A DNA stretch of 38,923 nt from Pseudoselenomonas ruminantium (GTDB taxonomy: Bacteria > Bacillota > Negativicutes > Selenomonadales > Selenomonadaceae), in contig NZ_FOQK01000029.1 of assembly GCF_900113715.1 (NCBI RefSeq), forward strand, positions 1 through 38,923. Reading direction: 5' to 3'. The notes beneath the pieces were generated by a model, which saw only the letters and a program-made list of their open reading frames with translations, made no database searches and was not told the DNA's origin. Below, piece after piece: positions 1 to 38,923 of this stretch (its first letter is position 1; every line of letters begins with the position of its first letter). A program made the position numbers and the translations under genes.

Positions 1-74
1 CTCCCGCAGCAAGCACATCGATGTAATTCGTTGCCTATCGCCGGAAAGGAACAGGCTTGTTCCAACATATCGGA

Positions 75-275
75 GGGCGAGGGTGGGTACACTTTCTTCG
101 TAGACGGAGCGACTGCCCGAACGCAGTGAGGGATGGCCCGCGGTAGATAATCACTAGAACGTCTAGATGTATTGGCGCGCCGCCGGCTTGCCCGGCGCAT
201 GTCACTAAGTACGTACAAGGGTATCCGCGCGGGTCATTTAGCGGAGCGGAGAAAAAGAGCACCCACCCTCACCCA
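75..275. repeat. Imperfect inverted repeat, MITE-like
   Basis: GAGGGTGGGT at 79-88 is exactly inverted as ACCCACCCTC at 261-270. The similarity extends through a CTTT-TTC block and a GGAGCG block on each side to CCCGCGG-like ends. The arms enclose about 170 bases without a gene. It could be a miniature inverted-repeat element or a repeated intergenic sequence; copy number in the genome would decide. Confidence 0.4.
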
Positions 276-364
276 AGCTGAGCTGCTCCAAGCCTATTTT
301 CAGCTCGCACGAACATACAAACTGCAATTTATTAATTATGATGGTAAAGATGGAATTTATCGTG

Positions 365-402
365 AAGGAGGTTTGCTGGCTGGAAAGCCAGTGAACCTCC
401 TT
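365..402 (+). terminator. Strong stem-loop, possible terminator
   Basis: AAGGAGGTT, TG, CTGGCT pairs with AGCCAG, TG, AACCTCCTT around a GGAA tetraloop. The two TG steps can form tandem G-U pairs, so the stem is 17 pairs long. No T-run follows directly; a T-rich stretch begins about 18 bases later. It is either a weak terminator of an upstream transcript or a structured leader of galU. Confidence 0.5.
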
Positions 403-476
403 TGTAGTAGAAACGGTGTGTTTTTTGTTTTATTTTTCGTTGCGGGCGGAAAGTGGCAGGATTTTTGCGGTTCATG

Positions 477-482
477 TATAAT
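477..482 (+). promoter_or_regulatory. -10 box of galU promoter
   Basis: A perfect TATAAT lies 42 bases before the galU start. The -35 region is poor (TGGCAG at 454-459 with a 17-base spacer), so the site is called on the -10 box and its position. Confidence 0.5.
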
Positions 483-524
483 ATAAGAAAACTAGGACAT
501 TTTACTTATAAGGGGATTATCAGT

Positions 525-1400
525 ATGCAGAAAATCAGAAAAGCAGTAATTCCGGCGGCGGGGTATGGTACGCGCTTCTTGCCGGCCACGAAGGCGACGC
601 CGAAGGAAATGCTGCCCATCGTCGATAAACCGACCATCCAGTACATCGTGGAAGAGGCGATGGCCAGTGGTATCGAGGATATCTTGATCATCAGCGGGCA
701 CGGGAAAAGAGCTATTGAAGATCATTTTGATGGAGCGCCGGCACTGGAGGCAGAGCTGCGCAAAAAGGGGAAATTGGATCTGTTGGAGAAGGTGCAGGAG
801 ACGGCTGACATCAACATCCATTATATCCGTCAGCGCTATATGCGCGGCTTGGGCGATGCCATCCTGTGTGCGAAGTCCTTCATGGGCGATGAGCCGTTTG
901 CCGTACTGCTCGGTGACGATGTGGTCTATAATCCGGACAAGCCAGCGCTGCGCCAGCTCATGGATGTCTATGAGGCGACGGGGGGCTCGGTTCTGGGCTG
1001 CCAGAACGTGCCGGAGGAAAAGGTTTCTGCTTATGGCATCGTAGCTGGCAGTCAGACGGACGACGAACGTCTGATGAAAGTAACGGATATGGTGGAGAAA
1101 CCTGCCCAGGAAGATGCGCCGAGCCGTTTGGCCGTATTGGGCCGCTATATCATCAAGCCGCAGATTTTTGAGATCCTTGAGCAGACGAAGCCGGGCAAGG
1201 GCGGGGAGGTCCAGCTGACAGATGCCCTCAAAGTGCTGGCCAGCGAAGATGCTGTTTATGCCTACGACTTTGAAGGCATCCGCTATGACGTTGGCGATAA
1301 GCTCGGTTTCCTCAAGGCGACGGTCGAATATGCCCTGCGCCGTGAAGACCTTGGCGCACCGTTCAAAGAGTATCTGCAGGAGCTGGTAAAGGGAATCTGA
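525..1400 (+). CDS. galU: UTP-glucose-1-phosphate uridylyltransferase
   Basis: GalU makes UDP-glucose from UTP and glucose-1-phosphate in the cytoplasm, feeding lipopolysaccharide, capsule and other glycan synthesis. The 291-residue protein opens with the nucleotidyltransferase signature GYGTRFLPATKATPKEMLP at about residues 12-30, followed by VDKP, and has the full family length. The ATG at 525 is chosen because AGGGGAT (511-517) lies at ribosome-site distance and the family N-terminus (MQKIRKAVIPAAG) begins there; the frame is open further upstream but without a ribosome site. The next gene starts 10 bases downstream, so co-transcription with the DUF445 pair is likely although no functional link is known. 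Identification is by strong motif match. Confidence 0.95.
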   Translation: MQKIRKAVIPAAGYGTRFLPATKATPKEMLPIVDKPTIQYIVEEAMASGIEDILIISGHGKRAIEDHFDGAPALEAELRKKGKLDLLEKVQETADINIHYIRQRYMRGLGDAILCAKSFMGDEPFAVLLGDDVVYNPDKPALRQLMDVYEATGGSVLGCQNVPEEKVSAYGIVAGSQTDDERLMKVTDMVEKPAQEDAPSRLAVLGRYIIKPQIFEILEQTKPGKGGEVQLTDALKVLASEDAVYAYDFEGIRYDVGDKLGFLKATVEYALRREDLGAPFKEYLQELVKGI

Positions 1401-1410
1401 GGTGTGATTT

Positions 1411-2649
1411 TTGCAGACAAAAAATAAAGCCAATCTGGCTTTAGGCATCAGTGCCGCCGGTTTCATCGGAACGATGGCAGCCGGCGGCACTGGCTTTTTG
1501 CCAGGTCTTTTGCATCACGGATTTTTGGCCGCGACGATTGGCGGCCTGGCCGACTGGTTTGCCGTGACAGCTATCTTCCATAAACCACTCGGCATATCCT
1601 ACCGTACCGATATCCTGCGCCGCAACCGCCCGCGCATCATGGACGCTATCGTGACGTTTGCCAGCGATGACCTGTTGAGCACGGAGAATATCATGCGGGT
1701 CATAGAGGAGCAGGATACGGCACGGCTGCTCGTCGAGTATCTTGCGTACCGCGGTGGCCGGGAGCGCGTGCATGAGGTGGTGGAGGCAGCACTCCTGCGG
1801 GGCGTGGCCGATATTGATACGGCTGCGGTGGCGGCGGAGCTGTCGCCAGCCATCCACGAGGGCCTGCAGTCGTTTGCCTTGGAGGATGTCCTGGCGGATC
1901 TGCTGAAGATGATGGCCGAGGAGGAGCATTCGGTGCGGATACTGGAAAGCCTGCTGGCCATCAGCCAGCGGCTGCTGGCCTCTGAGCCGCTGCAGCAGGT
2001 GCTGCTGGCGCGCATCACGAGCCTGCGCCAGCAGTATGAGAAGGATTCGGCGGGGCGGGCCTTTGTGCTGGCCTCGCTGGATATCACCGATGAGCGTATA
2101 CTGGCGATGCTGCTGGAGCAGGCGCAACAGCAGCTGCGGATGATGCTGGCTGAGCCGACGGAAAGCTATGCCAGCGTCAAAGCGGGACTGGAAACCATGC
2201 TGCGGGCGCTGAGCCAGGATACGCGGCTGCGGGCTATCCTGCAGGAACGCAAGGAGCAGCTGCTGGAACAGTTTGATATCGAGTCCGGGCTGGCGCGCTG
2301 GCTGGAGGTGAATCTCAAGGGAGAGGATCCCTTTTGGCTGCCGCAGGTGCATGGATTCATCGATGCGCGCATCGATGACTTCATGCATTCGGAACCATGG
2401 CAGCGGCGTTTCGACCAGTTCGTCAAGCAGTTTGTCGAAGACGAGCTGACCAAGCATCATGACCTGATTCCGGGGATCATCCGCGAACGGCTCGCGGAGT
2501 TCTCCGATGATGAGCTGGTGGCGTTTGTCGAAAACAAGGTGCAGGATGATTTGCAGATGATCCGCATCAATGGCTCGCTGGTCGGTTCGCTGGTCGGCAT
2601 GGGGCTGTATCTGGTGGTCATGGTGCTGGAAAGGATGTGGGGGCTATGA
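1411..2649 (+). CDS. DUF445 family membrane protein (copy 1)
   Basis: This 412-residue protein belongs to the DUF445 (YheB/YjiN-like) family, whose biochemical role is unknown. The family signature GGLADWFAVTAIFHKPLG is at about residues 43-60, directly after an N-terminal hydrophobic stretch. The middle is a long, charged, helical region, and the C-terminus ends in a hydrophobic helix containing GSLVGSLVGMGLYLVVMV, so both ends probably sit in the membrane with a helical body between. The start is TTG, preceded by GAGGTG. The stop overlaps the start of the next gene, a paralogue. Function is not predictable from sequence. Confidence 0.85.
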   Translation: MQTKNKANLALGISAAGFIGTMAAGGTGFLPGLLHHGFLAATIGGLADWFAVTAIFHKPLGISYRTDILRRNRPRIMDAIVTFASDDLLSTENIMRVIEEQDTARLLVEYLAYRGGRERVHEVVEAALLRGVADIDTAAVAAELSPAIHEGLQSFALEDVLADLLKMMAEEEHSVRILESLLAISQRLLASEPLQQVLLARITSLRQQYEKDSAGRAFVLASLDITDERILAMLLEQAQQQLRMMLAEPTESYASVKAGLETMLRALSQDTRLRAILQERKEQLLEQFDIESGLARWLEVNLKGEDPFWLPQVHGFIDARIDDFMHSEPWQRRFDQFVKQFVEDELTKHHDLIPGIIRERLAEFSDDELVAFVENKVQDDLQMIRINGSLVGSLVGMGLYLVVMVLERMWGL

Positions 2650-3953
2650 GGTGGCCGGATTGGAACAAGGCCGATAAGACACTTCTCCTGGCTTTGCTGA
2701 TCTTCTTTGTGGCACTGGTGCTGCATCTTCAGTATCCGGACAAGGCTGCCGCCGATGCCTTCTTGTTCTGTGCAGAGGCAGCGCTGGTCGGCGGCATCGC
2801 GGACTGGTTTGCCGTGACGGCGATCTTCCGCAAGCCACTCGGCTTCCCGTATCATACGGCCATCCTGCCGCGACGCCGGCAGGCGTTCATCCAGGCCTCG
2901 GTGACGATGGTGCAGAAGGAGTTCTTCTCGCGGCGCAAGGTGTTCCGGCATCTGGAGCGCCTGCATATCATGCCGATGCTGCTCGGCTGGCTGGCAGAGC
3001 CGGAGACGGAGAACCGGCTGGTCCTGCGCCTCGTTCATTTTGCCCGCGATTTTCTCTTGAAACAGGATGCGCGGGCGCAGGCAAAGGTGATCGCAGACAG
3101 ATTCCGCGGTACGCTGGATGCCCTTGAGCCGGAGCCCTTCTTTGCGCTTTGGGGCGGCTGGCTGCGGCAGACGGGCAAGGATAAGGATTTCTTGAGCCGT
3201 GTGGCCGTGTATATCCGCGGGCGCGTGGATGGCGAGGATACCCGCAAGGCTTTGGCGGCTATGTTTGAGCGTTTCGGCGAGGAAAAGGTGCAGGATAATT
3301 CCCTCGGCGCTTTCCTGATGGGGCTGGCCCGGGCCGTAGACCTCGTCAACTACGAGGAGGCTGCAGAGCTTGTGCAGCAGCAGATCCTGGCCATGCTCGA
3401 CGACCTGGCGCAGAAGGATTCAGAGCTGCAGCGCGAGATGCTCCAGCTATTCTATGAAAAGGCCGCCGAGCTCAATCAGGAGCCCTCGTTCCATCGTCTG
3501 GTCCATGAGCTCAAAGACCGGCTGGTCAAAGATCTGCCGCTGGAGGAGGCGGTATTCCGCACGCTGGACCATCTGCATCGTCATTTCGCTGAGGACAAGG
3601 CGCGCCATGTCGATCCGCTGGCCGAGCATATGCCGGCGCTGCGGACACGGCTCGAGGAGATCCTGCGGGCGGAGTACCGGCGCATGCTGCAGCTGGTTGA
3701 GAAGGATGAGGAGCTTCGTCATACGGTGGGGCAGTTCATCTATGATCTGATTGCCCGCACGGCTTTGCATGCCCAGACGCTCGTCGGCGTCATCGTCACG
3801 AATGTCCTGTCGCGGCTGACGGATGAACAGCTCAATCATCTGGTCTATGACAAGGTGGAGCCGGATCTTCTGTGGATCCGCATGAACGGCTCGATTGTCG
3901 GGGCGGGAATCGGACTGGTGCTCTATGGGCTGATGGCCCTCTGTGCCCCGTGA
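2646..3953 (+). CDS. DUF445 family membrane protein (copy 2)
   Basis: A 435-residue paralogue of the preceding protein. It has an N-terminal hydrophobic helix (about residues 12-30), the diagnostic GGIADWFAVTAIFRKPLG motif at about 49-66, a long charged helical middle, and a C-terminal hydrophobic helix with NGSIVGAGIGLVLYGLMA. The ATG at 2646 overlaps the upstream TGA as ATGA, which points to translational coupling; a GTG at 2637 is an alternative start. The tandem arrangement suggests the two proteins act together, perhaps as a heteromer, but this is inference. Function unknown. Confidence 0.85.
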   Translation: MRWPDWNKADKTLLLALLIFFVALVLHLQYPDKAAADAFLFCAEAALVGGIADWFAVTAIFRKPLGFPYHTAILPRRRQAFIQASVTMVQKEFFSRRKVFRHLERLHIMPMLLGWLAEPETENRLVLRLVHFARDFLLKQDARAQAKVIADRFRGTLDALEPEPFFALWGGWLRQTGKDKDFLSRVAVYIRGRVDGEDTRKALAAMFERFGEEKVQDNSLGAFLMGLARAVDLVNYEEAAELVQQQILAMLDDLAQKDSELQREMLQLFYEKAAELNQEPSFHRLVHELKDRLVKDLPLEEAVFRTLDHLHRHFAEDKARHVDPLAEHMPALRTRLEEILRAEYRRMLQLVEKDEELRHTVGQFIYDLIARTALHAQTLVGVIVTNVLSRLTDEQLNHLVYDKVEPDLLWIRMNGSIVGAGIGLVLYGLMALCAP

Positions 3954-3980
3954 AATATAGGTTTGCGGGCATTATTGCCA

Positions 3981-4009
3981 TTGACAATCATTATCCATGG
4001 CTATATAAT
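3981..4009 (+). promoter_or_regulatory. Consensus sigma-A promoter of metal-transport locus
   Basis: TTGACA (3981-3986), a 17-base spacer and TATAAT (4004-4009) match the housekeeping consensus exactly. Transcription would begin near 4016, about 90 bases before the small protein at 4109. A FUR-family box overlaps the -35 and the spacer, so a strong promoter appears to be held under repression. Confidence 0.85.
3982..3996. promoter_or_regulatory. Fur-like operator box
   Basis: TGACAAT-C-ATTATCC matches 12 of 14 informative positions of the 7-1-7 FUR-family consensus TGATAAT-N-ATTATCA. It covers the -35 box and part of the spacer of a consensus promoter, the classic position for repression by a metal-bound FUR-family protein. 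Fur, Zur and PerR sites are similar, so the metal (Fe, Zn or Mn) cannot be assigned from sequence alone. Confidence 0.65.
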
Positions 4010-4108
4010 AAAGACGGTTGTTATGTCAGGGATTTGCCTGATTTACACATAATACGCGAAATGAAGCTGTTTCGTGTCAAAAGCGATTATGTTTGAGGAG
4101 GAAGAGTT

Positions 4109-4315
4109 ATGTTTCAGAAAACGGATTTTTGGATCGGCCTTGCAGTAGGTGCGGTTGCTGGTGTATTCGGCTATCGTTTCATGCAGGAGCGTCAGCAGCA
4201 GATGGCTGCTTTCCAGCAGGCTGCACCGGCAGGTGAGCTGCCGCTGGCTGAGCTTCAGCGTCAGAAAGAGGAGCTTGAGGATCTCATCGCTGCTCAGGAA
4301 GCCAAAAAGAACTGA
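4109..4315 (+). CDS. Small single-helix membrane protein (YtxH/PacL-like layout)
   Basis: A 68-residue protein with one glycine/alanine-rich hydrophobic helix (about residues 8-24, containing GLAVGAVAGVFGYRF), then a Gln/Ala stretch and a Glu-rich helical tail ending AAQEAKKN. GAGGAGG-type pairing (4095-4102) sets the ATG at 4109. It is the first gene after the Fur-like promoter and is followed by its own terminator, so it may be made in excess over the downstream ATPase. The layout (one helix plus acidic tail, beside a P1B ATPase) resembles mycobacterial PacL scaffold proteins, but the PacL C-terminal metal-binding motif is not seen. A partner role for the ATPase is inference. Confidence 0.7.
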   Translation: MFQKTDFWIGLAVGAVAGVFGYRFMQERQQQMAAFQQAAPAGELPLAELQRQKEELEDLIAAQEAKKN

Positions 4316-4334
4316 TTTTTCCTTTTAGGAAATG

Positions 4335-4364
4335 GAGACTGCCAGCATTGGCAGTCTCTTTGTG
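4335..4364 (+). terminator. Intergenic terminator within metal locus
   Basis: GAGACTGCCA (4335-4344) and TGGCAGTCTC (4349-4358) form a perfect 10-bp stem with a GCAT loop, followed by TTTGTGT. It lies 20 bases after the small protein and 36 before the next gene. No second clear promoter follows, so partial read-through would give a high ratio of small protein to ATPase. Confidence 0.75.
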
Positions 4365-4399
4365 TAAACGGGGAGCACGAGGCAGAAAGAGGTTAGGTT

Positions 4400-4699
4400 T
4401 TGAGTATATTTGACAGTTTGCAGATACCGACGAATTCGCTGGATATCTTCATCCGTTCGGTGGAGATTTCGGCTTACATTCCGGGCAGGGTGCGCTTGCA
4501 CAGCCGGAATCTCGTGGATAATCCGGGCCTGGAGCAGCAGGTCCGGACGCAGCTCGGGGCGTTTGCCGAAATCGATAAGGTAGAGACGAGTACGGTCACT
4601 GGCTCGATACTGATCCAGTACCAGCCAGAGCGGCTGCGCAGGAATGCGGAACTCTGCAAGGTAGAACAATATATCATGACACATGCAAGGAGGAAATGA
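4400..4699 (+). CDS. HMA-like (HMA_2) domain protein, stand-alone
   Basis: A 99-residue soluble protein that looks like one ferredoxin-like HMA-type module. A first strand reads AYIPGRVRLHSR (about residues 26-37), followed by a helix and a second half, VETSTVTGSILIQYQP (about 61-76). The metal-binding CxxC of classical HMA domains is absent; the only cysteine lies near the C-terminus. The start is TTG at 4400 with AGAGG seven bases upstream. The next gene follows after one base, behind AAGGAGG, and similar modules occur in the next two proteins. It may dock on or regulate the ATPase rather than carry metal through thiols. Assignment is by pattern, not by search. Confidence 0.65.
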   Translation: MSIFDSLQIPTNSLDIFIRSVEISAYIPGRVRLHSRNLVDNPGLEQQVRTQLGAFAEIDKVETSTVTGSILIQYQPERLRRNAELCKVEQYIMTHARRK

Positions 4700-4700
4700 C

Positions 4701-5309
4701 ATGTCGATTGTATCGGGATTTATGATGGGAGCGGCCATTGGCAACAACATCCGTCAGATGTTTACGGGTGAGGCGCCGATGCCGGCAAAGCCTGCCGTGC
4801 AGACAGCACCGCTGGCCTTGGTCGCGGCTGTGCCGGGACGCCGCCGTTATCGTGCTGCTGTGCTTGCACCTGAGCTTGCGGCTCTGCTGGAGGAAAAGCT
4901 CAGCCAGCTGGCATTTTTGACGTCCTTTGCGGCGAACAGCACGAGCGGCAGCCTGCTGTTCACCTATGATCCTGCTGATGAGCGCAAGATGGATGCGCTG
5001 GCACTTTGGCTCGAGCGTTATGTCTTTACGCGCCCGCAGGCTAAGACTGAGGTGCAGGAGATTGAGGAGAGTGCAGCAGCTGCTGAGGCCCATGCTGGCA
5101 GCCTGACGCGCAGTGTGCGCAATATGGCGCGGGCCTTCAGTGCCTGGATCAAGGCACATACGTCGGGCATCTTCGACATCAGTTCACTGGCTTCGTGTAT
5201 TTTTGCCCTGCGTGGTTTGCGTAAGATGCTGCTTACGAAGACGTATCCATCGGGAGCACAGATGCTCTGGTGGGCATTGGCGTTGATGAGAGGATGGCGG
5301 ACGGTATGA
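4701..5309 (+). CDS. HMA-like domain protein with membrane segments
   Basis: A 202-residue protein. Residues 4-20 form a Gly-rich hydrophobic N-terminus (GFMMGAAIGNNIRQMF), similar to that of the small protein at 4109. Residues about 35-115 form an HMA_2-like module: VAAVPGRRRYRA, then FAANSTSGSLLFTYDP, without CxxC. Residues about 155-200 are hydrophobic and probably membrane-embedded (ISSLASCIFALRGL and MLWWALALM). AAGGAGG (4687-4693) sets the ATG at 4701. The stop overlaps the start of the ATPase, so the two are probably translated in a coupled way. This is likely a membrane-anchored accessory subunit of the pump; its exact job is unknown. Confidence 0.65.
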   Translation: MSIVSGFMMGAAIGNNIRQMFTGEAPMPAKPAVQTAPLALVAAVPGRRRYRAAVLAPELAALLEEKLSQLAFLTSFAANSTSGSLLFTYDPADERKMDALALWLERYVFTRPQAKTEVQEIEESAAAAEAHAGSLTRSVRNMARAFSAWIKAHTSGIFDISSLASCIFALRGLRKMLLTKTYPSGAQMLWWALALMRGWRTV

Positions 5310-7408
5310 TGTACCAAAGCTGCTATATCAATCTGCAGGCACGATTGAGCCGTGAGCAGCGTGTGCTGCTGGCTGCGCGTATCCGCAGCTTCCGTCAGGT
5401 AAAGGCGGTGTCCGTGGGAGAGCAGCGCATCCAGCTCTGGTATCGCGGCATCCTGCCGTATCGTGCCATCCAGCAGCTGGCAATCGCTGCAGTCGAGGAC
5501 GCGCATGAGGCAGCAAGAAAACCGGCCGATTTGCTCAAGGAGTATCAGCGTGAGGCCTTGTTCTCGCTGGCCAGCTTTGCTGCCATGGAAATTCTCAAGC
5601 GGACATCGCCGCAGCTGTTCCTGAGCATGAAGGCTTTGCGCAGCCTGCTGGTGCTTGGCATTGCGCGCAACTTTATCCGCAATGGTATCGCTGGCATGGT
5701 CAAGGACCGTCAGCCCAATGCCGATACGCTGACGGCGACAGCAGTTATTGCCTCGGTGCTGGCTGGCAAACCAGAGTCGAGCCTCACTTTGCTCGCGCTG
5801 TCCAATGGTGCGGAAATGCTTACAAGCTATGCTGCTGAGCGTGCCCGGACGCATATTTCGGGGCTCTTGTCGTTGGATCAGCACTATGTCTGGCTCGTAG
5901 AAGGCGATGTCGAGCGCAAGATTCCGGTTGAGCAGGTAAAAGTCGGCGATGTGATTTCCGTACACACAGGTGAGAAGATTGTCGTTGATGGCCGCGTGCT
6001 CGATGGCAATGCGGCGGTCAATCAGTCGTCGATCACGGGTGAGTCGAATCCGGCGATGAAGAAAGTGAAATCGCCAGTCTATGCGGGCAGTGTCGTTGAG
6101 GCAGGCAGCCTGACGATTGCCGTCGAAAAGGTCGGCAAGGATACGTCGCTGGCGCATATCGTGCATCTCGTCGAGGAGGCCCAGACGCGTAAGGCACCCG
6201 TGCAGAATTTCGCAGATCAGATGGCCAATCTGCTCGTGCCGGTATCGTTTATCGGTGCTGCTGTGGTCTATGGCGCTACGCGCGACTGGCAGCGGGTGTT
6301 GAACCTGCTGTTCATCGATTTCTCCTGCGGCTTGAAGCTTTCGACAGCTACGGCAATCTCAGCGGCTATCGGGGCAGCGGCCAAACGCGGTATCCTCGTC
6401 AAGGGCGGCAACTACATTGAGTCGCTGGCTGAGACGGATACGGTGGTGCTCGATAAGACCGGTACATTGACGGTCGGTATTCCGCAGATTTCCTTTGTCA
6501 AGACGGCACATGATGTCAAAGAAAAGGAAGTTATCCTGCTCGCGGCATCGGCAGAGCAGCACTCGGTGCATCCGCTGGCTGTAGCTATCCAGAAATATGT
6601 CAAGGAAAAGGGCTGGCAGACGCCGCACCACAAGTCGACGAAAACCATCGTTGCGCGTGGCATGGAAGCTGTTGTACCAGCCTTTGCGGATAGCAAGGGT
6701 GGTTTTGTCCGCGTTGGCAGCCGCAAGTTCCTGATGGAAAACGGCATTGAAGATACGGAGCAGCTGGCCTTGGGATTGACGAGCAAGAATCTCTTGTATG
6801 TTGCCTGCGATGATCGTCTGCTCGGCGTTATCGGCATCGAGGACCCCATCCGTCCGGCTATGAAGAAGACGCTCAATCAGATGCGCCGCTATGGTATCGA
6901 CGAGATCGTCATGCTGACGGGCGACTCCAAGCCAGTGGCGGCTGAGGTCGCTGCCAAGATGGGCATCGATTCGTATTATGCGGAGATCCTGCCCGAGGAT
7001 AAATCCGACTATGTCAATAAGCTCAAGCAGCGTGGCACGGTCATGATGGTGGGCGATGGCATCAATGATGCGCCGGCGCTGGCCTTTGCTGATGTCGGCG
7101 TCTCGCTGGGAGGCCGGCAGACGGATATCGCTGCCGAATCCTCGGCAGTCACGATCCACTCGGAGGATCCGCGCCGTCTTATGGAAGCATTGCAGCTGGG
7201 GCGTCGGACGATGTCGCTGGTGCAGCAGAACTTCATGGCGACAATCCTGGTCAACTCGGCGGCTATGCTGCTCGGAGCGCTCGGACGCATCAATCCTGTC
7301 TGGGCAGCAGCCATTCACAACACGGCAACGCTGGCAGTGGTGCTCAATAGCTGCCGTATCCTGCGTCCGTCCAAACGGGAATTTTTGCCACGTCATCGGC
7401 GTGCCTAA
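5306..7408 (+). CDS. P1B-type metal-transporting ATPase, non-canonical F-S-C motif
   Basis: This 700-residue P-type ATPase should move a transition metal across the cytoplasmic membrane using ATP. Visible elements: an N-terminal HMA-like module without CxxC (about 1-65), membrane helices (about 85-175), actuator TGES (244-247), phosphorylation motif DKTGTLT with D383, SVHP in the nucleotide domain (420-423), MLTGD (536-540), GDGIND (583-588) and a C-terminal helix pair with HNTATLAVVLNS. In the metal-binding membrane helix the usual CPC or SPC is replaced by F339-S340-C341, without proline (IDFSCGLKLSTATAI). The start ATG (5306) overlaps the upstream stop. The Fur-like box suggests iron, manganese or zinc handling; direction and metal are not decidable from sequence. 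Confidence 0.9.
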   Translation: MMYQSCYINLQARLSREQRVLLAARIRSFRQVKAVSVGEQRIQLWYRGILPYRAIQQLAIAAVEDAHEAARKPADLLKEYQREALFSLASFAAMEILKRTSPQLFLSMKALRSLLVLGIARNFIRNGIAGMVKDRQPNADTLTATAVIASVLAGKPESSLTLLALSNGAEMLTSYAAERARTHISGLLSLDQHYVWLVEGDVERKIPVEQVKVGDVISVHTGEKIVVDGRVLDGNAAVNQSSITGESNPAMKKVKSPVYAGSVVEAGSLTIAVEKVGKDTSLAHIVHLVEEAQTRKAPVQNFADQMANLLVPVSFIGAAVVYGATRDWQRVLNLLFIDFSCGLKLSTATAISAAIGAAAKRGILVKGGNYIESLAETDTVVLDKTGTLTVGIPQISFVKTAHDVKEKEVILLAASAEQHSVHPLAVAIQKYVKEKGWQTPHHKSTKTIVARGMEAVVPAFADSKGGFVRVGSRKFLMENGIEDTEQLALGLTSKNLLYVACDDRLLGVIGIEDPIRPAMKKTLNQMRRYGIDEIVMLTGDSKPVAAEVAAKMGIDSYYAEILPEDKSDYVNKLKQRGTVMMVGDGINDAPALAFADVGVSLGGRQTDIAAESSAVTIHSEDPRRLMEALQLGRRTMSLVQQNFMATILVNSAAMLLGALGRINPVWAAAIHNTATLAVVLNSCRILRPSKREFLPRHRRA

Positions 7409-7413
7409 AATAG

Positions 7414-7474
7414 AAAAAAAGCGCTGATAAAAGCCTGCGGTTTGCTTGCCGCAGGCTTTTTCAGCGCTTTTTTT
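7414..7474. terminator. Bidirectional terminator, ATPase / chemoreceptor
   Basis: An A-rich stretch, GCGCTGA, then AAAAGCCTGCGG pair with CCGCAGGCTTTT, TCAGCGC and a T-run. The long stem has A- and T-runs at its two ends, so it can stop the ATPase transcript on the plus strand and the converging chemoreceptor transcript on the minus strand. Confidence 0.9.
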
Positions 7475-7498
7475 ATGGAATTTATGGAAATAGGAAGG

Positions 7499-9562
7499 TC
7501 AGATACCCATTTCGATATTGTGGATAATGGTCGTGAGCTTGTCCATCTCGGCAGCTGTGCGCTCGTTGATGACTTCAAGGGCTTTGATGGACTGCGTGGA
7601 TTTCTGGATGTGTGTAACACCTTCGTTGAGACTCTTGTGGAGATTCTTCATCTCCGTTGCAAAGTGTTCATCGAACTCGTTGATCTTATCCTCGAAGTCC
7701 TTGTTGGCTGAGAGGATATTGTCGATTTCGGCGACGTCGTGCAGCAGCACTTTGATGGCCTCATCGGAAGTATGCAGGCTGGTCTGCGTATTTTCTGAGA
7801 GCTTGCGGACTTCCTGCGCGACGACTGAGAAGCCGCGGCCTGCCTCGCCGGCACGGGCTGCTTCGATGGCGGCATTGAGAGCCAGCAGGTTGGTCTGGGC
7901 GGCAATCTCGTTGATCATCTTCATGACATCGTCGATTTTCTGCGTGCTTTGGGAGAGCATGTCGAGTTTTGGCGTGATTTCGCGATTGCGCTCCGTCAGC
8001 TGATTGAAGAGACCATTCTGCTCATCGATACCGTTGGAGAGCTGCTTGATGGCTTCCTGGATGAGATCGACATCGCCGGACATGCGCATGATGGTCTGGA
8101 CGATGCCGGGCATCTTCGCCTGATAATCTTTGAACATATTGATGAGGTTGTCTTTGAGCACCTCGGTATGTTTCTGACGGTCGATGATGCGTTTGAAGAA
8201 GAACGCATTGCAGTCAGAATAGCTGCGGGCGAAATTATCGACATATGCGTCTGAGAATGACTGTCCTTCGGGCACATGGTAGAAGCAGATAGCAGTCAGT
8301 GTCTCATTGACATGCAGGCCGGCGATTTCGCCGAAGCTCGAGAAACCAGCGACAGGCACATCGTCGAAGAAGTCCATATGCTTGACTTCCTCGGGATAGC
8401 CGAGACGGCGCAGGATACAGTCATTGAGGATTGCGCCGATAGCCTTGGGCTTGTTGCTGGTATACGCGCGCAAATCGCGGGAAAGCGTGGTTTCGAGCGG
8501 CTGGCGTTTTAGCAGGTAAAGTTTTTCGCCGGTTACGACATCGCAGAAGAAACTGATGCGGTCATTGACATCATCGATGCCGGAAATCGTACGGATGAAG
8601 TCTTCGCCGTTGACATCGGTGGCAAAGGTATAGCCTTGCAGCTTCGTCTGCAGTTCCTGGGTGCTGCTGACGCCGAAATGGTCTTTGAGTGCTTCGATGA
8701 AAGAAACAGGCTCGCCGTTTGGCCCCTCGACGGTCTCGATATAGCGCAGGGCTGTATTGGCGCTGCCAACTGTGAAGACGTCGCCGGTGCGCTCGACAGC
8801 CTGCGATTTGAAGATGCCATAGCGATAGGCTTTCTTGAGACGGACCAGCGTGATGACCGCGTGGTTCTCAAGGCACTGCTTGTCATCATAAATGTAAGTA
8901 TGGGTAAAGGTCATGTCGCCAGCTGCGCTGCCGCCGATAAATGGAATCGGGAATTTGCCGGATTCGAACAATGCTTGCAGGACAAAGGTCTCGCAGGCCG
9001 AAGCACCGTCGATGTAGACCATGGCAAAGGAATGGGCAACGCTGAGACGGAACGGCGTCGGCAGCTTGTCGATTTCGCGGCGGATGGCGGCGACGCGGTC
9101 GTTGACGGTCATCTCGACAGAACCGCGGCGCAGGTCATCATTCGGCAGCGGGATGCTCATAATGTGCAGTGATTCGATCATGCGGTTGGAGAATGCCTGC
9201 AGCAAGACCTTGGCACGGCCGTCCGGTGCCTCACAGTAGAGCGAGCGGCTGCCCTGCGGACGGCAGAGCTCACCGGAAGTCGTCATGAGGATGACCTTGG
9301 TCGTGGAGGGGACTTCACGTTTGATTGTTTGCGCGACTTCCGGGATGCTGAGGTCTGGCGAGACAAAGCCCATGATCAGGGCACAGCCCTCGGCGACATC
9401 GGCTAAATCCTTAAGACGTACTGCGGTAAGATCATTCTTACCGAGATAGGCGGTCTTAATGTCCTGCTGGGTGGAGGCAGCAGGGATGGATGGGGTTGCA
9501 TGGGAAGCTGCGGGACTCGCAGCTTCGGCTTTCTTCATGCCCGAAGAAAAAAGATTGATCAT
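7499..9562 (-). CDS. Soluble methyl-accepting chemotaxis protein with FIST sensor domain
   Basis: A 687-residue cytoplasmic chemoreceptor. The N-terminal half is a FIST_N/FIST_C ligand-sensing module (about 45-435, with [10 protein letters not shown] at 207-216 and [15 protein letters not shown] at 407-421). The C-terminal half is an MCP signalling coiled coil (about 480-687) whose hairpin tip, [20 protein letters not shown] (554-573), is intact and would bind CheA/CheW. I see no transmembrane segment, so it should sense an internal signal; FIST ligands are poorly known, with amino-acid-like small molecules proposed for the family. The start at 9562 is chosen because AGAGGTG lies upstream; an in-frame upstream start adds 15 Cys-rich residues without a ribosome site. 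No other chemotaxis gene is in the window. Confidence 0.9.
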
Positions 9563-9684
9563 TTCTAAACACCTCTTTGTTTTATGACAGTCGTTACATG
9601 TTGACACTTGATGTGGACGGGCACATAGACTATCTTTATATTTAGTTTCGGCATGGAAAGTGAAAATCCTGCAACAGAAGACGT

Positions 9685-10779
9685 TTATTTTATATACGGG
9701 AGATAATAGGTGAAGGCAGAAGGGATGCTATAAGTATTGGAAATTTCAGCTGCTGAGGCCCAGAAAAGCGATGCGGGGCATTCTGCTGTTTGGAGGCAGT
9801 CTGCTTGTAATTGTATATCCCATCCGGACAAATGCCATTCGACATGCGAGAAGATGTGGCGGGCAGCGGGCAGTGGCTTGATTCGGCTGGCTCGATAGCC
9901 ATGGCATTGCAGCCAGGCTTCGATATCTTGTTGTGAGAGCCTGCCAGGCAGATTGGGAAATTCCCATAGTCCTGCCAGCAGTCCTTTGGCTGGCCGCTGG
10001 TGCAGGGCATAGGCTGCTCCCTGGTGCAGCAGCAGGATGGTGCGATCCTCCTGACGCCGAGGTTTAGCGGCTGCCCTGACAGGGTACTTTTGTTCCTGTC
10101 CGTTGTCGTGGGCAAGACAGAGCTGCTGGAGCGGGCAGGCGGGGCAATGCGGTGTGCCGTGGGGCAGGCAGACCGTCGCACCAAGATCCATAAAGGCTTG
10201 ATTGAGGCTGCTGGCATCGGAGCCGGTCGGATAGTGAGGGGCAAGGGCGTTCTCGACGGCCGTCCGCGTGCGGGCGGCCATGATGTCCTCGGGGCAGGCG
10301 AGGACGCGCATGATGACGCGCAACATATTGCCGTCGACGGCTGGCCAGGGCTTGCCCCAGGCGATGGAGCCGATGGCACTGGCTGTATAGCGTCCGATGC
10401 CCGGCAGGGCAAGCAGGGCCTTATGCTCCTGGGGCAGTCTGCCGCCGTGCTCAGCGACGATGACCTGGGCAGCTTTCTTGAGATTGCGGGCCCGGGAGTA
10501 GTAGCCAAGCCCTTGCCAGAGCTTCATGAGCATTTCATCATCGGCGGCTGCGAGGGCGGCGATGTCCGGCAGGGCGGCAAGGAAGCGTTCATAGTAGGGG
10601 ATGACCGCAGCTGCACGCGTCTGCTGCAGCATGATCTCTGACAGCCAGGTGTGATATGGCGTCGGGGAAAGCCGCCAGGGGAGCTGGCGGTCGCTGGCCT
10701 GCCCTTTGTACCAGGTAAGCAGCGGCTGGATGATGCCGGGCAATATATCGGCGTGGTTGAGCGTAAGTGCTGGTTTCAA
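9685..10779 (-). CDS. mutY: A/G-specific adenine DNA glycosylase
   Basis: MutY removes adenine mispaired with 8-oxoguanine, preventing G:C to T:A mutations. The 364-residue protein has the catalytic glutamate in [10 protein letters not shown] (E48), the helix-hairpin-helix [13 protein letters not shown] (125-137), the catalytic VDGN (D149), a [4Fe-4S] cysteine set (C204, C212, C215, C221) and a C-terminal NUDIX-like 8-oxoG recognition domain with FSHVEWHL. The first Cys gap is seven residues, one more than the six of E. coli MutY. I choose the TTG at 10779 because AAGGAG lies nine bases upstream; a GTG at 10800 is possible but has no ribosome site. Monocistronic; an extended -10 box lies at 10821-10826. 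Confidence 0.92.
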
Positions 10780-10820
10780 TGCAAGATTCTCCTTTGACAC
10801 GATCGGATGTGATGCGGATT

Positions 10821-10829
10821 ATTCTAGCA
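10821..10829 (-). promoter_or_regulatory. Extended -10 promoter for mutY
   Basis: Read on the minus strand, TGC-TAGAAT forms an extended -10 box about 40 bases before the mutY start. No good -35 is seen, as is common for extended -10 promoters. Confidence 0.4.
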
Positions 10830-11020
10830 TATCGCAGCGGAGAACGCCATGAGCAAGAAAAAAGACAAAATATTATCAAATAGCAGAATAATTCAAGAAA
10901 ATGTAAGGAATATAACTTTGACTCCGCATTACGAGGACAATAGTCATAAAAATCAAGCGACATGGCCCTGAATTGTATTTTTAGAGAGGAATATAGTAGC
11001 AAAAATCTTTAATTAAATAC

Positions 11021-11037
11021 AAAAATGTTACATTTTT
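11021..11037. promoter_or_regulatory. Perfect palindrome abutting ilvN promoter
   Basis: AAAAATG-TTA-CATTTTT is a perfect inverted repeat (7-3-7) ending three bases before the -35 box of the ilv-leu operon. Its position suits an operator or activator site. A related sequence, ACAAAAGTGTAACATTGT, lies upstream of guaB (20391-20408). The regulator is unknown; the site is not a convincing CodY box. Confidence 0.45.
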
Positions 11038-11040
11038 CTA

Positions 11041-11069
11041 TTGACAAAAAAGTCCATCGGCGCAATAAT
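11041..11069 (+). promoter_or_regulatory. Promoter of the ilv-leu operon
   Basis: TTGACA (11041-11046), a 17-base spacer and AATAAT (11064-11069). The leader to ilvN is about 75 bases and contains one small hairpin (TATCGCAG/CTGCGGTA, roughly 11108-11128) just before the ribosome site. No T-box or peptide-attenuator features are visible, so control probably acts at initiation through the adjacent palindrome. Confidence 0.75.
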
Positions 11070-11148
11070 GTATACATACTTTACAACATTACATATTCAA
11101 ACGGCCGTATCGCAGGCTCTCTGCGGTAGGGAGAAAGGGGATAGCGGC

Positions 11149-12676
<1,528 letters not shown>

Positions 12677-12710
12677 GCGCTGACGAAGCAGAATATAGAA
12701 CTTTTCATGA

Positions 12711-12740
12711 AGCCTTCCCCCCACCGGGGAGGGCTTTATT
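12711..12740 (+). terminator. Hairpin between ilvC and leuC (partial terminator)
   Basis: AGCCTTCCCC (12711-12720) pairs with GGGGAGGGCT (12726-12735), followed by TTATT. The T-run is weak, suggesting attenuation or mRNA processing rather than a full stop, since the genes downstream complete the same pathway. The sequence resembles the end hairpins of the repeat element at 33133-33242. Confidence 0.55.
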
Positions 12741-12766
12741 CGAATCACAAACTAGGAGGGCAACAA

Positions 12767-14029
12767 ATGGGTATGAATATGAGCGAAAAAATCCTAGCCC
12801 GTCATGCGGGTGTGGAATCGGTCAAGGCCGGCCAGCTGATCAACTGCAAGCTGGATATGGTGCTGGCCAATGATATCACGGCGCCGCCATCGATAAAGAA
12901 ATTCGAGGAGATCGGCCGTCCCGTGTTCGATCGGGAGAAGATTGCCTTGGTACCGGATCACTTCCAGCCGGCCAAGGATATCAAGTCAGCTGAGCTTGGC
13001 AAGGCTGTCCGCGATTTTGCGCACAAATGGAAGATCGTCAATTACTTTGAGCAGGGCCGTGTGGGCATCGAGCATGTCATCCTGCCAGAGCTGGGCATTG
13101 TCGGCCCCGGTATGCTGACAATCGGCGCCGATTCCCATACCTGTACCTACGGAGCAGTCAATGGCTTTGCGACGGGGGTGGGCTCGACTGACCTCGGTGC
13201 GGCTATGGCTACGGGGGAGGCCTGGTTCAAGGTGCCGGAGGCCATCAAGGTGAATCTTACGGGCAGGAAGCCGGCAGGTACGAACGGCAAGGATGTCATC
13301 CTGACGCTCATCGGTATGATCGGCGTCGATGGTGCGCTTTATAAGTCGCTGGAGTTCGCTGGTCCAGGCGTGAAGGAACTCACGATGACCGACCGCCTGA
13401 CGATTGCCAACATGGCCATCGAGGCTGGTGCCAAGAATGGTATCTTCCCGTTCGATGAGGTCACGAAGGAATATGTCGAGGGCCGGGTCAAAAAAGCCTA
13501 TGAACCGGTGGCCGCAGACGAAGATGCGCAGTATGTCCAGATAGTCGAGATCAATCTCGATGAACTGAAACCAGTGGTAGCATTCCCGCATCTGCCGGGC
13601 AATACGAAGGCTGTGGCTGACATCGAGGAGCCGATTGCCATCGACCAGGTCATCATCGGCTCTTGCACGAATGGCCGTCTGGAGGATATGGAGATCGCTG
13701 CGGAGATCCTCAAGGGGCACAAGGTCGCTGACCATGTCCGCTGCATCATCATCCCCGGGAGTCCCGCCATCTATAAAGAGTCCATGAAGCGCGGCTATAT
13801 CGATGCGTTCATCGATGCGGGCTGTGCGGTCTCGACGCCGACCTGTGGCCCGTGCCTTGGCGGCTATATGGGCATCATGGCAGCCGGCGAGAAGTGCGTA
13901 TCGACGACGAACCGCAATTTCCGCGGCCGTATGGGCCATGTCGACAGCGAAGTATATCTGGCTGGTCCGCACGTTGCAGCAGCCAGTGCGATCCTGGGAC
14001 GCATTGCCACGGCAGAGGAGGTAAAGTGA
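12767..14029 (+). CDS. leuC: 3-isopropylmalate dehydratase, large subunit
   Basis: LeuC, with LeuD, isomerises 2-isopropylmalate to 3-isopropylmalate in leucine synthesis. The 420-residue length fits the shorter, HacA-like LeuC group rather than the roughly 466-residue enterobacterial type. [4Fe-4S] ligands are visible in IGSCTNGR and in the [10 protein letters not shown] segment near the C-terminus. Substrate and cluster motifs [20 protein letters not shown] and STDLG are intact. TAGGAGGG lies six bases before the ATG at 12767; the frame extends upstream through the intergenic hairpin but without a start that makes sense. leuD begins one base after the stop. Confidence 0.95.
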
Positions 14030-14030
14030 G

Positions 14031-14519
14031 ATGAAGTTAGCAGGAAAAGTTTGGCGCTATGGAGATAATATCGATACGGATGTCATCATCCCCGCGCGTT
14101 ATCTGAATACATTCGACCCGAAAGAATTGGCCAGCCACTGCATGGTCGATATCGACGAGAGCTTTGCCCAGAATGTCAAGGCTGGTGATATTATGGTCGG
14201 CGGCAAGAACTTCGGCTGCGGCTCCTCGCGCGAGCATGCGCCGGTAGCCATCAAGGCTTCGGGGGTGCCTGTGGTCATTGCCGCGAGCTTTGCCCGCATC
14301 TTTTACCGCAATGGCATAAACATTGGTTTGCCTTTGTTAGAGATTGGCGATGCTGTGGAGAAAATCAAGGCCAGCGATGAGCTGCGCGTGGATACGGCGA
14401 CTGGTGTCATCGAGAATCTGACGACGGGCGATGTCTTCCATGCGAACCCGCTGCCGGGCTTTATCCAGGATATTGCCAAGGCAGGCGGCCTTATCAACTA
14501 CATCAAGGAGAAGAACTGA
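14031..14519 (+). CDS. leuD: 3-isopropylmalate dehydratase, small subunit
   Basis: LeuD is the swivel subunit partnering LeuC. The 162-residue protein has the family motifs [15 protein letters not shown] (about residues 12-26), [12 protein letters not shown] (about 60-71) and [20 protein letters not shown] (about 85-104). Its short length again fits the HacB-like type that pairs with the 420-residue LeuC. The ribosome site GAGGAGG lies inside the end of leuC, and only one base separates the two genes, so the subunits should be made in balance. Confidence 0.95.
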
Positions 14520-14521
14520 TC

Positions 14522-15589
14522 ATGTCATATAAGATTACTGTAATCCCTGGCGACGGCATCGGCAAGGAGATCACCGATGCTGCGGTCGAGGTCCTCAAGA
14601 CGGTGGATGGAAAATTCGGGCTGGGCCTCGCGTATGAGTATCACGATGCGGGCGGCACGGCCTATGATAAGTTCGGCACTCCGCTGCCCCAGTCGACCAT
14701 CGATGCCTGCAAGGCGTCGGACGCCGTGCTGTTTGGTGCTGTGGGCGGCGATAAATGGGATGATGTCGATCCGGCACTGCGTCCCGAAAAGGCCATCCTG
14801 GGCCTGCGCAAGAATCTGGATCTTTATGCGAATCTGCGTCCGGTCAAGGTGGCCGATGCCTTGGTGGATTATTCGCCGCTCAAGCCAGAGCTCGTTCGTG
14901 GTGTGGATCTTGTTATCGTACGCGAACTGGTCGGCGGCATCTATTTCGGCGAGAAATGTGAGTCGGAGCAGCATGATGGCACTGAGCGGGCTTGGGATCT
15001 GGAGAACTATTCCGTCCCTGAAGTCGAGCGCATCGCCAAGCTCGCCTTTGCGACGGCCAAGCTGCGCCGTGGCAAGGTCACGTCGGTCGACAAGGCCAAT
15101 GTGCTGGCGACGTCGCGTCTCTGGCGCCGTACAGTGGCTAAAGTGGCTGAGGAGCATCAGGAGGTTGAACTCAACAACCTCTACGTTGACAACTGTGCCA
15201 TGCAGCTGGCTATCCGCCCGACGCAGTTCGATGTCATCGTGACGGGCAACCTGTTTGGCGATATCCTGTCTGATGAGGCGGCTGTTGTCGGTGGTTCGAT
15301 CGGCATGATGCCGTCGGCATCTATCGGCACCTGCACGAGTCTTTATGAGCCGATTCACGGCAGTGCTCCCGACATCGCCGGCAAGGGCATCGCCAACCCG
15401 ATGGGGACGATCCTGTCGGCAGCGATGCTGCTGCGCTATTCGCTGCATGAGGAAGAGGCGGCCAAAGCCATCGAAAAAGCGGTGGACAAGACGCTGGCGG
15501 ATGGATATCGCACGCCGGATCTCTGGAAAGAAGGATTTTCGAAGGCCAATACCGAAGAGATTACACGGCTGATTTGTCAGCGGATTTGA
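14522..15589 (+). CDS. leuB: 3-isopropylmalate dehydrogenase
   Basis: LeuB oxidatively decarboxylates 3-isopropylmalate to 2-ketoisocaproate with NAD. The 355-residue protein has the N-terminal ITVIPGDGIGKEI, the substrate loop LRKNLDLYANLRPV, RELVGGIYFGE, the VDKANVL segment and a C-terminal NAD-binding GSAPDIAGKGIANP. The ATG at 14522 lies two bases after the leuD stop, with AAGGAG inside leuD. ilvB follows after 38 bases. leuA (isopropylmalate synthase) is not in the window, so leucine synthesis here is incomplete without a gene elsewhere. Confidence 0.96.
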   Translation: MSYKITVIPGDGIGKEITDAAVEVLKTVDGKFGLGLAYEYHDAGGTAYDKFGTPLPQSTIDACKASDAVLFGAVGGDKWDDVDPALRPEKAILGLRKNLDLYANLRPVKVADALVDYSPLKPELVRGVDLVIVRELVGGIYFGEKCESEQHDGTERAWDLENYSVPEVERIAKLAFATAKLRRGKVTSVDKANVLATSRLWRRTVAKVAEEHQEVELNNLYVDNCAMQLAIRPTQFDVIVTGNLFGDILSDEAAVVGGSIGMMPSASIGTCTSLYEPIHGSAPDIAGKGIANPMGTILSAAMLLRYSLHEEEAAKAIEKAVDKTLADGYRTPDLWKEGFSKANTEEITRLICQRI

Positions 15590-15627
15590 GTCTTCCTCAT
15601 GGGGGTAGGCTGTTAGGAGGCGATCGT

Positions 15628-17292
15628 TTGAAGGGAGCACAAGCAGTAGCGGCCTGCCTCAAGGAGCAGGGCGTTGATACCGTATTCGGCTATCCAGGCG
15701 GCATGATCCTGCCGCTGTATGACGCATTTTACGATGACAAAGAGATCCACCAGGTGCTCGTGACGCATGAGCAGAACGCTGCGCATGCAGCCGATGGTTA
15801 TGCGCGGGCGTCGGGGAAGGTCGGGGTCTGCATCGCGACTTCGGGGCCGGGGGCCACGAATCTGGTTACGGGGATCGCGACGGCGTTCATGGACTCGATT
15901 CCTATCGTGGCGATCACAGGACAGGTGGACACGGCCCTCTTGGGCAGAGATGCTTTCCAGGAGACCGATATCCTCGATGTCACGATGCCCATCACGAAGC
16001 ATAACTATAAGGTCAAGGATGCCCGGCAGCTCGTGCCGACGATCCGTGAGGCCTTCCGGCTGGCGCGCAAGGGGCGGCCAGGCCCCGTGCTTGTCGATGT
16101 GCCGCGGGATCTGTTCTTTGCAGAGGTAGACTACGAGCCGCTGGCGGCTGAAACAAAGCCTGCTGGCAAGCCGGATGCGGATTTCCTGATCTGTGCAGCT
16201 GAGGCAGCCCGGGAAATCGCTACGGCCAAGCAGCCGGTGGCGATCGTGGGCGGCGGTGTGGTCTCAGCCGGAGCCTCGGCCGAAGTGATGGCGTTTGTGG
16301 AGAAGTACCATCTGCCGGTGGCGCATACGCTGATGGGACTGGGCGCAATCCCGCGCTCGCATCCCCAGTCCTTGGGCTTTGCCGGGATGCATGGCGAGAA
16401 GGCTGCCAATCATGCGATCGCCGCCGCAGATCTTGTCGTGGCCATCGGCAGCCGCTTCGGCGACCGCCAGACGGGCAATGTCAAGAAATACACGCAGGAT
16501 ACGAAGTTCATCCATATCGATATCGATCCTGCTGAGATCGACAAGAATATCGGCAATTCATTGGGGCTGGCTGGGGATATGAAGTCGATCCTTGCCCTGT
16601 TGATGAAGCATGAACCCAATGGTGACCTGGCTGAATGGTGGGAGAAGATCCATGCCTGGCGTGAGACGTACGAATACGACTACCACCAGAACCGCTTGAC
16701 CGTTCCCTGGGCAATGCATCAGGTGGCACTTATGACAAAGGGCAGGCCGTTTGCTTTTGCCACCGATGTGGGCCAGCACCAGATGTGGGCGGCACTGCAT
16801 CTGCATGTCGAGGAGCCGCGTACCTGGCTGACCTCAGGCGGTTTGGGGACGATGGGCTTTGGCTTGCCAGCAGCGATGGGAGCCCAGCTGGCCTATGGTG
16901 ATACGCGCCGTGTTGTCCATGTTGCAGGCGACGGCGGCATCAAGATGACGGGCAATGAGTTCTATACGATTGCGCGCCTGCAGCTGCCCATTGTATCGCT
17001 TATCGTCAACAATACGAGTCTGGGCATGATCCGCCAGCTGCAGAAAGTCATGTACAAAGAGCGCTATATCGCCTGCGAGTTTGACTATCCGATGGACTAT
17101 GCAGCCTATGCCAAGAGTTTCGGCATCGAGGCTGAGACAGTGTCCACGCAGGAGGAGTTCGCTGCGGCCTTGCAGCATGCACTGGCAGATAAAGACCATC
17201 CAAGGGTCATCGTGCTCAATGTCTGGCGCAGTTTTGTCGAGCCGATGATAAAAGGCGGCGCCCGCATCGATGAATTCGTGGATTTCAAGTGA
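15628..17292 (+). CDS. ilvB: Acetolactate synthase, large catalytic subunit
   Basis: IlvB condenses pyruvate with pyruvate or 2-ketobutyrate using thiamine diphosphate, FAD and Mg. The 554-residue protein has the catalytic glutamate in VTHEQNAAHAADGYARASG, FAD-region segments, and a C-terminal thiamine-binding GDGGIKM...VNN motif. TTAGGAGG (15613-15620) lies seven bases before the TTG at 15628 (read as Met-Lys-Gly-Ala-Gln), which matches the family N-terminus; the frame is open further upstream into the end of leuB but without a ribosome site. Last gene of the operon and far from its regulatory subunit ilvN, an uncommon order. No strong terminator follows. Confidence 0.95.
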   Translation: MKGAQAVAACLKEQGVDTVFGYPGGMILPLYDAFYDDKEIHQVLVTHEQNAAHAADGYARASGKVGVCIATSGPGATNLVTGIATAFMDSIPIVAITGQVDTALLGRDAFQETDILDVTMPITKHNYKVKDARQLVPTIREAFRLARKGRPGPVLVDVPRDLFFAEVDYEPLAAETKPAGKPDADFLICAAEAAREIATAKQPVAIVGGGVVSAGASAEVMAFVEKYHLPVAHTLMGLGAIPRSHPQSLGFAGMHGEKAANHAIAAADLVVAIGSRFGDRQTGNVKKYTQDTKFIHIDIDPAEIDKNIGNSLGLAGDMKSILALLMKHEPNGDLAEWWEKIHAWRETYEYDYHQNRLTVPWAMHQVALMTKGRPFAFATDVGQHQMWAALHLHVEEPRTWLTSGGLGTMGFGLPAAMGAQLAYGDTRRVVHVAGDGGIKMTGNEFYTIARLQLPIVSLIVNNTSLGMIRQLQKVMYKERYIACEFDYPMDYAAYAKSFGIEAETVSTQEEFAAALQHALADKDHPRVIVLNVWRSFVEPMIKGGARIDEFVDFK

Positions 17293-17375
17293 TGTCTATG
17301 TAAAAAGAAGGAAAAACATCTCTGTTTGTTGTATACTTATATAGATACGACAAAATTACCGGGGGTGTTTTTCTT

Positions 17376-18248
17376 TTGGTTAAAAAGGGAATTATTCTGG
17401 CAGGCGGCTCGGGAACACGACTTTATCCCCTGACGAAAGTTGTCTCGAAGCAGCTTATGCCGGTATACGATAAACCGATGATCTACTATCCGCTGAGCAC
17501 GCTGATGCTGGCGGGAATCAATGATATCCTGATCATTACAACGCCGGAGGACAAGGAGCTGTTTGTACGGCTGCTGGGAGACGGAAGTCAGCTGGGCATC
17601 AGCATTTCCTATGCGGTGCAGCCAAGTCCGGATGGATTGGCCCAGGCCTTCCTGATCGGCGAGCAGTTTATTGGCGGCGAGGCCTGTGCTTTGGTGCTCG
17701 GCGACAATATCTTCTACGGTTCAGATCTCGCGCAGGCCATGCAGCGGGCGGCGCAGCTTGATACGGGGGCGACGGTGTTTGCCTACTATGTCTCCGATCC
17801 AGAGCGCTATGGCGTGGTCGAGTTTGACAAGGCGGGCAAGGCACTCAGCCTGGAGGAGAAACCGGCTGCACCGAAATCCAACTATGCCGTCACGGGGCTG
17901 TACTTCTACGACAAGGATATCGTGGATATTGCCAAGAGCATTAAGCCGTCGCCGCGCGGCGAGCTGGAAATCACCGATGTCAACAAGGTGTATCTGGAAC
18001 GCGGCACGCTCAAGGTTGAGAAGATGCGCCGCGGCTATGCCTGGCTGGATACGGGTACACATGAGTCGCTCCTGGATGCCGGAGCTTTTGTGCGCACGAT
18101 CCAGGCGCGCCAGGGTCTCAAGATCGCCTGCATCGAGGAGATCGCCTATCGCATGGGCTATATCGATGCAGCACAGGTCGAGAAGTTGGCGCAGCCACTG
18201 CTGAAGAACGAATATGGCAAGTATCTGATCAATATGTTGAATGAATGA
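17376..18248 (+). CDS. rfbA: Glucose-1-phosphate thymidylyltransferase
   Basis: RfbA (RmlA) makes dTDP-glucose from dTTP and glucose-1-phosphate, the first step to dTDP-L-rhamnose. The 290-residue protein carries [16 protein letters not shown] (about residues 5-20), [28 protein letters not shown] and a C-terminal [17 protein letters not shown], all characteristic. The start is TTG at 17376 with GGGGGTG eight bases upstream. Only a weak -10-like element (TATACT, 17332-17337) is seen in the spacer after ilvB, so the promoter is uncertain. rfbC and rfbB follow closely. Confidence 0.95.
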
Positions 18249-18267
18249 TGGAGTTAGAGAGATAGCA

Positions 18268-18828
18268 ATGAAAGCAACAGAAACAAGATTGAAGGGTGTA
18301 TTTGTCCTGGAGCCGAAGGTCTTTGGCGATGCGCGTGGCTGGTTCATGGAGAGCTGGTCGCAGCGCAAGATGGAAGAGGCAGGCATAAAGGTGGATTTCG
18401 TGCAGGATAACCAGTCCTTCTCGGCGCAGAAGGGGACGCTGCGCGGTCTGCATTATCAGCTGAACCCCAAGTGCCAGGCTAAGCTCTTGCGCTGTACGCG
18501 CGGCAAAATCTTTGATGTGGCGGTCGATATCCGCAAGGGTTCGCCGCAGTATGGCCAGTGGGTAGGTGTGGAGCTTTCGGCTGAGAACAAGAAGCAGCTC
18601 TTTATTCCGCGCGGCTTTGCCCATGGCTTCATCACATTGACCGATGATGTAGAGGTGCAGTACAAGGCGGATAATTACTATGCGCCGGAATGTGATGGCA
18701 ACATCCGCTGGAATGATCCCGACATCGGTGTTGAGTGGCCAATCGAGCCGGTCATCCTGTCGGAGAAGGATCAGCAGGCACCTCTGCTCAAAGCGCGCAT
18801 GGATCTTAACTTTGTCTATGGGGAATAA
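18268..18828 (+). CDS. rfbC: dTDP-4-dehydrorhamnose 3,5-epimerase
   Basis: RfbC (RmlC) epimerises dTDP-4-keto-6-deoxyglucose at C3 and C5. The 186-residue protein is a cupin. It has the N-terminal GVFVLEPKVFGDARGWFMES, then GTLRGLHYQ with the catalytic histidine region, KLLRCTRGKIFDVAVD, and IPRGFAHGFITL. AGAGAG (18256-18261) sets the ATG at 18268; an in-frame ATG at 18241 overlaps the rfbA end and would add nine residues not typical of the family. Sits between rfbA and rfbB in one transcription unit. Confidence 0.94.
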   Translation: MKATETRLKGVFVLEPKVFGDARGWFMESWSQRKMEEAGIKVDFVQDNQSFSAQKGTLRGLHYQLNPKCQAKLLRCTRGKIFDVAVDIRKGSPQYGQWVGVELSAENKKQLFIPRGFAHGFITLTDDVEVQYKADNYYAPECDGNIRWNDPDIGVEWPIEPVILSEKDQQAPLLKARMDLNFVYGE

Positions 18829-18849
18829 CTTCCAAGGGGGAATCACGAT

Positions 18850-19893
18850 ATGAATATAGTTGTAACCGGCGGTGCTGGTTTTATTGGCGCGAATTTCGTT
18901 TATTACATGCTCGAGAAGCATCCGGATGATAGGATCATCTGCTATGATAAGCTGACATATGCCGGCAATATGGCGACGCTGGAAAAAGCCATGACGAAGG
19001 AGAACTTCAAGTTCATCCGTGGTGACATCGCTGACCGTCAGCAGGTCTATAAGATGTTTGAGACGGAGAAGCCCGATGTTATCGTGAATTTTGCCGCTGA
19101 GTCGCATGTTGACCGCTCGATCGAGAATCCGGAGATCTTCCTGCAGACGAATATCATCGGTACGAGTGTCCTGCTCGATGCTTGCCGCAAGTATGGCATC
19201 GACCGTTATCATCAGGTATCGACCGATGAGGTCTATGGCGATCTGCCGCTTGACCGGCCGGATCTGTTCTTTACGGAGACGACGCCGCTCCATACGTCGA
19301 GCCCCTATTCTTCATCGAAGGCTGGTGCTGACCTTCTGGTGCAGGCTTACCATCGCACCTATAAGATTCCGGTTACGATTTCGCGCTGCTCGAACAATTA
19401 TGGCCCGTATCATTTCCCGGAGAAACTCATTCCGCTCATGATCATCAATGCGCTGGCGGGCAAGAAGCTGCCGGTCTATGGCGATGGTCTCAATGTGCGT
19501 GACTGGCTCTTCGTCAAGGACCACTGTGCAGCAATCGACCTCATCCTGCAGAAGGGCAAGGTCGGCGAAGTCTACAATATCGGCGGCCACAATGAGCGGG
19601 CGAATATCGATGTGGTCAAGACGATCCTGCGTGAGCTCGGCAAGGGCGAGGAGAGCATCGAGTTTGTCACGGACCGCAAGGGCCACGACCGCCGTTATGC
19701 CATCGATCCGACCAAGATCCGCGAGCAGCTCGGTTGGGAACCGACGACGCGTTTCGAGGATGGCATCAAGGAAACGGTCCAATGGTATCTGGACAATCGC
19801 GGCTGGTGGGAGAATATCATCAGCGGGGATTATCAGAACTACTACGAGCGCATGTATGGCAGCCGTTCGTCCTTAGAATTCTCGAAAATCTAA
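18850..19893 (+). CDS. rfbB: dTDP-glucose 4,6-dehydratase
   Basis: RfbB (RmlB) converts dTDP-glucose to dTDP-4-keto-6-deoxyglucose with bound NAD. The 347-residue short-chain dehydrogenase-type protein shows GGAGFIGANFV near the N-terminus (NAD binding), AAESHVDRSI, STDEVYGDL and the active-site YSSSKAGAD, plus ISRCSNNYGPYHFPEKLIPL. AAGGGGG before the ATG is a good ribosome site. rmlD, the last rhamnose enzyme, is not in the window; either it lies elsewhere or the keto sugar feeds another dTDP sugar. A GGGG/CCCC hairpin overlapping the tRNA-Ala promoter follows and might also end this transcript. Confidence 0.95.
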   Translation: MNIVVTGGAGFIGANFVYYMLEKHPDDRIICYDKLTYAGNMATLEKAMTKENFKFIRGDIADRQQVYKMFETEKPDVIVNFAAESHVDRSIENPEIFLQTNIIGTSVLLDACRKYGIDRYHQVSTDEVYGDLPLDRPDLFFTETTPLHTSSPYSSSKAGADLLVQAYHRTYKIPVTISRCSNNYGPYHFPEKLIPLMIINALAGKKLPVYGDGLNVRDWLFVKDHCAAIDLILQKGKVGEVYNIGGHNERANIDVVKTILRELGKGEESIEFVTDRKGHDRRYAIDPTKIREQLGWEPTTRFEDGIKETVQWYLDNRGWWENIISGDYQNYYERMYGSRSSLEFSKI

Positions 19894-19910
19894 AAAATAT
19901 GAAAAAGGGG

Positions 19911-19940
19911 TTGACACAAGTGGGTCATCCCCTTTATAAT
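19911..19940 (+). promoter_or_regulatory. Promoter of tRNA-Ala
   Basis: TTGACA (19911-19916), an 18-base spacer and TATAAT (19935-19940). An AAAGGGG/CCCCTTT inverted repeat encloses the -35 and spacer, with the right arm joining the -10 box. The tRNA-Pro promoter has a similar arrangement. Confidence 0.85.
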
Positions 19941-19983
19941 ATTACATGTTGGCGGCACAAAGCCTCTGGCAACTGAATAATGT

Positions 19984-20059
<76 letters not shown>

Positions 20060-20068
20060 TGAAATGAC

Positions 20069-20099
20069 AGAACCTAACGGAAGTTAGGTTCTTTTTTGT
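20069..20099 (+). terminator. Terminator of tRNA-Ala
   Basis: AGAACCTAAC pairs perfectly with GTTAGGTTCT around a GGAA tetraloop, followed by a T-run. It begins ten bases after the tRNA. Confidence 0.92.
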
Positions 20100-20136
20100 T
20101 ATGTGAGGAAAATTTCCGCAAATAGTTTGAAAATTA

Positions 20137-20165
20137 TTGACATTATGATAACTGTGCGCTATAAT
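20137..20165 (+). promoter_or_regulatory. Consensus promoter of orphan RNA
   Basis: TTGACA (20137-20142), a 17-base spacer and TATAAT (20160-20165) match the consensus exactly. No protein start lies downstream before a terminator at 20333-20370, so the promoter serves a non-coding RNA or a long riboswitch-like leader. Confidence 0.85.
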
Positions 20166-20171
20166 ATAGGC

Positions 20172-20370
20172 AAGTCAAAGGAACTGATACTTCTGAAAAG
20201 GTAATAGCTAGCCAACGGAAAATCAGATTCCTGGAGAGGAGAAGGTCTACAAAGGAGGGGAGTCCGATGGGCCCGTAAGAACGCTACCCAAAGGTAAACG
20301 AATGGAGACGACAAAACAGAATATTGACGATTAGCAGCTGGATGGTAGATGAAAAGTCCGGCTGCTTTTG
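20172..20370 (+). ncRNA. Candidate structured ncRNA of about 200 nt
   Basis: The stretch lies between a perfect promoter and a rho-independent terminator and holds no credible reading frame. Visible structure: GGAA-CTGAT near the 5' end pairs with ATCAG-A-TTCC (about 20179-20187 with 20221-20230); TACC-CAAA-GGTA is a small hairpin in the middle; a GTCT/AGAC pairing can enclose the central part. It does not match the conserved cores I know for T-box, SAM, TPP, FMN, cobalamin, purine or c-di-GMP riboswitches, and its ends do not form the long rod of 6S RNA. It is either an independent small RNA or an unrecognised leader element of guaB, whose start is 160 bases past the terminator. Confidence 0.6.
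20333..20370 (+). terminator. Terminator of orphan RNA
   Basis: AGCAGCTGGA (20333-20342) pairs with TCCGGCTGCT (20357-20366), one G-U pair included, followed by TTTG. The loop is 14 bases. The T-run is short, so some read-through towards guaB is possible. Confidence 0.75.
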
Positions 20371-20429
20371 TTATGTTGGGCTGATAAAACACAAAAGTGT
20401 AACATTGTAAAGCGAACTTTAGTTTGAGA

Positions 20430-20458
20430 TTGACATGTATTCGCAAGTATATTAACAT
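20430..20458 (+). promoter_or_regulatory. Promoter of guaB
   Basis: TTGACA (20430-20435), a 17-base spacer and TAACAT (20453-20458), giving a leader of about 70 bases. The element ACAAAAGTGTAACATTGT, resembling the palindrome before ilvN, lies 22 bases upstream. Confidence 0.6.
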
Positions 20459-20532
20459 ATATAACAATATACACAGACACCGTGTACTATTGCGTAGGTA
20501 GTTTCTAAAGTATCAAGAAAGAAGGGGTTACG

Positions 20533-22041
20533 TTGGCATTCTATTTTGAAGAACCATCACACACTTTTGGCGAGTATCTGCTTGTTCCGGGCTATTCCTC
20601 GGACAAATGCATTCCGAACAATGTATCGCTTAAAACTCCGCTGGTGAAGTTCAAGAAGGGTGAGGAGCCGAAAATCTCCATGAACATCCCGATGACTTCG
20701 GCCATCATGCAGGCAGTTTCGAACGACAAGATGGCAATCGCGCTCGCTCAGGAGGGTGGCGTGTCCTTCATCTATGGTTCGCAGACGATTGAGGAAGAGG
20801 CTGCTATGGTCGCTCGCGTCAAGAACTATAAGTCTGGTTTTGTCAGCTCCGATTCCAACATCAAACCGACCACGACCCTTGGTGAGATTCTTGATCTTCT
20901 GCAGAAAACGAGCCATTCGACGATGGCTGTTACCGAAGACGGCACGCCGGATGGCAAGCTCTTGGGCATCGTCACGAGCCGTGACTATCGCGTTTCCCGC
21001 ATGTCGCTGGACACGCAGGCCAAAGAGTTCATGACGCCGTTCGAGAACCTCATCTATGCCAAGGCTGAGGAAGTCACGACGATCAATCAGGCTAACGACA
21101 TGATCTGGGAAAACAAGCTCAACATGCTGCCAATCGTCGACAAGAACCAGCACCTCCGTTACATGGTGTTCCGCAAAGATTATACGGATAACAAGGAGCA
21201 TGAGCTCCAGCTCATCGACAAGAACAAGCGCTATATCGTCGGCGCTGGTATCAACACGCGTGACTACGCCGAGCGTGTTCCGGCCCTCTTGAAGGCTGGT
21301 GCCGATGTCCTCTGCATTGACTCCTCCGAGGGCTTCTCTGAGTGGCAGCGCATCACGCTGAAGTACATCCATGAGAACTTTGGTGAGGATGTCAAGGTCG
21401 GTGCCGGCAACGTTGTCGATGCCGAAGGCTTCCGCTTCCTCGCGGAGGCTGGTGCAGACTTCATCAAGGTCGGTATCGGCGGCGGTTCCATCTGCATCAC
21501 GCGTGAGACGAAAGGCATCGGCCGCGGCCAGGCTACGGCCCTTATCGATGTCTGCGCTGAGCGTGACCGTTACTATGAGGAGACGGGCATCTATATTCCG
21601 GTATGCTCCGATGGTGGTATTGTCCATGATTACCATATGACGCTGGCACTGGCTATGGGCGCAGACTTCCTGATGCTCGGCCGTTACTTCTCCCGTTTCG
21701 ACGAGAGCCCGACGGACAAGGTCAAGGTCAACGGCACGTATTATAAGGAGTACTGGGGCGAGGGTTCCAACCGCGCCCGCAACTGGATGCGCTATGACCT
21801 CGGCGGTGCGCGCAAGCTGTCCTTCGAGGAAGGCGTTGACTCCTATGTCCCGTACGCTGGTCCGCTCAAGGACAATGTGCAGACGACGCTCGCCAAGATC
21901 CGCAGCACCATGTGCAACTGCGGTTCGCTGAGCCTGCCGGAGTTCCGCGACAAGGCAAAACTCACGCTGGTATCGGCTACGAGTATTGTCGAGGGTGGTT
22001 CCCACGACGTCATCCTCAAAGATCGTCTGGGCCGCGACTGA
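20533..22041 (+). CDS. guaB: IMP dehydrogenase, divergent type
   Basis: IMP dehydrogenase makes XMP from IMP with NAD, the committed step to GMP. The 502-residue protein has the TIM-barrel halves split by a CBS-domain pair (about 100-220, with [13 protein letters not shown] and [19 protein letters not shown]). The catalytic loop [20 protein letters not shown] places the active cysteine at C321. Sequence differs from common bacterial forms: [11 protein letters not shown] replaces the usual D-T/S-A-H-G segment, and the flap region contains [12 protein letters not shown]. The start is TTG at 20533 with AAGGGG five bases upstream. It has its own promoter and terminator. I would call it GuaB-type with a divergent flap; another oxidoreductase specificity is less likely. 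Confidence 0.85.
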
Positions 22042-22060
22042 TAAGCGAATAAGAGATCGA

Positions 22061-22096
22061 AGCCATTCCCGTTTTGCGGGGGTGGCTTTTTCTTTT
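22061..22096 (+). terminator. Terminator of guaB
   Basis: AGCCATTCCCG pairs with CGGGGGTGGCT (two G-U pairs) around a short loop, followed by a T-rich run. Confidence 0.85.
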
Positions 22097-22121
22097 CAGT
22101 GGAATTTCAAGATAATAAGCG

Positions 22122-22127
22122 TATAAT
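22122..22127 (+). promoter_or_regulatory. -10 box for two-component operon
   Basis: TATAAT lies 34 bases before the response regulator start. The -35 hexamer is poor, which would fit activation by the regulator itself, but no clear direct repeat for an OmpR-type protein is visible. Confidence 0.5.
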
Positions 22128-22160
22128 AATAACAGATAGAAACTTTTAGGAGGCGTTACG

Positions 22161-22838
22161 ATGCGCGTACTTTTAGCAGAGGATGACAAACGGCTGGGCA
22201 AGCTGACGAAATATATGCTGGAGCAGAATGATATCCAGGTCGAGTGGGTGACCAATGGCAGCGATATCTATGAATATGCCATGTATACGGACTATGACAT
22301 TTTGGTGCTGGATTGGATGATGCCGGGCGAAACGGGCGTGGATGCCTGCAGCCGCTTGCGCCGCGAGGGCTATGAGAAAGCTATTCTGATGCTGACGGCG
22401 CGCGATTCGGTCGAGGATCGGGTGACGGGGCTGGATGCCGGGGCGGATGATTATCTCGTGAAGCCGTTCGAGTTTGCGGAGCTTCTGGCCCGCCTGCGCG
22501 CGTTGGGGCGCCGCAGCACGCAGAAGATCCAGCAGGATGTCGTCGAGGTCGGCGATTTCACGTTGAACCGCACGGCGAAGGTCCTCAAGAAAAAGGACGA
22601 TGTCATCCAGCTGTCACCGCGTGAGTTCCAGATCTTCGATCTGCTGGCGCAGAATATCGGCATCGTCGTGCCGCGTGACATCATCCTCGACCGCATCTGG
22701 GGTCTGGAGTCGGATGTCAGCTCGAACAACATCGATTCGTATATGAAGATTTTGCGCAAGAAGCTCGATCTGGGCGACGGTGATACGATCATCAAGACCG
22801 TCCGCGGGGTCGGCTATAAGCTGGAGGCCCATAAATAA
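22161..22838 (+). CDS. OmpR/PhoB-family response regulator
   Basis: A 225-residue DNA-binding response regulator. The receiver domain (1-115) has acidic residues E7-D8-D9, phospho-acceptor D51 in LVLDWMMPG, T79 and K101. A winged-helix domain (about 130-222) ends VRGVGYKLE, typical of the OmpR/PhoB family. AGGAGG (22148-22153) gives a clear ATG at 22161. The last base of the stop codon is shared with the ATG of the downstream histidine kinase, so the pair is translationally coupled. The target genes are not known; the neighbours do not point to a specific signal. Confidence 0.95.
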   Translation: MRVLLAEDDKRLGKLTKYMLEQNDIQVEWVTNGSDIYEYAMYTDYDILVLDWMMPGETGVDACSRLRREGYEKAILMLTARDSVEDRVTGLDAGADDYLVKPFEFAELLARLRALGRRSTQKIQQDVVEVGDFTLNRTAKVLKKKDDVIQLSPREFQIFDLLAQNIGIVVPRDIILDRIWGLESDVSSNNIDSYMKILRKKLDLGDGDTIIKTVRGVGYKLEAHK

Positions 22839-24169
22839 TGGCAGAGAACCTTTTCGGGCAAAGCCGCCGCAAGCTGACGATGCTTTATTCGCTGGTCATG
22901 ATCATCTTCTTGGCGGTGCTGATCTTTGCGATGCATCAGTCGATGGAGTGGTCCATCCGCTCTGAGCAGGCGCGGGAGCTCTGGGATACCGCAGACAACG
23001 TGTCCGAGGCACAGCGCTATCTGAACCAGCATCCGGAGCTGGTCATCGATGATACGGTGGCCTATAAGAGCACGAATGACCGCTTGTTCTTCTATGTCTT
23101 CGACAGCGATGGCCGGCTGCTGAATTTTGCCCGGGCTTCGTTCCGCATCGAGCCTTTCATTCTCGATGTCATGAACCAGTGGAATGGGGCGGAGGGCGAA
23201 GTCACTGTCGTGACCAAGCCGCGGGAGAACGGTCATAAGACCAAGATCATGATGACGATGCAGAAGATCCGCGAGCCGGGCATGGCACCGCAGGTGGTCT
23301 ATGTCGGCAAGGATGTCACGGCGCTCTACAATGGTATGGAGAAGGCCACGTCCATCATGGCAGCTTTAGGCCTGCTGGCCCTTATCATCGCCACCATTGT
23401 CGGTCACCTGCTTTCGGGCAAGGCCATGGTACCGCTCAAGTCGGCCTATGAGAAGCAGCGACAGTTCGCAGCGGATGCCAGCCATGAGCTGCGAACGCCG
23501 CTGGCCGTCGTCATGGCTTCAGCCGATCTCCTGCAGAATGATCCGTCCATCAAGTCGCCGTTCCTCAAGCAGGTCATCGAAGATGTGCGTGACGAAGTCA
23601 AGAAGATGACGAAGCTCGTCAGCGACTTGCTGGTGGTCGCGCGCAGTGACAACAAGGCACTGAAGCTCAAGCCGTCGAAATTCGATCTCGGTGCCGTAGC
23701 AGCGCAGACGGCGCGCCTCATGCAGCCGCTGGCAGAGCAGAAAAAAATCACGCTGGTGGCCGACTGCCTGCCTAAGGCGATCATCCATGCCGATGAGCAG
23801 AAGATCCGCCAGCTCGTGCTGATCCTCGTGGACAATGCGGTCAAGTATACCCCCGAGGGCGGTAAGGTGACGGTGGAGTTCCGCAAGGCGGAGAAGGGCA
23901 AGGTCTGCCTGGCGGTATCGGATACAGGTATCGGCATCTCGCCGGAGGATCAGGAGAAAGTCTTTGACCGGTTCTACCGCGTCGATAAGGCCCGCTCGCG
24001 TGAGATGGGCGGCAATGGCCTGGGGCTGGCCATCGCACAGGAAATCGTCGAGCTGCACAAGGGCACGATCCAGATCGAAAGTGAGCTTGGCAAGGGGACG
24101 ACCTTCCTGGTCACGCTCAAGATGAAGACAAAGGCTGTCGGCAAGAGCACACCGGTACCGACTGCATAA
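22838..24169 (+). CDS. Membrane sensor histidine kinase
   Basis: A 443-residue kinase. TM1 is about residues 14-32 and TM2 about 171-192, bounding a roughly 135-residue extracytoplasmic sensor region without a recognised domain. The HisKA helix carries the phospho-acceptor H216 in ASHELRTPLAVV. The ATPase domain has LILVDNAVKYTPEGG (N box), SDTGIGIS (G1) and GGNGLGLAI (G2). No separate HAMP domain is obvious between TM2 and HisKA, where the linker is only about 15 residues. It should phosphorylate the preceding regulator. Signal unknown. Confidence 0.94.
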   Translation: MAENLFGQSRRKLTMLYSLVMIIFLAVLIFAMHQSMEWSIRSEQARELWDTADNVSEAQRYLNQHPELVIDDTVAYKSTNDRLFFYVFDSDGRLLNFARASFRIEPFILDVMNQWNGAEGEVTVVTKPRENGHKTKIMMTMQKIREPGMAPQVVYVGKDVTALYNGMEKATSIMAALGLLALIIATIVGHLLSGKAMVPLKSAYEKQRQFAADASHELRTPLAVVMASADLLQNDPSIKSPFLKQVIEDVRDEVKKMTKLVSDLLVVARSDNKALKLKPSKFDLGAVAAQTARLMQPLAEQKKITLVADCLPKAIIHADEQKIRQLVLILVDNAVKYTPEGGKVTVEFRKAEKGKVCLAVSDTGIGISPEDQEKVFDRFYRVDKARSREMGGNGLGLAIAQEIVELHKGTIQIESELGKGTTFLVTLKMKTKAVGKSTPVPTA

Positions 24170-24207
24170 GAAAAAATTGTAAAGTTGATATTTTTAGCAG
24201 GAGATAT

Positions 24208-24270
24208 ATGAGCAAGGGGCGAATACTTCCTATATATGAGCAAGTTTTCATCACGGAGGTGTTTTCATGA
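24208..24270 (+). CDS. Possible 20-residue leader ORF
   Basis: ATG at 24208 follows AGGAG and opens a 20-codon frame (MSKGRILPIYEQVFITEVFS) whose TGA overlaps the ATG of the next gene as ATGA. The overlap and the ribosome site suggest a coupled leader peptide. A 13-base direct repeat, ATATATGAGCAAG, lies around and inside it (about 24204-24216 and 24232-24244). It may be fortuitous. Confidence 0.4.
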   Translation: MSKGRILPIYEQVFITEVFS

Positions 24271-24707
24271 AACATGCAAGTTTTGATGAACGCCTTGATG
24301 GAATCCTTGTCCGGGCAGCCATCCGCCTTCAAGAAAGGATGCGGCTGGCCTATTTCCGGGGAAACCTGACATCTTATCTGAACCGCATTGGTTTGGGCAA
24401 GTTCATGGATGCTTCTACGTTGGAGCGTGGGAGCCTTCTCGAACTGCAAGACCAAGCGGCTGTGCAGCTCGCCGGTCAGATACGCAAAGCTCGTGCGAAG
24501 GGCTATCTGAAGGACCTGCTGGAAAAGCTCAATATGCTGGAGCTCCTCCACGACGATAAGCATATTCGCACGGTTTCTCTCGGCCAGGAACGAAAGCAGG
24601 AGCAGAAAAAGGCCTGCCTGAAAATGGTAGAGGGCGAAAACAAGCGCTCGGCCATGACGGAGGACGAGAAGAGGGAACTCCTAAAGAACTTCAAGGTAAT
24701 CAAGTGA
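24267..24707 (+). CDS. Conserved-looking protein of unknown function
   Basis: A 146-residue soluble protein that I do not recognise. It is charged and helical throughout: an N-terminal part rich in Arg and Leu (DERLDGILVRAAIRLQERM), a central helical pair, and a Lys/Glu-rich C-terminus. No membrane segment, cysteine motif or catalytic motif is visible. GGAGGTG before the ATG at 24267 is a strong ribosome site, and codon use resembles the neighbours, so it is probably real. It lies after the histidine kinase with a gap of about 100 bases and ends at a bidirectional terminator. Confidence 0.7.
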   Translation: MKHASFDERLDGILVRAAIRLQERMRLAYFRGNLTSYLNRIGLGKFMDASTLERGSLLELQDQAAVQLAGQIRKARAKGYLKDLLEKLNMLELLHDDKHIRTVSLGQERKQEQKKACLKMVEGENKRSAMTEDEKRELLKNFKVIK

Positions 24708-24718
24708 TGCAGGGCATG

Positions 24719-24755
24719 AAAAAGCCGCGCCGTATTCGTACGGACGCGGCTTTTT
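24719..24755. terminator. Bidirectional terminator
   Basis: AAAAAGCCGCG pairs with CGCGGCTTTTT around a 15-base loop. A- and T-runs at both ends serve the unknown gene on the plus strand and the flavodiiron gene on the minus strand. Confidence 0.9.
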
Positions 24756-24766
24756 CGTATATCTGC

Positions 24767-25927
24767 TCATAGAGCCTGGATGCTCTGCGTGATGGCTTGG
24801 AGCTGCTCGGCAGTCGGGACATTGGCGATGCGGATCTTGTCGAGGATGATCTCGATGCCGGCGGCTTTGAGTTCTTCCTCGACCTGCATGATGCTCTGCC
24901 CGCCCCAGCCGTAGGAGCCGAAGGCGAATCCCTGATGACGCTTCGGGGAAAGTCCCTTGAGATAGCAGAGGAAGCTGGCAATCGTCGGCAACATCTGATT
25001 GTTGATGGTCGGTGAGCCGACGGCAAGGTATTTGGCCGTCATGATATCGGTCATGATATCGGAGAGGTGATTCTCCTTGATGTCGTAGTAGGCGCAGGGG
25101 ATGCCGCGCTGCTCGAAGGCCTCGGCAATCGTGCGGGCGATGGTCTCCGTCGAGTGCCACATGCTGTCGAAGACGACGACGGCGCGCTCCTCGACGGCAC
25201 AAGCGGCCCATTTCTGATAGCAGGCGAGGATATCGTCGATGTGGGAGCGCCAGATGATGCCGTGCCCTGTGGCGATCATGTTGATCTTGAGCCCGTTGAG
25301 TGCTTGGAAGGCTGCTTGAGCCTGGCGGCCGTAGAGCATCAGGATGTTGGCGTAGTATTTCTTGGCTTCCCAGAGCACGGTCGGCAGATCGTTTTCGTCG
25401 TCGAAGCGCTGGGAGGAGGCGAGGTGCTCGCCAAAGGCATCGTTGGAGAACAGGATCTTCTCCTCGGGGCAGTAGGTGACCATGCTGTCCGGCCAATGAA
25501 GCATCGGTGTCGGAACGAACTGCAAGGTGCGGCTGCCGATATTGATGGTATCGTTGGCGTTGACGCCCTCATAGGGGAGATCGCCATAGCGGGCGGTGAG
25601 TCCCTTCAGCCCATTGGGCAGGCTCGTGATGATCTTGGCGTTGGGACAATGCTCCATCATGAACGGGATGGCCCCGGAGTGATCGGGCTCGACATGGCTG
25701 GAGATGATGTAGTCGATCCGGGCGGGATCGATGACGGAGGAGATACGCGCGAGCAGCTCGGCGGCAAAGGTTTCTTTGACCGTATCGATGAGCGTGATCT
25801 TCTCGTCGAGGATCAGATATGCGTTATAGGTGGTGCCGCGTCCCGTCTGGTAGCCATGGAAACTGCGCATGGACCAGTCGATGGCGCCGACCCAGTAGAT
25901 GTCTTTACGGATTTCAACTGCTTGCAT
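24767..25927 (-). CDS. fprA: Flavodiiron protein (FprA-type O2/NO reductase)
   Basis: A 386-residue flavodiiron protein that reduces oxygen to water, or nitric oxide, protecting anaerobes. The N-terminal metallo-beta-lactamase-like domain has the diiron ligands H78-x-E80-x-D82-H83, H144, D163 and H222. The C-terminal flavodoxin domain (about 249-386) begins VVVFDSMWHSTETIARTI, the FMN-binding loop. The start at 25927 gives MQAVEIRKDIYWVGAIDWS, the family N-terminus, with GAGG eight bases upstream; a longer in-frame extension has no ribosome site. A promoter (CTGTCA-18-TATAAA) lies upstream on the minus strand. Electrons would come from rubredoxin or a partner encoded elsewhere. Confidence 0.93.
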   Translation of the reverse strand: MQAVEIRKDIYWVGAIDWSMRSFHGYQTGRGTTYNAYLILDEKITLIDTVKETFAAELLARISSVIDPARIDYIISSHVEPDHSGAIPFMMEHCPNAKIITSLPNGLKGLTARYGDLPYEGVNANDTINIGSRTLQFVPTPMLHWPDSMVTYCPEEKILFSNDAFGEHLASSQRFDDENDLPTVLWEAKKYYANILMLYGRQAQAAFQALNGLKINMIATGHGIIWRSHIDDILACYQKWAACAVEERAVVVFDSMWHSTETIARTIAEAFEQRGIPCAYYDIKENHLSDIMTDIMTAKYLAVGSPTINNQMLPTIASFLCYLKGLSPKRHQGFAFGSYGWGGQSIMQVEEELKAAGIEIILDKIRIANVPTAEQLQAITQSIQAL

Positions 25928-25954
25928 GACGTAGGCCTCGCTTTCAAGTCGTAT

Positions 25955-25984
25955 TTTATAGGAAAGTATTCTGCAATATGACAG
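25955..25984 (-). promoter_or_regulatory. Promoter of flavodiiron gene
   Basis: On the minus strand CTGTCA (25984-25979), an 18-base spacer and TATAAA (25960-25955). The leader is short, with the start codon about 25 bases from the -10 box. Confidence 0.5.
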
Positions 25985-26002
25985 GGATTCCCTGCCGGCA
26001 GG
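25982..26002. promoter_or_regulatory. Interlocked palindromes between divergent promoters
   Basis: CAGGG-ATT-CCCTG (25982-25994) runs into the perfect palindrome CCTGCCGGCAGG (25991-26002). They lie between the fprA promoter and the -10-like TACAAT (26038-26043) of the efflux operon, so they could bind a regulator of either or both units. Confidence 0.45.
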
Positions 26003-26097
26003 CAAAAATAACCTTCCCTTTTTATCTTGGGAGGTGCTACAATATGAGCAATAAAGCGATAAACGATAGACAGAGAATCTGAATGGAGAGCAATCAT

Positions 26098-27354
26098 ATG
26101 CGTCATAATTTCCGTTACAATTTCCAACAGCTGAGCCGCAGGCAGCAGCTGGCTGCCATGCTGGCGGTGCTGGTGTTTCTGGCTGCGGCCTTGTATTTCT
26201 ATTTCGGCAATGCGCGCAACACGGAGAAGAAAGTGCGCCATGGTAATCCGCTGGTCAAGGTGGAGCAAGTCACACGCCGGGATATGATGCGCCATATCGT
26301 CCTGTCTGGGCAGACGGTTGCTGATGCGAATGTCGCGTTAGCGCCGAAGTATACCGGCCGTGTGGCGGAAGTCTGCGTAAATCTTGGCGATGAAGTCAAG
26401 GCGGGGCAGGTGCTCATGGTGCAGGATACGGGCGATCTCGATATATCCATCAACCAGAATGCGGCAGCGGCGCGGGCGGCGGCTGCCGATGCCCGCGAGG
26501 CTGCGGTGACTTACGATGCGAACTACATCAAGGCCAAGAATGCCTATGAGCTCGAAAAGGGCAAATACGAGCGCAACCGCTATCTCTTCTCGATTGGTGC
26601 GATCTCGCAGAATACGCTCGATTCGATTGAGCAGGAATATATGGCCAGCAAGGCCGCTTTTGAGGTGCTGGCCAATCAGGTCGAGGGCGGCGATGCAGCC
26701 AGCGTCCAGTCCAAGCAGTATACGGCCGAGAAGCAGCGCTATGCGACCGATGCGCTGCGCCGCCAGCGCGAAGATATGCTCCTGCGGGCACCCCGCGATG
26801 GCGTCATCGGCTATCGCAATGTCGAGGCTGGCGCCATCGTGACGGCGGGCACCAAGGTGCTCTCGCTGGTCGACAACAGCCATCTGAATGTCGACTGCGC
26901 TTTGTCGGAAAGCGATGCGGCGATACTGAAGCCCGGCATGGAGGTCAAGGTGACCATCGATGCCTTGGGGGCAGATTATGCAGGCCGCATCGTCTATGTG
27001 AGCCCGGCGATGGATGAGAGTGCCAAGACCTATCAGGTGCGCATCGAGCTCGACACGGCGAGTGACGAAATCAAGGCGGGCTTGTTTGCCCATACGGCCG
27101 TCGATATCCTGCAGCGGCGGGATACGCTGTTCGTGCCCAAGGGGGCAGTGCTCTCGCGCAACGGCCGCCAGACGCTGTTCGTGCTCAGGGATGATGGCAC
27201 GGTCGAGGAGCGCGAGGTGAAGATCGGCCTGATGAATGACGAGACTGAGGAGATCCTCGACGGCCTGGCCGATGGCGATGTCGTGGTGGTATCCAATCAG
27301 GATAAATTGCAGACCGGCATCAAGGTGGATGTGGACAATAACGTGGAGGGATGA
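26098..27354 (+). CDS. RND efflux periplasmic adaptor (membrane fusion protein)
   Basis: The adaptor links an inner-membrane RND pump to an outer-membrane channel. The 418-residue protein has an N-terminal membrane anchor (about 17-40), a lipoyl-like half PKYTGRVAEVCVNLGDEV, a coiled-coil hairpin (about 110-230), the second lipoyl half LRAPRDGVIGYRNVEAGAIV, and beta-barrel and membrane-proximal domains. The ATG at 26098 is preferred because GGAGAG lies seven bases upstream; an ATG at 26083 would add five residues. The stop overlaps the region before the pump gene, so the two are coupled. Substrate is unknown. Confidence 0.92.
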   Translation: MRHNFRYNFQQLSRRQQLAAMLAVLVFLAAALYFYFGNARNTEKKVRHGNPLVKVEQVTRRDMMRHIVLSGQTVADANVALAPKYTGRVAEVCVNLGDEVKAGQVLMVQDTGDLDISINQNAAAARAAAADAREAAVTYDANYIKAKNAYELEKGKYERNRYLFSIGAISQNTLDSIEQEYMASKAAFEVLANQVEGGDAASVQSKQYTAEKQRYATDALRRQREDMLLRAPRDGVIGYRNVEAGAIVTAGTKVLSLVDNSHLNVDCALSESDAAILKPGMEVKVTIDALGADYAGRIVYVSPAMDESAKTYQVRIELDTASDEIKAGLFAHTAVDILQRRDTLFVPKGAVLSRNGRQTLFVLRDDGTVEEREVKIGLMNDETEEILDGLADGDVVVVSNQDKLQTGIKVDVDNNVEG

Positions 27355-27356
27355 CA

Positions 27357-30300
27357 ATGAATCTGACGCGTTTTTCCATCAATCGTCCGGTGGGCATCTC
27401 GATGATTGTCCTGTTCTTTGTGGTGCTCGGCATGTACAGCTACTACCGCATTGGCGTGGAGCTCTTGCCGGCCCTCAATACGCCCTTTGTCACGGTCACG
27501 GTCAAATATCCGGGGGCGAGCGCGGACTCCGTGGAGCAGGAAATCGTCAAACCTGTCGAGGATGCCCTGTCCTCCGTTTCCAACGTCAAGAAGATCACTT
27601 CGACGGCCAGCTATGAGCGCGCACGCATCATGCTGGAGCTCGATTTTGGGGCGGATGCCGATACGGCGGCCATCGATGCGACCAAGAAGGTCGAGGCGAT
27701 CAAGAACCGGCTGCCCGATGAAGCGGACTCGCCGGTGGTCATCAAGCGTGATATCAATGCCAAGCCAATCGTCGAATTGGCGGTCATCAGCCAGCATAGC
27801 CTGGCCGACACTTATTCGATGACGGACAACGTCTTCCAGGAGACCCTGCAGCAGGCCGGCGGCGTATCGGAAATCGAGCTGCACGGCGGGCGCGACAAGG
27901 AGGTAGCCATCGAAGTCGACCGTGATAAGATGGCGGCCTATAAGCTGACGCTGGCGAAGATCTCGTCGGCTATCAAGAATGAGAACCAGCTGCTGCCCTC
28001 CGGCTCGGTCTATACGGAGACGACGAAGTCCGATGTCCGTGTGGTGGCACAGTATAAGACGGCTAAGGACATTGAGCAGGTGCAGGTGCAGAATGCCGAT
28101 GGTAGGATGATACCGCTGACGGCCGTGGCGACGGTGCGCGAGCAGGATGCACGCCGCGCGCGCTATGGCCGGCTGAACGGCGAGGACTCCATCAATGTGC
28201 TGATCTATAAGAACAGCGATGCCAACGTGGTCGAGACGGCGGGCAATATCCTGAAGGCCGTCGAACGGCTGCGCAAGAACTATCCCGACTATCAGTTCGT
28301 CGTCGTCTCGAATGATGCGGACTATGTGCAGGACTCGCTGCATAACACGCTCGGCACGCTGGTCGAAGGCCTGATCACGACGGGACTGGTCTTGTTCCTG
28401 TTCCTGCGCGGCTGGCGGTCGACGGCGGCAGTCATGATCGCGATACCGACGTCGCTGGTCGCGACGTTCTTCGTCATGTATCTGGCGGGCTTCACCTTCA
28501 ATATGATGTCGCTCATGGGCATGACGCTCTGCGTCGGTATCCTCGTCGACGATTCGATCGTCGTGCTTGAGAATATCACGCGTCACCTGCGGATGGGCGA
28601 GGAACCGAAGCTGGCGGCGGAGAATGGCCGTAACGAGATCGGTATGGCTGCAATCGCCATCACGCTCTGCGATGCGGCGGTCTTCATGCCGATTGCCTTC
28701 ATGGAGGGCATGACCGGCCAGTATTTCCGGCAGTTCGGCCTGACCATCGTGTTTGCGGGCTTCTTCTCGCTGTTTGTCTCGTTCACCTTGACGCCGATGC
28801 TGGCCTCGCGCTTCTTCCGCGGCGGCTACCATCCCGATAAGAGGATGCTCTGGGCAGTCATGGATAATCTGGAGGAGCGGGCAGTTGACTGCTATGGGCG
28901 GCTGCTCGGCTGGAGCCTTGGCCACCAGAAGAAGCTCCTGGTGACGATCCTGGCGGTGTTTGCGGGCGTCATCGCCATGGTGCCGTTGGGGATCGTGGGC
29001 ATGGAGTATATGCCACAGACGGATGAATCGAGCTTCACCATCAATATCCAGGGGCAGGTCGGTGCCTCGGCGGAGACGACCAACCGCATCGCGGGGCAGC
29101 TGGAGGAGAAACTCGAAACGATCCCTGAGGTCAAATACTATATGACCCATGCGGGGGGCTCGACGGCCTATGAGGGCCGCATCAAGGTACAGCTGGTGCC
29201 GCGCCAGGACCGTTCGCGCACGGTCTGGGAGGTAGCCAATGAGGTGCGCGATTTTGCCGCGGGTATAAACGATGCGGAGATCCGCGTGGCGGAGACCCAG
29301 AGCAATGTCGCGGGGATCTCGGGAGGCGGCGGTGCCCGCAATGGCGGCGGCGCGCTGCAGATCGAGCTGCGCGGCAACAACAATGAGGAGCTCAGTGCCG
29401 CAGCTGAGCGCGTCATGGATATCCTCAAGCATGATGTCAAGGGGCTGACCGATGTCAACAGCTCCTATACGGAGGGCATGCCCGAGCTGCAATTGACGGT
29501 TGACCGGCAGAAGCTGAAGACGTATGGCACGACGCTGGCTGATGTCGATACGGCATTTGCTTCGGCGATCTCGGGCCTTTCGGCAGGGGAGCTTAAAAAT
29601 GACAGCCGCAATAATGGTCTCGATACGAATATCAAGGTGCGTTTCAAGGGCGCCGATGGCTATAAGCCTTCGGATGTCGCCCATGTGCCGATCCTGTCGG
29701 GGGGCAAGCTCATCTATCTCGGCGATGTGGCCGAGATAAAGAACGGCCGTGGCCCAGTGACTATCCGCCGCGTCGACAAGCAGCGTGCGATCGCCATCGG
29801 TGCGAACGTCAGCGGCCGGCCTATCGGCGACGTGATGAAGGATGCGCGGAAGGCACTGGCGAAGGCGAAGCTGGGCGACTCGGTCAACTACCAGTTCAAG
29901 GGGCAGGCGACGCGCATGAACGACACGTTTGCGGACCTGCTGAGTGCCTTGTTCCTGGCTCTGGTGCTCATCTATATGCTGCTGGCGGTGCTCTACGAGT
30001 CGGTGGTCACGCCGTTCATCCGCATGTTCTCGCTGCCGCTGGGCCTTATCGGCTCGATCCTGTTGCTGTTCATCACGCATAACACGCTGAATCTCTACTC
30101 GATGATCGGCATCCTCGTCATGGATGGCATCGTCGCCAAGAATGGCACCCTGCTGATCGACTATGCGTTGACGCTGATGGATAGGGGGCGCACGGCGCTG
30201 GAGGCCATTGTGGAGGCCGGCAAGGTGCGCCTGAAGCCAATCTTCATGACGACGTTGACGATGATGGTCGGCATGCTGCCAACGGCTCTGGCGATGACGG

Positions 30301-30428
30301 CCGGCAGCGAGACGCGCGTTTCGATGGCCTGGGTCATCATTGGCGGCCTGCTGACTTCGACAGTATTTACGTTGCTGGTCATCCCGATTATCTTCTTGTT
30401 TTTCTATCAGCGAAAAAAATCTGCGTAA
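27357..30428 (+). CDS. RND efflux pump, AcrB/HAE1-type permease
   Basis: A 1023-residue proton-driven exporter of the inner membrane. It has the N-terminal SINRPVGISMIVLFFVVLG helix, two large periplasmic loops, TM4 with GILVDDSIVVLENI (the paired aspartates of the proton relay) and TM10 with MDGIVAKNGTLLIDYA (the relay lysine). The second periplasmic loop contains a Gly-rich stretch (SGGGGARNGGG). GGAGGG (27345-27350) fits ATG 27357; ATG 27351 is an alternative. With the adaptor upstream it forms two of three parts of a drug or metabolite efflux system; the outer-membrane channel is not in the window. Its presence supports a diderm host. Confidence 0.95.
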   Translation: MNLTRFSINRPVGISMIVLFFVVLGMYSYYRIGVELLPALNTPFVTVTVKYPGASADSVEQEIVKPVEDALSSVSNVKKITSTASYERARIMLELDFGADADTAAIDATKKVEAIKNRLPDEADSPVVIKRDINAKPIVELAVISQHSLADTYSMTDNVFQETLQQAGGVSEIELHGGRDKEVAIEVDRDKMAAYKLTLAKISSAIKNENQLLPSGSVYTETTKSDVRVVAQYKTAKDIEQVQVQNADGRMIPLTAVATVREQDARRARYGRLNGEDSINVLIYKNSDANVVETAGNILKAVERLRKNYPDYQFVVVSNDADYVQDSLHNTLGTLVEGLITTGLVLFLFLRGWRSTAAVMIAIPTSLVATFFVMYLAGFTFNMMSLMGMTLCVGILVDDSIVVLENITRHLRMGEEPKLAAENGRNEIGMAAIAITLCDAAVFMPIAFMEGMTGQYFRQFGLTIVFAGFFSLFVSFTLTPMLASRFFRGGYHPDKRMLWAVMDNLEERAVDCYGRLLGWSLGHQKKLLVTILAVFAGVIAMVPLGIVGMEYMPQTDESSFTINIQGQVGASAETTNRIAGQLEEKLETIPEVKYYMTHAGGSTAYEGRIKVQLVPRQDRSRTVWEVANEVRDFAAGINDAEIRVAETQSNVAGISGGGGARNGGGALQIELRGNNNEELSAAAERVMDILKHDVKGLTDVNSSYTEGMPELQLTVDRQKLKTYGTTLADVDTAFASAISGLSAGELKNDSRNNGLDTNIKVRFKGADGYKPSDVAHVPILSGGKLIYLGDVAEIKNGRGPVTIRRVDKQRAIAIGANVSGRPIGDVMKDARKALAKAKLGDSVNYQFKGQATRMNDTFADLLSALFLALVLIYMLLAVLYESVVTPFIRMFSLPLGLIGSILLLFITHNTLNLYSMIGILVMDGIVAKNGTLLIDYALTLMDRGRTALEAIVEAGKVRLKPIFMTTLTMMVGMLPTALAMTAGSETRVSMAWVIIGGLLTSTVFTLLVIPIIFLFFYQRKKSA

Positions 30429-30454
30429 AATTTTACTTTTTTTTCGAAAAGGGG

Positions 30455-30483
30455 TTGCATTATCCTTTTTAACGCGTTATAAT
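30455..30483 (+). promoter_or_regulatory. Promoter of tRNA-Pro
   Basis: TTGCAT (30455-30460), a 17-base spacer and TATAAT (30478-30483). An AAAAGG/CCTTTT inverted repeat surrounds the -35, as at the tRNA-Ala promoter, and both have GAAAA-GGGG-TTG at the same place. Confidence 0.85.
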
Positions 30484-30495
30484 AGTCTACGTTGT

Positions 30496-30572
<77 letters not shown>

Positions 30573-30590
30573 TTATTATGACAAGGTAAG

Positions 30591-30638
30591 CGGAGCTATG
30601 ATGAAATGGGAAACCATTTATCATAGCTCCGTTTTTGT
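30591..30638 (+). terminator. Terminator of tRNA-Pro
   Basis: GGAGCTATGATGAAATGG pairs with CCATTTATCATAGCTCC (one bulged G) around GAAA, followed by GTTTTTG. It is unusually long for a tRNA terminator. Confidence 0.85.
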
Positions 30639-30693
30639 TTTACAGGTGTCTTAGCCAGAACTTTGGCTGAAGGGATTATTTTCTGGGGGGTTA

Positions 30694-30765
30694 TGAAGTT
30701 TGTTGAAGTTGACTGAAGTTATTTTGAAGTTGACTTTGAAGTTACTCTGAAGTATAGTTGAAGCA
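30694..30765. repeat. Phased TGAAGTT direct repeats (7 copies)
   Basis: TGAAGTT or a near match begins at 30694, 30704, 30714, 30725, 30737, 30748 and 30759, with spacings of 10, 10, 11, 12, 11 and 11 bases, close to one helical turn. The array ends about 30 bases before the broken gene at 30793. It may be a multi-site operator, a bent-DNA region or a decayed tandem repeat. Confidence 0.6.
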
Positions 30766-30792
30766 AGTTCACAATGCAGAGGAGACAACATC

Positions 30793-31174
30793 ATGTTTAT
30801 AGAAGAACTGATAGATGATGTACAATTGGAAAATTATCAAACAGAATATAAAGGAAAACTCAATCGAGAGGATGTGGTAGGCTGGCTGGCTGCCGGATTT
30901 GACTTTTGCTGAGGGGATGAGTGATGCAGAAGGGACACATCTTATATATACACCGGTACATAAGGGGACGGAACATGATGAAAAGGTAATGGGGTATTGT
31001 TATAGTCAGGCACATAAGGCGGCTGATATTGCTGCCTATCTTGGCATAAGTGATTCAAGCTATTTCCGGCAAAGGGTGCTGTATAATTTAGCAGAGCAAG
31101 GGTATTTGCTGGTAAGCAAGCAGTCGCGGGCAAATTACTATAAGACAAATGATGAAGTGGTGAAAAGGCAGTAA
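30793..31174 (+). pseudogene. Broken AlbA_2-type ATP/DNA-binding protein (remnant 1)
   Basis: AGGAG precedes an ATG at 30793 that opens a 39-residue peptide beginning MFIEELIDDVQLENYQTEYK and VVGWL, the characteristic N-terminus of Schlafen AlbA_2-domain proteins, then ends at a TGA at 30910. In the next frame an open stretch to 31174 encodes a winged-helix-like C-terminus (KAADIAAYLGISDSSYFRQR and YLLVSKQSRANYYKTND). Most of the AlbA_2 and GHKL-like middle, several hundred residues, is missing. The best reading is one gene with a large internal deletion and frame change. The family is linked to defence and regulation, but this copy cannot be functional as a full-length protein. Confidence 0.65.
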
Positions 31175-31185
31175 AATATCATATA

Positions 31186-31229
31186 AAAGGCGGGCCGCTG
31201 GCTATTTTTAGCCTGCGGCCCGCCTTTTT
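31186..31229. terminator. Bidirectional terminator
   Basis: AAAAGGCGGGCCGC-T-GGC pairs with GCC-T-GCGGCCCGCCTTTTT. It ends the broken gene on the plus strand and can also end the small minus-strand gene at 31265. Confidence 0.85.
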
Positions 31230-31264
31230 GGGTGGCTGTGTTGATTCACAGCTTTTGCACAAAA

Positions 31265-31552
31265 CTATTTGAATACGTCTTTGACATTCTTATCGCCGAT
31301 AAAGCGGATAAACATATCCGGGGCGACGATTTCGTCGTCGAGCTGGATCAGCGCTTTGTGCAAACGGATGGAGACGAAGCGGCCGTTATGCTCATGCTCG
31401 ATTTCATCTGCGAATTCCTCCTCGTAGTGCTCCTTGAAGGTTTCCGCTGTGCTTTTGCTTGAGGTCACGTTGAGGATGCTGGTATAGACGTTTTCCTGCC
31501 CCTTGCCATACTCGAGCTTGAGGATAACATAGATTGCCATGTTCTTGATCAT
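31265..31552 (-). CDS. Small protein of unknown function
   Basis: A 95-residue soluble protein that I do not recognise. It starts MIKNMAIYVILKLEYGKGQE and has alternating strand-helix character: a first strand (AIYVILKLEY), an acidic middle (HYEEEFADEIEHEHNGR) and a C-terminal IRFIGDKNVKDVFK. No membrane or metal motif is clear, although the E-H-E-H cluster could be a weak metal site. AAGGAG lies 11 bases before the ATG at 31552; a GTG at 31564 overlaps the ribosome site and is less likely. It stands alone, between a terminator and the divergent permease promoter. Confidence 0.65.
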   Translation of the reverse strand: MIKNMAIYVILKLEYGKGQENVYTSILNVTSSKSTAETFKEHYEEEFADEIEHEHNGRFVSIRLHKALIQLDDEIVAPDMFIRFIGDKNVKDVFK

Positions 31553-31668
31553 CGGACGCCACACTCCTTGCTTTATCCCAGTTTATCTATCGGTCTGTTC
31601 TGTTGGGTATTTATTCGACGCGTGAGAGGGATTTCCTGCTGGCGGATTGCAACTTTACAAAAAACAAA

Positions 31669-31697
31669 TTCATTTTTGTCCGCTCATATGCTATAAT
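31669..31697 (+). promoter_or_regulatory. Promoter of amino acid permease
   Basis: TTCATT (31669-31674), a 17-base spacer and TATAAT (31692-31697), about 50 bases before the permease start. Confidence 0.5.
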
Positions 31698-31749
31698 ACA
31701 ACAGTATGTTTATTCGGAGAATACAATTCAGGTGGTTAGGAGTGTTCCT

Positions 31750-33126
31750 ATGGGAATCTTTCGCACAAAAAGCATCGCGGAGTATCAAAGCGATGCGTCA
31801 AAATCGCATTTGAAGCGGGCGTTGGGCTCGCTGGATGTTACCTTGCTCGGCATCGGTGTCATCGTCGGCACGGGCATCTTCGTGCTGACGGGGGTCGCGG
31901 CTGCCCAGTATGCAGGGCCGGCCTTGATGCTCTCGTTCCTGATAGCGAGCATCGCCTGCGGTTTTGTCAGCATGGCCTATTCGGAGCTGGCCGCTATGAT
32001 TCCGGTCGCGGGCAGTGCCTATGCCTATGCCTATACATCGGTGGGCGAATTCTGGGCCTGGCTGGTTGGCTGGAACCTGGTGCTGGAATATTCCGTAGGG
32101 GCGAGTGCAGTCGCAGGCGGCTGGTCGGCCTATGTGGTTGGCCTGCTGAAGTCAGCGGGCATCGTCCTGCCGGCTGAGTACACGATGGTTCCTGCGGACG
32201 GCGGCCTCGTGAATCTGCCAGCTGTGCTGATTACAGGCTTTTTGACGTTCCTGCTCGTACGTGGCGTGCGTGAGAGCGTCACGGTCAACAAGATTCTCGT
32301 CGGCGTCAAGCTGCTGGCGATCTTCCTGTTCCTGTTCCTGGCGGCCCCGACGGTGGACACGGCGAACTGGGAGCCGTTCATGCCGTTTGGCTTTGCGGGC
32401 GTATCGGCAGGTGCGGCAGTCATTATCTTTGCTTATCTCGGCGTTGACTCGATTGCGACGGCGGCGGAGGAAACGAAGAATCCGGCGCACGATATGCCTA
32501 CCGGCATTATCGCTTCCTTATTGATTTGTACGTTGCTATATATCGCCGTGACAGCCGTTATGACCGGCAATGTTTCGTACACGCAGCTTGACAATGCCGA
32601 GCCGGTGGCTTTTGTCCTGCGTGAGCTTGGCTATCGTTTTGGCTCAGCTGTCGTCGGCACAGGCGCCATCGCGGGGCTTACGACAGTACTGCTCGTCATG
32701 ATGTATGCGCAGACCCGTGCGTTCTATGCGATGAGCCGCGACGGCCTGATTCCGCAGGGCGTCTGCAAGATCCATCCGAAATATGCGACGCCGCATCGCA
32801 TCACGGTCATCGTCGGCTTTGCCGTCATGCTGATCAGCGGCTTTACGCCGATCAATGTCGTTGCCGAGATGTGCAGCGTCGGTACCTTGTTTGCATTCAT
32901 CGTCTCCTCGATCGGCGTCATGGTCATGCGCCGGAAGTATCCGGATATCAACCGGCCCTTCCGCTGCCCGGCCATCTACGTCATGGGCACCCTCTCGATC
33001 GCCAGCTGCGCCTATATCATGTATAATCTGTCGGCCATGACCTGGGAGAGGTTCTGGATCTGGAGTGCCGTCGGCCTCGTAATCTACTTCGCCTATGGCT
33101 ATCGCCACAGCAAAGAGAATATGTAA
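31750..33126 (+). CDS. APC-family amino acid permease (cationic amino acid type)
   Basis: A 458-residue inner-membrane amino acid transporter with about 12 helices. The N-terminal LGIGVIVGTGIFVLTG is the substrate-binding broken helix 1 of APC carriers. AYSELAAMIPVAGSAYAYAY and FAYLGVDSIATAAEETKNP are further family signatures, closest in pattern to YfnA/CAT-type permeases. AGGAG (31738-31742) sets the ATG at 31750; the open frame extends upstream across the promoter but without a ribosome site. The substrate is probably a cationic or small neutral amino acid, not decidable here. A nested repeat element follows six bases after the stop and may act as its terminator. Confidence 0.92.
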   Translation: MGIFRTKSIAEYQSDASKSHLKRALGSLDVTLLGIGVIVGTGIFVLTGVAAAQYAGPALMLSFLIASIACGFVSMAYSELAAMIPVAGSAYAYAYTSVGEFWAWLVGWNLVLEYSVGASAVAGGWSAYVVGLLKSAGIVLPAEYTMVPADGGLVNLPAVLITGFLTFLLVRGVRESVTVNKILVGVKLLAIFLFLFLAAPTVDTANWEPFMPFGFAGVSAGAAVIIFAYLGVDSIATAAEETKNPAHDMPTGIIASLLICTLLYIAVTAVMTGNVSYTQLDNAEPVAFVLRELGYRFGSAVVGTGAIAGLTTVLLVMMYAQTRAFYAMSRDGLIPQGVCKIHPKYATPHRITVIVGFAVMLISGFTPINVVAEMCSVGTLFAFIVSSIGVMVMRRKYPDINRPFRCPAIYVMGTLSIASCAYIMYNLSAMTWERFWIWSAVGLVIYFAYGYRHSKENM

Positions 33127-33132
33127 ATAATT

Positions 33133-33242
33133 GCCTTCCCCCTTGGGGAAGGTGCCCTGTCAGGGGCGGATGAGGTTCTGACATGTCAATCGTTTACCTC
33201 ATCCGTCAGACTTTGTCTGCCACCTTCCCCATAGGGGAAGGC
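33133..33242. repeat. Nested inverted-repeat element (MITE/REP-like)
   Basis: The left arm 33133-33176 and right arm 33196-33242 are inverted copies (GCCTTCCCC...GGGGAAGGTG...GGATGAGGT) around a 19-base centre. Each arm contains its own small hairpins: CCTTCCCCCTTGGGGAAGG at 33135-33153 and CCTTCCCCATAGGGGAAGG at 33223-33241. The whole can fold into a cruciform or long RNA hairpin. It looks like a mobile, non-coding repeat of a kind widespread in Firmicutes and sits between permease and PFOR. Confidence 0.75.
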
Positions 33243-33272
33243 TTTATTTATATGTAAACCTGTAACATTATA

Positions 33273-33301
33273 TTTACATTTGTTCGTCTACGATATATAA
33301 T
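33273..33301 (+). promoter_or_regulatory. Promoter of PFOR
   Basis: TTTACA (33273-33278), a 17-base spacer and TATAAT (33296-33301). The inverted repeat TGTAA-N8-TTACA (33261-33278) overlaps the -35, so a regulator may bind there. The leader is about 130 bases and contains a palindrome (33369-33388). Confidence 0.75.
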
Positions 33302-33368
33302 GATAGTTACGCGGGATATACGCAAAATTTATCGAGCTATTTATATTGGTAACATAGATTACTGAAGC

Positions 33369-33388
33369 GATAGCGGTTTTGCGCTATC
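33369..33388 (+). promoter_or_regulatory. Hairpin in PFOR leader
   Basis: GATAGCG pairs perfectly with CGCTATC around GTTTTG, 50 bases before the PFOR start. It could stabilise the mRNA or be an operator; no long T-run follows, so it is not a clear terminator. Confidence 0.5.
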
Positions 33389-33437
33389 CTATTTATGTAC
33401 TCTGGTATTTTATCAAAGAGGGGAGCAAACAAATAAC

Positions 33438-36400
33438 ATGAGCAAACAGATGAAAACCATGGACGGCAACCAGGCTGCCGCCTATATCTCTTATGCTTTT
33501 ACGGATGTTGCGGCAATCTATCCGATTACGCCGTCTTCTCCGATGGCTGAGCATGTGGACGAGGATGCAGCCAAAGGCAAGAAAAACCTTTTCGGTCAGA
33601 CCGTCCGCGTCATCGAGCTGCAGTCTGAGGCTGGTGCAGCAGGTGCTGTGCACGGTTCGCTGCAGGCTGGTGCTCTGACGACTACGTATACGGCATCCCA
33701 GGGCTTCCTGCTGATGATTCCGAACCTTTATAAAGTTGCTGGTGAGCTGCTGCCAGGCGTATTCCATGTATCGGCGCGTGCACTGGCTGCTAACTCGCTG
33801 AACATCTTCGGCGACCATCAGGATGTCATGGCTGCCCGCCAGACGGGTTGCGCTATGCTGGCTGAGGCAAGCGTACAGGAGGTCATGGACCTCTCGGCTG
33901 TGGCACATCTCGTTGCCATCAAGGGCCGTGTGCCGTTCATTAACTTCTTCGATGGCTTCCGCACGTCCCATGAGATCCAGAAGATCGAGGTAGTCGACTA
34001 TGATGATCTGTCCAAGATCCTCGACTGGGATGCAGTCAAGGAGTTCCGCCGCCGCGCACTGAACCCGGATCATCCGGTCATCCGCGGTACGGCCACGAAC
34101 CCGGACGTATACTTCCAGAGCCGCGAGGCTTCGAACGAATACTACAACGCACTGCCGGACCTCGTTGAAGAGGCTATGGCTGACATGGCAAAGATCACGG
34201 GCCGCGAGCATCATCTCTTCGACTACTATGGTGCCGAGGATGCTGATCGCATCATCATCGCGATGGGTTCGGTATGCCAGGCTGTCCAGGAGACAGTCGA
34301 CTACCTCAACCAGAACGGCGAGAAAGTCGGCCTCATGAATGTCCATCTCTATCGTCCGTTCTCTCTCAAGCACTTCTTCCAGTTCCTGCCGAAGACGGTC
34401 AAGAAGGTTGCGGTCCTCGACCATACGAAAGAGCCGGGTTCGCTGGGCGAGCCGCTCTACCTCGATGTCAAGGCAGCGTTCTACAACTCGGATATGAATC
34501 CGATTATCATCGGTGGTCGTTTCGGTCTCGGCGGCAAAGATACGACGCCGGATCAGATTTTTGCGGTATTCGAGGAACTCAAGAAAGATGCTCCGAAAGA
34601 TGGCTTCACCATTGGTATCGAAGACGATGTCACGAACACGAGCCTCGCACCGGTCATGAGCGATGTTGACCTGACGCCGGAAGGCACGACGGCCTGCAAA
34701 TTCTGGGGCCTCGGTTCGGATGGTACGGTTGGTGCCAACAAGAGCGCCATCAAGATCATCGGCGACAAGACCGATATGTATGCCCAGGCATACTTTGCCT
34801 ATGACTCCAAGAAGTCCGGCGGTATCACGATGAGCCATCTGCGCTTCGGCAAGCAGCCAATCAACAGCCCGTATCTCATCAACAAGGCAGACTTCATCTC
34901 CTGCTCGCAGCAGTCCTATGTTTATAAATACGACCTGCTCGCAGGCCTCAAGAAGGGCGGCAAGTTCCTGCTCAACACGGTCTGGTCGGATGAAGAGCTC
35001 ACGAAACATCTGCCGGCTTATATGAAACGCTTCATCGCCAAGAACAACATCGAGTTCTACACGGTAAACGCCGTAGATATCGCCAAAGAACTCGGCCTCG
35101 GCGGCCGCTTCAACATGGTCATGCAGTCCGCATTCTTCAAGATCGCGAACATCATTCCTATCGATACGGCAGTGGATTACCTCAAGGATGCAGTCGTCAA
35201 ATCCTATGGCAAGAAAGGCCAGAATATCGTCGATATGAATAACGGTGCCATCGATAAAGGCATCGAGGCACTGCATCGCGTAGATGTGCCGGCTGACTGG
35301 GCAAATGCCGAGGATGCGGCAGTCGAGAAAAAAGATGCGCCGGCATTTATCACGGAAATCCAGGAAGTCATGAACCGTCAGGAAGGTGACAAGCTGCCGG
35401 TCTCCAAGTTTGCAGGCGAGATGGCAGACGGCACGTTCCCGCTGGGCGGCACGGCCTATGAGAAACGCGGCACGGCAATCAGTGTTCCGGTATGGAATGC
35501 GGAAAAGTGCATTGGCTGCAACAAGTGCTCCTATGTCTGCCCGCATGCTACGATCCGTCCGGTACTGACGACGGAAGAAGAGCTCGCAGCAGCTCCAGAA
35601 GGATTCCCGTCCAAGAAGACGAAGGCCATCAAGGATTACAACTTTACGGTGGCAGTATCCACGATGGACTGCCTCGGCTGCGGCAACTGCGCTCAGGTCT
35701 GCCCGGTCAAGGCGCTCGATATGAAGCCGCTTGACGATGAGCTCAAGGCACAGCAGGTATACTTCGATTATGGTGTCGATGCAGCGAAGGTTGCACCGAA
35801 GAAGAACCCGATGAAGAAAGAAACGGTTCTCGGCTCGCAGTTCGAGCAGCCGCTGTTCGAGTTCTCCGGTGCCTGCGCAGGCTGCGGCGAGACGCCGTAT
35901 GCAAAACTTTTGACCCAGCTCTTCGGCGACCGCATGATGGTAGCGAACGCTACGGGCTGCTCCTCCATCTGGGGCGGCAGTGCACCGGCTATGCCGTACA
36001 CGAAGAACCACAAGGGACATGGCCCGGCTTGGGCAAACTCCCTGTTCGAGGATAATGCGGAGTTCGGCCTCGGTATGTTCCTCGGTACGAAATCCGTCCG
36101 TGACAGCCTGGCAGCTGATGCCAAGGCAGCCGTTGAGGCTGGCAAGGGCAGTGCGGAGCTGCAGGCCGCTCTGACCGACTGGTTCGAGAACCTCAACAAC
36201 GGCAATGGCACCCGCGAGCGCGCAGATAAACTCACGGCACTCCTCGAGGCCGAGAAGGGCAGCGATGAACTGCTGAACAAGCTCTACGAGAACAAAGACT
36301 ACTTCGTCAAACGTTCCCAGTGGATCTTCGGCGGTGACGGCTGGGCTTACGATATCGGCTACGGCGGTGTCGACCATGTCCTCGCATCGGGCGAAGATGT

Positions 36401-36962
36401 CAACGTATTCGTATTCGATACCGAGGTCTACTCCAACACGGGCGGCCAGGCATCGAAAGCTACGCCGGCAGCAGCTATCGCACAGTTCGCAGCAGCAGGC
36501 AAGAAGACGAAGAAAAAAGATCTCGGCATGATGGCCAAGACCTATGGCTATGTCTATGTGGCACAGGTCGCTATGGGTGCTGACCAGAACCAGCTCCTCA
36601 AGGCAATCACGGAGGCTGAGGCATATCCAGGCCCGTCCCTCATCATTGCCTATGCACCGTGCATCAACCACGGCATCCGCAAGGGCATGGGCTGCAGCCA
36701 GCTCGAGGCAAAACTCGCTGTCGAGTGCGGCTACTGGGCTAACTACCGTTACAACCCGCAGCTTATCGGAACGGATAAGAATCCGTTCAGCCTCGACTCC
36801 AAAGAGCCGGACTTCGACAAGTTCCAGGAATTCCTCATGGGTGAGAACCGCTACATCAACCTCAAGCGTTCGTTCCCAGAGGCAGCCGAAGCACTCTTCG
36901 AGAAGACACAGAACGATGCCAAGGCACGCTACGAAGGCTACAAAGCCCTCGCTGGCAAATAA
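33438..36962 (+). CDS. nifJ: Pyruvate:ferredoxin (flavodoxin) oxidoreductase
   Basis: PFOR decarboxylates pyruvate to acetyl-CoA and CO2, reducing ferredoxin; it is central to anaerobic energy metabolism. The 1174-residue protein is the single-chain form with all domains: N-terminal pyruvate/thiamine part (YISYAFTDVAAIYPITPSSP), domain with GDHQDVMAARQTG, a two-cluster ferredoxin insert (CIGCNKCSYVCP and CLGCGNCAQVCP, about residues 690-765), and the C-terminal thiamine domain with CAGCGETPY and GDGWAYDIGYGG. AGAGGGGAG lies 12 bases before the ATG. It is monocistronic with its own promoter and terminator. Codon bias is very strong (few synonymous codons), which fits high expression. Confidence 0.97.
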   Translation: MSKQMKTMDGNQAAAYISYAFTDVAAIYPITPSSPMAEHVDEDAAKGKKNLFGQTVRVIELQSEAGAAGAVHGSLQAGALTTTYTASQGFLLMIPNLYKVAGELLPGVFHVSARALAANSLNIFGDHQDVMAARQTGCAMLAEASVQEVMDLSAVAHLVAIKGRVPFINFFDGFRTSHEIQKIEVVDYDDLSKILDWDAVKEFRRRALNPDHPVIRGTATNPDVYFQSREASNEYYNALPDLVEEAMADMAKITGREHHLFDYYGAEDADRIIIAMGSVCQAVQETVDYLNQNGEKVGLMNVHLYRPFSLKHFFQFLPKTVKKVAVLDHTKEPGSLGEPLYLDVKAAFYNSDMNPIIIGGRFGLGGKDTTPDQIFAVFEELKKDAPKDGFTIGIEDDVTNTSLAPVMSDVDLTPEGTTACKFWGLGSDGTVGANKSAIKIIGDKTDMYAQAYFAYDSKKSGGITMSHLRFGKQPINSPYLINKADFISCSQQSYVYKYDLLAGLKKGGKFLLNTVWSDEELTKHLPAYMKRFIAKNNIEFYTVNAVDIAKELGLGGRFNMVMQSAFFKIANIIPIDTAVDYLKDAVVKSYGKKGQNIVDMNNGAIDKGIEALHRVDVPADWANAEDAAVEKKDAPAFITEIQEVMNRQEGDKLPVSKFAGEMADGTFPLGGTAYEKRGTAISVPVWNAEKCIGCNKCSYVCPHATIRPVLTTEEELAAAPEGFPSKKTKAIKDYNFTVAVSTMDCLGCGNCAQVCPVKALDMKPLDDELKAQQVYFDYGVDAAKVAPKKNPMKKETVLGSQFEQPLFEFSGACAGCGETPYAKLLTQLFGDRMMVANATGCSSIWGGSAPAMPYTKNHKGHGPAWANSLFEDNAEFGLGMFLGTKSVRDSLAADAKAAVEAGKGSAELQAALTDWFENLNNGNGTRERADKLTALLEAEKGSDELLNKLYENKDYFVKRSQWIFGGDGWAYDIGYGGVDHVLASGEDVNVFVFDTEVYSNTGGQASKATPAAAIAQFAAAGKKTKKKDLGMMAKTYGYVYVAQVAMGADQNQLLKAITEAEAYPGPSLIIAYAPCINHGIRKGMGCSQLEAKLAVECGYWANYRYNPQLIGTDKNPFSLDSKEPDFDKFQEFLMGENRYINLKRSFPEAAEALFEKTQNDAKARYEGYKALAGK

Positions 36963-36979
36963 TATCCTATAAATAACGC

Positions 36980-37019
36980 GAGGACATTCTCAGGTAAGAT
37001 GAGAATGTCCTCTTTTTTT
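36980..37019 (+). terminator. Terminator of PFOR
   Basis: GAGGACATTCTC (36980-36991) pairs perfectly with GAGAATGTCCTC (37001-37012), followed by seven T. Confidence 0.95.
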
Positions 37020-37100
37020 ATTTGTATGGTTGCTTTTTGCACCCAAACGTTTATGTACTCCTAGTGAGAGGTATTTTTTACCAGTCAATAGGAGGAATGA

Positions 37101-37700
<600 letters not shown>

Positions 37701-37705
37701 TAAAT

Positions 37706-37776
37706 ATCTTAACAAAACAACGCAATAACTTAACAAAACCTTGAATTTGTTAAGTTATTACGCTAAAAATTAAGAT
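37706..37776. repeat. 71-bp nested palindrome downstream of recombinase
   Basis: The inner arms CGCAATAACTTAACAAA (37721-37737) and TTTGTTAAGTTATTACG (37746-37762) are inverted with one mismatch. The outer arms ATCTTAA (37706-37712) and TTAAGAT (37770-37776) share nearly the same centre (about 37741). CTTAACAAAAC is also directly repeated (37708 and 37730). The layout suits a recombination or regulator site and also a hairpin. Confidence 0.65.
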
Positions 37777-37793
37777 AAAGGAGGAAATACGAA

Positions 37794-38537
37794 ATGATAA
37801 CTGAAGAACTTGTTGAGTTAACGAAATGGATTTTAAATAAAAGACGGAGCGACAAGACTTGGAAATAAAAGCAGCACATGGCGGCTGTCCGAAAAGGCTC
37901 TATGATACATTGTCCAGTTTTGCCAATCAGGATGGAGGCGGAACGCTCTTCTTTGGCATTGATGAAAAGGAAGGTTTCAAACACTGCTGTGGTGCACCGC
38001 GACTATAGCATCTATACTGAGGGCACGCCGATACAGTTGCTGCTTTATCGCAACCGAATCGAAATCCATAGCCCTGGGAATCTATATGGGCGTATGACTG
38101 TAGACCAGCTTGGGGTAGCAAGGCCGGATCTTCGGAATCCAGCTTTGGCGACAATGACAGAGTCACTGACGCGTGCTGAGAATCGATACTCAGGTATACC
38201 GACAATGCGCCGTGAGATGAAACTGCATGGTCTGCCAGAGCCGGTTTTTGAGAACCGGCGGAATGAATTTGTAGTAACTTTTTTCAACGCGCAAGTAGCA
38301 GAGCAGCGGGAGGAGACGAAAGATACTGAGCCGGAGAGCGGTACAGCATCCCTGCTGGAATTCTGCCGTATCCCGCGTACTAGAGCAGAAATCAAGGATT
38401 TCATGAACATTGGTACTTTTTCGTATATCTATAGTCGTTATATTGCGACTCTGGTTGAGTCTGGACAAATGAAACTCACCTTGCCGGATAAGCTGCGCAG
38501 CAGAAAGCAGCAATATCAAACGGTAAAGGGAAAATAA
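37794..38537 (+). pseudogene. Broken AlbA_2-type ATP/DNA-binding protein (remnant 2)
   Basis: AAAGGAGG precedes the ATG at 37794. The first 24 codons (MITEELVELTKWILNK...) run into a stop, but a shift of frame near the A-rich run at about 37834-37843 continues the AlbA_2 pattern TERQDLEIKAAHGG, LSSFANQDGGGTLFFGIDE. After about 37975 the original frame resumes with the C-terminal GHKL-like part (VVHRDYSIYTEGTPIQ, LGVARPDLRNPALATMTESL) and a winged-helix tail to 38537. The roughly 200 residues normally between are missing. So there is one frameshift and one internal deletion. The C-terminal 150-180 residues remain open and might be made as a fragment. Confidence 0.75.
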
Positions 38538-38618
38538 ATATAATAAAAAGTGCGAAAACGCCATCCTTATGGTGTGCTCCCCGTCAAGTGGACAGGTAAA
38601 AAAATAAAAATATTCATT

Positions 38619-38649
38619 GCTGCTCGCAACTAATGCGAGCAGCTTTTTT
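38619..38649. terminator. Hairpin at end of IS3 transposase
   Basis: GCTGCTCGCA pairs perfectly with TGCGAGCAGC, followed on the plus strand by TTTTTT. It can stop transcription entering the element from the plus strand, protecting the IS from outside reading; on the minus strand it follows the transposase stop. Confidence 0.75.
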
Positions 38650-38923
38650 CATGCAGCTCCAACCAGTTTTTCGTGGTACTCACTTGGGGTTCGTATGCCT
38701 AAATGACGCTGTGGTCTGTCATAAGTGTAATATCTTATATATTCCTCAATTGACTCAACCAACTCTTGCCGGGAAGTAAATCTGCGCCTGTAGTACATCT
38801 CGCGCTTCAAGATACCCCAGAAGCCTTCCATGGGGCCATTGTCTAGGCAATGTGCTACACGGGACATGCTTTGTGTCATACCAGCCTGTTCAATTTTGGC
38901 GCGGAATAACTTATTGGTGTACT
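38649..38923 (-). CDS. IS3-family transposase OrfB, C-terminal part (truncated by window)
   Basis: The C-terminal about 91 residues of a DDE transposase, continuing past the window edge. The frame reads YTNKLFRAKIEQAGMTQSMS, then CLDNGPMEGFWGILKREMYY, with the third catalytic acid (E of PMEGF), and ends YTYDRPQRHLGIRTPSEYHEK, the usual IS3/IS150 group tail. No stop or shift interrupts the visible part. Transposase function and the element's activity depend on the unseen 5' part. Confidence 0.92.
   Translation of the reverse strand, partial: YTNKLFRAKIEQAGMTQSMSRVAHCLDNGPMEGFWGILKREMYYRRRFTSRQELVESIEEYIRYYTYDRPQRHLGIRTPSEYHEKLVGAA

Follow-up and report, generated by a model that had tools for sequence, protein, structure and literature searches.

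Organization of the locus

The window, that is, the whole 38,923-nucleotide stretch of Pseudoselenomonas ruminantium DNA analyzed here, contains a promoter (3981–4009) and, downstream of it, four genes whose products are, in order, a small one-helix protein, the HMA_2 proteins A and B, and a P1B ATPase. The features of the locus are the following:

3981..4009, + strand: sigma-70 promoter TTGACA-N17-TATAAT, 12/12 consensus matches
3982..3996, + strand: predicted Fur-type box overlapping the −35 hexamer, 12/14 matches to TGATAATNATTATCA
4109..4315, + strand: small one-helix protein, 68 aa; one transmembrane (TM) segment, PacL/FezA-like plan, GXXGY in the helix, ELxxQKExLEDxIAA tail
4335..4358, + strand: terminator-like hairpin GAGACTGCC/GGCAGTCTC with a weak TTTGTG tail, directly 3′ of the small gene
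4400..4699, + strand: HMA_2 protein A, 99 aa, TTG start; PF19991 match (5.5e-13), PGRVR and TGSILI motifs, no CxxC
4701..5309, + strand: HMA_2 protein B, 202 aa; PF19991 match (3.5e-23), N-terminal helix, HMA-like domain at ∼38–110, C-terminal helices
5306..7408, + strand: P1B-6 ATPase, 700 aa; TGE 244, SCGLKLS 340, DKTGT 383, HP 422, TGD 538, GDGINDAP 583, HN 671
5306..5515, + strand: degenerate HMA_2-like N-terminal module of the ATPase (residues 1–70), predicted beta-alpha-beta-beta-alpha, aligning with the HMA_2 N-termini of relatives
7430..7464, + strand: hairpin and T-run at the operon end, read from the sequence; the terminator scan finds 7444–7456

A sequence-only reading of this DNA had treated the genes as one locus, and the neighborhood comparison bore this out: the four genes were kept together in 31/31 fetched family loci, and 97/151 genomes of the family carry the ATPase. 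The locus probably encodes a conserved, iron-repressed membrane machine.

The ATPase belongs to the P1B-6 group

The ATPase starts with an ATG overlapping the stop of the preceding gene (5306 versus 5309). According to PMC9374683, the hallmark of P1B-6 pumps is an HN in TM6 combined with a TM4 devoid of CPC. The window ATPase carries HNTAT at 671 in its last TM segment (TM6), with H671 and N672 invariant in 12 aligned SCG ATPases, and its TM4 reads SCGLKLS at 340, without CPC; its assignment as a P1B-6 pump is therefore well supported. Phylogenetically, it lies inside a clade of pumps with SCG in TM4 (support 100/100), which is sister (99/96) to a clade with SCA at this place (also 100/100). 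Together, these HN-bearing pumps are set apart from CtpC-like and CPC pumps (99/96, and 97 SH-aLRT in a larger quick tree), with six outgroup rows taken from other plasmid P1B pumps and from the own genome. The ATPase of a locus titled Clostridioides difficile HC132 (L129) belongs to the SCA clade, so that it and the window ATPase fall into sister clades. The TM4 motif is an imperfect clade label; one ATPase (L160) has an SCG-like motif yet lies inside the SCA clade. SCG-type P1B-6 clusters are common in Selenomonadaceae and scattered across other phyla. Apart from those of Priestia, Fusobacterium, and Rhodococcus, the plasmid matches inspected proved to be different P1B pumps.

That the ATPase itself starts with an HMA-like module, as had been proposed, was borne out in part. 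The model of residues 1–70 (pLDDT 75–90 per block of ten) shows the same predicted fold as protein B, but Pfam detected no HMA_2 in the window ATPase, whereas it did in 6/12 aligned ATPases. In profile–profile comparison with protein A, five selenomonad ATPase N-termini by themselves gave a probability of 5.6%, and the N-termini from six more distant members gave 98.9%.

HMA_2 proteins without CxxC

Proteins A and B, previously described as HMA_2-like from the sequence, both match PF19991 above the Pfam cut-off of 30 bits (49.6 and 82.7 bits, respectively); Pfam finds no further HMA_2 match in the genome. They are homologous to each other (profile–profile probability 99.2%). Protein B was modeled with pLDDT >90 over the block 41–110, and its residues 44–110 superimpose on ATP7B with a Z of 8.3 and an rmsd of 2.1 over 66 residues, corresponding to a ferredoxin-like fold. 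However, RNA polymerase subunits, whose ferredoxin-like folds are unrelated, reached Z >7 in the same list and thus score like HMA domains, which is why the fold match of the protein B model is not decisive on its own; a Foldseek search of protein B against PDB gave no match under 0.001. An HMA-like fold is thus predicted for protein B and for the ATPase N-terminus, whereas support for protein A comes from Pfam.

None of the four operon proteins contains a CxxC or CxC motif, and CxxC is absent from every row of the alignments (12/12, 11/11, and 12/12). The modules had been called cysteine-free, which goes too far: A and B have one Cys each and the ATPase four. The one of protein A (Cys86) lies just beyond the matched HMA_2 stretch, that of protein B (Cys166) in the helices behind the modeled HMA-like domain, and Cys6 of the ATPase within its N-terminal module. 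As CxxC is missing across the aligned rows, classical CxxC chaperoning by these modules is unlikely, in agreement with the earlier view that they are not classical metal chaperones. With the latter (and with the corresponding ATPase domains; CopZ, ATP7B), residues 44–110 of protein B share the ferredoxin-like fold, but the window modules have PGRxR and TGS motifs in place of CxxC. Among the aligned HMA_2 proteins, the invariant or nearly invariant residues of the domain are G, R, P, T, L, and Y, and beyond the domain of protein B also D, P, and W; there was no invariant His or Cys. The conserved arginines point toward acidic surfaces of proteins or lipids as contact partners, and not toward a metal site.

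The small protein and the hairpin behind its gene

The product of the first gene (4109–4315) is, as had been noted, a small one-helix protein (68 aa, one TM). It matches no Pfam family above cut-off, neither DUF6110 nor DUF1490, and contains no His and no Cys; a ZapG-like match (0.0049) was below the curated cut-off and was set aside. The protein resembles PacL and FezA in its plan, as judged from sequence features, and not by Pfam. In the window's own group, all 35 small proteins (the window and 34 relatives) carry GXXG in the single TM helix; by eye, the motif was missing there in five more distant SCG members (L094, L098, L099, L101, and L102).

The terminator-like hairpin after the small gene is new in this analysis. 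Such a hairpin follows the small gene in 28/33 loci, compared with a mean of 4.5/33 for shuffled sequence (one locus, L053, was excluded from this count and from that of the promoter pattern below, its small gene being located elsewhere). A general terminator scan of the window did not list the hairpin at 4335–4358.

Evidence for a link to iron

The motif scan of the window placed the −35 hexamer TTGACA at 3981–3986 and, after a spacer of 17 nt, the −10 hexamer TATAAT at 4004–4009. Thus, the consensus promoter overlapped by a 12/14 FUR-family box, as described in the sequence-only reading, is confirmed. Against the 19-mer, the box matches at 15/19 positions, and 12/14 was reached by 1/100 dinucleotide shuffles of the upstream DNA. 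Across the whole genome, 22 Fur-type sites with ≤2 mismatches were found versus 7 with a reversed-pattern control. Fifteen of these genomic loci (L210–L224) were read: one site lies upstream of a ZnuA-like gene and one upstream of a gene for a FecCD-like permease (identified by eye in both cases), and the remaining ones had no clear iron link nearby. Three FUR-family proteins are encoded in the genome. Within 2 mismatches, no Fur-type box was found at either FeoB region of the own genome (best 9/14 and 11/14). In 20/34 loci, there is no Fur-type box above the 5% shuffle level. TTGACA is embedded in a Fur-like stretch in 9/33 loci, the window among them, a count for which the pattern was drawn post hoc from sequences already seen and which has no shuffle control.

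FeoB recurred in the fetched flanks of both types of loci, in 9/49 SCG loci (L037 and L093 being one contig counted twice) where 0.39 were expected, and in 14/67 loci of the SCA set (L106–L172, including L141 and L149 of other P1B types) where 0.47 were expected; the flank of L129 has none. At the level of sequence, an iron link of the operon appears well supported.

Of 299 phylum genomes, 13 encode an SCG pump (E ≤1e-150) and five an SCA pump (≥42% identity to L129); no genome encodes both, and the numbers are too small to conclude exclusion. In the 151 family genomes, no SCA-type pump was among the matches listed, the best match to the L129 pump having 36% identity. Compensation by ferritin was considered and rejected. 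Strong ferritin matches (E ≤1e-10, a cut chosen after seeing the gap, with sets tallied by hand) occurred in 18/97 genomes with the ATPase versus 25/54 without (p 6e-4), but with genus g13 excluded, the figures were 18/96 versus 5/27, that is, no complementary distribution but a one-genus effect.

Comparison with ferrosomes, efflux platforms, and a plasmid cluster

To our knowledge, ferrosomes, the iron stores discovered recently in other bacteria, have been demonstrated in a handful of species; FezB is reportedly a P1B-6 ATPase. In PMC12574912 and PMC11651100, fezAB of C. difficile is described as Fur-repressed and required for ferrosomes, and six fez genes, RPA2333-2338, are given for Rhodopseudomonas in PMC12016538. 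In L129, a DUF6110 gene (1.5e-23) ends 42 nt upstream of the SCA ATPase, which matches the layout reported for ferrosome fezAB; DUF6110 is also matched by proteins of L128 and L111. The fez clusters and the window have in common that a P1B-6 ATPase adjoins a small one-helix membrane protein, and that FeoB neighbors occur in both clades; Fur control is reported for fez, and the window has a predicted Fur-type box. They differ in TM4 (SCA versus SCG) and clade, in the small protein, which lies outside DUF6110 in the window, and in the HMA_2 proteins, two of which are added in the window (two or three in SCG loci). Separate HMA_2 genes are absent from 62/67 SCA-set loci, so that the composition differs from that of SCG loci. 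None of the four window proteins matches DUF4405 (FezC-type).

Like the window, a cluster on plasmid pBM400 of Priestia megaterium (L081; HMA2-HMA2-ATPase-HMA2-small protein) belongs to the SCG clade, but it has one extra HMA2 gene and the small gene last. The annotation of its genes goes no further than HMA2 domain-containing, cation-translocating, and hypothetical proteins. The literature on P1B subfamilies yielded nothing useful on the SCGLKL motif, and neither did the matches listed for HMA2 domains in connection with P-type ATPases and Fur.

The PacL1-CtpC effluxosome of mycobacteria (DUF1490 and a P1B6-like ATPase) likewise places a GXXG one-helix protein with a charged tail beside a pump. 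PacL1-CtpC serves as a platform for zinc efflux (PMC9374683); PacL clusters need the GXXG motif, and the tail of PacL1 binds metal via His/Asp (PMC13043812). The operon could accordingly encode a platform of this kind in the plasma membrane, where foci scaffolded by the small protein would let the pump expel excess Fe(II), Zn, or another metal with no internal compartment involved. The PacL plan of the small protein speaks for this, as does a DUF1490-CtpC-like pair (L083) just outside the P1B-6 clade; yet the L083 pump has CPC in TM4, which the window ATPase, inside that clade, lacks, and the small protein has neither DUF1490 nor His or Cys with which to equip a metal-binding tail. Moreover, the Fur-type box and the recurrent Feo neighbors would switch an exporter on during iron lack, which is hard to make sense of unless the iron is stored. 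Efflux is unlikely, though the most probable of the alternatives.

Still more doubtful is that the HMA_2 proteins act as carriers or sensors, binding Fe(II) through non-thiol ligands and handing it to the pump. The predicted fold of protein B would suit such a role, as would the succession of two or three homologous modules seen in SCG loci, but the conserved residues of the alignment, free of invariant His or Cys, and the contacts suggested by the arginines argue against it. The sequence-only reading itself, in which thiol-free docking or regulatory modules serve a metal-exporting or metal-sensing machine that is largely undescribed, is the least probable. In its favor are the conservation of the companions, the missing CxxC, and the homology of A and B; two outcomes that would have spoken against it, folds unlike HMA and a broken gene order, were looked for and not seen. 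No sign of sensing was found, however, and export, as proposed there, fits the Fur-type box and the Feo neighbors poorly. The machine is also less undescribed than thought, because its pump is of the known P1B-6 class and sister to a clade with fezAB layout, and its first gene is PacL/FezA-like.

A putative iron storage operon

The explanation we favor, with moderate confidence and from sequence evidence, is that of an iron-repressed Fe(II)-handling operon, encoding pump and scaffold, which would work like the ferrosome system and yet be a distinct variant of it. Storage of Fe(II) would fit better than metal export, and by analogy with the sister fez systems we infer an internal storage compartment. 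At low iron, Fur would leave its box and the operon be expressed. Many transcripts would stop at the hairpin at 4335–4358, leaving the small protein in excess, which may self-assemble in the membrane via its GXXG helix and hold the ATPase with its charged tail, in the manner of PacL1 and CtpC. Being related to the ATPase N-terminus, the HMA_2 proteins might attach to the pump or to the platform, where such thiol-free modules would serve assembly or gating. Once iron returns, the pump would move Fe(II) from the cytosol into a membrane-bound store. A more tentative suggestion is that SCG P1B-6 clusters in general form a distinct iron compartment or platform, with arginine-marked, thiol-free HMA_2 proteins as structural or gating parts and scaffold excess achieved by a conserved leaky terminator.

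If the operon works like ferrosomes, a large family of anaerobes would commonly store iron by means of a P1B-6 pump. Comparing SCG with SCA clusters would then define the pump and its one-helix partner as the core and the HMA_2 modules as additions, and HMA_2 domains without CxxC would gain a defined test bed.

Architecture and conservation of the operon

The compact operon spans 3981-7408, in a genome of 3.1 Mb, and consists of the following elements:

From 3981, + strand: sigma-70 promoter at the start of the operon, 12/12 matches
3982-3996, + strand: Fur-type box over the promoter −35, 12/14
4109-4315, + strand: small one-helix protein, 68 aa (translation)
4335-4358, + strand: terminator-like hairpin just past the small-gene stop, weak tail TTTGTG
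4400-4699, + strand: HMA_2 protein A, 99 aa, TTG start (Pfam HMA_2, 5.5e-13)
4701-5309, + strand: HMA_2 protein B, 202 aa (Pfam HMA_2, 3.5e-23)
5306-7408, + strand: P1B ATPase, 700 aa, ATG overlapping the preceding stop (translation)

The Pfam matches of A and B, the sole two to HMA_2 in this genome, agree with the sequence-only reading, which had called two HMA_2-like proteins. It had also described the modules as cysteine-free and devoid of CxxC; neither CxxC nor CxC was found in any of the four operon proteins by sequence scan, but A and B contain one cysteine each and the ATPase contains four. Two neighboring genes for DUF445 membrane proteins (1411-3953; Pfam, E 1.7e-59 and 2.9e-59), whose stop lies 27 bases upstream of the operon promoter, apparently constitute a separate unit. 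On the minus strand, 7499-9607 encodes a 702-aa protein which, judged by eye from its translation, combines a FIST-type sensor domain with a methyl-accepting chemotaxis-like signalling end.

A protein search returned an ATPase match of at least 60% identity in 97 of 151 genomes of the family (hand tally, fragments included). Of the loci fetched from these genomes, 31/31 contain all four genes, and 30 have them in the order of the window (in locus L053, the small gene follows the ATPase), which is the conserved co-occurrence that the sequence-only reading had named as a check; having been chosen by their ATPase, these loci show conserved companions and do not count as separate discoveries. Beyond the family, the cluster was also seen in other Bacillota lineages, Peptostreptococcaceae among them, in a Fusobacterium record, in a Planctomycetes bin, and on the Priestia plasmid pBM400; in these relatives, a third HMA_2 gene often follows the ATPase and the small gene often comes last. 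L103 and L104, whose contigs end early, yielded no small gene. As the cluster on the Priestia megaterium plasmid (L081) adjoins an IS256-like transposase, it can be mobile.

The pump belongs to an SCG clade next to SCA pumps

By motif scan, the ATPase is equipped for catalysis like a working pump, with TGE, DKTGT, HP, TGD, and GDGINDAP. Its TM4 reads SCGLKLS, not CPC, and its last TM helix contains an HN motif, a feature of P1B6 ATPases according to the accessible part of PMC9374683. One scan of named genome contigs (80 loci kept of at least 585 confirmed) yielded two pump types among the loci listed, with the TM4 motifs SCG, as in the window, and SCA. A tree of 40 rows gave 100/100 to each of the two types (15 SCG rows; 15 SCA rows, of which one has an SCG-like motif) and joined them at 99/96, with CtpC-like pumps outside; a 76-row quick tree, in which about every second SCA row was omitted, concurred, uniting 24 SCG rows with 38 rows of the SCA clade at 97 SH-aLRT. 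The nearest named relatives of the window ATPase in the ATPase tree were Selenomonadaceae and Veillonellaceae records. The Rhodococcus plasmid pDK1 (L083) carries a DUF1490-CtpC-like pair, the pump of which branches just outside the P1B-6 clade.

Thiol-free HMA_2 modules

Profile comparison shows homology between A and B (hhalign, 99.2%). According to the sequence-only reading, the ATPase starts with such a module as well. Predicted structures, built from 12-row alignments, show the same beta-alpha-beta-beta-alpha order for residues 38-109 of B (first strand in two pieces) and for residues 4-70 of the ATPase. Pfam returned no HMA_2 match for the ATPase, and the ATPase N-termini matched A at 98.9% for six non-selenomonad members, 83.8% for all twelve, and 5.6% for the five selenomonad members alone (hhalign). 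Against domains of ATP7B and CopZ, B reaches Z scores from 7 to 8 (rmsd 2 to 2.5); other ferredoxin-like folds obtain similar scores. In the alignments, the invariant positions of A and B belong to motifs of the PGRxR and TGS-like kind rather than to metal ligands. A part in docking, gating, or scaffolding would suit these proteins better than metal carrying. Separate HMA_2 genes mark the SCG clade, as they occurred in 11/12 SCG loci (the twelfth contig is cut short) versus 5/67 loci of the SCA set among the loci listed in the same scan.

Expression signals

The 12/14 FUR-family box overlapping a consensus promoter, noted from the sequence, was recovered; 1/100 shuffled upstream sequences reached 12/14, and the genome contains 22 matches to the Fur box with no more than two mismatches, versus 7 for the reversed control. 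Among 34 loci (window included), which are not mutually independent, 8 have a box of at least 12/14, and 14 exceed the 5% shuffle level (∼1.7 expected), whereas 20 do not. TTGACA itself lies within a Fur-like stretch in 9/33 loci, window included, by a pattern drawn after viewing the sequences and without control. Elsewhere in the genome (contig C11, ∼115.8 kb; L210, L226), a 13/14 Fur-family box is flanked by the gene of a FUR-family regulator and by one that, judged by eye, encodes a ZnuA-like metal-binding protein; together they may form a Zur-type unit.

The hairpin after the small gene is absent from the sequence-only reading, and the window copy was not in the output of a general terminator scan. 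A hairpin with a T-rich tail begins at most 36 nt past the small-gene stop in 28/33 loci (shuffle control, mean of 4.5/33 in ten rounds); its stems vary among genera with both arms changing together, as judged by inspection of the listing. As a putative leaky terminator, the hairpin would let the small protein accumulate above all other products of the operon.

Comparison with ferrosome and efflux systems

The helix motif GXXGY was present in 35/35 small proteins (window and 34 relatives); behind it comes a charged tail resembling ELxxQKExLEDxIAA, with no cysteine. By eye, GXXG is missing at that position in five more distant SCG members. Two such glycines are required for PacL clusters, according to the accessible part of PMC13043812. 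As Pfam matched the window protein to neither DUF6110 nor DUF1490, it resembles FezA and PacL in plan, not by detected homology.

The available text on the ferrosome genes gives the fezAB layout as CD630_05910-05920 (PMC11651100) and describes fezAB as Fur-repressed and required for ferrosomes (PMC12574912). A locus titled Clostridioides difficile HC132 (L129, G+C 0.30) has a 131-aa DUF6110 protein (1.5e-23) immediately 5′ of an SCA ATPase, which corresponds to that order as reported in the literature; its fetched flank contained no FeoB. The window operon is not classed as a fez cluster, because its ATPase lies outside the SCA clade and its small protein lacks DUF6110. FezB itself is reportedly a P1B-6 ATPase.

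FeoB was present in the fetched flank of 9/49 SCG loci (0.39 expected) and 14/67 loci of the SCA set (0.47 expected) among the loci listed. The expected values take the density of the window's genome, two FeoB per 3.1 Mb; both full FeoB genes there lie on contigs other than the window's. The nine SCG loci represent about seven lineages, with FeoB on either side of the operon. Because neighboring FeoB exceeds expectation in both clades, each is linked by its neighborhood to ferrous-iron uptake, the strongest available hint at the substrate. In L128, FeoB and a FUR-family gene lie close by, and in L109 and L170 (titled Deltaproteobacteria and Deferribacterales) a FeoA-domain protein gene directly follows the SCA ATPase, the second pump. 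The latter clusters each hold two P1B pumps, one CPC and one SCA type, an HMA_2-like gene, and further small genes.

Among the papers listed by a literature search (titles and abstract starts, few subscription papers), none concerned this variant, which may well be in print. The main rival reading, a plasma-membrane efflux platform, appears rather unlikely. The operon probably encodes a pump for Fe(II) that is repressed by iron, is joined by a PacL/FezA-like scaffold and by HMA_2 partners free of thiols, and works in the manner of a ferrosome system.
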